A stretch of 64,000 nt of DNA from Candidatus Gastranaerophilales bacterium (GTDB taxonomy: Bacteria; Cyanobacteriota; Vampirovibrionia; Gastranaerophilales; Gastranaerophilaceae): the NCBI GenBank assembly GCA_944327275.1, contig CALVHB010000011.1, positions 1-64,000 of the forward strand, given 5' to 3'. Position numbers and translations under genes: made by a program. Shown here piece after piece: positions 1 through 64,000 of this stretch. How positions within the stretch are numbered: position 1 is the first letter of the stretch; every line of letters starts with the position of its first letter. Below the pieces are notes generated by a model. It was not told where the DNA came from. It saw nothing but the letters and a program-made list of their open reading frames with translations, and made no database searches.

Positions 1-93
1 AAATTATGTTAATAAAATTAAAAATTTTTTTTATAAAAAGCAATAATTTTTTTCTTTTGGTTTTATAATTTACATATAGAATTGGAGGCATAT

Positions 94-309
94 ATGATAA
101 AAGCAATTAGTATGTTAGGTAACGCAGAAAAACCAGGTAGTCTTTCAAATGTAGCAGGAAAACCTCAAGTTGAAACTGCTCCTAAAGTTGAGACTGCACC
201 TGTAAAAGATACTTTTGTCCCTTCTTCAGAAAAAAAGGAAGAACCGGTAAAAGCTGATCCAAATGATAAATTTGAAAAGAAAGAAGAAAAAACAGAAGAA
301 GCAAAATAA
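94..309 (+). CDS. Small acidic/lysine-rich hypothetical protein
   Basis: The ORF gives 71 residues starting at the ATG at 94. The start is set by a GGAGG Shine-Dalgarno site at 84-88; an in-frame TTG at 82 lies inside that site and is unlikely to be used. After a short N-terminus (MIKAISMLGNAEK) the sequence is low complexity, rich in Lys, Glu, Pro and Val, with two near copies of a VETAPK-like unit around residues 20-32. There is no signal peptide or membrane segment. I do not recognise a family. It sits alone, converging on thrS, and ends at a strong shared terminator. Confidence 0.6.
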   Translation: MIKAISMLGNAEKPGSLSNVAGKPQVETAPKVETAPVKDTFVPSSEKKEEPVKADPNDKFEKKEEKTEEAK

Positions 310-314
310 AATTT

Positions 315-352
315 AAAACTCCCCCTTTGAATAACAGAGGGGGAGTTTTTTT
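315..352. terminator. Bidirectional terminator between the small ORF and thrS
   Basis: A perfect 12-bp stem (AAAACTCCCCCT / AGGGGGAGTTTT) with an 11-nt loop is flanked by A and T runs. It can therefore terminate both the plus-strand small ORF and minus-strand thrS. Confidence 0.85.
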
Positions 353-367
353 GCTTAATTTTATAAA

Positions 368-2158
368 CTATTTTGCAAATGATTCAGAGTTTCTGTTTTT
401 GATTTCATCTTCAATTTTAGAAATGAATTCATCAACATTCATTACTCCGACTTGTCCAATACCACGAGCTCTTACAGCAACAGAGTTTGCTTCTATTTCT
501 TTATCTCCTATTACGCAAACGTAAGGGATTTTTTTATCTTGAAGACTTTCTCTGATTTTATAATTCATACTTTCAGATCTATCATCAAGTTTTACTCTAA
601 TGCCAGCTGCACGCATTTTTTTGTATACTTTTTCTGCAAAATCTGCATGTTTTTCATTTGAAATTGGAACAATTGCAACTTGTGTAGGAGCAAGCCAAGT
701 AGGGAAAGCTCCTGCGTAGTGTTCAATTAATATACCATGGAATCTTTCCATTGAACCGAAGATTACTCTATGAAGCATAACAGGTGTTTTCATGGAACCA
801 TCTTTATCTTGATATTTGATATCAAATCTTTCAGGTAAATTAAAGTCAAGTTGAATAGTTGCACATTGCCAAGTTCTGCCAATTGCATCTTTTACTTTGA
901 AGTCAATTTTTGGACCGTAAAATGCTCCATCACCTTCGTTGATATCATATTTCATACCACGTCTTTCCATAGCTTCTTTAAGCCCTGCTTCTGCTCTGTT
1001 CCAGTTTTCGATTTCGCCAACGAAACTTTCAGGTCTTGTAGATAATTCAACTTCGAAATTCATATTAAAGATTTCCATAGTGTCAGCTACAAAATCAATG
1101 ATTTCGTTTATTTCATCAACTAACTGCTCAGGGGTACAGAAAATATGTGCATCATCTTGTGTAAAGCCTTGTACACGGGTAAGACCTGATAAAGCTCCCG
1201 ATTTTTCTTTTCTGTATACAGTTCCTAATTCAGCCATTCTTAGCGGTAATGAACGATACGAATATCTGTTTGCTTGATAAATAAGTATGTGGAACGGGCA
1301 GTTCATTGGTTTTAAGATAAATTGTTCATCAGAATCTTCATCCTTTTGCGTAAAGAACATGTTTTCACGATAGTGATCAGCGTGTCCTGAAATTTCCCAC
1401 AATTTTGATTTAGCAATATGTGGAGTATTAACGATTACATAACCACGTTTTCTGTGTTCAGTTCTCCAGTAATTTTCAATTTCTTCTCTAACCACTGCCA
1501 GGTTAGGATGCCATAGGACTAATCCTCCTCCAAGTTCTTCTCTTGTAGAGAATAAGTCAAGTTTTGCTCCAAGTTTTCTGTGATCACGTTTTTCGGCTTC
1601 TTCAAGGAAGTTTAAGTAATCAGCTAAATCTTCCTTAGTCCAAAATGCTGTTGCATAAATTCTTTGGAGCATTTTATTTTTTTCGTTTCCTCTCCAGTAA
1701 GCACCTGCAACTTTTAATAACTTGAAAGCATTTGCTTTAATATATGATGTATTTGGAAGGTGAGGTCCTGCGCATAGGTCATTAAACAAGGCATTCCCGT
1801 CTTTATCTTTTGTGATATACAAAGTAGGATTGTCGTTTTTGTGTTCTTCCAAAAGCTCAGCTTTGTAAATTTCACCTTCTGCTTTAAATTCTGCAATTTG
1901 TTTTTCAACATCAGGAATCACGAATTTTTCAAATGTTAGATTTTGTTTGACTATATTTTTCATTTCTTCTTCAATTTTAGACAAGTCTTCTTCTGTAAAA
2001 GCATGTCCATCAGTCAAATCAAAATCGTAGTAAAAGCCATTTTCAACAGCAGGACCGATTGCTAACTTTGCAGAGGGGAAAAGCTTTTGAACGGCTTGAG
2101 CCATGATGTGAGATGTTGAGTGTCTCAAAATACTTAAAGTTTCTGCGTTTTTTTCCAT
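368..2158 (-). CDS. thrS: Threonyl-tRNA synthetase lacking the N-terminal TGS domain
   Basis: Class II synthetase that charges tRNA-Thr. At 596 residues it is shorter than the usual ~640. It begins almost directly with the editing (N2) domain, whose HxxxH (H13, H17) and CxxxH (C129, H133) zinc/editing residues are present, so the TGS/N1 domain is missing. The catalytic core shows the zinc-site Cys in LKPMNCPFH, motif 2 (YRKEKSGALSGLTRVQGF), DDAHIF and motif 3 (MLHRVIFGSMERF). An anticodon-binding domain closes the protein (VAIPI-type start, GDKE). The ATG at 2158 has an AAAGGA site upstream. A promoter and a leader of about 70 nt with small hairpins lie upstream. Confidence 0.96.
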   Translation of the reverse strand: MEKNAETLSILRHSTSHIMAQAVQKLFPSAKLAIGPAVENGFYYDFDLTDGHAFTEEDLSKIEEEMKNIVKQNLTFEKFVIPDVEKQIAEFKAEGEIYKAELLEEHKNDNPTLYITKDKDGNALFNDLCAGPHLPNTSYIKANAFKLLKVAGAYWRGNEKNKMLQRIYATAFWTKEDLADYLNFLEEAEKRDHRKLGAKLDLFSTREELGGGLVLWHPNLAVVREEIENYWRTEHRKRGYVIVNTPHIAKSKLWEISGHADHYRENMFFTQKDEDSDEQFILKPMNCPFHILIYQANRYSYRSLPLRMAELGTVYRKEKSGALSGLTRVQGFTQDDAHIFCTPEQLVDEINEIIDFVADTMEIFNMNFEVELSTRPESFVGEIENWNRAEAGLKEAMERRGMKYDINEGDGAFYGPKIDFKVKDAIGRTWQCATIQLDFNLPERFDIKYQDKDGSMKTPVMLHRVIFGSMERFHGILIEHYAGAFPTWLAPTQVAIVPISNEKHADFAEKVYKKMRAAGIRVKLDDRSESMNYKIRESLQDKKIPYVCVIGDKEIEANSVAVRARGIGQVGVMNVDEFISKIEDEIKNRNSESFAK

Positions 2159-2164
2159 TTTTTA

Positions 2165-2264
2165 TCCTTTCCGGTCAACGATAACATTCGAAAGACCAAT
2201 AACGGGGTGGATCCCCCTAACTAACTACATTTTCTTTTATACTACCAATATGTATTAATTACAA
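2165..2264 (-). promoter_or_regulatory. thrS promoter and structured leader
   Basis: On the minus strand, TTGTAA (2259-2264) and TATAAA (2236-2241) are separated by 17 nt. The predicted transcript then carries a GGGG-N6-CCCC hairpin near 2205-2218. A GGUC...GACC stem follows at about 2172-2196, its loop containing AUCGUU just before the ribosome site. In E. coli, ThrRS represses its own mRNA through anticodon-arm mimics. Whether this leader does so is inference; no T-box specifier structure is apparent. Confidence 0.45.
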
Positions 2265-2363
2265 GTTTGTTGCTTGTAACAAAAAGTTACACAACTTTGC
2301 TGTCATGGTATTATTTGTTGTAAAATATCATTATTATTTAGTTATAAAGAAAGAGGTTTATTG

Positions 2364-2699
2364 ATGAATACAGCAGTATTAGTGGGCAGAGTAGGCCGTG
2401 ATGCTGAAATTAAATATTTTGAATCTGGAAAAGTTAAAGCTAATTTTTCAATAGCGGTAAATCGCTGGGATGCTAAAACTAAGTCTGAAGTTGCAGATTG
2501 GTTTAATATAGATGTTTGGGATAAGTTAGCTGAATTTGCCGGTGAATATGTAAAAAAAGGTGTTCAAGTAGTTGTTGACGGAAGAATTGGACAAAACAAA
2601 TGGACAGATAAAGCTACCGGTAATGAAAGAGAAAATTTCCTAATTATAGCTAACAGTATTAGATTACTTGGTTCTAAGAGAGATATTCAGGAAATATGA
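2364..2699 (+). CDS. ssb: Single-stranded DNA-binding protein, short form
   Basis: A single OB-fold SSB of 111 residues: MNTAVLVGRVGRDAEIKY start, VDGRIGQNKW and a GNERENFLIIA strand. The ATG at 2364 is preferred over the in-frame TTG at 2361 because an AAAGAGG site lies 7-8 nt upstream. The protein ends right after the OB fold (RDIQEI). It lacks the long linker and the acidic DDIPF-like tail that recruits partners in typical SSBs. Its stop overlaps the next gene's start (ATGA), so the two are translationally coupled. Confidence 0.9.
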   Translation: MNTAVLVGRVGRDAEIKYFESGKVKANFSIAVNRWDAKTKSEVADWFNIDVWDKLAEFAGEYVKKGVQVVVDGRIGQNKWTDKATGNERENFLIIANSIRLLGSKRDIQEI

Positions 2700-4018
2700 T
2701 AATTAATTCTAATATAGTCGGGATAATTGCAGATGATTTAACAGGTGCAAATGATACAGCGTTGCAGTTTCATTTGAAGGGTGCAAATACGCAAATTTTG
2801 CTTTCTGATGAAATAGAACCGTTGAATATAAAAGGTACGCAGACTTGGGCAATATCAACTGAGTCAAGAAATGTTGAACCGGCAATTGCTTATGAAAAAG
2901 TTGTTAAAGCTGCGAAGATGTTAAAAGAAAAGATTAATCCTGACTGTTTATACAAAAAAATTGATTCAACAGTAAGAGGTAATATTGCAGTTGAAGTGTT
3001 AGGTCTTATGGCTGAATTTGATTATGATGCTGCCATAGTTCTTCCTGCTTTTCCCGCAGAAACAAGAACAACTGTCGGTGGGTATCACCTGTTAAGAGGG
3101 ATTCCTATTGAAAGAACTGAAATGGCAAGAGATCCTCGTTCTCCGATTTTTGAATCTCATCTGCCAACACTTTTGAAGTCTCAATTATTGCCTGAGTACC
3201 AAGACTTAATAGGTCAGTTGGAGTTGAAAACTGTTATGAAAGGGGCTGGCCCGATTTTACAGAAGATTAATGAACTCATTCAAGCTGGTAAAAAATTGAT
3301 AATTGCTGATGCTGTCTCAATTGTTGATATTGAGCAGGTTGCATTATCTATAAAAAAATCTGATTATAAAATTTTACCTGCGGGTACAGCAGCTTTTGCG
3401 CAGGCATTGAGTGAATTTTGGCTGGCAGATTTGGATAGTGAACATATAATTAAAACTTTTCCTAGGTTGCCTAAATTTATTGTATCAGGCAGTGCTACTC
3501 AGATAACTGCAAATCAAATTGATAAATTGGAAAAAAGTGATGAATTTGAAGATGTGTTGTCTATAAGTCTTGATTTGAAAACTGTATTAGCAGGAGTAAG
3601 TGATGATTTAGTAAATAGAGTTGTTTCAAATTTAAGGTTTGATAATACGGTAGTTGTGCATACTTCAAATTTAATTAAGGAATTTGACGGTTTTTCAGAT
3701 GATTCATTGAATGCTGAATTAACAAAGGCAAATTTAGCTACGTTGATTACTGATTTTCTTGCAGAGCTTACAAGACGTGTAACTTCTCAAAAAGAAACAA
3801 TATTGATTACTTTAGGAGGAGAAACTTCTTATAAATGTTGCAATGCTATAGGTGCTTGTGAATTGCAACTGGTTGATGAGGTTGCGCCTGCAATTGCTCT
3901 AAGTTTAGATCACAATGCTCAATGGATAGTTACAAAATCCGGTAATCTTGGAAATGCAAATACTCTTATAGATATTTTGAGGTATTTTGATACACATGGT
4001 GGCTTGCAAGATGTCTAG
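2696..4018 (+). CDS. Four-carbon acid sugar kinase family protein (DUF1537; D-threonate/erythronate kinase-like)
   Basis: At 440 residues it has the two-domain layout of the OtnK/DtnK family. The N-terminal sugar-binding domain carries GIIADDLTGANDTALQF (about 9-25). The C-terminal nucleotide-binding domain has a SGSATQITANQ motif (about 260) and a LGGETSYKCCNAIG motif (about 385-400). Family members phosphorylate D-threonate, D-erythronate or related acids at O4. A PdxA2-like dehydrogenase follows with an 8-nt overlap, which is the typical pairing for such a catabolic route ending in dihydroxyacetone phosphate. The exact substrate cannot be read from sequence. Confidence 0.87.
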   Translation: MIINSNIVGIIADDLTGANDTALQFHLKGANTQILLSDEIEPLNIKGTQTWAISTESRNVEPAIAYEKVVKAAKMLKEKINPDCLYKKIDSTVRGNIAVEVLGLMAEFDYDAAIVLPAFPAETRTTVGGYHLLRGIPIERTEMARDPRSPIFESHLPTLLKSQLLPEYQDLIGQLELKTVMKGAGPILQKINELIQAGKKLIIADAVSIVDIEQVALSIKKSDYKILPAGTAAFAQALSEFWLADLDSEHIIKTFPRLPKFIVSGSATQITANQIDKLEKSDEFEDVLSISLDLKTVLAGVSDDLVNRVVSNLRFDNTVVVHTSNLIKEFDGFSDDSLNAELTKANLATLITDFLAELTRRVTSQKETILITLGGETSYKCCNAIGACELQLVDEVAPAIALSLDHNAQWIVTKSGNLGNANTLIDILRYFDTHGGLQDV

Positions 4019-4898
4019 AATTGTAATAACAACTGGAGATCCAAACGGTATAGGACCTGAAATTACAATTAAAGCTTTGAAAAGTCTCAATTTATCTATT
4101 GACGACGTTGTTCTTGTTTCGAATAGAAAAATAATGGACTTTTATGGAGGTTTAGACAAAAATTATCCTCTTATAGAGATTCCATATGACTGTGAAATTG
4201 TTCCAGGTAGAATTACAAAGGAAGCAGGGGAATTTTCTTTTCAGTCTGTAAAAAAGGCTTGTGAAATAGGAGCAAAAGCTATTGTAACAGCACCGGTTGC
4301 AAAAAATGCTTTATACATGGCAGGACATAAATTTAACGGTCAGACAGAAATTTTACAGAAATATCTGGCACATGATGAGCAACTGGCAGAGATGCTTTTT
4401 GTTGCCGGTAGTTTTAGAGTATTGCTTTTAACAAGGCATGTTCCTCTAAAGGAAATTAATATTACAAAAGAGTTAGTTGTTGAGAAAATAAGAAATTTAA
4501 AAATATTTTTTGAAACAAAACTAGGAATTATTAATCCGAAATTTGCGCTTTGTGCTTTTAATCCTCACGCTGGAGAGGACGGTATTTTAGGCAGAGAAGA
4601 AATTGATATATTATCTCCTGCAGTTAAAGAGTTGAGAGACGATGGTATCAATATTACAAATCCTTTGCCGGCAGATACTCTTTTTATAAAAGCGTTAAAA
4701 TATGATTGTTGTATTGCAAACTATCATGATCAAGGGCTAATTCCTATAAAAACTGTAGCAGGAGATAAAACTGTTAATATGACAATAGGGCTTGATATTA
4801 TAAGAACCTCTCCAGGTCATGGTACAGCTTTTGATATTGCGGGTAAAAATATTGCTGATGCAACTGGCATGATAGAGGCAATAAAGGCTGTATTATAG
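4011..4898 (+). CDS. pdxA: PdxA-family dehydrogenase (4-phospho-D-threonate dehydrogenase PdxA2 or 4-hydroxythreonine-4-phosphate dehydrogenase)
   Basis: An NAD-dependent oxidative decarboxylase of 295 residues. It has GDPNGIGPEI near the start and the three metal-ligand His segments (LLLTRHVPLKE, FNPHAGEDG, NYHDQGLIPIK). The C-terminal SPGHGTAFDIAGK motif is also present. The start is taken at ATG 4011 (MSRIVITTGDP), as in the family; upstream in-frame TTG/ATG/GTG codons (3987-3999) lack a ribosome site. The overlap with the DUF1537 kinase points to PdxA2, acting on 4-phosphothreonate to give dihydroxyacetone phosphate. A role in pyridoxal phosphate synthesis remains possible. Confidence 0.85.
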   Translation: MSRIVITTGDPNGIGPEITIKALKSLNLSIDDVVLVSNRKIMDFYGGLDKNYPLIEIPYDCEIVPGRITKEAGEFSFQSVKKACEIGAKAIVTAPVAKNALYMAGHKFNGQTEILQKYLAHDEQLAEMLFVAGSFRVLLLTRHVPLKEINITKELVVEKIRNLKIFFETKLGIINPKFALCAFNPHAGEDGILGREEIDILSPAVKELRDDGINITNPLPADTLFIKALKYDCCIANYHDQGLIPIKTVAGDKTVNMTIGLDIIRTSPGHGTAFDIAGKNIADATGMIEAIKAVL

Positions 4899-4919
4899 AA
4901 GAGCATTTAAATTTGTTCA

Positions 4920-4952
4920 TAAAAAAAGGCCTCTTTATAGAGGCCTTTTTTA
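4920..4952. terminator. Terminator between pdxA and secF
   Basis: The stem AAAAAGGCCTCT / AGAGGCCTTTTT with a TTAT loop is flanked by A and T runs. It serves the converging pdxA operon and secF. Confidence 0.85.
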
Positions 4953-4962
4953 GTTTATTATA

Positions 4963-5946
4963 CTAAGCTGTAACTTTTGCTTTATTTTGGTTATCGTTCC
5001 AAAAATCAACTAACATACTGCAGAAGAATATACTTGAGTATGTCCCAATAGCAATACCAAGAATCATTGCAAGTACGAAATCTCTTGTAGTTACTCCACC
5101 AAAGAAATATAAAGCTAATAGTGTAATTAATGTTGTCAAAGATGTGTTTATACTTCTTGTCAATGTTTGGTTTACTGAAGCATCAACAATTTCTCCAAAT
5201 GACATCTTTTTAGAGTAATAACGAAGATTTTCTCTTATTCTGTCAAATACAACGATAGTATCGTGAACAGAGAATCCTATAACTGTTAGAATTGCAGTTA
5301 TAAATAAACCATCAATTTGAACATTATATAAAAGTCCAAGTATTGAAAATACTCCACATACAAAAATTACATCGTGCAATACTCCGAGAATTGCAGCTAG
5401 AGCATAATCGAATCTGAATCTGAATGATAAGTATGCAACAATTCCCAAAAATGCCAGTGTAACAGCAATTAATGAATTCTTAAAAAGTTCTTTACCCATT
5501 GTAGGGCCTACTGAACTTACTGAGATTAATTCGGGATTAGTATATTCTTTATTTAGCTGTTCACTAATTTTTTCTTGATCATTTGATCCTTTATCAATAA
5601 ATTTTGTTCTTATTGAAATTATTGAATTTATATTTGATTTTGTATTTTTTTGTTGATCTGAATTTACATTCAAAATTTGAATGTAAGGATTTTCAATTCC
5701 AGCTTGTTCCAAATTTTTTCGAGTTTTTGCAACATCGCTGTTTTGAAGTTTTTGTTCTAACCCATACTGCAATATAGTACCGCCGGTGTAATCAATACCT
5801 ACTTTCATTGGTGAGTGGTTTGAGTAGGTAACGGATGAATAAATCATTGCGATGATACCCGGTACCAAAAGTATAGTTGTTAAAAGCATCCACCACCATC
5901 TGTATTTAACAACATGAACTAAGTTTTTTCTACTTGTATTTATCAT
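4963..5946 (-). CDS. secF: Protein translocase subunit SecF
   Basis: Inner-membrane RND-type subunit that helps Sec-exported proteins leave the channel using proton motive force. The 327 residues show a first membrane segment (about 14-36) and the GIDYTGGTILQ motif of the first periplasmic domain. A C-terminal five-helix block contains VGPTMGKELFKNSL, GFSVHDTIVVFDRIREN and the SINTSLTT segment. It follows secD by 19 nt on the same strand, so the two form an operon. Confidence 0.95.
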   Translation of the reverse strand: MINTSRKNLVHVVKYRWWWMLLTTILLVPGIIAMIYSSVTYSNHSPMKVGIDYTGGTILQYGLEQKLQNSDVAKTRKNLEQAGIENPYIQILNVNSDQQKNTKSNINSIISIRTKFIDKGSNDQEKISEQLNKEYTNPELISVSSVGPTMGKELFKNSLIAVTLAFLGIVAYLSFRFRFDYALAAILGVLHDVIFVCGVFSILGLLYNVQIDGLFITAILTVIGFSVHDTIVVFDRIRENLRYYSKKMSFGEIVDASVNQTLTRSINTSLTTLITLLALYFFGGVTTRDFVLAMILGIAIGTYSSIFFCSMLVDFWNDNQNKAKVTA

Positions 5947-5965
5947 ATTATTTTACCTTTCTTAA

Positions 5966-7273
5966 TTAGTCCAAAATACCAAAGCGAGCTTTTTCTCGTT
6001 TTGTTTCTGTAGCTTCGTAGCTTTGTCCTATCTCTTCTTTTTTCAAACCGAATAGTCCAGGATGTTTAAGTTCCCCTGTTCCAAAGATTAAATGCATAAA
6101 GTTTTTAGTTATAGTAATTGCACTGAACATTGAAACTATAACACCTAAAGCCAGAGTTAAAGCAAAACCTTTAACTACACTTGTTCCTAATAAATAAAGA
6201 ATTGTACAAGTAATAATTGTTGTCATGTTTGAGTCAAAAATACTTGTGAATGCTCTATCGAAACCTGAATTGATTGCAGTGAATAAGTTTCTGCCTGCTC
6301 TCAATTCTTCTTTTGTTCTTTCAAAAATCAAGATATTTGCATCAACAGCCATACCGATTGATAGAATAAAACCTGCGATACCTGCAAGAGTCAATGTTAC
6401 CGGAATAGTTTTGAATGCTGCAAAAAGTATTAAACTGTATATTACCAAAGCGATGTCTGCGATTAGACCAGGTACGTGGTAAAAAGCGATCATAAAAATC
6501 ATAACCGCAGAAAGCCCGATGATACCTGCTTTTTTAGATTTTGCAATACTATCTGCGCCTAATGTAGGACCTACAGTATTTTCTTCAACAATTTTAGCTG
6601 GTACCGGCAAAGCTCCGGCATTTAAAAGATTTACCATTCTTTCTGCTTCATCATAGGCAAAACCACTTTCTCCGCCTGATATTTGAGCCTTACCTCCGTA
6701 TATCGCTTCATTTACTCTAGGAGCTGATTGCAATTCTCCGTCAAAGAATATTGCCATTTGCTGTCCTACAAGTGCTTTTGTTAAATCTGCAAATTTCTTT
6801 GCCCCTTCTGCATTAAATTCTAATGATACAACCCATTGACCTGTAGCATCTGTGCTAAGGGTAGATTTGGCAAGATCTTGTCCGGTAAGTCCTGTAGATA
6901 CCCAAATAGGGGAACCATCAGGGGCTTTTCCTTCTTTTTTAAATTCTAATTGAGCAGTTTCTCCAATAAAAGCTTTAGCTTCTTTTAAATCGGTAACGTT
7001 TGGAATTTCAATAAGTAATCTTTTATCTCCAACTTGTTGTACTACAGTTTCTGCAACACCAAGTTTGTTTACACGTTGTTCGATTGCAAATTGAAGTCTG
7101 TTCATTACATCAGGTGTAATTTTTGCTATGCTGTCTGTAGTTTCAGCTTCAAGAATCAACCTTGAACCTCCTACGAGGTCTAGTCCTAATTTTGTTGGTT
7201 TAACGAAGATTAATATAGTTGAAACTATTACTACAGCAACGATAAACCAGAACATTAAAATTTTGTTTTTCAC
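5966..7273 (-). CDS. secD: Protein translocase subunit SecD (short form)
   Basis: Partner of SecF. I place the start at the GTG at 7273 (MKNKILMFWF), because an AGAGGG site lies 7 nt upstream; a TTG start at 7300 would put that site inside the gene. At 435 residues it is shorter than the 615-residue E. coli protein. It contains GLDLVGGSRLILEAE, the periplasmic P1 region, the TVGPTLGADSI motif and the RND block with GMAVDANILIFERTKEELR. It lies downstream of dapA on the same strand, with about 120 nt between them. Confidence 0.94.
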   Translation of the reverse strand: MKNKILMFWFIVAVVIVSTILIFVKPTKLGLDLVGGSRLILEAETTDSIAKITPDVMNRLQFAIEQRVNKLGVAETVVQQVGDKRLLIEIPNVTDLKEAKAFIGETAQLEFKKEGKAPDGSPIWVSTGLTGQDLAKSTLSTDATGQWVVSLEFNAEGAKKFADLTKALVGQQMAIFFDGELQSAPRVNEAIYGGKAQISGGESGFAYDEAERMVNLLNAGALPVPAKIVEENTVGPTLGADSIAKSKKAGIIGLSAVMIFMIAFYHVPGLIADIALVIYSLILFAAFKTIPVTLTLAGIAGFILSIGMAVDANILIFERTKEELRAGRNLFTAINSGFDRAFTSIFDSNMTTIITCTILYLLGTSVVKGFALTLALGVIVSMFSAITITKNFMHLIFGTGELKHPGLFGLKKEEIGQSYEATETKREKARFGILD

Positions 7274-7397
7274 TTTTTTACCCTCTTTATCGATTGTCAA
7301 AATTTTTTCTAATTAATCAGAGGCTGACGTCTCTGTTTTTATTTTTTTTATTTTTATTATTTCAATAAATATTCGAAATTTGTTATAGTCCAATTGA

Positions 7398-8291
7398 CTA
7401 ATCATTATTGACTTCGTCAAGAACCATAAACAAATCTTTTTTCTCAATTGAAGAAAGTTCAACCAAAGGTCTTCTTACATAATCTTCAATTATTCCTAAA
7501 TGAGCTAATGCTGCTTTTACAGGAACTGGGTTTGGTGCCATAAATAATTTTCTGAAAGAAGCGTAAAGTTTCTTATGCATATTAACGGCAGCCATAAATT
7601 CTCCGCATTTATAGTTTCTAATCATTGATTTAATTTCAGAACCAAAAATGTGAGAAGCTACTGATACAACCCCTCTTGCACCTAATGACATCATTGGTAA
7701 TGTAAGACTGTCATCTCCAGAATATACAGAAAAATCTGCAGGACAACATATTTTCATTTCTGTAACAGCGTCCATATCTCCGCAGCTTTGTTTAATAGCT
7801 ACAATGTTTTGATATTTTTCAGCAAGTGCTGCGACTGTCTCAGGTAACATGTTTACTCCGGTTCTTCCAGGAATATTGTATATTATTATAGGAATGTTAA
7901 CACTTTCTGCAATTGCTGAAAAATGTTCAATCATACCTTGTTGAGAAGGTTTGTTGTAGTAAGGAACTACTGATAGAATTGCATCTACTTCTTCTTTTTG
8001 AGCCCATTTTGCAGCCATAATTGCTGTTTCTGTACAATTAGAACCTGCATTCATGATAATTTTAGCTTTATTTGCAGCAGCTCTTTTTACGGTACTAAGT
8101 AATTCAAACTCTTCTTCATGAGTCAATGTTGGACCTTCACCAGTTGTTCCGGCTACCAAAACTGCATCACTGCCATTTGAAATAAGATGTTTTGTAAGAG
8201 CTTCAGCCTTGTTATAGTCAATTTCTCTTTTCTCGTTAAACGGCGTAACCATTGCCGTAATAACTTCACCTGCATCGTATCTTAATGCCAT
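7398..8291 (-). CDS. dapA: 4-hydroxy-tetrahydrodipicolinate synthase
   Basis: Condenses pyruvate with aspartate semialdehyde at the entry to lysine and meso-diaminopimelate (peptidoglycan) synthesis. The 297 residues carry the TIM-barrel signature: GTTGEGPTL (T49, T50), YNIPGRTG with Y138 and R143, and the Schiff-base lysine K167 in IVAIKQS. The length is normal. An AAAGAGG-like ribosome site precedes the ATG. Related N-acetylneuraminate lyases share the fold, but the full DapA motif set favours DapA. Confidence 0.95.
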   Translation of the reverse strand: MALRYDAGEVITAMVTPFNEKREIDYNKAEALTKHLISNGSDAVLVAGTTGEGPTLTHEEEFELLSTVKRAAANKAKIIMNAGSNCTETAIMAAKWAQKEEVDAILSVVPYYNKPSQQGMIEHFSAIAESVNIPIIIYNIPGRTGVNMLPETVAALAEKYQNIVAIKQSCGDMDAVTEMKICCPADFSVYSGDDSLTLPMMSLGARGVVSVASHIFGSEIKSMIRNYKCGEFMAAVNMHKKLYASFRKLFMAPNPVPVKAALAHLGIIEDYVRRPLVELSSIEKKDLFMVLDEVNND

Positions 8292-8425
8292 AAAAACCTC
8301 TTTCCCTAGTCTGTCTATCCCTACAACTAAATAGATTATAAAACAAAATATGTAAAAATGTTTAAAATATTAAGTTATTTATTTTTTTTTGGTGCAAATG
8401 ATTAGTTTATGATAACATTTTGTAT

Positions 8426-9016
8426 ATGGATTTAAGAAAACTTGATAAAAAACAAAGAGCATATATTGGAGCTTTAGTTGCAGTTGTTGGACTTTTGGCT
8501 TGGGCTTTTATTTCAGCCGGAGTAATTACTCACAACTTTAACAGAAGTCAGCTTCAGACTGATCAAGATAGACAAGAAGCTTTAATTCAAGGTATAATTC
8601 TTACAGAAACGAAGGATGAAAAAAAATTCTGGGAAATATACGGTGAGTCAGGAAATTATGACAGTAAAAATGGTGTTGCCATGCTGGATAATGTTATAGG
8701 TAATTTTTATGACGATAAGAATGAAGTTTCAATGAGTTTTGAGTCTTCTAAAGGTACCTATAACGAAAAGAAAGAACAAATAATATTATACAGTGATACT
8801 TTCATAGTATTAAAGGATTTGACAACTTTGAGAGCTAACAAGCTTGTATGGTCAGGGAAAGATGTACCTATAGTTGCAGAAGGTAATGTAAGAATTACTC
8901 GAAAAGAAGAACTTTTGGCAACAGCTCATAAGGTTGAAATCAGCCCGGATTATGAAAAATTTAAAATTGTAGGAAACGCTGTTTCTAAAATTTACGATGA
9001 TAAGGAGAAAAAGTGA
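8426..9016 (+). CDS. lptC: LptC-like LPS export protein (single-span, periplasmic)
   Basis: 196 residues from the ATG at 8426 (MDLRKLDKKQ). One membrane span lies at about 15-35, followed by a periplasmic β-rich domain with LptC/OstA-type strands (ESSKGTYNEKKEQIIL, LTTLRANKLVWSGKDVPIVAEGNVRI, ATAHKVEISPDYEKFKIVGNA). LptC links the LptBFG ABC transporter to LptA. No Shine-Dalgarno site is visible. A TATGAT box lies 12 nt upstream (8408-8413), so the 5' leader may be very short. The stop overlaps the start of the LptA-like gene (GTGA), and both belong to a six-gene run. Confidence 0.8.
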   Translation: MDLRKLDKKQRAYIGALVAVVGLLAWAFISAGVITHNFNRSQLQTDQDRQEALIQGIILTETKDEKKFWEIYGESGNYDSKNGVAMLDNVIGNFYDDKNEVSMSFESSKGTYNEKKEQIILYSDTFIVLKDLTTLRANKLVWSGKDVPIVAEGNVRITRKEELLATAHKVEISPDYEKFKIVGNAVSKIYDDKEKK

Positions 9017-9999
9017 AAAAGATATTCTTAGCGATACTAATTACTATATTTACAGCAGGTCTTTTTGTTCAGGCTTCTGATTTGGTTATAGAATCTAAAT
9101 CTCAAAGTTATGAAGAGAAAGAAAATAAACTGAAGTTTGAAGGTGATGTAAAAGTATCTGTAGATGATCTTCGAGTTGTCGGAGATAAGGCCGATGTGAC
9201 AATGGACAAAAATCAAAAACTTGATACTGCAACATTTTACGATAAACCATATGCTTATGAAGTTAAGAAAAATAAAAAACGTGAAGTGAAAGCAAATATC
9301 TTGAAACTTTCTCTTATTACAAAAGTTGTAAAAGCTCAAGGGGATACACAATCTATAGTTTTTGACGGGAAAACACCGGTTGTTGTAATAAATGCTGATG
9401 AACAAGAGTATGATACAAAATCCGGAATTATGACTGCAACTGGAGCTGTTACTATTTTATATAAAGATTTGGAAACTTTTTCAAATAAAGCTAAAGTAAG
9501 AACCGATAAAAGCGGTGATTTAAAAGATATAGAACTTGTAGGAAATGCAAGGATTAAACAGCAAAGTAATGATTCTTATGCTGATAAGTTTTATTATGAT
9601 GCAAATACAAAAGTACTTACTGCTGTAGGAAATACTACTTCAAATGCTATGATGGAAGACGGAACAAAGCTTGTTCTTAAGTCAAATCGTCAAGAGTATA
9701 TTCAGGATAAAAATGTATTTAACGCATCAGGAAGTGTAAGAGTATGGTATCAAGATTATTATGCTGCAGGACCTAAAATTGCGATATATCCGAATAAAGA
9801 AGGTAAACCTAATGAAGTATATTTTGTCGGACGTTCAAGTATAACTCAGGGAGTCAGAACAATTTATGCAGATAGAATTAAGATGACCATGAATCCAAAA
9901 GATTTTCACGCTGATGGAAATACAAGAACTGTAATCAAAAATATCGGTTCAGGAAGTAGTAATGACAGTAATGATGGTGGTATAGGATTAGGATTATAA
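9013..9999 (+). CDS. LptA/OstA-family periplasmic LPS transport protein
   Basis: A GTG-started 328-residue protein with a signal peptide (MKKIFLAILITIFTAGLFVQA). Repeated OstA-type β-strand units follow (LKFEGDVKVSVDDLRVVGDKADV, GIMTATGAVTILYKDLETFSNKAKV, NVFNASGSVRVWYQDYYAAG, TQGVRTIYADRIKMTM). It is about twice the length of E. coli LptA, so it probably holds two OstA-type β-jellyroll units. The C-terminus is Gly/Ser/Asn-rich. A ribosome site (GGAGAAA) sits within the lptC-like 3' end. Together with the gene before it, it implies an LPS-like outer-leaflet glycolipid. Confidence 0.8.
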   Translation: MKKIFLAILITIFTAGLFVQASDLVIESKSQSYEEKENKLKFEGDVKVSVDDLRVVGDKADVTMDKNQKLDTATFYDKPYAYEVKKNKKREVKANILKLSLITKVVKAQGDTQSIVFDGKTPVVVINADEQEYDTKSGIMTATGAVTILYKDLETFSNKAKVRTDKSGDLKDIELVGNARIKQQSNDSYADKFYYDANTKVLTAVGNTTSNAMMEDGTKLVLKSNRQEYIQDKNVFNASGSVRVWYQDYYAAGPKIAIYPNKEGKPNEVYFVGRSSITQGVRTIYADRIKMTMNPKDFHADGNTRTVIKNIGSGSSNDSNDGGIGLGL

Positions 10000-10001
10000 T
10001 A

Positions 10002-10787
10002 ATGAGTGAAAAAGAAAAAGTAGATAAGGCTATAGAATTATACAGTAAAGGGGATTTTCAAAAAGCTATTGATATATTCAGTTCAGTACTTGAAACTTGT
10101 GAAAATAATGCCGAGTTATATAACAATATTGCTTTGTGCTATGCAAATTTAGGAGACTATGATAAGGCAGAGAAAAATTATTTGAAGGCTCAAGAAATTA
10201 ATCCAAAATTGCCTCAAATATATATAAATTTAGCAGATATCTATTATCGTAGAAAAGATATGGGAGCTGGTATTGATTTAGTTACTCGAGGAATTTGTGA
10301 AATTCCTGAAAATCTTGTGTTGCGCCATTATCTAGCAAGGTTTTATATGGAAGATGCAAAACTTGATTTAGCGATTGATGAGTTGGAAAACATTCTTGAA
10401 AAACAACCAGAAAACTATGATGTTTATTATGATTTAGCTAAAGTGCATTTTGAACTGGGAAATTATGCATGTGCAATTGAAAATTTTGAGAATGTTTTGG
10501 AATACAAAAGTGAGAATCCTTGGATTTATTACTACCTTGGGGAGTCATATGAAGCAAATGATGAGATTGATAAAGCGCTTTCTAACTACTTAAAAGCTAT
10601 TGCGAGAAATGATGCATTTGCTCCTGCATATAAAAAAGCAGGTATCTTATTTCTTGCACGAGGGGATTATGACGATGCTCTTGAATATTTTGAAGATTAT
10701 ACAAATCTTGGTATCCCAGAGGAAGAATCGATTAAAATCAAGGAATTGATGGAAAGAATAAAGAATAGGAAACATGATACAAAATAG
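10002..10787 (+). CDS. Tetratricopeptide repeat protein
   Basis: The 261 residues are built almost entirely of TPR helices, about seven repeats. Examples are AIELYSKGDFQKAIDIFSSV, AELYNNIALCYANLGDYDKAE, LPQIYINLADIYYRRKD, DVYYDLAKVHFELGNYACAIE, PWIYYYLGESYEANDEIDKAL and AFAPAYKKAGILFLARGDYDDALEYF. No signal peptide is present, so it is probably a cytoplasmic scaffold. It starts 2 nt after the LptA-like stop and its end overlaps dprA by 14 nt, so it is co-transcribed. The partner is unknown. Confidence 0.9.
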   Translation: MSEKEKVDKAIELYSKGDFQKAIDIFSSVLETCENNAELYNNIALCYANLGDYDKAEKNYLKAQEINPKLPQIYINLADIYYRRKDMGAGIDLVTRGICEIPENLVLRHYLARFYMEDAKLDLAIDELENILEKQPENYDVYYDLAKVHFELGNYACAIENFENVLEYKSENPWIYYYLGESYEANDEIDKALSNYLKAIARNDAFAPAYKKAGILFLARGDYDDALEYFEDYTNLGIPEEESIKIKELMERIKNRKHDTK

Positions 10788-11862
10788 CAAGTATTGGTTG
10801 GCTTTATCATCAATAGAAGAGATTGACAGCAACTTTATTCAGAGGCTTTTTAATTATTATGGAGATATTGAAAAAGCTTTCAACTCCAATGATTTATCAT
10901 TAATAGACGGATTGAGTGCGAAAAAAGCTGAAAAATTCTTTCGTTTGAGAGATAAAATTGATCCTGACAGAATATTAGCTGAAGTTGAAAATCGAGGAAT
11001 AAATTATTTTGTATATGAAGATGATAATTATCCTCAAATGTTGAAAAATATTTATAATCCTCCATCTGTTCTTTATTATAAGGGCGATATTTCCAGGTGT
11101 AATTTAAATAAAACTTTGGCAGTTGTCGGATCAAGAAAAGCAAGTTCTTATGCAAAAGATGCTTTATCAAAAATTATTGGAGAATTAAATAATACTGATA
11201 TTTGTATTGTCTCAGGTCTTGCTTCGGGGATAGATACAACAGCTCATATCTGTGCAATAGAAAATAATTTGACAACAATAGGTGTGATTGCAAGTGGATT
11301 TGATTACACATATCCAGCATCAAATAAAGAATTATATAAGAGAATTGAAAATAATTATGGAGCTGTAGTTACAGAGTACTATCCGACTTTCGAACCATTG
11401 AAATTTAGATTCCCTCAACGAAACAGAGTTGTTTCAGGTTTATCATATGGAACTCTTGTTGCAGAGGCTTCATTGAAAAGCGGGGCATTGATTACTTCGA
11501 ATCTTACATTGGAACAAGGAAGAGAATTGATGTGTATTCCCGGATTAATTACAAATCCGAATACACAAGGTATTTATAAGCTATTAAAAAATGGGGCAAC
11601 ATTAGTTACCTGTGCGGATGATATACTCGAAGCATTGGGTTGGGAAGTTAAGTTAGAACAAAAATCGTTGTTTGATCTCCCTGAGTTAAACGATGATGAA
11701 AAAATAATTTTCGAAGCTCTTTCGGTAGAGGAAAAAAATGTAGATGAACTTCAGTTGTTTACCAGATTAAGTATCGAAAATTTGTTGATGTACTTGACAA
11801 CGATGGAGCTTAAGGGCATAATTAAACAAGTCGACGGGGATAGATATAAGAGAGTAGTATAA
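10774..11862 (+). CDS. dprA: DNA-processing protein DprA
   Basis: Loads RecA onto incoming single-stranded DNA during natural transformation. The 362 residues comprise an N-terminal helical domain (SAM/HhH-like, 1-75) and the Rossmann-like DprA core. Core motifs are VVGSRKASSYA, VSGLASGIDTTAH, FPQRNRVVSGLSYGTLVAEA and KSGALITSNLTLEQGRE. A C-terminal winged-helix (about 300-362) is typical of non-Streptococcus members. The gene overlaps the TPR gene and is directly abutted by topA, a frequent pairing. Confidence 0.95.
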   Translation: MIQNSKYWLALSSIEEIDSNFIQRLFNYYGDIEKAFNSNDLSLIDGLSAKKAEKFFRLRDKIDPDRILAEVENRGINYFVYEDDNYPQMLKNIYNPPSVLYYKGDISRCNLNKTLAVVGSRKASSYAKDALSKIIGELNNTDICIVSGLASGIDTTAHICAIENNLTTIGVIASGFDYTYPASNKELYKRIENNYGAVVTEYYPTFEPLKFRFPQRNRVVSGLSYGTLVAEASLKSGALITSNLTLEQGRELMCIPGLITNPNTQGIYKLLKNGATLVTCADDILEALGWEVKLEQKSLFDLPELNDDEKIIFEALSVEEKNVDELQLFTRLSIENLLMYLTTMELKGIIKQVDGDRYKRVV

Positions 11863-14154
11863 ATGGCAGCAAAGACCACAGAAAATAAGAAAGAAAAATC
11901 GTTGGTAATAGTTGAGTCTCCCGCTAAATCTAAGACAATAAGAAAAATTTTGGGAGACAGCTATCAAATAGAGGCGAGCTTTGGACATGTTAGAAATTTA
12001 CCGACAAAAGATCCATCAACAGAAAACTTAGGGTTTGATATAAATAATCATTTTGAACCTAAATTTGAAGTTATTCCAGGAAAACAGGCTGTTGTAAAAA
12101 AATTAAATGATTTAGCGAAAAAAGTTGATAAAATATATCTTGCATCCGACCCTGACCGTGAGGGAGAAGCTATAGCTTGGCACGTAAGACAACTTTTAAA
12201 AGTGCCGGATGAAAAGATTTTGAGAATTGTATTTAACGAAATCACCCCAAAAGCTGTTAAGTATTCTGTAGAAAATCCTCGTGGAATTGATATGGATATG
12301 GTTCAAGCTCAGCAGACTCGACAAATTCTTGATAAGCTTGTAGGGTATAAATTAAGCCCTGTTTTGTGGAAACAAATCGGGAACAGAAATCTTTCAGCAG
12401 GAAGAGTTCAATCAGTTGCTCTTCGAATGATTTGCGAAAGAGAGGATGAGATAGAAGCTTTTGTTCCTCAAGAATACTGGTCAATACATGCAGATTTAGA
12501 AAAAGATGGAAAAGTTTTTGAAGCAGAGTTGTCAAAAATAAAAGACAAGCCTGTTGAAAAAACTATAAAAAATAATGAAGAAGCTCAAAAAATTGTAGAT
12601 TATTTAAGTGATCCGTCGCGCGAATTTGAGGTTTCAAAAGTTACTAAAAAAACTATAAAACGTAAGCCTTCTGCGCCATTTATTACTTCAACACTGCAAA
12701 GAGCTGCAAGTTCAAAACTTGGTTTTGGCGTTCAAAAGACCATGCAAGTCGCTCAAAAATTATATGAAGGTATGGAAATTGACGGTACTCCTGTCGGTTT
12801 GATTACATATATGAGAACTGATAGTGTTCGAGTTTCTGATGATGCACAGGCAATGGCAAAAGATTTTATTCTGACAAATTATGGCGAAAAGTACTATCCG
12901 GATTCTCCTAATATTTATACAAAGGGAAAACAAAATGTGCAGGATGCCCACGAAGCTATAAGACCTTCATACCCGGAAAGAACTCCTGAGAGTATAAAAA
13001 AATATTTGGATAATGATCAGTACAAATTATATAAACTTATTTGGGATAAGTTTATGTCTTCCCAAATGTCAAATGCTGAAGTTGCTAACAAGTCTTTAGA
13101 AATTAAATCAGGAGATTATACGCTAAAGGCAGGAACAAGTAAAATTACATTTGATGGTTTTTTAAAGCTTTATAATGATTCTGACGAAGAACAAAAAGAA
13201 GCTGATGCTAAAATTCCTGATCTTGATAAGGGAGATAAGGTTAGTTGTAAAAAAATAAATCCAAAACAGCACTTTACACAGCCTCCACCTAGATATAATG
13301 AAGCTTCTCTTGTAAAAGCTCTTGAGGAACACGGTATTGGAAGACCTTCTACTTATGCAACAATAATTACGGTTATTCAAACAAGAAAGTATGTTGAAAA
13401 GAAAGATAAGGCTCTTCATCCGACTTTGCTTGGACGTACAGTTTCAAAACAGTTAGTATCCCAGTTTGCAGATATTATGGATTACAAATTTACTGCAGGC
13501 ATGGAGACAAAACTTGATAAAATTGCAGAGAAAAAAGCTGTATGGAATGATGTTTTGCAAGAATTCTACACACCTTTTATTGAAGAAGTTAATAAAGCTC
13601 TTCAAAACAGTGAACGTGTAAAGATTGAAAGTAAAATTAAATGCCCGAACTGCGGCAAACCAATGGTGTTAAGAACAAGCAAGTTTGGAACACAGTTTTT
13701 AGGTTGCTCTGGCTATCCGGATTGTAAGACTATGATGTCTTTGAATGCATTATCAGAGGAGACTGGAGAGGATGAAAATAAAGAGCCTGAACAATGTGAT
13801 GAAAAATGTGAAAAATGCGGTTCTGAAATGATATTTAAAACAGGACCTTATGGTAAGTATATGGAGTGTACAAACTCTGATTGTAAACACCGAAAACCTT
13901 ATAGAAAATCTACAGGGGTAAAATGCCCTAAATGTGGAGAAGGAATGATTGTTGAACGTAAGTCAAAACGCGGTACAGTTTTTTATGGTTGTGACAAATA
14001 TCCTGATTGTGATTTTACATTATGGAACGAACCAACCGGAGAGGAATGCCCGGAATGTAAATCATTGTTAGTTAAAAAGGTTTTGAAAAAAGGTACGGTA
14101 GTTGCTTGTTCAAATATGAAATGTAATTATAAAAAAGAAATTGAAGAGGAATAA
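11863..14154 (+). CDS. topA: DNA topoisomerase I
   Basis: Type IA enzyme that relaxes negative supercoils. The 763 residues contain the Toprim domain (LVIVESPAKSKTIRKILG; DPDREGEAIAWH). The catalytic tyrosine is Y316 in LITYMRTDSVRVSD. The GIGRPSTYATII segment follows. The C-terminal tail has four zinc-ribbon units, each with a CPxC-type pair and a C-D/N-C-type second pair (from about residue 590). The ATG follows the dprA stop with no gap. Confidence 0.97.
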   Translation: MAAKTTENKKEKSLVIVESPAKSKTIRKILGDSYQIEASFGHVRNLPTKDPSTENLGFDINNHFEPKFEVIPGKQAVVKKLNDLAKKVDKIYLASDPDREGEAIAWHVRQLLKVPDEKILRIVFNEITPKAVKYSVENPRGIDMDMVQAQQTRQILDKLVGYKLSPVLWKQIGNRNLSAGRVQSVALRMICEREDEIEAFVPQEYWSIHADLEKDGKVFEAELSKIKDKPVEKTIKNNEEAQKIVDYLSDPSREFEVSKVTKKTIKRKPSAPFITSTLQRAASSKLGFGVQKTMQVAQKLYEGMEIDGTPVGLITYMRTDSVRVSDDAQAMAKDFILTNYGEKYYPDSPNIYTKGKQNVQDAHEAIRPSYPERTPESIKKYLDNDQYKLYKLIWDKFMSSQMSNAEVANKSLEIKSGDYTLKAGTSKITFDGFLKLYNDSDEEQKEADAKIPDLDKGDKVSCKKINPKQHFTQPPPRYNEASLVKALEEHGIGRPSTYATIITVIQTRKYVEKKDKALHPTLLGRTVSKQLVSQFADIMDYKFTAGMETKLDKIAEKKAVWNDVLQEFYTPFIEEVNKALQNSERVKIESKIKCPNCGKPMVLRTSKFGTQFLGCSGYPDCKTMMSLNALSEETGEDENKEPEQCDEKCEKCGSEMIFKTGPYGKYMECTNSDCKHRKPYRKSTGVKCPKCGEGMIVERKSKRGTVFYGCDKYPDCDFTLWNEPTGEECPECKSLLVKKVLKKGTVVACSNMKCNYKKEIEEE

Positions 14155-14191
14155 TTTTTAAAGACTTATAAAACTTTGTATAGGAGATTTT

Positions 14192-15403
14192 ATGAATCCT
14201 GAATTGTATGAAAGATACTTAGCAAAAAAGGCTAAAAAACTTGGAATAAGTGTTGAAGAATTGAAGGCTCAAGGTACTTCATCTCCTGTATCGGAACCTG
14301 CTCCTGTCCAAGAAGCATCAGTTGTGAAAGATTATTCTGCACCTGTGACAGAAGAACCGAAGTATGTTCAACGTACAATTCAAGACCAATTAGCGTCTCA
14401 ACAATATGTTCCTCAACAGCAGCCATATAATGGAATGCAACCTGAGACTGTAAAAACTGAAGTCCCTTCATATATATTTGGACCATCTAAGATGTCGGAA
14501 ACAAAAACTTATAACAGCAGCCCTATTGTTCAACCAACAACCCCTATAATTAAGGATAATAGAGAGAATAAGTTTGCATTAATTGGTTATCCTTTGGGAC
14601 ATTCTTTATCTTCTGTGATACATAAAGCAGGTTTTAAAAGTCTTGGAATTCAAGCAAGTTACGAAATACTGGAGACTCCTCCTGATTCGTTGATTGATAG
14701 AATAAAATTTCTTAAATCAAACGGATATAGAGGCTTTAATGTTACTATTCCTTTAAAACTCCCTATTTCTCTATTTGTTAATGAAGTAGATAAGTATGCA
14801 GATTTGGCAAGAGCGGTAAATACAGTATATATCGATGCTGATAAATCGTTGAAAGCATACAATACCGATGTTGTTGGATTTAAAAGGGCAATTCCTTCCA
14901 GTGTTGATTTGAGAGGTAAAAAGATTGGAATATTAGGGACTGGTGGTGCTGCTCATGCTGCATGTATAGCATTAACGGAACTTGGAGTTAAAGAAATTGC
15001 ATTTTTTACAAGGAACATTCCAAACTCTATTGAGTTAATGAATTATTTGAGAAGGAAATTCCCGTCTATTGATTTTAATGTGTATCAGATAGAAAACATA
15101 AGAAGTCTTAAAGAGTATTCAATGTTAGTTAATACTACGCCTATCGGGATGCTTGGAAAAGCGGCCGATATGATGCCTGTTGACTATAAAGCTCTTGAAA
15201 CATTAGATAAAGATGCTGTTGTTTATGATGTAATTTATAATCCTAAAAAGACTTTATTAATTAAAGCTGCAGAAAGACTAAATTTGAAAGTAATAACAGG
15301 ACTTGATATGTTCATATATCAGGCTGTAGCAGCTCAAGAAATATGGTTTGGCAACACTCCTGATTTTAAAGATATGAAAATTGCAGCATTAGAAGAGTTG
15401 TAA
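14192..15403 (+). CDS. aroE: Shikimate dehydrogenase with a ~125-residue N-terminal extension
   Basis: Reduces 3-dehydroshikimate in the aromatic amino acid pathway. The AroE part runs from about residue 128 to the end: FALIGYPLGHSLSS (shikimate site), NVTIPLKLPI with the catalytic Lys, YNTDVVGF with the catalytic Asp, and the GILGTGGAAHAA Rossmann loop. At 403 residues it exceeds the usual ~280. The extra N-terminus begins with a short helical, basic piece (MNPELYERYLAKKAKKLGIS). It then turns Pro/Gln/Ser/Val-rich and probably disordered. The ATG at 14192 has a good AGGAG site, so the extension should be translated. Confidence 0.93.
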   Translation: MNPELYERYLAKKAKKLGISVEELKAQGTSSPVSEPAPVQEASVVKDYSAPVTEEPKYVQRTIQDQLASQQYVPQQQPYNGMQPETVKTEVPSYIFGPSKMSETKTYNSSPIVQPTTPIIKDNRENKFALIGYPLGHSLSSVIHKAGFKSLGIQASYEILETPPDSLIDRIKFLKSNGYRGFNVTIPLKLPISLFVNEVDKYADLARAVNTVYIDADKSLKAYNTDVVGFKRAIPSSVDLRGKKIGILGTGGAAHAACIALTELGVKEIAFFTRNIPNSIELMNYLRRKFPSIDFNVYQIENIRSLKEYSMLVNTTPIGMLGKAADMMPVDYKALETLDKDAVVYDVIYNPKKTLLIKAAERLNLKVITGLDMFIYQAVAAQEIWFGNTPDFKDMKIAALEEL

Positions 15404-15414
15404 GGTGATAATTT

Positions 15415-16641
15415 TTACTCGTATCTTAAAGCATCGATAGGATTGAGCAACGAAGCTTTGTATGCAGGGTAGTAACCGAAAAGAACTCCGATTGCTCCAG
15501 AAAAGCCCAAAGATAGTATTACTGAAAATAGGGATATTGAAACGTTCATCACTCCTGTTATTTGTACTATTTCTGAACTTATAATTCCTATCGCAACTCC
15601 GATAAGTCCGCCTATTATAGAAAGAAGAAATGATTCTATAAGAAATTGTATTCTTATATCAGAAGGTTTTGCTCCTATAGCCATTCTTATGCCGATTTCT
15701 TTAGTTCTTTCTGTGACAGATACTAACATAATATTCATAATACCTATTCCGCCTACAAGAAGTGATACTGATGCAATAGAGGCAAGAAGTATTGCAAAGG
15801 TTTGAACTGTTGATTGCATTCTTTCTTGAAATTCTGCTGAATTTCTTATTTCAAAGTCGTTTTCTTGATTTTTTCCAATTTTGTGTCTTGCTACAAGAAG
15901 TTCTTCAATATCTTGTTCTGCAATAGAAACATCGTCAGGATCTGATCCTTTTACAACTATCATTGAAACTGTTCCGGGAAAATATGTTCCAAAAACTTTT
16001 TTTTGAGCAGTAGTTATTGGTATAAATATTAAATCATCCTGATCCATAGGTCCCATACTGCCTTTTGATTTAAGAGTTCCTATTACTTTAAAAGGTATTC
16101 CCCCAACTCTTATTATTCTATCTATTGGGTCAAGATCTCCAAATAATTCTGAAGCAACTGTGGATCCTATTACAGTTACTTTTGCAGAGTTTTTAATATC
16201 TTCTCTTACAAATCCTCTTCCAGCATTTACTTCGTAGTTTTTTATATAAAAATATTCAGGGTCTATCCCATATACACTTGTGGCCCAGTTTTGATTTCCG
16301 TAAGTAAGTTGTTTTGATTCTGAACTTACAGAAGACACAGCTGATATACCTCTCGCATTTTTTTCTATTGCTTCTGCATCTTTGATTGTAAGAGTTGGTC
16401 TTGTTCCCATTCCCATTCTAACTCCACCGGTTTTTGCAGAGGCAGAACGAATTGTGAGAAGATTACTTCCCATTGCCTCCATATCTTTTTTAACTTTTTC
16501 ACTTGCTCCGGTACCGATTGCGAGCATTATAATTACTGCGCTTACCCCTATTATTATCCCAAGACTGGTAAGCATAGAACGCATTTTGTTTATTTTTAGC
16601 GAAACAATCGCCATTTTTACTGTTGATTTAAAGTCAATCAT
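15415..16641 (-). CDS. MacB-type ABC transporter permease (FtsX fold)
   Basis: A 408-residue mechanotransmission permease. It has one membrane helix near residues 20-45 and a large periplasmic domain (about 50-275). Three C-terminal helices follow, with the FtsX-family segments LLVGGIGIMNIMLVSVTERTKEIGIRMAIGA and PIDALRYE. It pairs with the separate ATPase, HlyD-like and TolC-like genes directly upstream on the same strand. Together they make a tripartite efflux pump for a peptide, siderophore or antibiotic; the substrate is unknown. Confidence 0.93.
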   Translation of the reverse strand: MIDFKSTVKMAIVSLKINKMRSMLTSLGIIIGVSAVIIMLAIGTGASEKVKKDMEAMGSNLLTIRSASAKTGGVRMGMGTRPTLTIKDAEAIEKNARGISAVSSVSSESKQLTYGNQNWATSVYGIDPEYFYIKNYEVNAGRGFVREDIKNSAKVTVIGSTVASELFGDLDPIDRIIRVGGIPFKVIGTLKSKGSMGPMDQDDLIFIPITTAQKKVFGTYFPGTVSMIVVKGSDPDDVSIAEQDIEELLVARHKIGKNQENDFEIRNSAEFQERMQSTVQTFAILLASIASVSLLVGGIGIMNIMLVSVTERTKEIGIRMAIGAKPSDIRIQFLIESFLLSIIGGLIGVAIGIISSEIVQITGVMNVSISLFSVILSLGFSGAIGVLFGYYPAYKASLLNPIDALRYE

Positions 16642-16652
16642 ATATTTCCTTT

Positions 16653-17357
16653 TTAATATGGAATTGTAGTATTATTGTTTATTTCGTCTGAAATAATATT
16701 TCCATCTTTAAACTTTACAACTCGTTTACAATATTGAGCTATGTCGGGTTCGTGTGTTACTAGTACAATGGTTTTGCCCATTTCTTTATTAAGACTTACA
16801 AAAAACTCCATAACTTCAATACTTGTTTTTGTATCAAGATTTCCTGTAGGTTCATCTGCTAGAATTAGAGGTGGATCATTAACTATTGCTCGAGCTATAG
16901 CAACTCTTTGTTGTTGTCCTCCTGACATCTGGTTAGGCATGTGATCTTCTCTTTTTTCAAGTCCTACTATCTTAAGAGCATTTTTAGCTCGAATTATTCT
17001 TTCTTCTTCTGGAATTCCCTTGTATATCATAGGGAGTTCAACATTTTCAAGAGCAGTTGTTCTTGAAATTAAGTTAAATCCTTGAAAGACAAATCCCATT
17101 TTTTCATTTCTAACTTTTGCTAGATTGTCTGTATCTAAAGATAGCATATCTATTCCATCAAGGAAATAACTCCCGGAATTTGGTTTATCAAGAGTTCCGA
17201 GCATATTCATAAAAGTTGATTTCCCCGAACCAGAAGCTCCCATAATTGCGACAAATTCACCTTCTTTTATTGAAAGTGAGACACAGTTGAGGGCATTAAA
17301 ATAATCCTCTCCTGTTTGATATGTTTTTATTGCGTCTTTAACTTCTATTAAATTCAT
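16653..17357 (-). CDS. ABC transporter ATP-binding protein (MacB/LolD type)
   Basis: A 234-residue nucleotide-binding subunit. It has Walker [11 protein letters not shown]-loop FQGFNLI, signature [14 protein letters not shown], Walker [13 protein letters not shown] and the H-loop LVTHEPD. It lies between the HlyD-like gene and the permease with gaps under 12 nt, so it belongs to the tripartite efflux operon. The split ATPase/permease arrangement is common outside proteobacterial MacB, where the two are fused. Confidence 0.95.
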
Positions 17358-17361
17358 ATTT

Positions 17362-18540
17362 TTACAACCTAGGCATAGGAGTTCTACCTGTACCTTTTTT
17401 TGAATTTTTCCCTTTAATTGCCATTATTACAAGTGTACCTTCACTAATTTCTTTAGATATAATTTCAGTAGATGAATCGTCATTTGCTCCTGTTTCGATT
17501 TCTACTCTTTTAGCTTTTCCTTTTTCCAAGATCCAAATTCCTTGATTTTTATATTTTGGACCGTTGATATCCGGAGTGAATTTTAAAGCCATATTTGGTA
17601 CGCATAATACATTCTCACTTTTATCAGTAATTATTGATACATTTGCTGTCATACCAGGTTTTAGTTTGAGGTCTTCATTATTCACGTCGACAATAACTGT
17701 ATATGTTACAACATTTGACTCTGTAGTTGGAGAAAGTCTTACTTGTGTTACTTTACCAGTAAAAGTACTATCTGGATAACCGTCAAGTGTATATGTTACA
17801 TCCTGTCCTTCTTCTACTCGTCCAATATCTGCTTCTGATACGCTAACTTCTATTTGCATATTTGTTAAATCTTGGGCTATAGTGAATAATTCCGGAGCTT
17901 GAAAACTTGCTGCAACAGGAGAGCCAAGGTCTATTTCCCTTGAAATTACTGTGCCGTCTACGGGCGCTATGATTTTTGTATAACCTAAATTTGTCATAGC
18001 TGTTTTTAAAGATGCTTGATATTGATTTATTTGTGCTTTCGCAGCATTGATTTGAGCTAAATCTGACTGATAAGTACTTAATTTTTCATCAAGTTCACTT
18101 TTTGCAACAAAGTTTTTAGCATAAAGATTTCTATATCTTTCATATTGTTTCTGATCATAATTTGCGATTGCTTGCAGTTTTGCCAAGTTTGCTCTTGCAT
18201 TATTTATTTGAGCCTGGTTTTGTTGAACTGTTGCCTCAAAATTTGCGGGGTCAATTTGTGCAAGTATTTGTCCTTTTTTTACTACATCGTTGTAATCTAC
18301 ATATATTTCTTTTATAAGTCCTGATACCGTAGAACCTACACTTACTGTATTAACAGGATTAATAGTTCCAGATGCTTCGACAACCTCTGTAATTGTACAG
18401 CGTTCCACCGGACTTGTTTTATATTTTACCTGTTTACTTCCCGCAAAGGAGATTATAAAAACTAAAAGTAAGGAAATTGCGCCTATTGACGTATATAAAT
18501 ATTTTTTTTGAATGTTTTTTAAATTTTCTAATTTAAGCAT
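17362..18540 (-). CDS. MacA-like periplasmic adaptor (HlyD/RND membrane-fusion family)
   Basis: A 392-residue adaptor with an N-terminal membrane anchor (about 15-32) and the split lipoyl/biotinyl-like domain (GTINPVNTVSVGSTVSG and KIIAPVDGTVISREIDLGSPV). Between these lies a long helical hairpin (about 115-180). The barrel-sandwich and membrane-proximal domains (GMTANVSIIT) follow. It overlaps the TolC-like stop by one nucleotide and links that channel to the ABC permease. Confidence 0.93.
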   Translation of the reverse strand: MLKLENLKNIQKKYLYTSIGAISLLLVFIISFAGSKQVKYKTSPVERCTITEVVEASGTINPVNTVSVGSTVSGLIKEIYVDYNDVVKKGQILAQIDPANFEATVQQNQAQINNARANLAKLQAIANYDQKQYERYRNLYAKNFVAKSELDEKLSTYQSDLAQINAAKAQINQYQASLKTAMTNLGYTKIIAPVDGTVISREIDLGSPVAASFQAPELFTIAQDLTNMQIEVSVSEADIGRVEEGQDVTYTLDGYPDSTFTGKVTQVRLSPTTESNVVTYTVIVDVNNEDLKLKPGMTANVSIITDKSENVLCVPNMALKFTPDINGPKYKNQGIWILEKGKAKRVEIETGANDDSSTEIISKEISEGTLVIMAIKGKNSKKGTGRTPMPRL

Positions 18541-19979
18541 TATTTATCCTCAATTGATGTTGTTATTTCTTGTGGAAGAGCTATTGCTTTTTCTAAATTA
18601 GCTCTTGCTACATTATAATTATATACGGTTTGTACGTATGAAACTTGTGCATTATTATAGTTTACTTTAGCATCTTGCAGTTCAATATAATCCCCTAAAC
18701 CTACAGCGTATCTGCCATCTGCAAGTTCAAAATTTTCAAGTGTTTGTTTGACTTTTACAGCAAGTAGTGGAATTTGTTTTTCTAATTGTACCATATTTAT
18801 GTATAAATTTTGAACTTCAAAGTAGATATCTTGTTTTGCTAATTCAATTTCATTTTCGGCCATTTCTACTTGAATTTTTGCATTATCAATTTTATGTTTT
18901 TGCCCCTTAATGTTAACTGAACTGGAAAGATTTATTCCTACATTGAAAGAATTTGTGTTGTATTGGTCCCTATAACCGTATCCTGCTGTTGCGGAAATTT
19001 CCGGTAAATATTCTCTTTTAGTGTATTTTAAGGATTCTTCCATCGCACTTAAAGTTGCATCATAAGCTTTTAGATCAGGTCTATTTTTATATGCAAGTTT
19101 TACTGATTCATCGAATGTGTATGGGAATGGTTGAAATTTATAGTTATCAAGTACATTTATTTTTTCAACTTGAGATGTCAAAAATGCGTTGCTAACATCT
19201 TTTGGGGGAGTACTTAAATCTTTTTTCTCGTCTATTTTTTCTAAATTAACCGGAGCGTAATTGTTTTGAAAATTGAAGGTTTCAGTATTTTCTATTTCAT
19301 ATTCAGGAGCAAAAGCTACATACATGGAGTTGTTAAGCTGTACCAGAGCGTTTTTATATGCTTTTTCTGATTCTACAAGTGTTACTTTCGAATCACTCAG
19401 ATATACTTCAGCATTTACAAGATCTATTTTAGATTTTATGCCTTCTTCAAAATATGCTTTTGTTCTTTGATAGTTTCTTTCGTTAATTTGAACATTTGCC
19501 CTGTTAACATCTAAAGTCGCTTTTGCTGCCAAAACTCCGTAATAGTTTGTCTTGACACCAAATATTGTTTCAAGAACCATATCTTCAAATTCATACAACG
19601 CAGCAATTCTATCAAAATTATACATTCTAATATTTGCATTTGTTTTTCCGAAGTTCCATATAAGCTGGTTTATATTAGCTTCTGCAGAATATATATTTGT
19701 ACCGGTAGATTTCTTATTGTTATTATTATCTGTAATATTGTAACCCGTACCAATTCCAAGAGTTGGGAAATAGTCTGATTTTGCAATTCCCAAATTCCCT
19801 TTTGCTAAACCGTAGTTATATCTTGCTTTTTTTATTTTGGGACTATTCTCAAGAGCGATTTTTATGCAGTCTTTAATATTTAAAACAGCATTTTTTTCAA
19901 CACTCATCTGCTCTACTGCCTGAGCAGAGCTAATTGAAAAACACAAACAAAAAATCAGTACCGTTTTTTTTATGTTCAA
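18540..19979 (-). CDS. TolC-family outer membrane efflux protein
   Basis: 479 residues with a signal peptide (MNIKKTVLIFCLCFSISSAQA). Two OEP repeats follow, each opening with an ALENSPKIKKARYNYG-type motif (about 38 and 300: LAYKNRPDLKAYDATLSA). The long helices are rich in Asn/Gln/Ala. The start is a TTG at 19979, supported by an AAGAGG site 10 nt upstream and by the signal peptide it produces. It is the first gene of the four-gene efflux operon. Confidence 0.92.
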   Translation of the reverse strand: MNIKKTVLIFCLCFSISSAQAVEQMSVEKNAVLNIKDCIKIALENSPKIKKARYNYGLAKGNLGIAKSDYFPTLGIGTGYNITDNNNNKKSTGTNIYSAEANINQLIWNFGKTNANIRMYNFDRIAALYEFEDMVLETIFGVKTNYYGVLAAKATLDVNRANVQINERNYQRTKAYFEEGIKSKIDLVNAEVYLSDSKVTLVESEKAYKNALVQLNNSMYVAFAPEYEIENTETFNFQNNYAPVNLEKIDEKKDLSTPPKDVSNAFLTSQVEKINVLDNYKFQPFPYTFDESVKLAYKNRPDLKAYDATLSAMEESLKYTKREYLPEISATAGYGYRDQYNTNSFNVGINLSSSVNIKGQKHKIDNAKIQVEMAENEIELAKQDIYFEVQNLYINMVQLEKQIPLLAVKVKQTLENFELADGRYAVGLGDYIELQDAKVNYNNAQVSYVQTVYNYNVARANLEKAIALPQEITTSIEDK

Positions 19980-20062
19980 TCTTTCTAAACCTCTTTACAT
20001 TATAGTAACGATTGAACCATATTTTTTGTTCATTTTAATCATTTATGAAGTTGAAATTTATG

Positions 20063-21532
20063 TTAATTGTCTTTTAAACTCCAAAAATCTTTTTGTAACA
20101 TTACCAAAAACGGTATTAATTCAAGACGTCCTACAAGCATTCCCACAATCATTATAGATTTTGAAAAATTATGTAATGTGTCAAAGTTTGCCATTGGTCC
20201 GATTTGTTTTGCAAAGCCCGGGCCTATATTTCCAAGAGCAGTAATACTGCTGCTAAGACCAATTGCTCCATTATGTTCAATTATAGAAATAATAATTGAA
20301 GTTATTACAAAGATGCAAAAATAATAGAAAATATACACAATAATTTGTCTTGATACTTCAGGGGGAACTGTTTTATTATCTACTTTTATATTAACTACCG
20401 CATTCGGATGCAATATTCTTAAAAGTTCACTTTTCATAGCTTTATAACATATTAGCCATCTAATCATTTTTATACCGCCACCGGCAGAACTAGCACAAGA
20501 CCCCATAAACATAACTGTAAATAATAAGAGTTTTGATGTAAAATCCCAGTTTATAAAGTCTACACTTGCACTACCTGTTGAAGTTGTTATACTTATTACC
20601 TGATATAGAGCATCCGTGAAACCTTGGAATACGTTGGCGTGAGTATTTATTACAAGCGAGATTGTAATAAATATTGCCATAATAATAACAAGAGAAAAAT
20701 ATAATCTAAATTCTTCATTTCTCAACAATATCATTGGATTTTTTTTGACCATTGCAGTGTATTGAACGTTAAAGCTGGCTCCTGCAAGGAACATGAAAAT
20801 CAAAATTATCCAAGTAATATAGTTTGAATGGTATCCCATTGTACTTTCTGGATTTGGAGAAAATCCTCCTGCTGCAAGTGTTGAAAAAGAATTACACACC
20901 GCGTCAAAACCAGGCATTCCTCCGATTTTTAGTAAGATTATCTGAAGAAGTGTAAGTCCTGCATATACTTTCCAAAGAGCAGATGCTGTATTTCTTATTC
21001 TCGGTGTAAATTTATCTTCTGTGGGTCCCGGAGCTTCTGCAAAAAACATTTGTCTTCCAGCTACGGCAAATTGAGGCAAAATAGCTATAAACAGGACTAT
21101 TATCCCCAAGCCTCCGAGCCATTGTGTGAATGAGCGACAGAAGAAGAACGTATGAGGATAGTTAAAATGAGTTAAAATGGTTGCTCCTGTTGTAGTTATC
21201 CCAGATACAGATTCAAAAAAAGCATTTAATGGAGATATTCCATAAAACAAGTAAGGAATACCGGATATAATTCCGAAAATTATCCAAGATATTGCTACTA
21301 TAAAAAGTGCTTCTGCTTTTTTAATATCGTTGAGATTTTCTAAAGTAGTTGCATTAGGGACAATTTTTCTAAATAAAAAGCCCATGCCTGCAGAAATAAT
21401 TCCTGCTGTTAAAAACGGTAAAATAGAATCAAATTCTTGATAATAAAGAGCTACGAAGATTGGTAAAAGAATAACCATTCCAATATAAATCATCGTAAGA
21501 CCAATAGCATTAGCTAAATAATTCAAGCGCAT
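20063..21532 (-). CDS. trkH: Potassium uptake protein TrkH
   Basis: A 489-residue K+ translocating subunit with about ten membrane segments and four pore loops. Filter-like motifs are GITTTGATIL, NSFSTLAAGGFSP, ITTSTGSASVDF and TALGNIGPGF. It follows trkA with essentially no gap on the same strand. TrkA gates TrkH in response to nucleotides. Confidence 0.95.
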   Translation of the reverse strand: MRLNYLANAIGLTMIYIGMVILLPIFVALYYQEFDSILPFLTAGIISAGMGFLFRKIVPNATTLENLNDIKKAEALFIVAISWIIFGIISGIPYLFYGISPLNAFFESVSGITTTGATILTHFNYPHTFFFCRSFTQWLGGLGIIVLFIAILPQFAVAGRQMFFAEAPGPTEDKFTPRIRNTASALWKVYAGLTLLQIILLKIGGMPGFDAVCNSFSTLAAGGFSPNPESTMGYHSNYITWIILIFMFLAGASFNVQYTAMVKKNPMILLRNEEFRLYFSLVIIMAIFITISLVINTHANVFQGFTDALYQVISITTSTGSASVDFINWDFTSKLLLFTVMFMGSCASSAGGGIKMIRWLICYKAMKSELLRILHPNAVVNIKVDNKTVPPEVSRQIIVYIFYYFCIFVITSIIISIIEHNGAIGLSSSITALGNIGPGFAKQIGPMANFDTLHNFSKSIMIVGMLVGRLELIPFLVMLQKDFWSLKDN

Positions 21533-21533
21533 A

Positions 21534-22874
21534 TCATTTTACCTTAAAAAATTCCTTAACTTCACCAGCATTTTCTGCTTCTGTGAATATTATCAAAATA
21601 TCATCAGATTTTATTTCAGTATCTCCCTTTGGAATAATAATATTATTTTTTCTTTGAATAACTCCAATAATAGCTCTTACAGGAAATTTAAGATCCATTA
21701 TCTTTTTATTATTAAACTCAGGTAGTACACCGATTTCCAGAACTTCTCCCTGACCTTGTTCTACGGTTGCAAGAATATCTACATCGTTTTCCAACAAATC
21801 GTTTCTCACTTCATTAATAGCGGAATTCTTTGGAGAAATTGCAATATCAATACCAACTTTTTCAAATAATGGAATATTTAAGACTTTTGCAACTCTTGCA
21901 ATGACACGTTTAACTCCCAGTTGTTTTACCAGTAACGAACAAAGTAGGTTTCTTTCGTCATTGTTTGTAACACTTATTACAACATCTGCTGCCCCAATTT
22001 CTTCGTCATCAAGTAATTTCAAGTTTGTACCATCGCCATTTATGACAAGGGTATTTGATAATTCTTCTGCAAGTAACTGACAGCGATCATAATCTTTTTC
22101 AATAATTTTGGTTTTAATTTTTAATTTTTCAAGAGTTTTGGCAAGCATCATTCCAACATTTCCACCGCCGATAATCGCTACTGATTTTACGATTTCTTTT
22201 TCATGGAAAAAGGTTCCCGCGAGAATATCTAGAGAATGAGAAGTCCCCATGAAAATTAACTTATCACCTTCAAGGATTTCTGTATCACCATTTGGAATGA
22301 ATAATTGACTGTCTCTTGTAAGTCCTACCATAAGAGTATCTTTTGTGAACCCGCAATCCTTAACTTTTTTGCCAATTAAAGGTAGATGAGGTTGCACTTT
22401 ATATTCCAATAATCTCGCTCTTCCGTCTGCAAAATTTTCAACATCCAGCGCATGAGCAACAGTTACTATTCTAAATATTTCTTGGGTTAGTAACTCTTCT
22501 GGCCAAATAATGTAATCTATGAAGAAATCACAAAAATTAGAACTGCTTTTTTCAAAGCTCAAAGTCTTTTTATATTCTTCTCTGCTAACAAAACATATAG
22601 TTCTTACCCCTCCAAATTTCTTTGCAGAAAGGCAAGCTACAATATTTGCTTCATCAACGCTTGTGCAAGCAATAAATATATCAGCATTTTTAATGTCTGC
22701 ACTTTTTAATACATCAATATTAGACGCGTTTCCCTGAACAAAACTTATATCAAGTTTATTGAATTCATCAGTTCTGTTTTCTTCTTTATCAATTATTGTT
22801 ATGTCGTGGTCTTCAAAAAATTCTGTTGCCAGCAAGCATCCTATTTCTGTAGCACCATATATTACTATTTTCAT
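21534..22874 (-). CDS. trkA: Trk system NAD-binding regulatory protein TrkA
   Basis: A 446-residue peripheral protein with two RCK halves. Each begins with a Rossmann nucleotide site (IYGATEIGCLLATEF at about 4; IIGGGNVGMMLAKTL at about 228) and ends with a TrkA-C domain. The duplicated layout matches E. coli TrkA. It forms an operon with trkH and is transcribed away from the kinase-like gene on the other strand. Confidence 0.95.
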   Translation of the reverse strand: MKIVIYGATEIGCLLATEFFEDHDITIIDKEENRTDEFNKLDISFVQGNASNIDVLKSADIKNADIFIACTSVDEANIVACLSAKKFGGVRTICFVSREEYKKTLSFEKSSSNFCDFFIDYIIWPEELLTQEIFRIVTVAHALDVENFADGRARLLEYKVQPHLPLIGKKVKDCGFTKDTLMVGLTRDSQLFIPNGDTEILEGDKLIFMGTSHSLDILAGTFFHEKEIVKSVAIIGGGNVGMMLAKTLEKLKIKTKIIEKDYDRCQLLAEELSNTLVINGDGTNLKLLDDEEIGAADVVISVTNNDERNLLCSLLVKQLGVKRVIARVAKVLNIPLFEKVGIDIAISPKNSAINEVRNDLLENDVDILATVEQGQGEVLEIGVLPEFNNKKIMDLKFPVRAIIGVIQRKNNIIIPKGDTEIKSDDILIIFTEAENAGEVKEFFKVK

Positions 22875-22958
22875 GTCCAGAATTATATCTTAAGTAAATT
22901 TTTTTTACAAGTTGCTAAAATTTTGTGAAATTTTTATATTTAGATATTTAAAGAAAGT

Positions 22959-23915
22959 ATGTTAGGAAAAGTTGATTTAGTCAATTATGAAAAGTGTTAT
23001 CCGAAAAGATTGAAAAAGATTTTTCAATCGAATATTAATATGGCTACTTATGATGAATTTGTTCCCTACATGAAAAACCAGATTGTAGGGAATATTCCGG
23101 TAGAAATAATCAAACTTTTTAAAAATGATAAAGCAAAAAATATAAAAATGTTCCAAAATGCTCTTGCGAATATCTCAAAATATTTAAGATCCCAGAACAG
23201 GACACGGCAAGATGCTACTTTTTATGGAAATAGTATTGTTGATTTTAATAGTTCGATATCAAAGATGTTCAACAATTGTATAAGACATGTTGTCCCCCAA
23301 GGTGTAAGAGGTGAATTATCCTATGTTGGCAAAGGTGCTTATGGAAATGTTTATAAACTTTCTATGTTCAATGAAAATGGCGAAAAACTTATGCATGATA
23401 AGGCTCTAAAGGTCTATAATTCGATTGAATGCCCATATGGAGAAGTTTCTTCTATTCAAAATAACTATGCTGAGGCTAATTTTTGGACATTTATAAAAAA
23501 TGCAATGGGACATAGCTTAGATAAAACTCAGTTTACAAAACACTTTATCTCAGATTTGAAAAGTGGTTATTCTTTGACTGAATTTATTGATGATTCTATC
23601 CCTAAAACAACATCTCCTGTTAATTTAAAAGATTTGTTTAATATAAATTACATTGATTCAGATAATAATTTATCTATAAATTCAAAAGTGTATGATGTTG
23701 GAGGGATGAAAAAGTTAAAATTGTTCACTTCTGACAAAGTAACTTTGAGATATTTAAAAAAATTGTATTATTCAAATTCAAAAAAGGAGCAACAAAAGCT
23801 GCTCCAAAATTTGAAATATTTAATATCTAATCCAAAGACCCCGCACAGGGACAAAATTGCAAAATCTATTGAATTATTTGAACAAAAACAGAATGTAAAT
23901 AATTACGTAATTTAA
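22959..23915 (+). CDS. Orphan protein kinase-like protein
   Basis: 318 residues, no signal peptide. Residues 1-115 are helical and unrecognised. From about 120 a kinase-like N-lobe is visible: a glycine-rich loop GKGAYGNVYK (124-133), a candidate ATP-binding Lys in KALKVYN (K148 or K151), and a possible αC Glu in YAEANFWTFIK. A hinge-like GYSLTEFIDD follows. A DFG-like element (VYDVGG, about 247) is present, but the HRD-type catalytic loop is not clear (only YIDSDNN precedes it). It could be a degenerate kinase or pseudokinase, or an effector-like protein. Its 3' end overlaps the converging yggT by 42 nt. Confidence 0.6.
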   Translation: MLGKVDLVNYEKCYPKRLKKIFQSNINMATYDEFVPYMKNQIVGNIPVEIIKLFKNDKAKNIKMFQNALANISKYLRSQNRTRQDATFYGNSIVDFNSSISKMFNNCIRHVVPQGVRGELSYVGKGAYGNVYKLSMFNENGEKLMHDKALKVYNSIECPYGEVSSIQNNYAEANFWTFIKNAMGHSLDKTQFTKHFISDLKSGYSLTEFIDDSIPKTTSPVNLKDLFNINYIDSDNNLSINSKVYDVGGMKKLKLFTSDKVTLRYLKKLYYSNSKKEQQKLLQNLKYLISNPKTPHRDKIAKSIELFEQKQNVNNYVI

Positions 23916-24143
23916 TACTTGTAGTAAAATAATTGCAACTATTGGGGAAAAATCAATACCACCTACTGGAGGAATTAATCTTCTAAAAAGATTCAAATAT
24001 AAATCAGTTGCATCTTTAATCCCCATAAAAGGTTGTTTGTACCAGTCAATACTTGGAATGAAACTTAGTAAACATCTTACAAGGATTAGCCAGAAATAGA
24101 TTTGAAAAAAGCTGTTAACTACGAATATTAAATTATTTATCAT
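23874..24143 (-). CDS. YggT family membrane protein
   Basis: 89 residues with two membrane segments. The family pattern is visible: FFQIYFWLILVRCLLSF, then a DPLLR-like stretch (TDLYLNLFRRLIPPVGGIDFSPIVAIILLQ). YggT proteins are small membrane proteins linked to cell division or osmotic stress in plastids and bacteria. It starts 9 nt after mtnP on the same strand, and its end overlaps the opposite-strand kinase-like gene. Confidence 0.9.
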   Translation of the reverse strand: MINNLIFVVNSFFQIYFWLILVRCLLSFIPSIDWYKQPFMGIKDATDLYLNLFRRLIPPVGGIDFSPIVAIILLQVLNYVIIYILFLFK

Positions 24144-24152
24144 ATTTACCTC

Positions 24153-24956
24153 TTATAGTTGAGAATTCTTTTTAGTATTTGCACAATCACATTTAGATCT
24201 TTCTGCAGGAATATTTTCAATCATTTTGAACAGAAGATTTTTTAGATTTGTAACATTTGAATTGAACACTTCAATAACTTCATGATGTGATACCGGAGGA
24301 ACATCTCCTACTAATCCAGCATCATAATCTGTAATTAATGAAATATTCAACGGACACATGTCCATTTCTTTTACTAAATATGCTTCAGGGAAAGCTGTCA
24401 TATTTATAACTTCCCAACCTTGGCTAGTGAAGAATTTTGATTCTGCCTTTGTAGAGAATCTTGGTCCGTTTATTACAACTACAGTACCTTGTTCATGAAT
24501 TGTTATGCCAAGCTCTTTACCTGTCTTAATAGCTAATTGTCTAAGTTCAGGGCAATATGTTTCAGCTGCAGATGGATGAGTAACAATAGGACCTTCAAAG
24601 AATGTTGTTTTTCTTCCGTCAGTCCAATCTACAAATTGATCACAAACTACAAAGTCGCCGGGTTTTACGTGTTTTTGCAAGCTTCCTGCAGCGCAAGGTG
24701 ATATAACTCTTTCACATCCGACAGATTTCATTGCCCATACATTTGCTCTATAGTTAATCAAATGAGGTAAAATAGTATGGTTTCTTCCATGTCTAGGCAT
24801 AAATGCTACTTTATGTTCTCCAACTGTTCCTATAAAAAGGCTATCACTTGGCATTCCATAAGGAGTTTCTACTCGAACTTCTTCAATATTGTCTAAGAAT
24901 TTGTAAAAGCCTGAGCCACCAAATACACCTATTGTTGCTAATTTATTGTTTTCCAT
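24153..24956 (-). CDS. mtnP: S-methyl-5'-thioadenosine phosphorylase
   Basis: Phosphorolysis of methylthioadenosine in methionine/polyamine salvage. The 267 residues contain GVFGGSGFY, the phosphate-binding RHGRNHTILPH and GPRFSTKAES. The substrate segment INMTAFPEAYLVKE and the TDYDAG motif, whose Asp residues favour 6-aminopurines, are also present. A Cys-rich tail (SKCDCANTKK) is unusual. Purine nucleoside phosphorylase is the alternative, but the TDYD motif favours MTAP. Confidence 0.93.
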   Translation of the reverse strand: MENNKLATIGVFGGSGFYKFLDNIEEVRVETPYGMPSDSLFIGTVGEHKVAFMPRHGRNHTILPHLINYRANVWAMKSVGCERVISPCAAGSLQKHVKPGDFVVCDQFVDWTDGRKTTFFEGPIVTHPSAAETYCPELRQLAIKTGKELGITIHEQGTVVVINGPRFSTKAESKFFTSQGWEVINMTAFPEAYLVKEMDMCPLNISLITDYDAGLVGDVPPVSHHEVIEVFNSNVTNLKNLLFKMIENIPAERSKCDCANTKKNSQL

Positions 24957-25249
24957 AATTTTTCCTCTCTAATTTCTACCGTATATCGATATTATCATAA
25001 AAAATAATAATAATGAATTCTACTTAAATTTTTCCAAATTTAATATTTTTTACAATTAGCCTGAATCTCTTTTAAACTAAGCTTTTACAGATGAAAAATG
25101 ACGCTGTTTTTGGCTCTTAGGGTTGAAATTTTATTTTTTTGGAATATACTATTGATATAACTTTCATCCTTAATAGTTTTTGACTTGTTGTAGAAACGGT
25201 CGTTAGGGAACTTTTAGGGATTTCAATTTACAACATAGAGGATTACATT

Positions 25250-25888
25250 TTGAAAAAATTATTACTGTTAACTTTTACACTATTGTGTATATTATGTACA
25301 CAAGCGGAAAGCAAAGCTGCTGACGTAAATTCTGTAAAAGCGACAATAGTAAAACATGCTATTGAAATGGGTGTGGATCCTGCAATTGCATTGAGTATTG
25401 CTCGTGCAGAATCAGGATTCCGTCATGAGGCAAGAAGTTCTCATGGTGCTGTCGGAGTGTTTCAACTAATGCCTTCCACAGCAAGAAGAATGGGATACAA
25501 TCCTTATTCTTTGAATGATAACATTAAGGCAGGTATAACATATTACAAAAAAATGTATAATATGTTTGGATCTGTAGAATTAGCTTTAGCGGCTTATAAC
25601 GCAGGACCTGGTAATGTTAAAAAATACAATGCGGTACCTCCTTACAGTGAGACAAGACGCTTTGTTAGTAAGATTATGTCTGATGTAAACAGACAAAAAT
25701 CAAATCCTGATCCGGCTGTAGTAAACGCAAGAAAAGCTGTTTATACTGCCCAAAAACCAAAAGCTGTAGTTTCAAAACCTGCAAATGGTTCATCTGCAAA
25801 AATTATGGATGCAAAGGAACTTCAAGCTGAGGTGTTAGAGGAAAAACCTATAGAATTAAAGTTAGAAACATTAACTGTTGCTATATAG
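25250..25888 (+). CDS. Lytic transglycosylase (SLT domain), exported
   Basis: Cleaves peptidoglycan glycan strands in the periplasm. The 212 residues carry a signal peptide (MKKLLLLTFTLLCILCTQAESKA). The Slt70-type domain follows, with the catalytic Glu in ARAESGFRHEARSSHGAVG, then FQLMPSTARRMG and ELALAAYNAGPGNVKKY. A Lys/Ala/Pro-rich tail lies beyond about residue 150. The start is a TTG at 25250 with an AGAGGA site about 7 nt upstream; no ATG would preserve the signal peptide. The 290-nt region before it holds no gene and no riboswitch I can identify. Confidence 0.93.
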   Translation: MKKLLLLTFTLLCILCTQAESKAADVNSVKATIVKHAIEMGVDPAIALSIARAESGFRHEARSSHGAVGVFQLMPSTARRMGYNPYSLNDNIKAGITYYKKMYNMFGSVELALAAYNAGPGNVKKYNAVPPYSETRRFVSKIMSDVNRQKSNPDPAVVNARKAVYTAQKPKAVVSKPANGSSAKIMDAKELQAEVLEEKPIELKLETLTVAI

Positions 25889-25904
25889 GTTGATTAATCA
25901 GTTC

Positions 25905-25942
25905 AAAAAAGAAAAACCGGATTTTGTCCGGTTTTTCTTTTT
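25905..25942. terminator. Terminator after the lytic transglycosylase
   Basis: A stem of about 15 bp (AAAAAGAAAAACCGG / CCGGTTTTTCTTTTT) with a 7-nt loop, A- and T-flanked, also serves the converging M20 peptidase. Confidence 0.88.
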
Positions 25943-25959
25943 TTGTTGTTGTGTAAATT

Positions 25960-27126
25960 TTATGCATTATGTGCTTTAAATAATTCTTTTAGAATCTCGT
26001 GTCCTTTTAGCATTGACTTGTAATCAAGATATTCATTTTTAGAATGCATATTACATACAGTAGCCAAGCCTAAAAGATAAGGTACAAATTTTACATCGTT
26101 TGCGTTTGTCGCGTTTGCATAAATGTGAGTCTCAGCTCCTGCATGGAATGATGTAATATCAGGCGTTACTCCAACTTTTTTTGCTACAGTTTCAAATAGT
26201 ATTGGAATATACTCATCATCGGCCTTTTCAAAAGGAGGGAGATGTTCTTCAAATTCGATTGTGGCTTCTGCAATATTTTTATGTTCCAAATTAAATTCAT
26301 CGACTGTAATAGCCATCTTTAATTTTAATTCTTCTTCTTTTTTTCTGCTTGAACTTCTTATGGAGTAGCTTACAGCAGCATCTGTATTAATTATATTTGT
26401 TACGTTAATATTTCCTGCAGAAATCCCTCCAAGATTGCAAGATGTAACAACCATTCCATCTTCTTCATAGAAAACACCTTGCGGTAACTTAGAAATTAAA
26501 TCAGCTATTAACTTCGCAGCATTTGCTCTAGTTTTATCCCCGATATCAATTCCGGAATGTCCACCTTTGAAACTGTGAACTTTAATTTTAGCTAAAGTGT
26601 AGCTTGCTCCTGATACTTCACACTGACCAAGAGTGTCACTATCGAGTACAAGTACATATTTAGATTTAAAGTTCTTAAGATTAGCATTTCTTATTCCAGA
26701 CAATCCGTTTTCTTCATCTCTTGTGAACATAACTTCAAGCCCACCGTGTTTCATCTCAGATTTTGCAAGTTCTTTTGCAAATAAAAGTGCGTTTGCAACA
26801 CCTGCTTTATCATCTCCGCCGAGAGTTCTTTCTATTGCGTGGATATAACCGTTTTCATCTACATATGTTTTAACAGGAGTGTCATCTCCTATTACGTCCA
26901 TGTGTGCAGAAAGCATTATTGGTTCTTTTGTATTGTCTGTTGCTGGTATATTTATTATTACGTTCTTAAAATTATCAAATTCGCAATTAATTTCATTTTG
27001 ATCGCAGTAGTTTTTTATCCATTCTGCAACTTTTTCTTCGTGCATTGATGGAGATGGTACTTCTGCAAGATTACAGAATAAATCAACGAGTTCGTGCTCT
27101 TTTCTAATATCTTCAATCATTATCAT
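25960..27126 (-). CDS. M20-family metallopeptidase, PepT-like
   Basis: A 388-residue di-zinc aminopeptidase-like enzyme. The motifs are LSAHMDV (first metal site), TLGGDDKAGVA with the bridging Asp, and FTRDEENGL with the catalytic Glu. VLDSD, the lid domain with KGGHSGID, and a C-terminal metal His in the FHAGAETHIYAN/CNMHSKNE region complete it. This set matches tripeptidase T/PepT-like exopeptidases. The ATG has an AGAGG site 8 nt upstream. The exact peptide substrate is uncertain. Confidence 0.9.
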   Translation of the reverse strand: MIMIEDIRKEHELVDLFCNLAEVPSPSMHEEKVAEWIKNYCDQNEINCEFDNFKNVIINIPATDNTKEPIMLSAHMDVIGDDTPVKTYVDENGYIHAIERTLGGDDKAGVANALLFAKELAKSEMKHGGLEVMFTRDEENGLSGIRNANLKNFKSKYVLVLDSDTLGQCEVSGASYTLAKIKVHSFKGGHSGIDIGDKTRANAAKLIADLISKLPQGVFYEEDGMVVTSCNLGGISAGNINVTNIINTDAAVSYSIRSSSRKKEEELKLKMAITVDEFNLEHKNIAEATIEFEEHLPPFEKADDEYIPILFETVAKKVGVTPDITSFHAGAETHIYANATNANDVKFVPYLLGLATVCNMHSKNEYLDYKSMLKGHEILKELFKAHNA

Positions 27127-27189
27127 AATTTTATCCTCTCTCTTTCAAGGATAATTTTATCACTTTTTTTTGTATTCGGCAATTATATT

Positions 27190-29556
27190 TTAGTTAATAT
27201 CTACAATGCTAACGCCGTCTCCGCCTTCAGCATCTTCTCCTGGGCGGAATTTTGCGACGTATGGGGATGTTGACAAGAAATCTCTAACAGCAGATTTTAA
27301 AGCTCCAGTTCCGTGACCGTGTATAATCATAACAGATGCGAGGTTTGCGAGGCTTGCTTTATCAAGATAAAATTCAAGACTGTCAAGTGCATCTTCAACC
27401 TTGTATCCTCTTAAGTCCAAAGTATTTGAAATGTTTGTCTTTTTTAATTCAAATTTTTCAAAAGAACTTGGTCTGTATACATTTACTTTTCTATCATAAC
27501 TTTCATCATATGGAGCAAGTTTTGAACTTTTTATTTTAGTTTTAAAGTTCCCCATTTGAACAGTTACATTGTCATTTTTATCAGGCAGTGAGAGAATAGT
27601 TACCGGTTGGTTCAATTCTTTTAAAATAAGTTTGTCTCCTGATTTTACATTTGCCCAATTAATTTTTTCATATTTTTGTTTCTCGTCAAATTCTGAAAGT
27701 TTTCCTCTGAATTTTTGTTCTGTTTGAGCAAGTCTGGCATATGAACGTCTGGCAATTTTTTCAGATTTTTCTTTTCTGAGTTCATCAAGAATACTTTTAA
27801 TTTCTGCTTTTGCATCAAGAAGTTCTCTATCAAATTTGTCTTTGATAATTTTTACGGTTTTCTTTTTATCTTTTTTTACTTCTGCAAGAGAATTTTCGTA
27901 TTCTATTTTAAGATTCTCTGACGATTCTTTTAAGTTTTCAGCTTCTTCAAGATTTTGTGCAAGTTTTGCTTGTGTTTCTTGAAGTTTTTCAACAACAAGT
28001 ATAGAAGGATCTTTTGTAGATACTACTATTTCTTTAGCCTTGTTAACAAGTTCTTTTTCCAGTCCCAAATTAGAAGCAATGGATATTGCGTTACTAAGTC
28101 CGGGAATTCCTATCATAAGTTTATAAGTTGGTTTAAGTGATTCTGTGTTAAATTCAACAGATGCATTTTTAAAGTAATGGTTACTGTATTCAAGAGCTTT
28201 TAATTCTCCATAGTGAGTTGTAACTACTGAAAAGGCTTCTTGTTTTGCAAGTTGTTCCAATATAACTTGAGCAAGTACTGCTCCTTCGACAGGATCTGTT
28301 CCTGCACAAATTTCATCAAGAAGAATAAATGAGCTGTCGTTACTGTTATTCAGAATGTTTATAATGTTTGTCATATGGGATGAAAAAGTTGAAAGGTTCT
28401 GTAAAATATTTTGATCATCTCCAATGTCTGCAAAGATATTTTCAAACGGATATATTTTTGCATCTGTACAAGGCAAGAACATTCCTGATTTTGCCATAAG
28501 TATAAACAATCCTATTGTTTTTATTGTTACAGTTTTTCCGCCAGTGTTTGATCCTGTTATAATTACCGATTTATATTCATTACCAATTTCAAAATTGTTT
28601 GTCACAACCTCTTCAACATTGCCAATGAGTAGTGGGTGTTTCATATTTTCAATTTTTATGATTTTAGATGTGGTAATTTCAGGTTCCACCGCTTGAATTT
28701 TTATGGCATATCTTGCTTTTGCGAAATGGAAATCAATTTCTGCAAGGATTTTCTCACTGACAGCTAATTCTTCAATGCAATCTTTTACCAAGGATGTTAA
28801 TCCTGCAAGGATTTTAATCATTTCTGAGTGGATATTGGATTTTATTTCTCGAATTTTATTGTTTAATGGCACAATTTGTGCTGGCTCTATATAAAAAGTT
28901 TTGTTTGTTGCAGATACATCGTGTACAATACCTGGGACTTTGCTTTTAGCAGAAGCCATTACTTGAAAAACAATTCTGTCATCACGTGTAGTATAGATGT
29001 TTTCTTGTAGATATTTAGAAAATTCGGAGGAATTTAAAAGAGAATTCACTGTGCTTTTTAGATTTTTTTCATTATCCCTAAGCGCAGAAAAAAGCCCTTT
29101 TAATTCGACTGTAGCATCTTGTCTGATGTTTAAATTTTCATCAAAGGTTTGGAATATTTTATCTTCAAGAATTTTATCGTTGAATAATTTTTGTGCAGAT
29201 TCTTTTAAAATTGAATTAGAAGGTAGGTTATCAAACAAAAACTTTTTCACAAGTCGAGATGTTCGTAAAGTTTTTGCAATGTCAACTAATTCTTCTTCAG
29301 ATAGATAGCTGACTCCGATATTCTTTTTTATAGTGCCAATATTGGCCAGAAATTCTATTGGAATATCATTTGGGAGGTCTAATACATATTTTGCTTCTTT
29401 TGTACATTGGAGTTCATATTTAACTCTGTTTGTACTGTTGAAAGGAGTGATTCCAAGGCAAAGAGTTTTGCTTTGTTCTGTTTTTGCATAATTCCCCAGA
29501 ATTTGAGCAATTTTGTCAAGTTCTAACAATTTTAAACTTTTTTCCTTGATATCCAT
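27190..29556 (-). CDS. mutS2: Endonuclease MutS2
   Basis: A 788-residue MutS paralogue that acts on branched DNA or collided ribosomes and lacks the mismatch-recognition domain. Visible are the clamp/lever helices (1-300), Walker A GSNTGGKTVTIKT (about 335), Walker B LLDEICAGTDPVEGA, and a long coiled coil (about 510-620). A KOW-like β segment and a C-terminal Smr nuclease domain (LDLRGYKVEDAL...IIHGHGTGALKSAVRDFL) close it. The length and domain order are standard. Confidence 0.96.
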   Translation of the reverse strand: MDIKEKSLKLLELDKIAQILGNYAKTEQSKTLCLGITPFNSTNRVKYELQCTKEAKYVLDLPNDIPIEFLANIGTIKKNIGVSYLSEEELVDIAKTLRTSRLVKKFLFDNLPSNSILKESAQKLFNDKILEDKIFQTFDENLNIRQDATVELKGLFSALRDNEKNLKSTVNSLLNSSEFSKYLQENIYTTRDDRIVFQVMASAKSKVPGIVHDVSATNKTFYIEPAQIVPLNNKIREIKSNIHSEMIKILAGLTSLVKDCIEELAVSEKILAEIDFHFAKARYAIKIQAVEPEITTSKIIKIENMKHPLLIGNVEEVVTNNFEIGNEYKSVIITGSNTGGKTVTIKTIGLFILMAKSGMFLPCTDAKIYPFENIFADIGDDQNILQNLSTFSSHMTNIINILNNSNDSSFILLDEICAGTDPVEGAVLAQVILEQLAKQEAFSVVTTHYGELKALEYSNHYFKNASVEFNTESLKPTYKLMIGIPGLSNAISIASNLGLEKELVNKAKEIVVSTKDPSILVVEKLQETQAKLAQNLEEAENLKESSENLKIEYENSLAEVKKDKKKTVKIIKDKFDRELLDAKAEIKSILDELRKEKSEKIARRSYARLAQTEQKFRGKLSEFDEKQKYEKINWANVKSGDKLILKELNQPVTILSLPDKNDNVTVQMGNFKTKIKSSKLAPYDESYDRKVNVYRPSSFEKFELKKTNISNTLDLRGYKVEDALDSLEFYLDKASLANLASVMIIHGHGTGALKSAVRDFLSTSPYVAKFRPGEDAEGGDGVSIVDIN

Positions 29557-29704
29557 AATTTAATTTAATGACAATAGTGCTTAAAAAACAATCATTTATT
29601 AACTTTTCTTGATTTTCTTGCATTCAAGATTTTTTGAAAGTAAAATTAAGTTATAGGGATAGGTTTAATTACGATTTTTTATAATTTATATAGAGGGCTA
29701 AAAA

Positions 29705-31075
29705 ATGAAAATAGAAAGACAACGAGTAAAAGAACAAGATAAAATAGCAAGACGTCACAATTTTGAACCTGTAGAAAGTAATTTGACAGAAGAACAGGTA
29801 AAATTGGAAGCTTCAAGATGTTTGCATTGTAAAAATCCTAAATGTGTTCAAGGTTGTCCGGTAAATATTCAGATTCCAGAATTTATTCAAGCAATAAAGG
29901 ATGGGGATTTGAATAAAGCTGGTGAAATTATCCGTCAGACAAGTATGTTGCCTTCTGTTTGCGGACGAGTGTGCCCTCAGGAAAGACAATGTGAAGGAAA
30001 TTGTATTTTAGGAATAAAGGGAGAACCTGTTGCGATTGGAGCTTTGGAAAGATATGTCGGGGATAATACCAAAGCTGAGATGCCTGAAATTAAACCATCA
30101 GGTAAAAAGGTTGCAGTAGTCGGTTCTGGATGTGCAGGAATGACAGCAGCTTGTGATTTAAGAAAAGAAGGTCATGAGGTTGAAGTATTTGAGGCATTGC
30201 ACGAGCTAGGCGGTGTTTTAAGATATGGGATTCCTCCGTTCAGATTACCAAGAATTGTTTTAGATAGAGAAATTGAGAATTTAAAAGCAATGGGTGTTAA
30301 ATTCCATACAAATATGATTGTCGGAAAATCTATCACATTAAAGCAACTTAAAGAAGATGGTTTTGATGCAATATTTATTTGTTCCGGTGCGGGATTACCT
30401 AAAATGCTTCATGTCCCTGGAGAAAATTTGAATGGAGTATTTTCTGCTAATGAATTTTTGACAAGGGTAAATTTGATGCATGCGGGGCAACCTGATAGTC
30501 CAACCCCGTTGAGAGTAGGCAAAAAGGTTGCAATATTTGGTGGCGGTAATGTTGCGATGGATGCCGCAAGAACTGCTGTACGTGTAGGCTTTGAAGAAGT
30601 TTATATTATTTATCGAAGAACAGAAAAAGAGCTTCCTGCTCGTTTGGAAGAAATTAGACATGCTAAAGAAGAAGGTATTGTATTCAAATTCTTATACGCT
30701 CCAAAAGAGATAATTGGAGAAGATGGCTATGTAAAAGCAGTAGAATTAGAAGTTATGGAGCTTGGAGAACCTGATGAGTCAGGAAGAAGACGACCTGTTG
30801 CGACTGGCAAGACTGAAATAATGGAACTTGATACTGTAATTGTCGCTCTAGGTACTGGTCCGAATCCGATTATACAACGCTCTGCAGAAGCAGAAGGTTT
30901 GGAAATTATAACTGATAAGCGTGGATATATAACTGTTGATTGTGATACAAGATGTACAAATATTCCAACAGTTTTTGCCGGTGGTGACGTTGCTCCGGTT
31001 GGCGAATCTAATGCGATTAACGCTATGGGAGCAGGTAAAAAAGCCGCAAAAGCTATTAATGAGCTACTAAAATAA
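29705..31075 (+). CDS. GltD-like FAD/NAD(P)-dependent oxidoreductase (glutamate synthase small subunit/NfnL type)
   Basis: 456 residues. The N-terminal Fe-S domain contains CLHCKNPKCVQGCPVNIQIP and CGRVCPQERQCEGNC. An FAD site (VAVVGSGCAGMTAACDL) and an NAD(P) site (VAIFGGGNVAMDAARTAVR) follow. The GGDVA..GESNAINAMGAGKKAAKAI tail binds FAD. This is the stand-alone homotetrameric glutamate synthase/NfnL-SudA class. No large glutamate synthase subunit or NfnS partner is next to it, so its electron partner is undefined. Confidence 0.9.
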   Translation: MKIERQRVKEQDKIARRHNFEPVESNLTEEQVKLEASRCLHCKNPKCVQGCPVNIQIPEFIQAIKDGDLNKAGEIIRQTSMLPSVCGRVCPQERQCEGNCILGIKGEPVAIGALERYVGDNTKAEMPEIKPSGKKVAVVGSGCAGMTAACDLRKEGHEVEVFEALHELGGVLRYGIPPFRLPRIVLDREIENLKAMGVKFHTNMIVGKSITLKQLKEDGFDAIFICSGAGLPKMLHVPGENLNGVFSANEFLTRVNLMHAGQPDSPTPLRVGKKVAIFGGGNVAMDAARTAVRVGFEEVYIIYRRTEKELPARLEEIRHAKEEGIVFKFLYAPKEIIGEDGYVKAVELEVMELGEPDESGRRRPVATGKTEIMELDTVIVALGTGPNPIIQRSAEAEGLEIITDKRGYITVDCDTRCTNIPTVFAGGDVAPVGESNAINAMGAGKKAAKAINELLK

Positions 31076-31076
31076 C

Positions 31077-31955
31077 ATGAAATACAAATTATTAAAAAAA
31101 ATATTATTTATTACAATAATTATTTCTTATTTATTTTGTCCAGTCTTTGCATTGGAATTGGACATGTCTGTAGATGATGAAATTCGTAGAACTTACGATC
31201 CGTCAAAATTAGAGCAGTCTTTGCCTGCATTGCCTAAGACTGCGCCTGCACAAACTTCTGTTCCAAAGCCTAGTCAAACGACTCAAACACCTCCCAAGAC
31301 ATCACCTGTGACTCCTGCTGCCAGACCTCAACTTGGTGTAAAAAAACTTCAGAACGATTACAAGTATGACAAATCTACTGCAATAAGAATTAAAAAGGGT
31401 ACAAAATTTAGAGTCAAATCTAATTCTGTTATTTCGGATTATCTGCGAGAAGGAGCAAGAGTATCTTTTACATCGATTAAACCTGTTACGCAAAGATATG
31501 TGACAATTACGGAAGGAACTAAATTTACAGCTGTTGTTGAGGATTCTCATCTCCCTCAATTTACTGGAAATGGCGGTTTGATTGTGTTATTGGTTGACAG
31601 TATGACGTTTAATGGTCAGACAAGATCAGTTCATGCAAAAATAACAAAGGCGAACTTGAAAAAAGTATTTTTTAATAACATAAAAGGTAAACGCCAATAT
31701 TGGAAAGGTGTTGCAAATCAAATAGATAAAGGAGAGAATTTTTACAAAAAAACTCGCAGAACATCTTCAAAATTGGCAGACAATCCTGTTGGTATAATTA
31801 TTTCTCCAATTCCGACAATTACAGGTATGCTTGTATATGCCGTAAACTTTGTGGGTTCTCCAATATTTGCAATCTGGTCAAAGGGTGGAAGAATTTCTAT
31901 TCCTGCAGGAAGTGAGTTTGAAATTAAACTATTAGAAGATGTTTATCTGTACTAG
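31077..31955 (+). CDS. Exported protein of unknown function with a Pro/Thr-rich linker
   Basis: 292 residues starting one base after the oxidoreductase stop. A signal peptide is visible (hydrophobic 10-25, then CPVFALELDMS). A Pro/Thr/Gln/Lys linker follows at about 50-85. A β-rich domain runs from about 95 to 195 (GTKFRVKSNSVISDYLREGARVSF, YVTITEGTKFTAVVEDS). A hydrophobic stretch (about 235-268) comes before a final β segment (GRISIPAGSEFEIKLLEDV). The repeated 'GTKF/GSEFE' phrases suggest a β-barrel-like coat or peptidoglycan-associated domain. I do not recognise the family. Confidence 0.6.
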   Translation: MKYKLLKKILFITIIISYLFCPVFALELDMSVDDEIRRTYDPSKLEQSLPALPKTAPAQTSVPKPSQTTQTPPKTSPVTPAARPQLGVKKLQNDYKYDKSTAIRIKKGTKFRVKSNSVISDYLREGARVSFTSIKPVTQRYVTITEGTKFTAVVEDSHLPQFTGNGGLIVLLVDSMTFNGQTRSVHAKITKANLKKVFFNNIKGKRQYWKGVANQIDKGENFYKKTRRTSSKLADNPVGIIISPIPTITGMLVYAVNFVGSPIFAIWSKGGRISIPAGSEFEIKLLEDVYLY

Positions 31956-32293
31956 CCCTTATTTTTTTTAGAAGCTGTAAGATTGTAACTGATTCTGATA
32001 AGTTCTAAAAGTGTTTCTTTCTCAATATTGTTCACATCCACTTTAATCCAGTGTTTTTTATTCATGTGCCACCCACTGGTAATAGAAGGATTTTCGTATT
32101 TTAAAACAGCTGCCAAGTCCGGATTACACTTTAAATTTATGAATAATTTTCTCTCCAGTTTAAAAATTAATGCATACCATTTTTTGTTATTAGAATGCCG
32201 TATTACTGTTGTTTCATCATCATTTTTAAAAGGGCAATCTGCAATAGTATCCTTAGAAATTAAACATAATTCAATTAAGCTTTCTTTTTTCAT
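31952..32293 (-). CDS. YjbR/MmcQ-like protein
   Basis: 113 residues with the CyaY-like/MmcQ-YjbR pattern: KWYALIFKLERKLFINLKCNPDLAAVLKYENPSITSGWHMNKKHWIKVDV. Such proteins have a double-wing fold proposed to bind DNA, but their role is unclear. The stop codon overlaps the converging exported-protein gene by 4 nt. Confidence 0.8.
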   Translation of the reverse strand: MKKESLIELCLISKDTIADCPFKNDDETTVIRHSNNKKWYALIFKLERKLFINLKCNPDLAAVLKYENPSITSGWHMNKKHWIKVDVNNIEKETLLELIRISYNLTASKKNKG

Positions 32294-32363
32294 ATAATTC
32301 CTCTGTTATGTTCAAATATTAACATAAATTTACCCTCTAAGAATATGATTTATTGTTACAGTA

Positions 32364-32392
32364 TTGTTTAATATTTAAGTTTAGTTTATAAT
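32364..32392 (+). promoter_or_regulatory. hppA promoter
   Basis: TTGTTT (32364-32369) and TATAAT (32387-32392) are separated by 17 nt, about 55 nt before the hppA start. An AAGGAG ribosome site follows at about 32434. Confidence 0.65.
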
Positions 32393-32445
32393 ACTCGTAT
32401 TAGTTTAGTAGTAGTGAGACAACTTATATTCGTGAAGGAGAAAAC

Positions 32446-34869
32446 ATGATTAAAAAATTAACTTCACCAAAGGCATTGTTTGCAATGTTTGCAACTATGT
32501 TGTTGGTAGTTTCACCTGCGTTAGCAAGTGAAGCTGATTTAGTTGTTCCAAGTATCAAAGATGCTAGTGCTACAAGTTTTAACTTGTTGTTAATTGGTAT
32601 CGCAATATCTTTTGTAGGCTTGATATTTGGATTTATTGAATTTTTAAGAATTAAAAAATTGGATGTTCATGCAGCTATGGCTGAAGTTGGACATACTATT
32701 TTTGAAACTTGTAAAACTTACTTGATTCAACAAGGTAAGTTCTTGTTAGTATTAGAAGTATTAATCGGTCTATGTATCGCATTTTACTTCGGCTATTTAC
32801 AACATATGCCACTTAGCCATGTTCTAATTATTTTAACTTGGTCAGTAATTGGTATTTTGGGTTCATACGGTGTTGCTTGGTTTGGTATTAGAATGAACAC
32901 TCTTGCTAATTCAAGAACAGCGTTTGCATCATTAAAAGGTAATCCTTTAAATGTGATGAATATCCCTTTAAAAGCTGGTATGTCAATTGGTGTATGTCTA
33001 GTATCAGTTGAACTTATAATGATGTTAACAATCTTGTTATTTGTCCCTGGTGAAATTGCTGGTGCTTGTTTCATCGGTTTTGCAATCGGTGAATCTTTGG
33101 GAGCTTCAGCTTTACGTGTAGCTGGTGGTATTTTTACAAAGATTGCTGATATCGGTTCTGACTTGATGAAAATTCAATTTGGAATCAAAGAAGATGATCC
33201 AAGAAACCCTGGTGTAATTGCAGATTGTACTGGTGATAACGCAGGGGATTCTATTGGACCTACAGCTGATGGTTTTGAAACTTATGGTGTAACAGGTGTT
33301 GCTCTTGTTTCATTTATATTGTTGGCTGTTGCCGGTGAAGCAAACCAAGTTCAATTGTTAACTTGGATTTTCGTTATGAGATTCTTAATGATTGTAACTT
33401 CTGTAGTTGCTTACTGGATTAATGGTATTGCAGATAAATTCTATGCTGCAAAAACAGACAAATTTGATTTTGAAAAACCTTTAACAAACTTGGTTTGGTT
33501 AACATCTATATTATCAATTGCTATGACTTTTGGCGTAAGCCACTGGTTGTTGGCTGATTTAGGAAACAATTTATGGCTTGTTCTTTCTGCAATTATTTCT
33601 TGCGGAACTTTGGGAGCTGCGTTGATTCCTGAATTTACAAAGATATTTACTTCTCCAAAAGCAAAACATACTGAAGAAGTAGTTACTGCTTCTCGTGAAG
33701 GCGGAGCTTCATTGACAATTCTTTCAGGTATCGTTTCAGGTAACTTCTCAGGGTTCTGGATTGGTATGGTAATTGTATTGTTAATGGGATTAGCTTATGT
33801 TGCATCATTACATATTCCTGAATCTGTAATGATTTATCCGTCAGTATTTGCATTTGGTCTTGTAGCATTTGGTTTCTTGGGTATGGGACCTGTAACTATT
33901 GCAGTTGATTCTTATGGACCTGTAACTGATAATGCTCAATCTGTTTATGAATTATCTTTGATAGAAGATGTTCCAAATGTTGCTGAAGAAATCGAAAAAG
34001 ATTTCGGATTCAAACCTGATTTTGATAATGCTAAAAAATACTTAGAAGAAAATGACGGTGCTGGAAATACATTCAAAGCAACTTCAAAACCTGTATTGAT
34101 TGGTACAGCTGTTGTAGGTGCTACAACTATGATTTTCTCTTTGATTTTGGTTATAAAATCAACATTGGGTATTGAACCAGAAATGATACTTAATATGTTA
34201 AACCCATATACATTGCTTGGTTTGTTATCAGGTGGTGCAGTAATTTACTGGTTCTCAGGAGCATCAATGCAAGCTGTAACTACAGGTGCATATTCTGCTA
34301 CTGAGTATATTAAAGATAATATTAAGTTAGATGATGCAAACTCTAAGAGTGCAAATGTTGCAAATTCAAAAGAAGTTGTAAAAATTTGCACACAATACGC
34401 ACAAAAAGGTATGGTAAATATCTTCATCGCATTGTTTGCTTTTGCATTAGCATTTGCATGTTTGTCAGCTCCAAACTGTATGACATCTGCTCCTGTAGCA
34501 TTCTTCGTAAGCTACTTGATTGCTATTGCTGTATTTGGTTTATTCCAAGCCGTATTTATGGCAAATGCCGGTGGATGTTGGGATAATGCTAAGAAAATTG
34601 TAGAAGTAGACCTTCAAGAAAAAGGAACCCCTCTACATGAAGCAACAGTTGTAGGTGATACAGTTGGTGATCCTTTCAAAGATACATCATCAGTTGCAAT
34701 GAATCCGATTATTAAATTTACAACATTATTCGGATTACTTGCTATGGAAATTGCTATTTCTGAATCATTCAGAAACATAGCTCCAATAGCAGGCTGGGTA
34801 TTTTTAATTATTGCATTGATATTCGTTGTCCGTTCTTTCTATGCAATGAGAATACCTACAAACAAATAG
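32446..34869 (+). CDS. hppA: Membrane-bound pyrophosphatase, K+-independent and divergent type
   Basis: An 807-residue ion-pumping pyrophosphatase with about 16 membrane segments. The PPi site is visible as KIQFGIKEDDPRNPGVIADCTGDNAGDS and, near the C-terminus, GDTVGDPFKDTSSVAMNPIIK. Several canonical residues differ: GADLVGKVE is replaced by GSDLMKIQF, and the CAGMAAD segment reads SIGPTAD. The position that sets potassium dependence reads GNTFKAT, with Lys, as in K+-independent pumps. I think it belongs to the divergent clade typified by Chlorobium limicola, but this needs a tree. It pumps H+ or Na+ and saves ATP in fermenters. Confidence 0.93.
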   Translation: MIKKLTSPKALFAMFATMLLVVSPALASEADLVVPSIKDASATSFNLLLIGIAISFVGLIFGFIEFLRIKKLDVHAAMAEVGHTIFETCKTYLIQQGKFLLVLEVLIGLCIAFYFGYLQHMPLSHVLIILTWSVIGILGSYGVAWFGIRMNTLANSRTAFASLKGNPLNVMNIPLKAGMSIGVCLVSVELIMMLTILLFVPGEIAGACFIGFAIGESLGASALRVAGGIFTKIADIGSDLMKIQFGIKEDDPRNPGVIADCTGDNAGDSIGPTADGFETYGVTGVALVSFILLAVAGEANQVQLLTWIFVMRFLMIVTSVVAYWINGIADKFYAAKTDKFDFEKPLTNLVWLTSILSIAMTFGVSHWLLADLGNNLWLVLSAIISCGTLGAALIPEFTKIFTSPKAKHTEEVVTASREGGASLTILSGIVSGNFSGFWIGMVIVLLMGLAYVASLHIPESVMIYPSVFAFGLVAFGFLGMGPVTIAVDSYGPVTDNAQSVYELSLIEDVPNVAEEIEKDFGFKPDFDNAKKYLEENDGAGNTFKATSKPVLIGTAVVGATTMIFSLILVIKSTLGIEPEMILNMLNPYTLLGLLSGGAVIYWFSGASMQAVTTGAYSATEYIKDNIKLDDANSKSANVANSKEVVKICTQYAQKGMVNIFIALFAFALAFACLSAPNCMTSAPVAFFVSYLIAIAVFGLFQAVFMANAGGCWDNAKKIVEVDLQEKGTPLHEATVVGDTVGDPFKDTSSVAMNPIIKFTTLFGLLAMEIAISESFRNIAPIAGWVFLIIALIFVVRSFYAMRIPTNK

Positions 34870-34891
34870 GGAATATGAGTATTTCTCATAT

Positions 34892-34926
34892 AAAAAGAGT
34901 CAGGATTTATTTCCTGACTCTTTTCT
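34892..34926 (+). terminator. hppA terminator
   Basis: The stem AAAAGAGTCAGG / CCTGACTCTTTT with an 8-nt loop is followed by a T-rich run. It separates hppA from prepilin locus A. Confidence 0.88.
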
Positions 34927-34939
34927 TTTTTTATAATGC

Positions 34940-34968
34940 TTGAAACAGAGTGAAATTTTTGTTAAAAT
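34940..34968 (+). promoter_or_regulatory. Outer promoter of prepilin locus A
   Basis: TTGAAA (34940-34945), a 17-nt spacer and TAAAAT (34963-34968) give a near-consensus vegetative promoter. The leader ORF's GGAGG site starts 20 nt downstream. Confidence 0.6.
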
Positions 34969-34998
34969 TGTTTTAGAAGATTTATATGGAGGTAATTT

Positions 34999-35064
34999 AT
35001 GAAGAGATTTAAACGATTGAAAATTTCGGGGGGGGGCGACTATAAGCTTATTGCAAGGATTTAA
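34999..35064 (+). CDS. Leader ORF of prepilin locus A, interrupted by the G tract (current reading)
   Basis: The ATG at 34999 has a strong GGAGG site at 34989-34993. The first ten codons read MKRFKRLKIS, then the G tract encodes glycines. With the present nine G the ribosome leaves the prepilin frame and stops at TAA 35062-35064 (21 residues). With 8 or 11 G the same start reads through the YNSDM codons into the prepilin, giving a 294- or 295-residue product. Locus B has a leader of identical geometry. It may also act only as a regulatory uORF. Confidence 0.6.
   Translation: MKRFKRLKISGGGDYKLIARI
35028..35036 (+). repeat. Homopolymeric tract of nine G (locus A)
   Basis: Nine consecutive G in a strongly AT-rich genome, inside the leader ORF. 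The only other G run of this size in the window is the ten-G tract at the same place in locus B. Such tracts are classic slipped-strand mutation sites. The assembled length may be uncertain. Confidence 0.9.
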
Positions 35065-35067
35065 GAC

Positions 35068-35095
35068 TTGTAATTCTTTTGAAATTGTGTATAAT
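35068..35095 (+). promoter_or_regulatory. Inner promoter of prepilin gene A (leaderless-type)
   Basis: TTGTAA (35068-35073), a 16-nt spacer and TATAAT (35090-35095) precede the ATG at 35102 by 6 nt. A transcript would begin at or next to the ATG, i.e. leaderless. The same elements and spacings occur in locus B. Confidence 0.55.
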
Positions 35096-35101
35096 AGTGA
35101 T

Positions 35102-35884
35102 ATGAAATATCACAATAAAAAATTAGGTTTTACTTTAGCAGAGGTCTTAATTACCTTAGGAATAATAGGTGTTGTAGCTGCATTAACTTTGGTTGTTTTA
35201 GTCGGAAAATATAAAGATATGGTCTTAAAACAACAGTTCAAGCGTGCGTATTCAAACATGCAACAAGCATATCAACAAGTGTATTCAGATACTGGATATA
35301 ATTATGATTGTTTTTATTGGAAAGTGAGACCTTATCCAGAAGCAGTGTGTGTTGAATGGAATGATGCTGGAACTTGTACAAAACTTGAGATGCCTGATGG
35401 ATCTCCTAAGCCTGCAGACTATGCAGGAAAAACTAATGGTTGTGCTGCTTTTATGTCTCATTTAGAAAAATATTTAAAAATAGTGAAAAAATGCAATGGT
35501 CATGCTTTACGAGATAAATGTATTCCAAAATATATGGGTATTGATACTTACTATAAACAGCAAGATGATACATTAACGGATGATATGGCTATACAAAAAG
35601 CATATGGTTGCTCTGGTTGGACTCAAAGTCAAATTGAAAATAATAGGATTGCATATGTTCTTGCAGATGGTACTATTCTTTTACTTTACGGTTCTGGACC
35701 TAGTATATTTGCTATTGATATAAATGGAATGAAGGGACCAAACAAATGGGGACATGATTTATTCTCATTCGGTACAAGAGCAACTTTAGAAGATCCTGCT
35801 TATGTCGCTACTGATCTTAGTTGTAATCCTGTAGAAAAAGGCGGTAGAAATACTGCTTATATGCTTCTTTATTCTTATAAATAA
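35102..35884 (+). CDS. Prepilin-like protein A (type IV pilin/pseudopilin N-terminus)
   Basis: 260 residues from the internal ATG (MKYHNKKLGFTLAEVLITLG). The prepilin peptidase site is G|FTLAE with the conserved Glu at +5, followed by a hydrophobic helix and a QFKRAYSNMQQAYQQ extension. The large C-terminal domain is rich in Cys (about ten) and aromatic residues (GYNYDCFYW, CVEWNDAGTC, GCSGW), probably a disulfide-bonded globular pilin head. No Shine-Dalgarno site precedes this ATG. Expression could come from a leaderless mRNA or from read-through of the upstream leader when the G tract is in frame. Confidence 0.85.
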   Translation: MKYHNKKLGFTLAEVLITLGIIGVVAALTLVVLVGKYKDMVLKQQFKRAYSNMQQAYQQVYSDTGYNYDCFYWKVRPYPEAVCVEWNDAGTCTKLEMPDGSPKPADYAGKTNGCAAFMSHLEKYLKIVKKCNGHALRDKCIPKYMGIDTYYKQQDDTLTDDMAIQKAYGCSGWTQSQIENNRIAYVLADGTILLLYGSGPSIFAIDINGMKGPNKWGHDLFSFGTRATLEDPAYVATDLSCNPVEKGGRNTAYMLLYSYK

Positions 35885-35938
35885 ATGTAAATGGGTTTAT
35901 AAAACTGTGAGACAATAATTTTTTATCGGTGTAGTTTT

Positions 35939-36064
35939 ATTGCAATATTACTCGAATCACTTTCTATGGGAATTACTTTTTCAGAATTATTTCGGAATAT
36001 AGCCCAATCTATTACATTGATATTCATTGTCTGTAATTTTGCATATATAAGAATCGCTCTGAAA
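35939..36064 (+). pseudogene. Degraded copy of the hppA 3' end
   Basis: Read in one frame, this stretch gives LSMGITFSELFRNIA, then LIFIVCNFAYIRI. It aligns with the C-terminus of the hppA product (LAMEIAISESFRNIA ... LIFVVRSFYAMRI), with a short internal deletion. Nucleotide similarity is also clear (for example CATTGATATTC in both). No start codon or full domain is present. It lies just downstream of prepilin gene A, so the cassette is bracketed by hppA 3' sequence on both sides. Confidence 0.7.
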
Positions 36065-36079
36065 CAATTCGAGGTGATT

Positions 36080-36116
36080 TTAGTTAGTAACATTTTGTAA
36101 AAAATGTTATAACTAA
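36080..36116. repeat. 16-bp inverted repeat
   Basis: The arms TTAGTTA + TAACATTTT (one bulged G between them) and AAAATGTTA + TAACTAA surround a GTAA loop. There is no clear T run, so it may be a terminator for the prepilin unit, an operator or an element end. It lies between the hppA relic and the next gene; the rest of the gap (35885-36182) shows nothing else recognisable. Confidence 0.7.
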
Positions 36117-36182
36117 TTAAAGTTTTTAAATAACATACCCGTAAGTATATCTTGTGTAGATAAGATAAGGAGAAAATTTACC

Positions 36183-36794
36183 ATGGGTTCAGAAATTAAT
36201 AGTACAAACTTTTCAGAGAAAAACTTAGAAGGTACAACTAACAAAAATCTTTCTAAAGAAGAGCAAGTAGAGCTTGAAAAACAAAAAAACAATGAAGAAA
36301 TTCAAAATTATTACAAAAAAACAGAAATGCCTCAAGAGACTGTAAATATAAATGATATTGACGCTAAAAAAGCAGAGCTTGAAAATAAATATAAGGATTT
36401 GCAAAAGTATGATAAAACAGAAAAATCTGAACATACAAAAAAACAGCTTAATGAACTAAATAAAGAACAACTTGATATGCTTGAGAAAGTAGGTAAAGGG
36501 TTGGAAGTAGAAAAACAAGCAATTATAGGTGAATTAAAGCAGTTAAAAAAACTATTTAAATCTCCAAAGCAAAAAGACGAAGCTTTCCTGATATCAGAAA
36601 TTAACAATTTATATTATGAAATAAAAAATTGTTTGAGAGATGGTGATATTGAGGGTGTAAAAAACAAAGAAAAACTTTATCAAGACCTGGTAACTATTTA
36701 TAATTTCTTAAAATTCGTTGAGCAATACCCTGAAGAATCTAAAAAAAATGAAACAGGTAAAAAAGGTATAAATGATGGAGGATTGTTGGGTTAA
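36183..36794 (+). CDS. Hypothetical coiled-coil protein
   Basis: 203 residues, very rich in Lys, Glu and Asn, with no signal peptide or membrane segment. Two helical coiled-coil stretches are likely (about 55-135 and 140-185: DAKKAELENKYKDLQKYDK, EKQAIIGELKQLKKLF). The ends are polar and probably disordered. An AAGGAG site precedes the ATG. I do not recognise a family. It could be cytoplasmic, or a secreted effector-like protein. Confidence 0.6.
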   Translation: MGSEINSTNFSEKNLEGTTNKNLSKEEQVELEKQKNNEEIQNYYKKTEMPQETVNINDIDAKKAELENKYKDLQKYDKTEKSEHTKKQLNELNKEQLDMLEKVGKGLEVEKQAIIGELKQLKKLFKSPKQKDEAFLISEINNLYYEIKNCLRDGDIEGVKNKEKLYQDLVTIYNFLKFVEQYPEESKKNETGKKGINDGGLLG

Positions 36795-36813
36795 TAAATA
36801 TTTTTAAAGTTAA

Positions 36814-36852
36814 TTACCAAAAAGCACAGAAATCTCTGTGCTTTTTGGTAAT
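36814..36852. terminator. Terminator after the coiled-coil gene
   Basis: A near-perfect 17-bp inverted repeat (TTACCAAAAAGCACAGA / TCTGTGCTTTTTGGTAA) surrounds a 4-nt loop. The A/T-rich arms make it functional in either direction. The next 190 nt to the activase gene show no ORF. Confidence 0.85.
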
Positions 36853-37040
36853 TATAGAGTATTAATAATAAAAAGTTTGTTCACATGCAGATTTCGATAT
36901 AAATATGGTAGACAATTTAAGCAGAGATATAGTACAAGTTTGCTGTATATTTTTTTTATGATAAACTGTTTTTGAGAATTCACAATAGCCTAGAGATAAA
37001 AAATATAACACAAGGTTAAAAAAAACAAGGAAGTGGACAT

Positions 37041-38045
37041 ATGAGTTTAACAGTATATTTAGGGATAGACGTAGGATCAGTAACAACAAAATTGGCTTTA
37101 GTAGACGAAAAAGGTAAGTACGTTGACAGCTACATGCTTAGAACTGCAGGTAAACCTGTTATGGCTGTTCAAAAAGGTCTTAACGAGTTATATTCAAAAA
37201 GAATTACAGATTACGAAGTCATGGGTGTTGGTACTACAGGTTCTGGACGTAATCTTGCTGGAGCATTGGTTGGAGCAGATGTAATTAAAAATGAAATTAC
37301 AGCTCACGCTGTGGCTGCAAGTATCAACGTTCCTGGAGTACAAACTATTCTTGAAATAGGTGGTCAAGATAGTAAAATTATTATATTACGTGATGGTATT
37401 GTAACAGATTTTGCTATGAATACGGTATGTGCAGCGGGTACTGGTAGTTTTCTAGATCAACAGGCAAATAGATTAAATGTTCCTATCCAAGATTTTGGAC
37501 CTACAGCATTAAAATCTACAAATCCTGCTCGTATCGCTGGAAGATGTGGTGTTTTTGCCGAAAGTGACTTGATTCACAAACAACAACTTGGATATCCTGT
37601 TGAAGATTTGTTATATGGCCTTTGCCAGGCTTTAGTTAGAAATTACCTTTCAAACTTAGCACTAGGAAAAGAACTTTTACCGGTGTTCTCATTCCAAGGA
37701 GGAGTTGCAACAAACTCAGGTATGGTGAAAGCTTTTGAAGAGGCTTTGGGGCACAAAGTTGTAGTTCCTGAAAATCACCAGACAATGGGTGCTATCGGTG
37801 CAGCGCTGCTTGCAATGGAAAATCATCAGTACACAGAAGCTCCTACAAAATTTAAAGGCTGGCAAGTTGGGGAAATGCATTTCCATTCAATTACCTGTGA
37901 TTGTACTGGATGTTCTAATAACTGTGAGGTTATTACCATTGTTGAAGGTGAGCAGGAAGTTCAACACGTTGAAAAGATTAAAGACATAAAAGGTAATATA
38001 ATTGCTCGTTGGGGCGGAACTTGTGGAAGATGGGATATCTCTTAG
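37041..38045 (+). CDS. BadF/BadG/BcrA/BcrD-type ATPase (CoA-enzyme activase)
   Basis: 334 residues of the ASKHA fold: YLGIDVGSVTTKLALVD (phosphate 1), GTTGSGRNLAGALVGAD, EIGGQDSKII, NTVCAAGTGSFLDQQA, GRCGVFAESD and SFQGGVATNSGMV. The paired Cys in the CAAGTGSF and GRCGVFAESD motifs normally hold the dimer's [4Fe-4S] cluster. Members drive ATP-dependent electron transfer to 2-hydroxyacyl-CoA dehydratases or benzoyl-CoA reductases. A Cys-rich tail (CDCTGCSNNCEV, WGGTCGRWD) resembles the activase part of long fused proteins. No dehydratase gene is adjacent. Confidence 0.88.
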   Translation: MSLTVYLGIDVGSVTTKLALVDEKGKYVDSYMLRTAGKPVMAVQKGLNELYSKRITDYEVMGVGTTGSGRNLAGALVGADVIKNEITAHAVAASINVPGVQTILEIGGQDSKIIILRDGIVTDFAMNTVCAAGTGSFLDQQANRLNVPIQDFGPTALKSTNPARIAGRCGVFAESDLIHKQQLGYPVEDLLYGLCQALVRNYLSNLALGKELLPVFSFQGGVATNSGMVKAFEEALGHKVVVPENHQTMGAIGAALLAMENHQYTEAPTKFKGWQVGEMHFHSITCDCTGCSNNCEVITIVEGEQEVQHVEKIKDIKGNIIARWGGTCGRWDIS

Positions 38046-38066
38046 TCTTTGTGATATCATATTCTT

Positions 38067-38747
38067 ATGAATGAACTTGATAATGTCTTAAATTCTATGA
38101 AAGAAAAATATCGTGAGATATTTTTAAAATCAGCTGATGCTATAAAAGACAGGGTTGATGAAATAAAACCAATTGATTTCGATGGAGATATTTTTGATAC
38201 CTATTCGTCTGATAGTGTTGGTGTGAGTTGGCAAGATGCTGTTTTAAAAATGTTTGAAGATGATATCTCTCACGAAATATTCAGGAAGTGGAATGAAATC
38301 ATTGCATACCGACAAAATTTTCACTGTAAAGGTTGTGCAACTTGTTGTAATTTAGCTTGTTCAGAATTTTCTCCGGAAGAGTTAAAATTGAGAGCTGCCA
38401 ATGGAGATAATTTTGCAAAGCAGTTTACAAGTATTTTTATCCCATATAATTCAAAAGAGGAATTTAAAGATATTTATCCCGAGTATATTAAACTGTTGGA
38501 AAAGCATACAGATGATGATGTTTATTTCTATCATTGTCCCAAACTCAATGACTGTAAAAAATGCTCTGATTATGAAAATCGTCCGCAGATATGTAGAGAT
38601 TTTCCGGATAATCCTCTGTGTATTTTACCTGAATCTTGTGGGTTTTATGAGTGGCGAAAAGAGGTTGAGCCTGTTGCAATGATGCTTCATGCAATGGTTG
38701 AAATAATTGATTATTATAAAAAGAAAATACCAAATAAAAAGGATTAA
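38067..38747 (+). CDS. YkgJ-family cysteine-cluster protein, paralogue 1
   Basis: 226 residues. An N-terminal α-helical part comes first, then the metal-cluster motif CKGCATCCNLAC (about 91-102). A second Cys set follows in YHCPKLNDCKKCSDYENRPQICRDFP. YkgJ proteins probably bind zinc or an Fe-S cluster; the role is unknown. A TATCAT box lies 6 nt before the ATG and there is no Shine-Dalgarno site, so it may be leaderless. It is followed 2 nt later by rlmN. A paralogue lies at 44016-44597. Confidence 0.85.
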   Translation: MNELDNVLNSMKEKYREIFLKSADAIKDRVDEIKPIDFDGDIFDTYSSDSVGVSWQDAVLKMFEDDISHEIFRKWNEIIAYRQNFHCKGCATCCNLACSEFSPEELKLRAANGDNFAKQFTSIFIPYNSKEEFKDIYPEYIKLLEKHTDDDVYFYHCPKLNDCKKCSDYENRPQICRDFPDNPLCILPESCGFYEWRKEVEPVAMMLHAMVEIIDYYKKKIPNKKD

Positions 38748-38749
38748 AA

Positions 38750-39769
38750 ATGAATATATTATCAGGACTTTCACTAAGTGAAATAGAGAAAATAACAGAT
38801 GAATTACATGCTTCAAAATTTAGAGCAAGGCAGGTGCACAATTGGATTTATCTAAAATCAGTAAAAAGTATTGATGAAATGACTGATTTATCAATCAAGT
38901 TTCGTGAGGAATTAAAAAAAGTTGCAACTGTTTCTGATACGAAAATTAAAGTAAAGCAGGAAAGTTCTGACGGTACTATTAAGTATTTATTGGAATATCC
39001 TGATGGAGAGTGTGTAGAAACTGTTTTGATGCGTTTTGATAATAGAGCTAATTTAACTGCTTGTGTAAGTTCTCAAGTTGGTTGCGCTGTGAATTGTTCT
39101 TTTTGTGCGACGGGAAAAAGAGGTTTTATAAGAAACCTGACGTATAAAGAAATTATAGAGCAAGTTCTTACTATTCAAAGAGATACAGGGCTAAAGGTTA
39201 CAAACGTTGTCTTTATGGGACAGGGTGAGCCTCTTTTAAATCTTGATAACGTTCTTAAAGCAATGGAAATATTTAATGAAAATTTTCAAATAGGAGCAAG
39301 AAGGCTTACGGTATCTACATCAGGAATTATACCAGGGATAAATAAGCTTGCTGATTTAGATATGCAGTCTACTCTTGCAATATCTCTTCATGCTCCAAAT
39401 CATGAAATAAGACGAAAACTTATGCAAATTGAAGAAAAGTATAATATGTCTGATTTGAAAAAGGCTTTAAAAAATTATATTGAAAAAACCGGTAGACGTA
39501 TAACAATAGAATATCTTCTTATAAAAGATTTGAATGATACAATGCAAAGTGTGAAGGAATTAGTAGCTTATCTTTCTGATTTGAAATGTAATATTAATTT
39601 AATCCCATATAATCCCACTGCAAAAAATGACTATCAAAAGCCTTCAAATAATTCGATTATGAGGTTTAAATCACTGCTTGAACAATCAGGGAAAAAAGTT
39701 ACCATAAGGTTGGAACGAGGAGCTGATATTGATGCTGCTTGTGGTCAGCTCAGTGGTAAAGTGAAATAG
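38750..39769 (+). CDS. rlmN: 23S rRNA/tRNA adenine-C2 methyltransferase RlmN
   Basis: A 339-residue radical SAM enzyme that methylates A2503 of 23S rRNA and A37 of some tRNAs. It has the CxxxCxxC cluster motif in VGCAVNCSFCATGKRG, the GQGEPLLN segment and SLHAPNHEIRRKLM. The catalytic Cys pair is in TACVSSQ and DAACGQLSG. Length and order are normal. Confidence 0.97.
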   Translation: MNILSGLSLSEIEKITDELHASKFRARQVHNWIYLKSVKSIDEMTDLSIKFREELKKVATVSDTKIKVKQESSDGTIKYLLEYPDGECVETVLMRFDNRANLTACVSSQVGCAVNCSFCATGKRGFIRNLTYKEIIEQVLTIQRDTGLKVTNVVFMGQGEPLLNLDNVLKAMEIFNENFQIGARRLTVSTSGIIPGINKLADLDMQSTLAISLHAPNHEIRRKLMQIEEKYNMSDLKKALKNYIEKTGRRITIEYLLIKDLNDTMQSVKELVAYLSDLKCNINLIPYNPTAKNDYQKPSNNSIMRFKSLLEQSGKKVTIRLERGADIDAACGQLSGKVK

Positions 39770-39815
39770 TACTTTTATCATTGCCAATATATTGTTTTTG
39801 TTGTAGTTTTTAAAT

Positions 39816-40253
39816 ATGAAAGCGTTGATTCAAAGAGTAAAAAGAGCATCTGTAACTGTTGAAAATAAACTTTATTCTGATATTGGAAACGGATTATTAG
39901 TTTTTCTTGGTGTGGAAAAAAATGATACAAATATTAATGCGGAAAAACTTGCTCAAAAAGTGTTAAATCTGAGAATATTTGAAGATGAAAATGATAAGAT
40001 GAATTTATCAATAAAGGATGTATCTGGAGAGTTGCTTGTGGTTTCACAGTTTACTTTATGTGGTGATTGCAAAAAAGGCACAAGACCATCATTTGATAAT
40101 GCAGCTCATCCTGATATTGCTGTTGAGTTATATGAATATTTCGTAAAAATAATTTCTGATTCTGGTCTAAAAGTAAAAACGGGTAAATTTAGAGCAATGA
40201 TGGATGTTGAGCTTATAAATGACGGACCTGTAACATTTATGGTTGAAAAGTAA
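39816..40253 (+). CDS. dtd: D-aminoacyl-tRNA deacylase
   Basis: A 145-residue enzyme that removes D-amino acids (and glycine from tRNA-Ala). It has the family's [13 protein letters not shown] start, the SQFTLCGD motif and the cross-subunit [11 protein letters not shown] (Gly-cisPro) motif. There is little ribosome-site sequence before the ATG. Confidence 0.96.
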
Positions 40254-40397
40254 ACATGGCACTTGCAAATATTTAAAAGGCATGGTATAATGAGAACATT
40301 GATAAAGAGTCAGAAATCGATTTTTTTATACTTTGAGGAGAAATTTTTTATTTAACCCGGAATTACGTTATTATTTTTTAATTAAGAGGCTTTTAAT

Positions 40398-41444
40398 ATG
40401 TATGTAAACAAGTGTATCAAATGTGGTCGTGAGTTTGAAACAAAAAACCCCAAAAGAGTTATTTGTCCAGATTGTCTGTACCCTGATAAGAAAATGATGA
40501 TTAATGCCCCATCTGAAGGTGATGCAGCTCCAGCTCCGACAGAAGAACCGTTAAAAGGTTATAGTGCTGGCGGGAATGAAGAACCACCTCGTTATTACAG
40601 TGCAGGTGGCGGACAAGAACCACAAAGATATACAAGACCACAAAGAAATTATTCTTCTAACAACTATAGAGATAACAGAGGTGGTTATAATAATAGACAA
40701 AATAACCGTGGTTCTGGCTATGGTAGAGACAATAGAGGCGGATATGGACGCCCTAGTCAAGGTGGTTACCAAAATAGACCTTCTCAAAACGGCGGATACA
40801 ATAGAAATAATAATTTCCAAAACAGACGTCCTCAGGGTGGAAGACCTAATTTTCAAAACAGACGTCCAAAAAATAAAGCACCAAAACAATTACTTGTTAG
40901 TAAGGAGCAATTAGAACAAATTGAATTGTTGTATAAGGCTATGTTGCCTTTACCTAACCCTGATTGCCATGAGGTTATTGGTGAAAAAATTGGTTTGGAA
41001 CCAAGAAAAGTATTCTTTGGTATAAATTTAGTAAGACAAAAGATGATGTTGCCTAAATTACCTTTCCCTAAGAGAAAATTGGCAATTTCACCTGATCAAA
41101 TGTTTGCTATTAAGAATTTGTATGAACCATTGTTGCCATTGCCTCCAATTGGTTGCCATAAAATTATTGCAGCTCAATTAAAAATGGATGAATGGCGTGT
41201 ACACGTTGGAATTGGTTTAATTCGTTCTCAAAGGGGACTTGATCGTTGGAACCAAGACAGACCTGATTTGCCTGAAGAGTTTAAAAAACAAAATGAAGAA
41301 GCAAAATCTAAAGAAAAGTCAAAGGCAAAGGCTGATTCAAAAAAAGAGGATTCCGCTGCGGCTGAAGATCCTTCAAAGCAAGAGGAAGTTAAACCAAAAA
41401 GAGGCAGAAAACCTAAAAAGGTTGAAGAAACTCCGGAAGAATAG
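40398..41444 (+). CDS. Zinc-ribbon, RGG/Asn-rich protein with two helix-turn-helix-like repeats
   Basis: 348 residues of four parts. (1) A zinc ribbon with C6, C9, C23 and C26. (2) A disordered Arg/Gly/Asn/Tyr/Gln-rich stretch (about 70-160) with many RGG/RGY-like units. (3) Two ~57-residue repeats, each with a (L/A)(V/I)SxxQ(L/M) start, LPLPxxxCHxxI and a GI(N/G)L(V/I)R helix, probably nucleic-acid binding. (4) A Lys/Glu tail ending in KPKRGRKPKK, AT-hook-like. It lies 2 nt before rimM, so an RNA or ribosome-related role is plausible but unproven. I do not recognise the family. Confidence 0.7.
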   Translation: MYVNKCIKCGREFETKNPKRVICPDCLYPDKKMMINAPSEGDAAPAPTEEPLKGYSAGGNEEPPRYYSAGGGQEPQRYTRPQRNYSSNNYRDNRGGYNNRQNNRGSGYGRDNRGGYGRPSQGGYQNRPSQNGGYNRNNNFQNRRPQGGRPNFQNRRPKNKAPKQLLVSKEQLEQIELLYKAMLPLPNPDCHEVIGEKIGLEPRKVFFGINLVRQKMMLPKLPFPKRKLAISPDQMFAIKNLYEPLLPLPPIGCHKIIAAQLKMDEWRVHVGIGLIRSQRGLDRWNQDRPDLPEEFKKQNEEAKSKEKSKAKADSKKEDSAAAEDPSKQEEVKPKRGRKPKKVEETPEE

Positions 41445-41446
41445 TT

Positions 41447-41959
41447 ATGACAAAATTTGTATCTGTAGGTAAGATATTAAATTTTCATGGTATCCAAGGA
41501 GAAGCAAAAGTTGGTTTTACAAAGAACCAAGAGGATTTTTTCTGCTCTTTAGATAAGGTTTTTGTCAAAGAAGGTTCGGATTATCGTCAATTAAACATAA
41601 AAAGTTGTCGTTTACATAAAAATTTTGCTTTAGTTAAATTTGAAGGCATAAATTCTATAAATGAATTGATGGAATTTAAGGGCGCTTTTTTGTACGTAGA
41701 AGAACAGACAATAAGAGATTCTCTAGAAGAAGATGAATTTTTGATAGATGAGCTTGTCAGTTTGGAAGTGTTTGATCAAGATGATAAAAAGTTAGGTTTC
41801 GTAGTTGGAGTTTCTAACAATGGAGCGAGTGACTTATTGTCTGTAAAAACAAATTCAAAAAAGATTGTTCTTGTACCTTTTGTTAAAGCCATTGTAACTG
41901 ATGTGGATATAAAAAATAGAAAAATAAAAATTAATAATATTGAAGGGTTAATAGAATAA
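41447..41959 (+). CDS. rimM: Ribosome maturation factor RimM
   Basis: A 170-residue 16S processing factor that binds uS19. An N-terminal RimM β-barrel (KFVSVGKILNFHGIQGEAKVGF) is followed by a PRC-barrel (LIDELVSLEVFDQDDKKLGFV, VLVPFVKAIVTDVDIKNRKI). Its TAA overlaps the trmD ATG by one nucleotide (TAATG), as is usual for the rimM-trmD pair. Confidence 0.95.
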   Translation: MTKFVSVGKILNFHGIQGEAKVGFTKNQEDFFCSLDKVFVKEGSDYRQLNIKSCRLHKNFALVKFEGINSINELMEFKGAFLYVEEQTIRDSLEEDEFLIDELVSLEVFDQDDKKLGFVVGVSNNGASDLLSVKTNSKKIVLVPFVKAIVTDVDIKNRKIKINNIEGLIE

Positions 41960-42657
41960 TGAAATTCAATGTTTTAACCCTTTTCCCAGAAATGATTGAA
42001 GATTCTTGTAAATACAGTATATTAAAGCGTGCTGTAGATGCTGGAGTTATTTCTGTTGAAACAGTTAATCCACGTGATTTTACATTAGATAAACATAAGA
42101 AAGTTGATGATACTCCTTATGGAGGCGGTGCTGGAATGGTGTTAATGGCCCAGCCATATGTAGATGCATATGAGAGTGTAGAAAAATTGGATAATTCGAT
42201 AACTGTCATGTTATCGCCTCAGGGTGAACCTTTGAATGATAAATTAGTTAATGAATTATCTTCTTATGACCAGATAATTATGCTGTGCGGGCATTATGAA
42301 GGTTTTGATGAGAGAATAAGAGATATAATTTCTCCAAAAGAGATATCTTTAGGTGATTTTGTTTTAACAGGAGGAGAACTTCCATCTTTGTGTTTGATTG
42401 ATGCTGTGAGCAGAAAAATTGAAGGAACCTTAGGGAAAATAGAGTCTGCAGATGATGATAGCTTTGCAAATGGCCTTTTGGAATATCCTCATTATACAAA
42501 ACCGAGGGAATACAGAGGTTTAAAAGTTCCTGAGGTGCTTTTGAACGGTAATCATAAAGAAATTAACGAGTTCAGAGCAAAGAAAAGTATTGAAAGAACA
42601 AAAATTAAACGTCCTGATTTGTATAAGTTGTGGTTAGAACAAAATAATAATAGCTAG
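41959..42657 (+). CDS. trmD: tRNA (guanine37-N1)-methyltransferase TrmD
   Basis: A 232-residue trefoil-knot SPOUT enzyme. It carries the start KFNVLTLFPEMIEDS, VDDTPYGGGAGMVL, LCGHYEGFDERI, SLGDFVLTGGELPSL and the C-terminal YPHYTKPREYRGLKVPEVLLNGNH. Its stop overlaps the opposite-strand gene by 4 nt. Confidence 0.97.
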   Translation: MKFNVLTLFPEMIEDSCKYSILKRAVDAGVISVETVNPRDFTLDKHKKVDDTPYGGGAGMVLMAQPYVDAYESVEKLDNSITVMLSPQGEPLNDKLVNELSSYDQIIMLCGHYEGFDERIRDIISPKEISLGDFVLTGGELPSLCLIDAVSRKIEGTLGKIESADDDSFANGLLEYPHYTKPREYRGLKVPEVLLNGNHKEINEFRAKKSIERTKIKRPDLYKLWLEQNNNS

Positions 42658-43130
42658 AATTTTTGATTTAAGTCGTTATAATGACCAAAACCAAGAATAT
42701 CTTTAAAGAGTTTAACACCGGCATATATGCCAAGACCTATTGCAGAGCCTTTGGACCATTTACCTTTGCCACAGAGAGCTGTGAGGCCTAGAGTGAAAGG
42801 TACAACGCTATCAATAAGCATTGAGCCGAAACCTTTAAAGTAACCTATTCCAGAGTTAATAAAATGTCTTAGATTGCTTTCCACTTCAAGATTGAATACG
42901 CTTTTTTTCAAGTTTGAAGTAGTAACACTTGGACTTGATAGGTATTGAGTGTTACTAAAAGTTTGCATACAAGCCTCTGCGTCTTTAGTTTTTGAATATA
43001 TATCAGATTGAAGTTTACCAACGACATGTGCATCATAGGCAACAATCCCTAAAGCAGCTACACCTGCTCCTTTAGCAGCATATTTTACAATATTTCTTTT
43101 TACTGTAGTAAGTGCTGATCTGATGTTCAT
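42654..43130 (-). CDS. Small membrane-associated hypothetical protein
   Basis: 158 residues with two hydrophobic stretches (about 20-32 and 103-118) and glycine-rich helices (KGAGVAALGIVAYDA, GSAIGLGIYAGVKLF). It starts 4 nt after the Gln-rich gene on the same strand, so they are co-transcribed. I do not recognise a family. Confidence 0.6.
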   Translation of the reverse strand: MNIRSALTTVKRNIVKYAAKGAGVAALGIVAYDAHVVGKLQSDIYSKTKDAEACMQTFSNTQYLSSPSVTTSNLKKSVFNLEVESNLRHFINSGIGYFKGFGSMLIDSVVPFTLGLTALCGKGKWSKGSAIGLGIYAGVKLFKDILGFGHYNDLNQKF

Positions 43131-43133
43131 TTT

Positions 43134-43895
43134 TTATTTTCCTTGTTTAGTTTCAGTTTTTGGTTTATCTTTTACTTCAAATTCTTTTTCCACTTTTTGT
43201 CCGGACATTTTCAACAGAATGTTACTTGCTTGTAGAGCATCTTGTCCGTAACCTGAGTCAGATGTTTGCATTTGTTTTAATAAACCTACTGTGTAATCAT
43301 CACCTGTTACAACTCTTGAATCAAGAGCGCTTAGTGCAAGAACTTTTACTGGAGTGTATGGGTCCTGAAGCATTTTGTTAACTAAAGCATTTAAAGCTTT
43401 GTCATCTTTTCTTGTTTTATCTTCTTCGAGTCTTGCTATAACTTCTTTTGCACCCATTAATCTTACTTCTTTGTCTTGACTGTTAAGATAGTTTTCCAGG
43501 TTTCTTATGTAATCATCAGTTAATTGAACTATTTCTCTTTTTTCAGTTTTCTTTTCTTCTTTTTTAGCTGGTTCTGTTATGTTTTTAGCATTATTTCCCC
43601 AGTTATTAGTATAATAATTTGAAGGATAGCAGCCATTTGCAGGAGTTGTTCCATAGTTTGGAGCATTTACATTGTATACAGGCGCAGTTGCTCCTGGAGG
43701 GGTAACTGATGGATTAAATATTTGAATATTTACTCCTGAATAATTTGGTACTTGAACGTTTTGAGCTTGTTGAGGCTGTTGCGGTTGTTGTACCATTGGA
43801 GTCTGTTGTGCGTACTGTACAGGTTGAGTTTGATACTGTGCCTGTGGCATAGTATTTGTTTGCCCAATATTTTGTTGACCTACTGAATTTTGCAT
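43134..43895 (-). CDS. Gln/Asn/Pro-rich protein with a HEAT-like domain
   Basis: 253 residues from the ATG at 43895, which has an AAAGG site 9 nt upstream. Residues 1-100 are prion-like, rich in Q, N, P, T and Y. A charged linker follows (KKEEKKTEKRE). Residues ~125-225 form HEAT/armadillo-like helices (NSQDKEVRLMGAKEVIARL, DPYTPVKVLALSAL). The tail is Lys-rich. It pairs with the downstream membrane protein. The function is unknown. Confidence 0.65.
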   Translation of the reverse strand: MQNSVGQQNIGQTNTMPQAQYQTQPVQYAQQTPMVQQPQQPQQAQNVQVPNYSGVNIQIFNPSVTPPGATAPVYNVNAPNYGTTPANGCYPSNYYTNNWGNNAKNITEPAKKEEKKTEKREIVQLTDDYIRNLENYLNSQDKEVRLMGAKEVIARLEEDKTRKDDKALNALVNKMLQDPYTPVKVLALSALDSRVVTGDDYTVGLLKQMQTSDSGYGQDALQASNILLKMSGQKVEKEFEVKDKPKTETKQGK

Positions 43896-44003
43896 GAACA
43901 CTAACCTTTTTACTATTACTTATATTTATAAAGTAATTAATGATAAAAATATTGCTTTTTTTTTAAGAAATGTTACATAATTTTTAAATTGATTCATGGT
44001 AGT

Positions 44004-44009
44004 TATAAT
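44004..44009 (+). promoter_or_regulatory. -10 box 6 nt before the second YkgJ-like gene
   Basis: A perfect TATAAT ends 6 nt before the ATG at 44016, with no Shine-Dalgarno site. This is the spacing expected for a leaderless transcript. No good -35 box is visible. Confidence 0.45.
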
Positions 44010-44015
44010 TATTTT

Positions 44016-44597
44016 ATGAATTTATACGAGGAAAATTATTTATCTAAGCGTCCTCAACACTTATGTAAAATGTGTGGAAAGTGTTGTAGAGTGGTTACAG
44101 CTCCTCATCCTTATTCTAAATTAAAAGAAATGGCAGATAGTGGGGATGAAGGTGCAAAGGATTTTTTATCAATTTTTGTGCCTTATGATTCTATTGAAAA
44201 AGCTAGGGAAGTCGATTCTGAAATTGTGGATAATATAATCCGAAGACTTTCAGAGGATGGTAAATATAATGAAGATGATATGACATTTTACTATTGTCGA
44301 TATTTGCAGGGAAATAATTTGTGCGGAAACTATGAGAATCGACCAATTCTTTGCAGGTACTTCCCGTCTTCCCCATGGGCTATTGTGCCTCCAGATTGTG
44401 GCTTTGAAGGTTGGCTTTTTTTGAAACGTGAAGAGGATAAACAACGAATTCGCAGAATGAAAGAGGAATTGTTAGAGCTTGAGCTCCTGAAAAAAAGAAC
44501 AAAAGATCCAAGTATTATTCAAAAAATTAATGCTGTTGAGAAAAAACTGCAAAGCAATATTGATTTGTTTAAAAAATACGGTTCTCAACATTGGTAA
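44016..44597 (+). CDS. YkgJ-family cysteine-cluster protein, paralogue 2
   Basis: 193 residues from the ATG at 44016; an in-frame TTG at 43989 would cover the TATAAT box. The motif CKMCGKCC lies near the N-terminus. A second set follows in YYCRYLQGNNLCGNYENRPILCRYFP, then a shared PPDCGFEGW segment. A charged coiled coil (about 140-185) is specific to this copy. It is clearly paralogous to the protein at 38067-38747, sharing for example ENRPxxCRxFP and FxSIFxPY. Confidence 0.83.
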   Translation: MNLYEENYLSKRPQHLCKMCGKCCRVVTAPHPYSKLKEMADSGDEGAKDFLSIFVPYDSIEKAREVDSEIVDNIIRRLSEDGKYNEDDMTFYYCRYLQGNNLCGNYENRPILCRYFPSSPWAIVPPDCGFEGWLFLKREEDKQRIRRMKEELLELELLKKRTKDPSIIQKINAVEKKLQSNIDLFKKYGSQHW

Positions 44598-44602
44598 AAT
44601 TA

Positions 44603-47107
44603 TTACTGTAAAAGTAGTTTATCTAATTTTTTTTGATAAAATTCTGTATTAATGTTCAGTTTTTCTCCAATATCAAGAAGCATTTCTACGAATCTTTGAT
44701 TATGAGATTTTTTATTTCCTAATTCTGCATCAATTATGTCACCTATTCTGTGATATATTTTTGCGAAATAAGTATTTTGTGCTTCAGAAATATCAACTTG
44801 CAGTTCAAGTTTTTCAATAGTATCAAAAATTTCTAAAATTACTTCTGCTTGTTGAGGTTCAAAGCTATGAACAAGTCTATTTACATTTTGTAGAATTTTT
44901 TTACTAAATATTAAATTAGAACTTTTTTTATCAAGTACGATATCTATCCTACGTGCTTCAAAGTTTATGTCCATAGCTTGTTGGATTGCATCGTTTTCCA
45001 GAAAACCTCCGGAATGTACAACTATATCATTGAATTTGTGACTTAGAGCATATCCAGCCGATATTTTAAATTCATCAGGGATATTTAGTCCAAGTCCCTG
45101 TAAGTTATAGATTGCGCCTTTCCCTTCGTCATACATTTGTTGGTATATTTGAGAGAATTTTTCAAGTTTACCTTTCAATAGTATTTGAAGGATTTTTCTT
45201 CTTTCTTCAATGAAAATATCTTTTAATGTAAAATATTCTTTCCCGAAATATTCATCCATTGCTCTGATAATTTCTGTTAGTGTATTCATTAAGTATATTT
45301 TAACTAAGTCGTTTTTAATTTTATTAAACTCAATATCATCAGAATATTCTTTTATTGCACAATGGAAGTCTCCACCTGAATATTGAATTAGTGCAAACAT
45401 AAGATTTGATTTTTGCAAAGTTATTTTTGACTGTATATCAATATGGCCTACGATGAAGCTCGATGTGCCTTTATGAACTTTTTTATAAGCTTTTTTCTTA
45501 ACGGTATAGCAATATACTTGTTCCTCATCTTCAAAATCCTGATAAAGTGAAGATAGCGCCCAAAGGCTTGCTATTTGTTTTGTAGTTACTACAGAAGGTT
45601 TTACAAAACGTTCATAAATATCTTTTCCTGTACCATGTTCTGGTATGTTACTTTTAGCTTGAGAAAGTATATTCAAGAAATTCTCTTCAAGATTTTTGTC
45701 AGTAAATTTAGAAGCCAGTTGCATAGCTCTTGCAGCGTATTTCATTATTTGTACAGTTTCAATTCCTGATATTTCAGAGAAGAACCATCCGCAGCTTGTG
45801 TACATAAGCATTGCTTGTCTTTGAATTTCTAGTAATTCCATTGCCGACACTTTGTCTTCATCTGACAAATCTTTATGGAAATTAGCTTGTTGGAAATTTT
45901 TAATACTCATATCGCTTCTGTCTAAAATAACGTCAATATAGTTATTTCTAACATCCCAAACGTTATCAAAATATTTTTTTCCATTTTCTTCAAATACAAC
46001 AGCTAACTCATCTCTTAAATAATCAAGAGCATCTCGTAAAGGTTTTCTCCACATTTGATTCCATCCAGGATGTCCACCAGTAGAGCAACCACAATCTTCT
46101 TTCCATCTGCCGACACCATGGAAACAACTCCAACTTGAAGCTTGTTTTATTTCAACTTCACAATCACTTCTGTACTTATCTAAATATTCCGCATAATTTG
46201 TAATTGTGAAACCTTCATCTTTTGCTTTAATTTTCAAGACATAAGCTAATGCCATGTCTCCAAATTTTGTGTGGTGTCCGTAGCTTTCACCATCAGTTGC
46301 AATATTAACGAGTTGAGGATAATCTCTACAATCAGAAACTCCTTCTTTAAGTCTTTTACTGAATTTATTACCATCTTTAAGTAATTCATCAAAAGCTACA
46401 GAACGAGAAATTGCCCCATCATAAAAGAACAAGTCAATGAATTTTCCTGGAGCTGATTTTATATTATATCTATAAGATCTTGCCGGATCAATGTTCCCCC
46501 AGCTTACATCTGTCCAATCTTTATCACCTTTTTTCTTGAATTTGTCAGCTTGATATGGTGAAAGGATTGTAAATTTAATTCCGTTTTCTTCAAGAATTCT
46601 TAAAGTTGCGTCATCTACAGCAGTTTCAGCAAGCCACATTCCTTCGGGTTTTCTTCCGAAACGATATTCAAAATCTCGTATCCCCCATTTTATTTGAGTC
46701 TGTTTATCATGTTCATTTGCAAGAGGCATAATCATATGATTGTAAACTTGTGCAATAGCATTGCCATGTCCATTGTGCTGAGGAATACTTTCAATATCTG
46801 CTTTTATTATTCTTTCATAAGTAAGAGGTGCAAAATGTTCCAACCAAGATAAAAGTGTTGGTCCAAAATTGTAGCTCATATACTCATAATTATTAACTAC
46901 GTCTAATATTCTATTCCTACTATCAACTATTTTTGAAACGGAGTTTGGATTATAGCATTCTTTGTTAATTCTTTCATTCCAATCATGAAACGGTAATGCA
47001 CTATCCTGCAATTCAATGGCTTCAAGCCAAGGATTTTCCCTTGGTGGTTGATAAAAATGCCCATGGATTGTCAGAAATATATCATTGTTGCTTTTTTTAT
47101 TGCTCAT
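44603..47107 (-). CDS. Glycoside hydrolase family 57-like protein (DUF3536 type)
   Basis: 834 residues, cytoplasmic. The GH57 barrel opens with FLTIHGHFYQPPRENPW and contains the WLAETAVD segment with the nucleophile-type Glu and DGESYGHH. DUF3536 members carry a long C-terminal helical region, as here from about residue 380. They are believed to act on α-glucans (amylase or 4-α-glucanotransferase-like); the exact reaction is uncertain. It stands alone in this stretch. Confidence 0.88.
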   Translation of the reverse strand: MSNKKSNNDIFLTIHGHFYQPPRENPWLEAIELQDSALPFHDWNERINKECYNPNSVSKIVDSRNRILDVVNNYEYMSYNFGPTLLSWLEHFAPLTYERIIKADIESIPQHNGHGNAIAQVYNHMIMPLANEHDKQTQIKWGIRDFEYRFGRKPEGMWLAETAVDDATLRILEENGIKFTILSPYQADKFKKKGDKDWTDVSWGNIDPARSYRYNIKSAPGKFIDLFFYDGAISRSVAFDELLKDGNKFSKRLKEGVSDCRDYPQLVNIATDGESYGHHTKFGDMALAYVLKIKAKDEGFTITNYAEYLDKYRSDCEVEIKQASSWSCFHGVGRWKEDCGCSTGGHPGWNQMWRKPLRDALDYLRDELAVVFEENGKKYFDNVWDVRNNYIDVILDRSDMSIKNFQQANFHKDLSDEDKVSAMELLEIQRQAMLMYTSCGWFFSEISGIETVQIMKYAARAMQLASKFTDKNLEENFLNILSQAKSNIPEHGTGKDIYERFVKPSVVTTKQIASLWALSSLYQDFEDEEQVYCYTVKKKAYKKVHKGTSSFIVGHIDIQSKITLQKSNLMFALIQYSGGDFHCAIKEYSDDIEFNKIKNDLVKIYLMNTLTEIIRAMDEYFGKEYFTLKDIFIEERRKILQILLKGKLEKFSQIYQQMYDEGKGAIYNLQGLGLNIPDEFKISAGYALSHKFNDIVVHSGGFLENDAIQQAMDINFEARRIDIVLDKKSSNLIFSKKILQNVNRLVHSFEPQQAEVILEIFDTIEKLELQVDISEAQNTYFAKIYHRIGDIIDAELGNKKSHNQRFVEMLLDIGEKLNINTEFYQKKLDKLLLQ

Positions 47108-47139
47108 CTCTCAACTCCGTTAAATATTTATAAATTATT

Positions 47140-47634
47140 TTATTTTGTTTCGTTTTTAGGTTTAGTGCTGATTACAGTAAATTTATCTACGTCCATCCAA
47201 GCATCTCCCAATGCATTAGAAAAAACTTTGCCTGTAAATTCAATAACATCACCAGAATTTAAGTCAATATGTTTTTCTGCTTCTGTTCTGTTAAGGAATA
47301 TCTTAAGTTCAGAAAGCGGAATATTATGGTCAACTACGTCAGGTCTTTGTATTAAAAATGAGATATATTTTTCGGAACTTCTCATTGCAGGTTTGTAGTC
47401 AAGCCCTAATGTTGAAAATTTGTCAAATTTTGCTTTAATTTTGACATTTTTGTTCATATAAAAGTTAGGTCTTGCAACTATATCCAATGGGTTAACAGCC
47501 ATATATTGTACAGCTTGTTTAGATGGTTGCATAGTTGTATTTGCGACATTAACAAGTAAGGATTCTTGCATTGCACAAACGCTTAATCCTGAAATTATTG
47601 CTAGTGTTAAAATCAGACCTTTAAATTTTTTCAT
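47140..47634 (-). CDS. Exported hypothetical protein with an OB-fold-like domain
   Basis: 164 residues with a signal peptide (MKKFKGLILTLAIISGLSVCA). A β-rich domain follows: PLDIVARPNFYMNKNVKIKAKFDKF ... SGDVIEFTGKVFSNALGDAWMDVDKF. The pattern resembles the OB-like folds seen in tRNA-anti-like or YgiW-type proteins. It lies 33 nt before the GH57 gene on the same strand. The function is unknown. Confidence 0.6.
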   Translation of the reverse strand: MKKFKGLILTLAIISGLSVCAMQESLLVNVANTTMQPSKQAVQYMAVNPLDIVARPNFYMNKNVKIKAKFDKFSTLGLDYKPAMRSSEKYISFLIQRPDVVDHNIPLSELKIFLNRTEAEKHIDLNSGDVIEFTGKVFSNALGDAWMDVDKFTVISTKPKNETK

Positions 47635-47790
47635 TTTATTTACGTCCCCTTTTTTGTAGTTATGTTTTATTTCTAATACATTTTAGCACAATATTTATTA
47701 TTTGTAACTACCTGTAATAATTATATTTGAGTATTTTAATTGTGCTTTTAAAAATTTTGTGATAGCATTGGGAGTAGAGGTTAATGTATT

Positions 47791-47817
47791 TTGAACACTT
47801 ATTCGTTTGGTGTTCAA
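47791..47817. promoter_or_regulatory. Inverted repeat in the pckA leader
   Basis: TTGAACAC (47791-47798) and GTGTTCAA (47810-47817) form a perfect 8-bp inverted repeat with an 11-nt spacer, just upstream of the pckA ribosome site. It could be a repressor operator or an RNA hairpin. Confidence 0.55.
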
Positions 47818-47834
47818 GGAAAAGGAGAAAATAT

Positions 47835-49496
47835 ATGGCAACTAAAGAATTCTTTACAAATTCTGAAGAATTGAAGAAATTGATGTCTGCCGCACGTGCA
47901 ACTATTACTGCACCGTTTTTTGGCAACAATGTAGAAGAAGTAAAAACTGTTTCTGAAGCTTACAAATTGGCAAAAAATAGTCCTGGAACAATTGAACTAA
48001 CAGGCATGCCGGTTTATAAACCAGAAAAAGTAGGTCTCCCTCAAGGTGCAAATCAATTGTTATTCAACGATGGAACAGTTGTTGGTCGTTGTGCAGCAGC
48101 AAGAAAAATTGTTGGTGAACCAAATTGTGATTTAAAATATTTATTACCGATCATTCGTGAAGCTATTTATGGAACACGTGATAGACTAATGTACAAAACT
48201 GAAGCTGTTGTTGGTCTTGAAGGTGATTTTATGGTAAAAGCTCACTTGATGATTCCTGAAGGCTTTGAAAATATTATGTATTCTTGGATGTTAAACTTCC
48301 AATATATTAACGAAGCTTACGCAAACATGTATGCTGAATCAAGAGAATTACCTGATGGCGATATTTATGTATTCTCTGACCCTGATTGGTCACACCCTGA
48401 TTTTCCATACGGTTTGACATTCTTTGACCCAGAACATAACTGTGCTGCTATTTTAGGTATGAGATACTTCGGAGAACATAAAAAAGGTACATTGACTCTT
48501 GCTTGGGGTTGTGCTGCTCGTAATGGTTATGCTTCTTGCCACGGTGGTATGAAACGTTATAACTTAGAAGATGGAAAATCTTTCCAAGTTGCGGTATTTG
48601 GTCTTTCTGGTTCAGGTAAGTCAACAATTACTCACGCAAAACATAATAACAAATATAACATTACAGTATTACACGATGATGCATTTATCATCAATGTACA
48701 TGACAAATATACAATTGCATTGGAACCTGCATACTTTGATAAAACTGCGGATTATCCAATCGGATGTGATGATAACAAATATATTTTGACACAACAAAAT
48801 GCCGGTGCTATTCAATTAGCTGACGGAAAAGTAGTATCAGTTACAGAAGATATCAGAAATGGTAACGGTCGTGCTGTTAAATCAAAACTTTGGTCTCCAA
48901 ACAGAGTTGATAGAATTGACCAACCAATTCATGCTATCTTCTGGTTAATGAAAGATCCTACAATTCCTCCTGTACTTAAATTGTCAGGTGCATCTTTAGG
49001 TTCTGCAATGGGCGCAACATTAGCTACAAAACGTTCATCAGCTGAAAGATTAGCAGCTGGAGTTGACCCTAATGCATTGGTTGTAGAACCTTATGCAAAC
49101 CCATTCAGAGTATATCCTTTGTCTGTTGATTACACAAGATTTAAACAATTAATTGCTGATGGTGTTGATTGTTACATCTTGAATACAGGCGAATTCATGG
49201 GAACAAAGGTTAAACCTGCTCATACATTAGGAATTATTGAAGCTATTGTTGAAGGCAGTGCTAAATTCCATAAATGGGAAAGCTTCTCAGATATTGAAAT
49301 TATGGATGTTGAAGGATTTGATGCATCATTCTCTAATAAAGAATATGCAGAACAATTTGTTGCTCGTATGAACGATAGAATTGCATTCGTAAAATCAAGA
49401 GAAACTGAAAAAGCTGGTATTGATAAACTTCCTGCTGATGCGTTAGAAGCATTAGAAGCTGTTATCAAGGAAGCTAAAATCCCTGCTGGAGTATAG
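47835..49496 (+). CDS. pckA: Phosphoenolpyruvate carboxykinase (ATP)
   Basis: Interconverts oxaloacetate and PEP. In a fermenter it may run in the CO2-fixing, ATP-forming direction. The 553 residues run from the ATG at 47835 (MATKEFF), set by AAGGAG at 47822-47827; an upstream in-frame ATG at 47784 lacks a site. Motifs are the kinase P-loop FGLSGSGKST (about 258), LHDDAF, and the C-terminal ILNTGEFMGTKVKP-like segment. GCAARNGYASCHGG precedes the P-loop. Confidence 0.94.
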   Translation: MATKEFFTNSEELKKLMSAARATITAPFFGNNVEEVKTVSEAYKLAKNSPGTIELTGMPVYKPEKVGLPQGANQLLFNDGTVVGRCAAARKIVGEPNCDLKYLLPIIREAIYGTRDRLMYKTEAVVGLEGDFMVKAHLMIPEGFENIMYSWMLNFQYINEAYANMYAESRELPDGDIYVFSDPDWSHPDFPYGLTFFDPEHNCAAILGMRYFGEHKKGTLTLAWGCAARNGYASCHGGMKRYNLEDGKSFQVAVFGLSGSGKSTITHAKHNNKYNITVLHDDAFIINVHDKYTIALEPAYFDKTADYPIGCDDNKYILTQQNAGAIQLADGKVVSVTEDIRNGNGRAVKSKLWSPNRVDRIDQPIHAIFWLMKDPTIPPVLKLSGASLGSAMGATLATKRSSAERLAAGVDPNALVVEPYANPFRVYPLSVDYTRFKQLIADGVDCYILNTGEFMGTKVKPAHTLGIIEAIVEGSAKFHKWESFSDIEIMDVEGFDASFSNKEYAEQFVARMNDRIAFVKSRETEKAGIDKLPADALEALEAVIKEAKIPAGV

Positions 49497-49522
49497 TAAT
49501 TCTTAGTTATTGAATAAATTGT

Positions 49523-49560
49523 AAGGTCAGGCTTAATTTTATTGAACCTGACCTTATTTT
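49523..49560 (+). terminator. pckA terminator
   Basis: The stem AAGGTCAGG / CCTGACCTT with a 15-nt loop is followed by ATTTT. Confidence 0.75.
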
Positions 49561-49591
49561 ATGATATACTTAGAAAAAAGAGGGGCTTTAA

Positions 49592-50044
49592 ATGAATAAA
49601 AAACATTTTGGAATGTCTGTGTTGGGTTATGCAATAGTTTTTGTTATAGTTTTGGCCATTATAATGATAATCAGCGCTCCTATGATGGTTGAAAAATATA
49701 ATGTTTCTAAAAATTCTAATCAAGCTGGAAATTCGTACTCCCAAAATTCTGTTGATAGCTATGGCGCTGGAGAAAGAAGAAGTCGACGATCTAATCGTTC
49801 TGATGAATCTTTACAGAATCTTTCTGAAGAGATGCAAAATATGGAGTCTCGTTTGAGTTCAAGAATTGATGAACTGGAACAAGTGCAGGCAGATTATGAA
49901 CAAGGTGGAAGCTCTGATGTTTCTGATAAGTATGTGTGTACTATAGATGGAGCTTTAGATGAAAATGATGAAATTGTTCCATTATCGTCAAATTTTGATT
50001 TGAAATCACAGAAAATTGTTTTTATTTGTGAATATAGAAAGTAA
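49592..50044 (+). CDS. Single-span membrane protein with a coiled-coil ectodomain
   Basis: 150 residues. A short basic N-terminus (MNKKHFGMS) is followed by one hydrophobic segment (about 8-32). A Ser/Asn/Arg-rich region and a short coiled coil (about 72-100: LQNLSEEMQNMESRLSSRIDELEQVQ) come next, then a C-terminal β-like tail with two Cys. It is organised like a pilin or a division-site anchor, but it lacks the +5 Glu of type IV prepilins. I do not recognise a family. Confidence 0.6.
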   Translation: MNKKHFGMSVLGYAIVFVIVLAIIMIISAPMMVEKYNVSKNSNQAGNSYSQNSVDSYGAGERRSRRSNRSDESLQNLSEEMQNMESRLSSRIDELEQVQADYEQGGSSDVSDKYVCTIDGALDENDEIVPLSSNFDLKSQKIVFICEYRK

Positions 50045-50061
50045 GATAATTAAGGAAACAA

Positions 50062-50094
50062 AAAAGCGGTTGAAATAATCCAACCGCTTTTTTG
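50062..50094. terminator. Terminator between the membrane protein and the ferredoxin
   Basis: The stem AAAAAGCGGTTG / CAACCGCTTTTT with a short loop is flanked by A and T runs and shared by the two converging genes. Confidence 0.85.
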
Positions 50095-50111
50095 TTTAGT
50101 GTTTTTATAAA

Positions 50112-50288
50112 CTATTCAACTTCGATTGCTCCAACTGGGCAAGCATCAGCTGCTTCTTTTACGCAATCCATGTTATCTGCAACAGCTGCTTCATCAACTA
50201 CAGCTACGCCGTCTACTGAAAATACTGCGTCACAAATTGATTCGCAAGCGCCGCATCCGATACAAGAATCATTTACTTTTACTGTCAT
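50112..50288 (-). CDS. Small 4Fe-4S ferredoxin
   Basis: A 58-residue electron carrier, MTVKVNDSCIGCGACESICD at the start and DACPVGAIEVE at the end. Only one full CxxCxxC set (C9, C12, C15) plus C19, C42 and C50 is present, so it most likely carries a single [4Fe-4S] cluster like Thermotoga-type ferredoxins. An AAGGAG site lies about 9 nt upstream of the ATG. Likely partners are the hydrogenase genes in this window or pyruvate:ferredoxin oxidoreductase elsewhere. Confidence 0.92.
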   Translation of the reverse strand: MTVKVNDSCIGCGACESICDAVFSVDGVAVVDEAAVADNMDCVKEAADACPVGAIEVE

Positions 50289-50365
50289 TTCTACTTTCTC
50301 CTTATATTTATCACATTGTGAATTTCTTCACACATCTATTATAATATAAAATTTTTAAATTTCAA

Positions 50366-51547
50366 TTAACTTAAAAGATGTTTTCTTACTATTTTGGAAA
50401 TATAATCAAATCCTTCAATAATACCAAGATTTATAGGATCTAAATTATTACCGTAAATTAATATAGGAACTTGTTCTCTTGTATGATCAGTTCCTTCTAC
50501 AGTAGGATCGCAGCCATGGTCAGCCGTAATAATAAGAATATCTTCATTTTTAAGGTTTTCTATTATCTTTGAGATATAAGAATCAATTTCTTCTATAGCT
50601 TTGCCATAACCTTTTGCATCGTTTCTGTGACCAAAAAGCATATCTGTATCTACTAAATTAGTAAAAATAAAATCACCTATACAATTTTTTGATTTATCAA
50701 AATCTTTATATGCAATCTTGTCTAAATCAAGTTTTTCTTTTACAGCATCAAGAGTTAATTCCAGACCTTCTTTGTTAGAACCGGTATGAATTGCATGTGT
50801 TATTCCGGATTTAGAGAAAATGTCTTCAATCTTTCCTATAGCAATGACTCTGCCTCCAGATTCTTTAACCTCATTTAGAACATTTTTCGGAGGGATCATT
50901 GAGTAATCTCTTCTGTCTTTAGAAATTCTTGTTGGTTTTCCATCAATTATTTTGTATGGTCTTGCAATAACTCTTGATACATTCCAATTGTCTTGGTCTA
51001 AAATTTCTCTTGCAATTTTACACCATTCATAAAGAACTTCAAGTGGGATTAAGTCGGTATCAACAGCTATTTGGAACACACTGTCAGCACTTGTGTATAC
51101 AATAGGATATTTAGTTTTATGGTGTTCTTCGTTTAATTTTTCAATTATTGCAGTTCCGCTAGCTGGGCAGTTTGCAAGAACTCCTTTACAACCTGTTTTT
51201 TCAATAAACTTAGAAATCAATTCTTTTGGAAATCCTTCTGGGAATGTCGCAAAGGGCTTTTTCGATATAATCCCTGTCATTTCCCAATGACCTGTTGTAG
51301 TGTCTTTCCCTTTTGATTTTTCTAACATGGTTCCATATTGTCCGATTGGATTATTTTCTTTTTCCAATCCTTTAAAATCTTGAATATTGCCTAAACCAAG
51401 CTTTTGCATGTTAGGTAGATGTAGACCGTTGTTAAATTCGCACACATTTTTTAGAGTGTTACATTTTGGAGAATCGTTAAACTCTTGGCAATCGTCCATT
51501 GCTCCAATTCCCATAGAATCGATAACCATAACTATAATTCTTTTCAT
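50366..51547 (-). CDS. deoB: Phosphopentomutase
   Basis: Interconverts (deoxy)ribose 1-phosphate and 5-phosphate in nucleoside salvage. The 393 residues belong to the alkaline phosphatase superfamily. Motifs are MVIDSMGIGAMDD (metal Asp), KGKDTTTGHWEM with the phosphorylated Thr, and the C-terminal ITADHGCDPTVEGTDHTREQVPIL metal site. With MTA phosphorylase it recovers sugars from nucleosides. Confidence 0.96.
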   Translation of the reverse strand: MKRIIVMVIDSMGIGAMDDCQEFNDSPKCNTLKNVCEFNNGLHLPNMQKLGLGNIQDFKGLEKENNPIGQYGTMLEKSKGKDTTTGHWEMTGIISKKPFATFPEGFPKELISKFIEKTGCKGVLANCPASGTAIIEKLNEEHHKTKYPIVYTSADSVFQIAVDTDLIPLEVLYEWCKIAREILDQDNWNVSRVIARPYKIIDGKPTRISKDRRDYSMIPPKNVLNEVKESGGRVIAIGKIEDIFSKSGITHAIHTGSNKEGLELTLDAVKEKLDLDKIAYKDFDKSKNCIGDFIFTNLVDTDMLFGHRNDAKGYGKAIEEIDSYISKIIENLKNEDILIITADHGCDPTVEGTDHTREQVPILIYGNNLDPINLGIIEGFDYISKIVRKHLLS

Positions 51548-51583
51548 ATTACCCCTCCAGATAGCTTATATATTTTAGCAACA

Positions 51584-52117
51584 CTAATTTGCAATGTCAA
51601 TTACCGAGTAGGCGTTGAACTCCAATCCTCCGTATATTATTTCTACGTGGTTTGTTCCATGGGGTAATATTTTTACAAAATTGATAGTTTTTTCATTGAA
51701 GTCATCTTGAGTTTCATTTGCAGGGATTTTGGCAATTACATAATGTGCTTGATAAAGTTTCAAATATGTTTTACCTTTTTCTCTGACTCCTTCTACTTGG
51801 TAGTGCCCTGCGGGGATAAAAAATTTATCGTTAAATTTAAGGTTTAAAGGTATCATTAGTATAGGTAGTTCTTTTGATTGGCTAATTATAGTTTCAGTTT
51901 CGTTGCTTTGTTGAAAGCTTTCTCCTTTAGGAATATTTTTATCTTTCTTTTTCTTACCCTTTTTACTTTCAAGAGCTTTTTGAAAATCCTCGTCACTTAC
52001 AGCCTCTTGTCCGTAAACATTTTGATCTCCGAAATTATCCCAAAGATCACCATCTGCTAGTGCTGTATTACAATTTGCTAATAATGTGAGTGATAAGATT
52101 AATAAAAACTTTTTCAT
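51584..52117 (-). CDS. Exported hypothetical protein
   Basis: 177 residues with a signal peptide (MKKFLLILSLTLLANCNTALA; a Cys at 16 could be read as a weak lipobox). A Lys/Glu-rich linker (about 50-65) and a C-terminal β domain follow (PIGHYQVEGV-like: FFIPAGHYQVEGVREKGKTYLKLYQ). It is divergent from prepilin locus B. No recognised family. Confidence 0.6.
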   Translation of the reverse strand: MKKFLLILSLTLLANCNTALADGDLWDNFGDQNVYGQEAVSDEDFQKALESKKGKKKKDKNIPKGESFQQSNETETIISQSKELPILMIPLNLKFNDKFFIPAGHYQVEGVREKGKTYLKLYQAHYVIAKIPANETQDDFNEKTINFVKILPHGTNHVEIIYGGLEFNAYSVIDIAN

Positions 52118-52170
52118 ACCAATATTTTAATGTTTTTTTTGATTTAGTAAACCTCTTTTTATATGACATA

Positions 52171-52199
52171 TTGCTATAATATTGTGAATTTGCTATACT
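52171..52199 (+). promoter_or_regulatory. Outer promoter of prepilin locus B
   Basis: TTGCTA (52171-52176), a 17-nt spacer and TATACT (52194-52199) lie upstream of the leader ORF's GGGAG site (about 52222-52226). Confidence 0.55.
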
Positions 52200-52232
52200 T
52201 TTATCAGTGAGTTATTTAGAAGGGAGCAAATT

Positions 52233-52280
52233 ATGGAAAAGATTGAATTATTGAAATTATCGGGGGGGGGGCAGCTCTAG
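52233..52280 (+). CDS. Leader ORF of prepilin locus B, interrupted by the G tract (current reading)
   Basis: The ATG at 52233 follows an AGGGAG ribosome site. The first ten codons read MEKIELLKLS, exactly as long as in locus A, then Gly codons. With ten G the frame ends at TAG 52278-52280 (15 residues). With 8 or 11 G it reads on without a stop through AALGFLSGFSSCKKAKILYN and SDM into the prepilin, giving a 237- or 238-residue product. Confidence 0.6.
   Translation: MEKIELLKLSGGGQL
52262..52271 (+). repeat. Homopolymeric tract of ten G (locus B)
   Basis: Ten consecutive G, 29 nt from the leader ATG and 65 nt from the prepilin ATG. Both distances are identical to those in locus A, so tract length is the only length difference between the two 5' regions. 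Confidence 0.9.
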
Positions 52281-52302
52281 GCTTTCTATCAGGTTTTAGC
52301 TC

Positions 52303-52330
52303 TTGTAAAAAAGCAAAAATATTGTATAAT
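52303..52330 (+). promoter_or_regulatory. Inner promoter of prepilin gene B (leaderless-type)
   Basis: TTGTAA (52303-52308), a 16-nt spacer and TATAAT (52325-52330), with the ATG 6 nt further on. This is the same arrangement as at 35068-35095, and the segment TATAATAGTGATATG is identical in both. Confidence 0.55.
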
Positions 52331-52336
52331 AGTGAT

Positions 52337-52948
52337 ATGCGAAGTCACAGAAAAAGGTTTGGTTTTACATTAGCGGAAGTTTTAATTACTTTGGGAGTAA
52401 TTGGTGTCGTTGCAGCTCTTACAATCCCTCAGCTAGTAGGAACATATAAGCGTAAAGTAGTTGAAGCAAGATTATCAAAGTTTTATTCTGTAATGAATCA
52501 AGCGATAGCTCGTTCTATAGAAGAACATGGTGATATCCCTTTTGAATCTTTTTCAACAAATGATAATTCTGAATATTTGTTGAATTGGTATAAAGAATAT
52601 GTAACTAAATATATTACTACAATAAAGGAAATAAAGCAGTCTGGTTCCTATGTTAAGATTATATTTAATGATGGAAGTGGTTTTCATAGTGTTTTAGTTC
52701 AGCAAAGTAGTAAGATATATTTGTATTATTTTATAGATGCAAGGAATGAGTGGGCAAGTTTTGATGGAAAAAATACATTCTTTTTTGTATATAATCCTGA
52801 GAGTAAGCAAGTAGAAACTTTCTGGCAAAATCAGAGCTATGCAAGCAAAAAGTCTTTATGCTATAATCCAAATCAAAAAAATTCTTGTGCTGCAGTAATT
52901 CAGGCAAATGGTTGGAAGATTCCTGATGATTATCCTTGGATAAGATAA
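52337..52948 (+). CDS. Prepilin-like protein B (type IV pilin/pseudopilin N-terminus)
   Basis: 203 residues from the internal ATG (MRSHRKRFGFTLAEVLITLG). A class III signal with G|F cleavage and Glu +5 is followed by a hydrophobic helix ending in IPQLVGTYK. The soluble domain is smaller than that of protein A, with two Cys near the end (SLCYNPNQKNSCAAVI). The N-terminal 30 residues match protein A closely; the heads differ. No ribosome site lies before this ATG. See the leader ORF and G tract for the alternative fused product. Confidence 0.85.
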   Translation: MRSHRKRFGFTLAEVLITLGVIGVVAALTIPQLVGTYKRKVVEARLSKFYSVMNQAIARSIEEHGDIPFESFSTNDNSEYLLNWYKEYVTKYITTIKEIKQSGSYVKIIFNDGSGFHSVLVQQSSKIYLYYFIDARNEWASFDGKNTFFFVYNPESKQVETFWQNQSYASKKSLCYNPNQKNSCAAVIQANGWKIPDDYPWIR

Positions 52949-52953
52949 TATAC

Positions 52954-52982
52954 AAAAAATGCCGCATTAAGCGGCATTCAAA
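52954..52982. terminator. Terminator between prepilin B and the sigma factor
   Basis: The stem AATGCCGC / GCGGCATT with a 5-nt loop has an A-rich 5' flank. It can serve both converging genes, although the T run is weak. Confidence 0.65.
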
Positions 52983-53016
52983 CATTTTTATTAATAAACA
53001 CAATATACACCTTCTT

Positions 53017-53931
53017 TTAGTCAACGTAAGCCGATAAAACTTCCTGACCTAACACGGAGAATCTCATTTTTTTTAGTGCTCTTAGTTCTGTTTGTCTAAT
53101 ACATTCTTTTGTTACACCATAGATATTACCGATTTCTTCAAGGGTTCTTTTAGTATTGTCTTCAAGTCCATAGCGCATTTTTACAACTTCTTGTTCTCTT
53201 TCTTTTAAGGTTGATACTACATTCAAGATATCTGATTTGAGATTTTCATATTCAACTTTTTCTGTAGCAGAAGCTTTTTCGTCTTGAATTATATCTGCGA
53301 TATTCATTTCTTTGCCGTCGCCATTTTCAAGTCCGCTTTCAATTGAAATTGTTTTTGAATATGCTGATAAAAATGTATCAATTTTATTCGGTTCGATATT
53401 CATTTTTTTAGCAACATCTTCATTTTTTACCTGACAGTTGGTTTCATTTTCCATTTCTCTTTTTATTTTTGAGAATCTTGACAGGGTCTCTTGTATGTAT
53501 ACTGGGATTTTCATACAGTGCGATTGTTCGGATATTGCTTTGAACATTGCTTGTTTAATCCACCAGCTTGCATATGTTGCAAATTTGTATCCAAGTTTGT
53601 GGTTAAATTTTTCTGCAGCAACCATCAATCCCAAGTTGCCTTCCTGAATCAAATCAATTAGGGGTAAATTAGACATGTGAATTGCTTTTTTAGCAATTGT
53701 GACAACAAGTTTTAAGTTTGCTTTGATAAGTTTTTGTCTTGCTTCTTCATCTCCGTCTTTTGCTTTTTCTGCTAGTTCTCTTTCTTCTTGTACGGATAGT
53801 GAACGGTAGTCTGAAATCTCTCTTATGTAATCTTTTAAAATATTGTCATTTGTACCTTCCAAGATTTCATTTTTTGCCGGATTTGAAAACTTTACTGTTG
53901 TTTTCATTTTTACAGGCGAATCTTTTTTCAT
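53017..53931 (-). CDS. RNA polymerase sigma-70 family factor (RpoD/group 2-like)
   Basis: 304 residues with region 1.2 (DNILKDYIREISDYRSLSVQEERELA), region 2 (NLKLVVTIAKKA, LIDLIQEGNLGLMVAAEKFNHKLGYKFATYASWWIKQAM) and region 3. Region 4 follows (LKEREQEVVKMRYGLEDNTKRTLEEIGNIYGVTKECIRQTELRALKKMR). Region 1.1 and the long spacer of a main sigma factor are absent, so this looks like an alternative group 2 sigma. An AAAGAGG site precedes the ATG. Confidence 0.93.
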   Translation of the reverse strand: MKKDSPVKMKTTVKFSNPAKNEILEGTNDNILKDYIREISDYRSLSVQEERELAEKAKDGDEEARQKLIKANLKLVVTIAKKAIHMSNLPLIDLIQEGNLGLMVAAEKFNHKLGYKFATYASWWIKQAMFKAISEQSHCMKIPVYIQETLSRFSKIKREMENETNCQVKNEDVAKKMNIEPNKIDTFLSAYSKTISIESGLENGDGKEMNIADIIQDEKASATEKVEYENLKSDILNVVSTLKEREQEVVKMRYGLEDNTKRTLEEIGNIYGVTKECIRQTELRALKKMRFSVLGQEVLSAYVD

Positions 53932-54004
53932 ACCTCTTTAAACTCCTTCTTTTTATTTTTTTACACAAGATGACCGAGTAACAATTACACTTAGTATATA
54001 ATTA

Positions 54005-54024
54005 GTATATACTATAGTATATAC
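54005..54024. promoter_or_regulatory. 20-bp perfect palindrome between the sigma factor and thioredoxin-like genes
   Basis: GTATATACTATAGTATATAC is its own reverse complement and lies in the divergent intergenic region. It may be an operator for either gene. Confidence 0.5.
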
Positions 54025-54066
54025 AATTTCAAGTCTTTTATTAAGATTTATTAAAAAGAGTTAACC

Positions 54067-54094
54067 TTGTATGTTCTCTTATTTTTAGTATAAT
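54067..54094 (+). promoter_or_regulatory. Promoter of the thioredoxin-like gene
   Basis: TTGTAT (54067-54072), a 16-nt spacer and TATAAT (54089-54094), followed by a GGAGGG ribosome site at 54103. Confidence 0.6.
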
Positions 54095-54112
54095 TGTATT
54101 GTGGAGGGTATT

Positions 54113-54577
54113 ATGAAAAAGAAATTGTTAATAACATTAGGTATATTTTTAACATTAATTATGACATCTGTTGTGGCTGTTGGGGTTGCGTCAATGAATG
54201 CTCCAAAACACCCGTCAGAATATCATATTGGAATTCAATATGAAGAAGCTTTGACGTCTGATAAACCAATGTTAGCGGTTTTTTATGTTGATTGGTGTGG
54301 TTATTGTTTAAGATTTATGCCTAAGTATAAAATATTGAGTAAGTTGTATGATAAAAAATTCAATTTTGTAATGATAAATGTTGAAGATCCAGCTTATTCT
54401 AAGTTGTCAGAAGATGTTGGAATATCAGGTTTCCCTACAGTTTACATATTGGATCCGAAATATGATAATAGGGTGCTTTTACCAAATAGTATTTATCAAA
54501 ATTTATCTAAGTTCCGTATAGAGTTAGATAGATATTTGAGAATTAGATCAATATTAGACAGTGCAGAGAAAAAATAG
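54113..54577 (+). CDS. Membrane-anchored or exported thioredoxin-like protein
   Basis: 154 residues from the ATG at 54113 (GGAGGG just upstream). A hydrophobic segment at about 5-27 (LITLGIFLTLIMTSVVAVGVAS) anchors or exports it. The thioredoxin fold has the active site WCGYC (with FYVDWCGYCLRFMP) and the cis-Pro in SGFPTVYILD. It probably acts on periplasmic disulfides, for example in Cys-rich pilin heads, but no substrate is shown. Confidence 0.88.
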   Translation: MKKKLLITLGIFLTLIMTSVVAVGVASMNAPKHPSEYHIGIQYEEALTSDKPMLAVFYVDWCGYCLRFMPKYKILSKLYDKKFNFVMINVEDPAYSKLSEDVGISGFPTVYILDPKYDNRVLLPNSIYQNLSKFRIELDRYLRIRSILDSAEKK

Positions 54578-54709
54578 GCAAAAAAAAAGACCTTGTGATA
54601 TTCAAGGCCTATCCGTTTAAATAAGAAGAGAGAGCTTTATATATTTATATAAAGTAAGTGTGTAAAAAAAATTTGCTAGTTAAAGGTACAAATATTAAGA
54701 AATATTAAC

Positions 54710-55492
54710 ATGAAAGATATACAAAATTTAAAAGATAACAGAAACGTAGATATTCAAAAAGTAGGAATAAAGAATCTGGAACTCCCTTTGATAATTCAAA
54801 GGAAAAATAATTCAAATCAGATAGTATGTGCAAAGGCGAGAGTCAATGTTTCTTTGCCAAGAGACTATAAGGGGACGCATATGTCTCGTTTTGTTGAGGT
54901 TTTGACTGAATGGCAACATAAAAATCTTTTGGGAGTTGATATAAAAGGTTGTTTAGAAAAAATTATTAGCAATTTAGATGCTCAAAGTGGAGAATTAGAG
55001 TTTAATTTTACTTATTTTTTGGATAAGAAATCTCCGGTAACTGGGATGTCTGCGCCTATGAGTTATGACTGTTCTTTTGAAGGACGTATAGAAAATGGAG
55101 ATTATAAATTTATCCTTGGGGTGACTGTTCCTGTAACTACTTTGTGCCCTTGTTCAAAGGAGATTTCTGACAACGGAGCTCATAACCAAAGAGCTATGAT
55201 TAAGGTTAAAGTTTCTTATGATGAAACAGATCATGTTTGGTTAGAAGATTTAATTGAATTAATAGAATCATGTTCATCTTGTCCTGTTTATCCTTTGTTA
55301 AAAAGAGAAGATGAAAAATATGTTACAGAAAAAGCTTGGGATAATCCTAAATTTGTTGAGGATGTTTTACGTGATACTGTTGTAAAATTACGTAACCACC
55401 CTATAGTAAAAGAGTTTGAAGTGGACTGTGAAGCTTTAGAGAGTATTCATAATCATTCTGCTTGGGCTTTTCAGCATGAGGTGAAAGATTAA
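54710..55492 (+). CDS. folE2: GTP cyclohydrolase FolE2
   Basis: A 260-residue type IB GTP cyclohydrolase that makes dihydroneopterin triphosphate for folate or queuosine. Motifs are the KARVNVSLPRDYKGTHMSRF segment and TTLCPCSKEISDNGAHNQRA with the metal Cys. SCSSCPVYPLLKREDEKYVTEKA follows. The stop overlaps the opposite-strand gene by 4 nt. Type IB enzymes work with Mn or Fe when zinc is scarce. Confidence 0.94.
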   Translation: MKDIQNLKDNRNVDIQKVGIKNLELPLIIQRKNNSNQIVCAKARVNVSLPRDYKGTHMSRFVEVLTEWQHKNLLGVDIKGCLEKIISNLDAQSGELEFNFTYFLDKKSPVTGMSAPMSYDCSFEGRIENGDYKFILGVTVPVTTLCPCSKEISDNGAHNQRAMIKVKVSYDETDHVWLEDLIELIESCSSCPVYPLLKREDEKYVTEKAWDNPKFVEDVLRDTVVKLRNHPIVKEFEVDCEALESIHNHSAWAFQHEVKD

Positions 55493-56016
55493 AATTTATA
55501 AGAAATAATAGCGTTTATCCCCCAGTTTTTACCGCTATTGTCTTTTATATCTTGTAAATTGTACCTTTGTGCTTCTAATGATAAAGTGGTTTTGTCATTC
55601 AGTTTTTGACTAACTCCTGCGAATGTTCCTATGCTATTGGTCCATTTATCTTTCTTGAAATCCATCTGCCCTGAATAGTGCGGATTTACGTAGATATTTG
55701 TGTTTTTTGATATCGGAATATTCAATGATATAGGAGAATATCTTATTTGTACAGATTCTGAGAATTTCCCAAATTTAGTTCTTATCCTTAAATTTTGGTT
55801 ACTAATTCCTTTTTTGTCATAGTTTATGCCGTATTTTATATCAAAAACCCCAGCTACTGTTTTATTGAAGTCAGTACCTCCTCCTAAAAATACTGAAGCA
55901 TATGCAGAGTCACTCGATAGTTTTTCTTCAAGTCCAACAACTGTGTAGTTTGAGCCATCTAGATTTTGATATGTAGATGCTGAAATATTTTCGCTTTTAG
56001 TTATTAATGATCCCAT
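55489..56016 (-). CDS. β-barrel-like protein without a signal peptide
   Basis: 175 residues with alternating polar/hydrophobic β-strands throughout (ASVFLGGGTDFNKTVAGVFDIKYG, NTNIYVNPHYSGQMDF, TTLSLEAQRYNLQ). The end, INAIISYKF, has the C-terminal Phe typical of BamA substrates. No signal peptide is present from the ATG at 56016, and an in-frame upstream start is not evident. It may be a truncated outer membrane barrel or a cytoplasmic β protein. Confidence 0.6.
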   Translation of the reverse strand: MGSLITKSENISASTYQNLDGSNYTVVGLEEKLSSDSAYASVFLGGGTDFNKTVAGVFDIKYGINYDKKGISNQNLRIRTKFGKFSESVQIRYSPISLNIPISKNTNIYVNPHYSGQMDFKKDKWTNSIGTFAGVSQKLNDKTTLSLEAQRYNLQDIKDNSGKNWGINAIISYKF

Positions 56017-56076
56017 AAAATATCCCCTGTTTATATATAAACGTTTTTGATTGTTAAAAATTGCCTATGAAATAGA

Positions 56077-56112
56077 AAAAAGATTTATCTTTTTTTTAGA
56101 TAAATCTTTTCA
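56077..56112 (-). terminator. Terminator of the zinc-ribbon gene
   Basis: The stem AAAAGATTTATCT / AGATAAATCTTTT with a 7-T loop, read on the minus strand, is followed by a T-rich run. Confidence 0.7.
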
Positions 56113-56149
56113 TATAAAATAGAATATATTTTTTTAGGGAGTAGTAAGA

Positions 56150-56455
56150 TTACTTTGGTAAATGTTTTTGCCAGTCACTATCAAGGTTTTTGATGAATCT
56201 ATGAGCATCTATGACATCGTCATAAGATATAGGATCAGGTCCCTCTTGGACTTCCAGTGGCTCATAATTTTTTACATCAATATTTGTAAATCCTACAAAT
56301 GCTACACCGAAATTTTTCCCGCAGTGTTGGCATTCAAGACTTACTACAGTAAGTCCTTCCTCTTCTCTTTTGACGATAATAGAATCTTCATCAAAGCCAT
56401 TTCTGCAGTAGGAGCAGCAAAGATTATTGAATAATTTTTTTATCTTTTTTTTCAT
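56150..56455 (-). CDS. Small zinc-ribbon hypothetical protein
   Basis: 101 residues. The paired Cys (CCSYCRNGF at about 13-21, CQHCGKNFGV at about 37-46) suggest a zinc ribbon. A conserved-looking tail follows (PDPISYDDVIDAHRFIKNLDSDWQKHLPK). It is probably cytoplasmic. I do not recognise a specific family. Confidence 0.65.
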   Translation of the reverse strand: MKKKIKKLFNNLCCSYCRNGFDEDSIIVKREEEGLTVVSLECQHCGKNFGVAFVGFTNIDVKNYEPLEVQEGPDPISYDDVIDAHRFIKNLDSDWQKHLPK

Positions 56456-56590
56456 AAAGTCCTCATTAATATTATAATAGAAATTTTATTAAAAATTGTT
56501 AATTTACTTATAAGCATGGGAATAATATAAGTGTAGCGAATTATATATGTCGTTTCTGATTCGCTAGAGCTAACAGATAGGAGTGTTATC

Positions 56591-56686
56591 ATGGAAGCTA
56601 TTAACTTAATTCTATTTGGATTTATTGTTTACACTGCATTGATTGTAGTTCCAAGTATTTGGGAAGAACTAACCACTGAAGGGTAA
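56591..56686 (+). CDS. 31-residue single-span membrane peptide
   Basis: A short ORF with a good AGGAG site 7 nt before the ATG at 56591. The product has a hydrophobic core of about 20 residues (LILFGFIVYTALIVVPSIW) and an acidic end (EELTTEG). It resembles small subunits of membrane complexes in size and design, but I cannot assign it. It lies alone between a minus-strand zinc-ribbon gene and bioA. The leader has a TAGCGAA...TTCGCTA hairpin (about 56534-56566). Confidence 0.5.
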   Translation: MEAINLILFGFIVYTALIVVPSIWEELTTEG

Positions 56687-56818
56687 ACTAATTTCTCCTA
56701 AAGGTTAAGACGAATTTAATACGTAGGAGTTCCTGTTTTCGCCAAACTTTTTTGGAAGGTTAGAGAGTCTGATTTAAAAAGTGTTTTATGTACGTTAATT
56801 ATTTAACGCCAAGTTTTG

Positions 56819-58162
56819 TTATGGCAAAATTTGGTCAAGACACTTTTTGGCAATGTCTGTTACACGGTCCATATCTTTTCTTTCCATTATAAGAGGCGGA
56901 TTGAAGTAAATTACGTCTCCTAAAGGTCTTAGTATAACTCCCTCCATTAAAGCCTTCTTGTAGATTTGGTAACCGGTTCTGAATCTACTGTCGAAAGGCT
57001 TTTTGCTTTGTTTGTCTTGAACAAGTTCTATAGCATTAATAAGTCCGATATGTCTCACTTCTCCGACATTTTTGTGGGAAAGAAATTTTTCTTTAATTAT
57101 ATTATTAAAGTATATAGCATTTTCTCTTGCTTTATTAAGTACACTACCATCTTCTAAAATGTCAAGGACAGCATTTGCAGCTGAACAAGCCAGAGGATTT
57201 CCACTGTATGTATGGCTGTGCATAAATGCTTTTCCGGTGTTATATTCATCATAAAATGCATCATAGATTTTTTGAGTAGTAACAAAAAGTGCCATAGGCA
57301 TATAACCTCCAGTTAGCCCTTTTGATAGACACATTATATCTGGTGATACGCCAGCATGTTCAAATGCAAACATTTTACCTGTTCTGCCATATCCTGTAGC
57401 AATTTCATCTGCAATAAGATGTACGTTATATTTGTCGCATAATTCTCTTAATTTTTTAAGGTAAAGCGGAGGATAAATTTTCATTCCGGCAGAACCTTGT
57501 AGTAGAGGTTCAACGAGGAGGGCTGCTGTTTCATTTCCGTATTTTTCAAACGTTTTTTCCGCATTTATTGCGCATTCGCAGTTACAATTATCTCTGTTTT
57601 TTCCAAAAGGACATCTATAACAGTCTGGGCCTTGGATTCTTACTATATCCATTAAGATTGGCTTGTATAGTTTTGTATAAAGATCGCAGTCCCCAACAGA
57701 CAAAGCTCCTATTGTTTCTCCATGGTATGCTTCTGAAAGTGCCATAAATTTAGTTTTTTGCGGATTTCCGGTCTGTTCATGATATTGGAAACTTACTTTC
57801 ATAGCTGCTTCTATTGCAGATGAACCGTTATCAGTAAAATTAAACTTACATAGTCCTTTGGGGAGTATTTTTGCTAATCTTTCACAAAGCTTAATAGCCT
57901 GTATATGAGTGAAGTTTGCGAATATAACGTGTTCAAGATTATCGACTTGTTTTTTTATAGCACTATTAATTGTTGGATTGCAGTGCCCTAGTAAATTGCA
58001 CCACCAAGAACTTATTACGTCGTAATACTTTTTGCCTTGCATGTCATACAAATATATGCCTTCACCTTTTTCTATTACAATTGGTTTAAGAGTTTCATAA
58101 TCTTTCATTTGAGAGCAAGGATGCCATATATATTCTAAATCTTTTTCTACCCAGTTATTCAT
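56819..58162 (-). CDS. bioA: Adenosylmethionine-8-amino-7-oxononanoate aminotransferase
   Basis: A 447-residue PLP enzyme of biotin synthesis. It has WHPCSQMKDY at the start (SAM/DAPA site), GSSAIEAAMKVS, SEAYHGETIGALSVGD and LIADEIATGYGRTG. The PLP Lys is in DIMCLSKGLTGGYMPMA. It follows bioD by 2 nt on the same strand. An added Cys-rich loop (CYRCPFGKNRDNCNCEC, about 180) is typical of some BioA subgroups. Confidence 0.95.
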   Translation of the reverse strand: MNNWVEKDLEYIWHPCSQMKDYETLKPIVIEKGEGIYLYDMQGKKYYDVISSWWCNLLGHCNPTINSAIKKQVDNLEHVIFANFTHIQAIKLCERLAKILPKGLCKFNFTDNGSSAIEAAMKVSFQYHEQTGNPQKTKFMALSEAYHGETIGALSVGDCDLYTKLYKPILMDIVRIQGPDCYRCPFGKNRDNCNCECAINAEKTFEKYGNETAALLVEPLLQGSAGMKIYPPLYLKKLRELCDKYNVHLIADEIATGYGRTGKMFAFEHAGVSPDIMCLSKGLTGGYMPMALFVTTQKIYDAFYDEYNTGKAFMHSHTYSGNPLACSAANAVLDILEDGSVLNKARENAIYFNNIIKEKFLSHKNVGEVRHIGLINAIELVQDKQSKKPFDSRFRTGYQIYKKALMEGVILRPLGDVIYFNPPLIMERKDMDRVTDIAKKCLDQILP

Positions 58163-58164
58163 AT

Positions 58165-58845
58165 TTATACCTCTTTAAATAATGATTGAATATCATCTAT
58201 TTTTATTGTTTTATCGTTATTTCCCACAGTAGATATAACTTTTATACCCGTCAAATTTTCTACTTGTAATTTATTGTCAATTTGCATTTCATCATTTGGG
58301 TTAAAATTATTTAAAATTATCCCTTTAATATTTATCCCTTGTTGTTTTGCATATTCAACAGTCAGTACTGTGGAATTTATTGTTCCTAGAGATCCGGATG
58401 CTACAATTATTATATCCAATCCCAACGATTTGATTACGTCAGGTAACATTAATTTTTCTTCTTTAAGGTTAAATGGACATATAATGCCTCCAGCTCCTTC
58501 TACAACAATATAATCAAATTTCTTTTTGAGTTCTTCAAAATCGTTTAAGATTTTTTGCAATTTAATAGGATTATTCTCAATTTGAGCAGCTAAGTGAGGA
58601 GATACAGCTGGTTTAAATACGTAAGAGACAAAGTCAAAAGGATTATCTTTTATTTTAGCTTCTTCTAATACGTGCTTACAGTCGCCTGGGATTAATTTCC
58701 CTTCGACAATTTCTGCTCCGCTGAGTGCAGGTTTATAATACCCGCAATTAAAACCTAATTCTCTCATTTTTTTTACAATAAGACCAGATATGTAGGTTTT
58801 ACCGATATCTGTTCCGGTTGCTGTAATAAATATCCCTTTTGTCAT
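58165..58845 (-). CDS. bioD: Dethiobiotin synthase
   Basis: A 226-residue ATP-dependent carboxylase/ligase that closes the ureido ring. It has GIFITATGTDIGKTYIS (P-loop), YYKPALSGAE and VVEGAGGIICPF. It is translated from an AAGGAG site and coupled to bioA. No bioB, bioF or bioC is in the window, so the route is completed elsewhere or from imported precursors. Confidence 0.95.
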   Translation of the reverse strand: MTKGIFITATGTDIGKTYISGLIVKKMRELGFNCGYYKPALSGAEIVEGKLIPGDCKHVLEEAKIKDNPFDFVSYVFKPAVSPHLAAQIENNPIKLQKILNDFEELKKKFDYIVVEGAGGIICPFNLKEEKLMLPDVIKSLGLDIIIVASGSLGTINSTVLTVEYAKQQGINIKGIILNNFNPNDEMQIDNKLQVENLTGIKVISTVGNNDKTIKIDDIQSLFKEV

Positions 58846-58864
58846 AATATCTCCTTTTATCCGC

Positions 58865-58910
58865 TAAAATTATGCGGTAACTCTATATATAAAGTTACCG
58901 CATAATTTTA
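58865..58910. terminator. 18-bp perfect inverted repeat between the TpsB gene and bioD
   Basis: The arms TAAAATTATGCGGTAACT and AGTTACCGCATAATTTTA surround a 10-nt loop. On the minus strand it follows the TpsB stop and ends with ATTTTA, so it probably terminates that transcript. The bioD ribosome site comes straight after, so a control role for bioDA is also possible. Confidence 0.75.
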
Positions 58911-58926
58911 ATTATTCAATAGTTTT

Positions 58927-60894
58927 TTATAAAGCACCGCCGCCACCATCAAGGAAGTAGTCATAGTGTCTTATATCATCGTAGTTATTTATGTATTCTG
59001 CCTCAACATTTTTTTGGAATTGAGTTTTTGGAACTGCTGCAGTTTGTCTTGAAGCTAATAATGCATCAATATTTGGAGCTAGTGTAAGTTCAAAGTGGAA
59101 TCTGCCTGCTTTACTGTAAGGCTCATTGTAGTTTCTTATTAGAGGATAGCCCCAATATAATCTTGCACTTAAATCCCCAGGTAATTGGACTCTAAGCCCC
59201 ATACCTACAGATGCTGCAAAATAGCTTCCTTGCATATAATCCTCAGATGCGGCAGGGAAAATACCTGCAGTATCTGCAAAAATTGCACCTTTTACATATC
59301 TTCCGATAAATGGAATTTTTTCACCTGTTCTAGGGCTTGTGATTTCTCTTGGCAAGAATGGGAACATTAATTCTCCACTGATAAAGTAACCATTTTTACC
59401 AATCATCAAACCTTCAGAATATCCTCTTACAGTAGCAAGACCACCGGTTTGCATTTGGTCTAGGTAAGGGATTCTTTTATCTCCAGGAACAATTTGATAG
59501 TTACCTCTTAATTGACCGATTACACCGTGAGAAAAATCATGTAATCTTACAACACTACCGCTATATTTGAAGTAGTTGTTGTCTCTATCACTGTTAAATA
59601 TAGGAATTGCATAGTATGCATCTTGATTTAAATACCAAATACCATATTTAGTATCTTTTCTTGCTTGCAATGCAACTTCTAAAGAAGTAATGTTATCAAC
59701 GTTCTTAAGAACATCGCCATATCCTGGGAAAATTAAATCAGAAAAAGTTCTTGCTCTTTTGTAGTTAGCAGAAGCATATGCTTTCAATTCAAAACCAGGT
59801 TTTCTAACAAGTGGTTGTGAATAGTACAATGAATATTGATAAGCGTTACTGCCCAAACCCCAGTCTTTGTATGGTCCGTATTTTATGTTAGCAAATGTTG
59901 ATGAGAACATAAATCCAACACGTCCATCATGTTTATTTACAGGAATGTTATAGTCAAAGAAAGGGCTCTGTGCGCCTTTAGAGAAATAAGACCCTAAAGA
60001 CATTCTGTCTCTTACGCCAAACAAGCTGTCAGCATATAACATTGCACCACCACGGATACTACCTGTGTTGTAACGACCGGCGTTATCCATTATACCCATT
60101 ATGTGGAATGGGAAATTTTCTTCAGCTACAACTTCTACATCTGTTGTTCCCGGAGTTTGACCTGCTTTCAAATTTGCAGAAAGTTTAACGCCCTCATTAT
60201 ATCTATTAAAATCTAATATGTCTTTTTCAAGTTCAACGATATCAAACAAATCCCCTTCTTTTTGAGGTAATCTGTCTTTGATATATTTGTCTCTAGTCCA
60301 TCTGTTTTCTTCTACAGTAATACTTCCTATACGGCTTTCAGTAAGGGCAATGTAAATGTTGCCATTTTGAACAGTTTGTTCTGGAAGAAATGCTCTTGCA
60401 GTAACGAAACCTTTTTCTGCATACAGATTGTTGATATCATCAATAACTTTTTGAATATCTTCAATGAATACGTTCTTCCCAACAATTGGTTGAACTAACT
60501 TATTTATTTCTTCCTTGGTTAAAATTTCTGAAGGTGCAACCTCAACGGAGTTAACATATACTCCTTTTGTATTTAACTCTTCAACTGTAGCTTGTTGTAA
60601 TGAGCCTCCATTATAGTTTTGTATGATTTGGTTTTCAGAACTAGGATCTGCTTCAAGTTTTTTGCGTCTTTGATAGTATTGATAATCATCATCTCGTCTT
60701 TTATCTTGGAACTGGTCTCTCATGTAATTCATATCGTGACCTTGGTTCATACCAGCTTCTGCACCAGGGGTAACTCCAGCTCCGTTCATAAACGGATTTG
60801 CTTCAGCTGTATTAAAAGATGCAGGCAACGTAAGTGCAAATGCTACAGATAAGACTGCACTTAAAATATGTTGTTTAGATTTAATCTTTTTCAT
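58927..60894 (-). CDS. TpsB/ShlB-family outer membrane transporter (Omp85 superfamily)
   Basis: 655 residues with a signal peptide (about 1-32) and a charged, disordered stretch (about 50-85). Two POTRA domains follow (NTKGVYVNSVEVAPSEILTKEE ... NGNIYIALTESRIGSITVEENRW). The 16-strand barrel contains the VRGYSEG motif (about 495) and ends near GRFHFELTLAP. A further ~50 residues (ending DYFLDGGGGAL) extend beyond the barrel. Two-partner systems secrete a TpsA exoprotein; none is adjacent. It is divergent from the OmpH-like gene. Confidence 0.88.
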   Translation of the reverse strand: MKKIKSKQHILSAVLSVAFALTLPASFNTAEANPFMNGAGVTPGAEAGMNQGHDMNYMRDQFQDKRRDDDYQYYQRRKKLEADPSSENQIIQNYNGGSLQQATVEELNTKGVYVNSVEVAPSEILTKEEINKLVQPIVGKNVFIEDIQKVIDDINNLYAEKGFVTARAFLPEQTVQNGNIYIALTESRIGSITVEENRWTRDKYIKDRLPQKEGDLFDIVELEKDILDFNRYNEGVKLSANLKAGQTPGTTDVEVVAEENFPFHIMGIMDNAGRYNTGSIRGGAMLYADSLFGVRDRMSLGSYFSKGAQSPFFDYNIPVNKHDGRVGFMFSSTFANIKYGPYKDWGLGSNAYQYSLYYSQPLVRKPGFELKAYASANYKRARTFSDLIFPGYGDVLKNVDNITSLEVALQARKDTKYGIWYLNQDAYYAIPIFNSDRDNNYFKYSGSVVRLHDFSHGVIGQLRGNYQIVPGDKRIPYLDQMQTGGLATVRGYSEGLMIGKNGYFISGELMFPFLPREITSPRTGEKIPFIGRYVKGAIFADTAGIFPAASEDYMQGSYFAASVGMGLRVQLPGDLSARLYWGYPLIRNYNEPYSKAGRFHFELTLAPNIDALLASRQTAAVPKTQFQKNVEAEYINNYDDIRHYDYFLDGGGGAL

Positions 60895-60989
60895 TGATTC
60901 ACCTTCAAATTTTTAAATATATATATTTAAACTTAAGTTCGGTCAATGTAATTTTTTGCGCTTTTAGCATAAAACTTTAAAATATTTTT

Positions 60990-61021
60990 TAATTTTTATT
61001 AAACAATCTTAATAAAAATTA
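60990..61021. repeat. AT-rich 13-bp inverted repeat in the TpsB/OmpH divergent region
   Basis: TAATTTTTATTAA and TTAATAAAAATTA, separated by 6 nt, are a perfect inverted repeat in the 266-nt divergent region. A second palindrome (TTTAAATATATATATTTAAA) lies near 60912-60931. The region holds no other recognisable gene. Confidence 0.55.
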
Positions 61022-61160
61022 ATTATTTCACAAAATCATACTTAACCTGCTATTATTATATATTATATCGTTAGTACTGTAAAGCAGTTGGGTGAAAAAT
61101 CATTTTAATAGCTTATTGTATAAATTAAATTTCATATGTATGGTGTATAAAGGAGAAAAT

Positions 61161-61622
61161 ATGAAAAGTAAAATGAAAGTATTAGTAGTAGGTCTATCGG
61201 CATTTGTTATTGGTTTTTCCGTAAACAATTTTGCGATGTCTGATGTTCCTTCAAAGATTGCAGTAGTAGATGTTCAACAAGTCGTAAATGCATCTTCTCA
61301 AGTTCAGGCATTGAAAAAGGAACAGCAAGCTAAAGCTAAAGACATCGTTGCATTTGTAGAAAAGGCAAGAAAAGATGTCGCAGCAACTAAGGATGTTAAG
61401 AAAAAACAAGCTTTAGAAGAAAAGTATAATAAAGAATTAAACAATAAAAAAGCTGCTATGGATAAAGATTACGCTTCAAAATTAACAGCAATTGATAATA
61501 CTATTTCTGCAAAAATTTCTGAACAGGCAAAAGCCGGTAATTATGACATTGTTCTTGCAAAAGGTGTTGTTTTGTACGGTGGAACTGACATTACTGATGC
61601 TGTAAAAAAAGCAGTGAAATAG
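61161..61622 (+). CDS. OmpH/Skp-family periplasmic chaperone-like protein
   Basis: 153 residues from the ATG at 61161, set by AAGGAG; earlier in-frame starts lack one. A signal peptide (MKSKMKVLVVGLSAFVIGFSVNNFA) is followed by IAVVDVQQVVNASSQVQALKKEQ. A Lys/Ala-rich coiled-coil hairpin (about 60-125) and a C-terminal β segment (YDIVLAKGVVLYGGTDITDAV) complete the Skp pattern. It would escort outer membrane proteins, fitting its TpsB neighbour. Confidence 0.85.
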   Translation: MKSKMKVLVVGLSAFVIGFSVNNFAMSDVPSKIAVVDVQQVVNASSQVQALKKEQQAKAKDIVAFVEKARKDVAATKDVKKKQALEEKYNKELNNKKAAMDKDYASKLTAIDNTISAKISEQAKAGNYDIVLAKGVVLYGGTDITDAVKKAVK

Positions 61623-61647
61623 TAATTCTAAAAATTTAAAATAAAAA

Positions 61648-61684
61648 AAATACCGGTTTTTTATAAAACCGGTATTTTTTTACC
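61648..61684. terminator. Terminator between the OmpH-like gene and the hydrogenase
   Basis: The stem AAATACCGGTTTT / AAAACCGGTATTT is flanked by A and T runs and shared by the two converging genes. Confidence 0.87.
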
Positions 61685-61685
61685 T

Positions 61686-63437
61686 TTAAACATCTTTGTA
61701 AGAACCAGTAAATTTATCTTTATAAATTGTATGAAGCAGTTCATGAGCTTTATGTGAATTTGGTTCTTGAAGATATTCATTATAAAGTTTTCTGATAGAA
61801 GGATTGAAGTGTGATTTTCTTAAACTTAATTCCGCATCTTCTTTATACAATCCTTGAGCGCGTTCTTCTTTAATTTTAGAGTCATCATAACTTCTTGGCT
61901 GTCCGCCTCCATTTATGCATCCTCCTGGACAAGCCATTACTTCGAGCATTTGAAATTTTGCTTTTCCAGATTTAATTTCTTGAATAGATTTTTCCGCTTC
62001 TTTTAGAGTTGAAACAACTCTTACAGTTAATTTAGTTCCTTTCAAATCTAGTTCAATGTCTCTGCACCTGTTAGAAGTTCCTCTAAGTTGTTTAATATCA
62101 ACATTTTCTAAGGGTTCACTTGTAGCAAACTCATATGCAGTTCTTACTGCTGCTTCTGCGACTCCGCCTGATGCACCGAATATTGTTCCGGCTCCAGAGT
62201 ATTCTCCATATGGAGAGTCAGCTTTCTCAGGATCAATTGCATTAAAGTTAATTCCTGCTTCTTTTATCATTCTGCCTAATTCTTGTGTAGTTAAAACATA
62301 ATCAGTATCAGGTCTTCCATTTTTAGAAAGTTCCGGACGCTTGCATTCATATTTTTTAGCTGTACAAGGCATAATACCAACAATTACCAAATTATCTCTG
62401 CTAATATTAATTTGTTTCGGCAGGAATTCTGCTAAAACAGGAGATAACATAGACATTGGAGATTTGCAGCTTGACAGATGATGAAGCATGTCAGGATGTC
62501 GATCTTCAAGGTATTTTACCCAAGCCGGGCAGCAAGATGTGAATAATGGTAAATTATTTCCTGATTTTAATCTGCCAAGAAATTCAGTTGCTTCTTCCAT
62601 TATTGTTAAGTCAGCAGAAAAATTGGTGTCGAAAATATAGTTGAATCCAATTCTTCTAAGAGCTGCATTCATTTTTCCTATAGAATTTTCTCCAGGTTCA
62701 AGTCCAAACATTTCACCTATTGCAACTCTTGTCGCAGGAGCCATTTGAACAACTACAGTTTTATTAGGATTTGTAATTTCACTCCAAACTTTTTCAACAT
62801 CAGACTTTATTGTTAATGCTCCTGTTGGACATACAGCTGCACATTGTCCACAGTTAACACAATCAACTTGGCCTAAAGGTCTTCCATTCATCGGTTGTAC
62901 AAGAGTTTTTGAACCTCTGTTTGCAAATCCTAATACTGAATGGCCCTGAAATTCTGTACAAGCTCTTACGCAAGCTCCACATAATATACATTTATTTGGG
63001 TCTCTTACTATTGAAGGACTTGAATCATCTATAGGCAAGTATTCATCAAGTTGTTTTTCTGGGTAACGAATTTTTCTTATACCATATTCTTCCGCGTATT
63101 GTTGTAATTCACAATTTCCTGATTTTTCGCAAGTCAAACAGTTTTTGTCGTGATTTGCAAGCAAAAGTTCAAGTACTGTTCTTCTTATTCTTCTAGTTCT
63201 TTCTGTATTCAAATGAATTTTTAACCCAGGTTCAGGTGGCATTGTACAAGATGATTGTATCCCACGACCTTCAATTTCTACTACACACATTCTGCAAGCT
63301 CCAAATGATGTTAAATCTGGACGGTAGCAAAATGTAGGAACATTCATTCCTGCTTTTCTTATTACTTCAAGTAGGTTTGGTTCATTTGAGAATTCTACTT
63401 CTTTACCATCTATAAATAATGTTTTTTTATCAGTCAT
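61686..63437 (-). CDS. [FeFe] hydrogenase catalytic subunit (HydA/HndD type)
   Basis: 583 residues. A [2Fe-2S] domain (CYRPDLTSFGACRMC) comes first, then a His-Cys3 [4Fe-4S] motif (HDKNCLTCEKSGNC) and a two-cluster ferredoxin domain (CILCGACVRAC, CVNCGQCAAVCP). The H-cluster domain has P1 FTSCCPAW, P2 MPCTAKKYE and P3 EVMACPGGCINGGGQP. A C-terminal small-subunit-like tail completes it. With the NuoF-like neighbour this matches NAD(P)H/ferredoxin-linked, possibly bifurcating, hydrogenases (HndABCD/HydABC). Confidence 0.95.
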   Translation of the reverse strand: MTDKKTLFIDGKEVEFSNEPNLLEVIRKAGMNVPTFCYRPDLTSFGACRMCVVEIEGRGIQSSCTMPPEPGLKIHLNTERTRRIRRTVLELLLANHDKNCLTCEKSGNCELQQYAEEYGIRKIRYPEKQLDEYLPIDDSSPSIVRDPNKCILCGACVRACTEFQGHSVLGFANRGSKTLVQPMNGRPLGQVDCVNCGQCAAVCPTGALTIKSDVEKVWSEITNPNKTVVVQMAPATRVAIGEMFGLEPGENSIGKMNAALRRIGFNYIFDTNFSADLTIMEEATEFLGRLKSGNNLPLFTSCCPAWVKYLEDRHPDMLHHLSSCKSPMSMLSPVLAEFLPKQINISRDNLVIVGIMPCTAKKYECKRPELSKNGRPDTDYVLTTQELGRMIKEAGINFNAIDPEKADSPYGEYSGAGTIFGASGGVAEAAVRTAYEFATSEPLENVDIKQLRGTSNRCRDIELDLKGTKLTVRVVSTLKEAEKSIQEIKSGKAKFQMLEVMACPGGCINGGGQPRSYDDSKIKEERAQGLYKEDAELSLRKSHFNPSIRKLYNEYLQEPNSHKAHELLHTIYKDKFTGSYKDV

Positions 63438-63458
63438 TTTAATTATCCTTTAAATTTT

Positions 63459-64000
63459 TTATTCTAAAACAATAGCTCTGAATGGACAGTTAGTTAGGCA
63501 AGCTTCACATTTAATACATTTATCTTGATTAATGTGATGAGGATTTTTTACAGTTCCTTCTATTGCTCCAACCGGACATGTTCTTGCACATTTTGTACAT
63601 CCTTTGCACAGTGCTTCGTTAATTACAATTTTTTTCATTGCGGTACATACACCTGCAGGGCATTTTTTATCTTTTATATGTGCAATGTATTCATCTCTAA
63701 AGTATTTAAGTGTCGATAGTACAGGGTTTGGTGCAGTTTTACCAAGACCACATAAAGAACCATCTTTTACAGCTTGAGCCAATTCTTCAAGAGTGTCTAA
63801 ATCACTCATTTCACCTTTTCCTGCTACAATTTTTTCAAGGATTTTCAACATATTCTTAGTTCCTTCTCTGCAAGGAATGCATTTCCCACAACTTTCGTGT
63901 TGTGTAAAATTCATGAAAAATCTTGCAACTTCTACAATACAAGTTTTTTCACTCATTACAACAAGTCCGCCTGAGCCTACCATAGCTCCTGCTTTTATTA
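63459..64000 (-). CDS. NuoF-like hydrogenase/diaphorase subunit, partial
   Basis: Only the C-terminal ~175 residues are in the window; the frame stays open through position 64000, so the ATG at 63983 is internal. Visible are the NuoF-type segment AMVGSGGLVVMSEKTC and the CGKCIPCREGTKNML [4Fe-4S] site. A C-terminal two-cluster ferredoxin module (CKGCTKCARTCPVGAI, CIKCEACLTNCP) follows, typical of HndC/HydB. It lies 21 nt upstream of the hydrogenase gene on the same strand. It would carry FMN and oxidise or reduce NAD(P)H. Confidence 0.93.
   Translation of the reverse strand, partial: IKAGAMVGSGGLVVMSEKTCIVEVARFFMNFTQHESCGKCIPCREGTKNMLKILEKIVAGKGEMSDLDTLEELAQAVKDGSLCGLGKTAPNPVLSTLKYFRDEYIAHIKDKKCPAGVCTAMKKIVINEALCKGCTKCARTCPVGAIEGTVKNPHHINQDKCIKCEACLTNCPFRAIVLE

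Follow-up and report, generated by a model that had tools for sequence, protein, structure and literature searches.

Poly-G tracts between leader and type IV prepilin in a Gastranaerophilales genus: a probable default-OFF phase-variation repertoire

Two tract-bearing prepilin loci

The low-GC genome of the Candidatus Gastranaerophilales bacterium considered here (1.62 Mb in 56 contigs) contains about 28 runs of at least nine G, nearly all of exactly ten. Two tracts of at least eight G fall in the window, the 64,000-nucleotide stretch of DNA that was analysed, against 0.13 expected at window composition: one of nine G starting at 35028 (locus A) and one of ten starting at 52262 (locus B). Both lie between a short leader and a type IV prepilin gene, with the following features.

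34893..34934, + strand: intrinsic terminator (13-pair stem, T-rich tail) of the hppA-type proton pyrophosphatase gene that precedes locus A
34940..34968, + strand: candidate leader promoter TTGAAA-17-TAAAAT, with TG before the second hexamer (consensus match only)
34988..34992, + strand: leader Shine-Dalgarno (SD) sequence GGAGG (direct sequence reading)
34999..35027, + strand: leader codons MKRFKRLKI(S), ATG at 34999 (sequence reading and translation)
35028..35036, + strand: poly-G tract of locus A, n = 9, ON at 8 or 11 (sequence reading, translation per length)
35037..35048, + strand: flanking element CGACTATAAGCT, kept across loci on the G strand
35068..35104, + strand: internal promoter-like TTGTAA-16-TATAAT, then ATG 35102 (consensus match; no SD)
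35102..35884, + strand: type IV prepilin of locus A (N_methyl motif, PF07963, E = 6.8e-6)
52233..52261, + strand: leader MEKIELLKLS of locus B, ATG at 52233 (sequence reading, translation)
52262..52271, + strand: poly-G tract of locus B, n = 10, ON at 11 (sequence reading, translation per length)
52272..52283, + strand: flanking element CAGCTCTAGGCT of locus B (sequence reading, motif comparison)
52337..52948, + strand: type IV prepilin of locus B, N_methyl and DUF6613 (PF07963, E = 1.3e-5; PF20318, E = 5.5e-9)

Locus A follows an hppA-type ORF (32446-34869) and is set apart from it by a strong terminator (34893-34924). A preliminary description of this DNA had named a GGAGG site, the codons MKRFKRLKIS, nine G and a distance of 65 nt from the tract end to the ATG at 35102, and direct reading finds every one of these parts. 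For the promoter it had also named, there is a match at 34940-34968; promoter-like matches around locus A number 5 against 5.8 expected, which is chance level. A second promoter-like match (35068-35095), inside the gap between leader and pilin, had gone unmentioned. In the element CGACTATAAGCT, a C lies directly 3' of the tract and AGCT 8 nt beyond.

Translation at every tract length bears out the frame arithmetic claimed for this locus. With nine G the leader ends at the stop at 35062 after 21 codons, and with ten it ends after 15 codons; with 8 or 11 the frame stays open through GFTLAEV, which begins at 35126, and yields a fused prepilin of 294 aa. The proposal that the fused form is ON at n = 2 mod 3 holds at locus A, where the tract gates translation of a type IV prepilin. 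Read in this way, locus A would be in the OFF phase, one deletion or two insertions short of ON, and locus B (G10) a single insertion short. Both window pilins score above the PF07963 cut-off and have the methylation motif G/A-F-T-L-x-E with a hydrophobic helix that defines type IV prepilins; in the locus B pilin (52337-52948), DUF6613 (PF20318) sits behind the N_methyl helix.

A shared frame rule across the genus

Tracts of this kind number 10-137 each in 17 of 18 same-genus genomes and 0-3 in genomes of other families in the order. The host genome has 53 N_methyl pilin matches, about half of them with a tract (~27 tract-pilins); most of its tract-free N_methyl pilins have a short conventional leader at their start, some with an SD. 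The preliminary description had presented locus A as a single contingency gene. The gate on translation stands, and it recurs throughout the genus as a selected design, but locus A is only one member of a large set. Scanning for the tract pattern gave 13 matches in viral contigs, unrelated judging by their flanks, and matches in the genome contigs of many unrelated genomes, with no fused pilin among them.

Each tract locus was translated as assembled and with the tract one base shorter or longer. As assembled, with the tract nearly always ten long, translation from the SD-bearing start ends after ~12-20 codons, and one more base opens the full prepilin; an SD-like sequence precedes the leader start in every scored locus. 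This one-base relation describes 63/71 loci of the first set, 64/77 of an independent named set and 29/33 in the same-genus, 5-contig genome G037, where four more follow it via longer frames. Removal of duplicates left 172 distinct tract-pilin loci, among which 152 are assembled at n = 10 (other lengths include 8, 9, 11 and 12), 150 have n = 10 with ON = 11, whether the run is ten G or ten C, and 13 are ON as assembled. Some loci are assembled ON at n = 11. As in contingency loci, a homopolymer within the 5' coding region sets the reading frame. The G9 of locus A is an exceptional copy among near-constant tracts of ten. The claim that this locus is currently OFF for the fused form is right at G9; the default conserved elsewhere is n = 10 with ON = 11, and an unfused pilin could start at 35102.

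Leader and linker lengths each cover all residues mod 3, yet they compensate one another in 150 of the 152 loci with n = 10, across 98 distinct length combinations. Shuffling linkers among leaders gave compensation in a mean of 56 and a maximum of 74 loci, a comparison that is no clean p-value because the loci are mutually related. Linkers of at least 30 nt are open in the ON frame in 138/138 cases, which is part of how a locus was defined, and the other two frames contain a stop in 138 and 133, which is independent of that definition. At the amino-acid level the linker gives no signal of selection (synonymous fraction 0.26, 0.25 and 0.22 across the three frames), so openness and frame compensation serve as the evidence instead. 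Comparison with related genomes, which the preliminary description had proposed, agrees: at the syntenic site downstream of hppA, n = 10 and ON = 11 are kept in most species with a tract there, while leaders and linkers have diverged. Together, these patterns show that the frame relation of tract, leader and linker is actively maintained and the ON frame preserved by selection.

Several variants of the design were seen. An interrupted tract of 11 nt, GGGGGGGGTGG (L120:1035-1045; G000:C45:12335), is locked in the ON frame; L120, from the same genome as locus A, is related to the phase-OFF pilins and is a close paralogue of L015. In a sister lineage (L157, L164, L172, L181, L184, L197, L200, L203, L223, L233, L245), tracts are 11-12 long, ON is one base shorter and the GCT element is more distant (spacing ~11), which reads as the same OFF-by-one logic in the opposite direction. 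A large pilin class, AEMMVVMLILSIIMAAMAPVMTTRN ('MTTR'-class), is ON as assembled in 3/3 members with a tract (L026, L031, L308) and also occurs without one (L133, L137); it is possibly a core pilin. The peptide 'NVIAHLLRNLKFVI' recurs in the unusually long linkers of L025, L044 and L290; it appears to stem from a dispersed DNA repeat that has entered between tract and pilin without disturbing the ON frame.

Outside the pilins, tracts occur at L033:1498, L050:5025, L335 (a C10 tract), L038:1500 and L039:1502, in genes for a GT8 glycosyltransferase, a weakly NodZ-like protein, an acyltransferase 3, a repeat adhesin and a 517-aa protein without assignment. The lengths and ON frames of these tracts vary, which makes them look more like classic phase variation. 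Many of the non-pilin tracts are in kinds of gene that contingency loci typically affect, the glycosyltransferase, the acyltransferase and the adhesin among them. At L062:17659, a G10 with the element lies in the middle of a 417-aa protein whose whole frame needs +1; this protein has no Pfam match and reads like a phage tail-fibre or adhesin.

Could the pilin be made without the tract? At locus A, the TATAAT of the internal match ends 6 nt before ATG 35102, a possible leaderless, tract-independent start of the unfused pilin, and TATAAT is present in 52/172 linkers. Its wobble bases are nearly fixed (TAT 28/29, AAT 30/30, against a background T of 0.76-0.79) while the wobble of the adjoining TGY (Cys) codon is free to vary (18/29), and for this reason TATAAT in long linkers suggests a real or ancestral promoter. 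Given this conserved TATAAT...ATG, OFF at locus A and roughly one third of loci may signify that the extended form is missing, not that there is no pilin. A stronger version holds that the pilin comes chiefly from the internal promoter and ATG (35102 at locus A) on a leaderless mRNA, the leader and tract being an optional N-terminal extension or a regulatory upstream ORF. The linker's lack of amino-acid constraint would fit this, as would the tract-free pilin L126, which has the same promoter-ATG spacing. However, 72/172 loci have no start codon 3' of the tract, which makes the tract an obligatory gate there, and these still obey n = 10/ON = 11; the fused frame, moreover, runs open through the promoter where the other frames are closed. 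As a general account the internal start is quite improbable.

Replication strand, flanking element and routes to the ON state

The coding strand carries the G run in 124 and the C run in 48 of the 172 loci, under the same ON = 11 rule. The strand that carries G is constant along a contig whatever the direction of the gene and switches where GC3 skew switches, most clearly in G037; in G006 the switch comes close to 320 kb, and G004 agrees broadly with its GC3 skew. Both window tracts are on the + strand, and the window's GC3 skew is positive (+0.237). The G run is on the leading (positive GC-skew) strand regardless of gene orientation, and it is because the run follows the replication strand, not the gene, that about 28% of genes have poly-C.

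Read on the G strand, G-sense and C-sense loci have in common the pattern C-G10-C[A/G]...[A/G]GCT, which marks the element as one of DNA rather than of codons. GCT occurs at +7 to +15 from the tract in 60/69 loci, against about 6 expected. The run is G10 in 107/113 tracts with the C-Gn-C…GCT motif and in 16/32 without the full element (Fisher p = 3e-8).

These observations are best accommodated by slipped-strand phase variation during replication, default-OFF by one base, at one of a large set of such switches on type IV prepilins, and we consider this the probable explanation. Lying after the SD-bearing start of a leader and before a prepilin, the tract would act as a translational switch. 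A replication slip would add one G (or C) in a small fraction of cells and turn that pilin ON; if tens to more than 100 genes are switched in this way, any one cell would display a few accessory pilins, drawn at random, and keep the rest OFF. Two things would determine how often slips occur and keep the resting length at ten: the flanking element, and the leading-strand placement, by which the template of the lagging strand carries the G run. G-rich lagging templates do slip more in Escherichia coli, as shown for a (G4T)4 repeat (PMC10530614). That tract length differs between actual cells is what this model predicts from the assembled sequences.

The alternative of programmed slippage at the RNA level would leave the DNA fixed at G10 or C10: RNA polymerase would add a base, or the ribosome slip by -1, in a fixed fraction of transcripts, and each pilin would be made in small amounts by every cell. 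What keeps this idea alive is also the chief objection to free slippage, namely the near-constancy of ten. Were slippage free, OFF loci should scatter over 9, 10, 12 and 13; instead n = 10 is near-invariant with ON always one base off, it is constant across species at one syntenic locus, and +1 is also needed by some element-bearing non-pilin genes. On the other hand, G and C runs in the mRNA behave identically although slipping by -1 poses a different problem on CCC than on GGG. The slippery run has no fixed sense (124 G-sense and 48 C-sense loci under one rule), and the sister lineage requires -1 instead of +1. Replication slippage fits better than polymerase or ribosome slippage because the gate follows the replication strand and not the sense strand, because both run types work and two lineages are OFF in opposite directions, and because ON-length (n = 11) and locked-ON copies occur. 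RNA-level slippage is for these reasons unlikely.

A further model, which we also hold to be rather unlikely, is that C-G10-C-N(7-10)-[A/G]GCT on the leading strand would be a dedicated site, recognised by a factor associated with replication. This factor would keep the run at exactly ten and now and then lengthen it by one base, so that the frame switch would be targeted rather than a result of passive slippage.

Two other candidates were rejected. Loss of mismatch repair is ruled out as a cause, since tract-rich genomes of the genus have both MutS1 and MutL; slippage is accordingly not raised by a missing repair system, which was counted against it. The RVT_1 reverse transcriptase of a diversity-generating retroelement is absent from the host genome, G000, and from most same-genus genomes.

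Could the missing base be an error of assembly? The true tracts would then be G11, with one G dropped by the short-read consensus, and the genes simply ON. Errors at G runs, from Illumina sequencing as well as from assembly, are documented in Bifidobacterium breve, where a G-tract error was reported in the study's own reference genome, so that assembled lengths can be off by one (PMC9187656). Contig ends and a scaffold gap also coincide with tracts (L053:4634-4671, with G13 and G11 sides; G009:C1:6; G004:C52:1; G013:C119:4), and these breaks are compatible with length heterogeneity or with sequencing failure at G runs. Yet lengths of 11, 12, 13 and 14 do appear in assemblies, the second lineage is one base too long and not too short, motif-bearing and motif-free tracts differ in length within the same assemblies, and those 'MTTR'-class pilins that have this tract are already in frame in the assemblies. 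An artefact is very improbable.

Significance and comparison with known systems

If confirmed, this would be among the largest poly-G switch repertoires known, in an uncultured lineage of gut bacteria on the cyanobacterial side of the tree, devoted almost entirely to type IV pilins and with OFF as its resting state. Such wiring would account for the tens of pilins in a small genome that displays few of them at a time. Strand polarity and the length-ten element make it testable whether context, replication orientation or a protein sets length and slip rate. Nearly all tract-pilins are also liable to mis-annotation by gene callers, because the assembled frame is broken.

Neisseria varies its pilin through pilE and pilS, with an upstream G4. 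The likeness lies in G-rich DNA near pilin 5' ends whose orientation is tied to replication; the Gastranaerophilales loci differ in having no start-less silent copies, an SD and start of their own at each locus, and no four-run G4 motif.

Programmed transcriptional slippage, as in dnaX and IS elements (PMC3711429), shares a fixed homopolymer and a conserved one-base offset. Its runs are usually A/T and of fixed sense, in contrast to the G or C set here by replication strand. The Campylobacter phasome surveyed with PhasomeIt (PMC6321876) resembles the present case in having many homopolymeric G tracts close to the 5' ends of genes for surface structures, glycosyltransferases among them. It comprises 5-81 genes per strain, with 53% G9, 26% G10 and coding-strand poly-C in only 5%, whereas in Gastranaerophilales length 10 dominates, ~28% of pilin loci have coding-strand poly-C and ON is fixed at n+1.

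The pilus G-tracts of the gut commensal B. breve (bbr_0113 and bbr_1889; PMC9187656) are alike in several respects: a tract of 10-11 separates the pilin body from an upstream ORF that has an SD, the reference length is OFF by one base and the downstream start has no SD. There the one-base-OFF logic was shown by experiment and the ON pilus form was measured to be enriched in the gut (PMC9187656). Unlike the Gastranaerophilales repertoire, B. breve has two loci, Gram-positive sortase pili and ON by losing one G; here the loci number tens to more than 100 and encode type IV prepilins, the main lineage turns ON by gaining one G, replication orientation decides whether the coding strand has G or C, and the loci share a flanking DNA element.

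The preliminary description knew of no account of such a switch in this lineage, and none was found in the literature searched. As far as that search extends, what is new is the lineage, the number of pilins, the length-ten element, the one-base OFF design and the replication polarity. Homopolymer phase variation itself is of a known kind, with B. breve as the nearest worked example and Campylobacter the nearest in scale.
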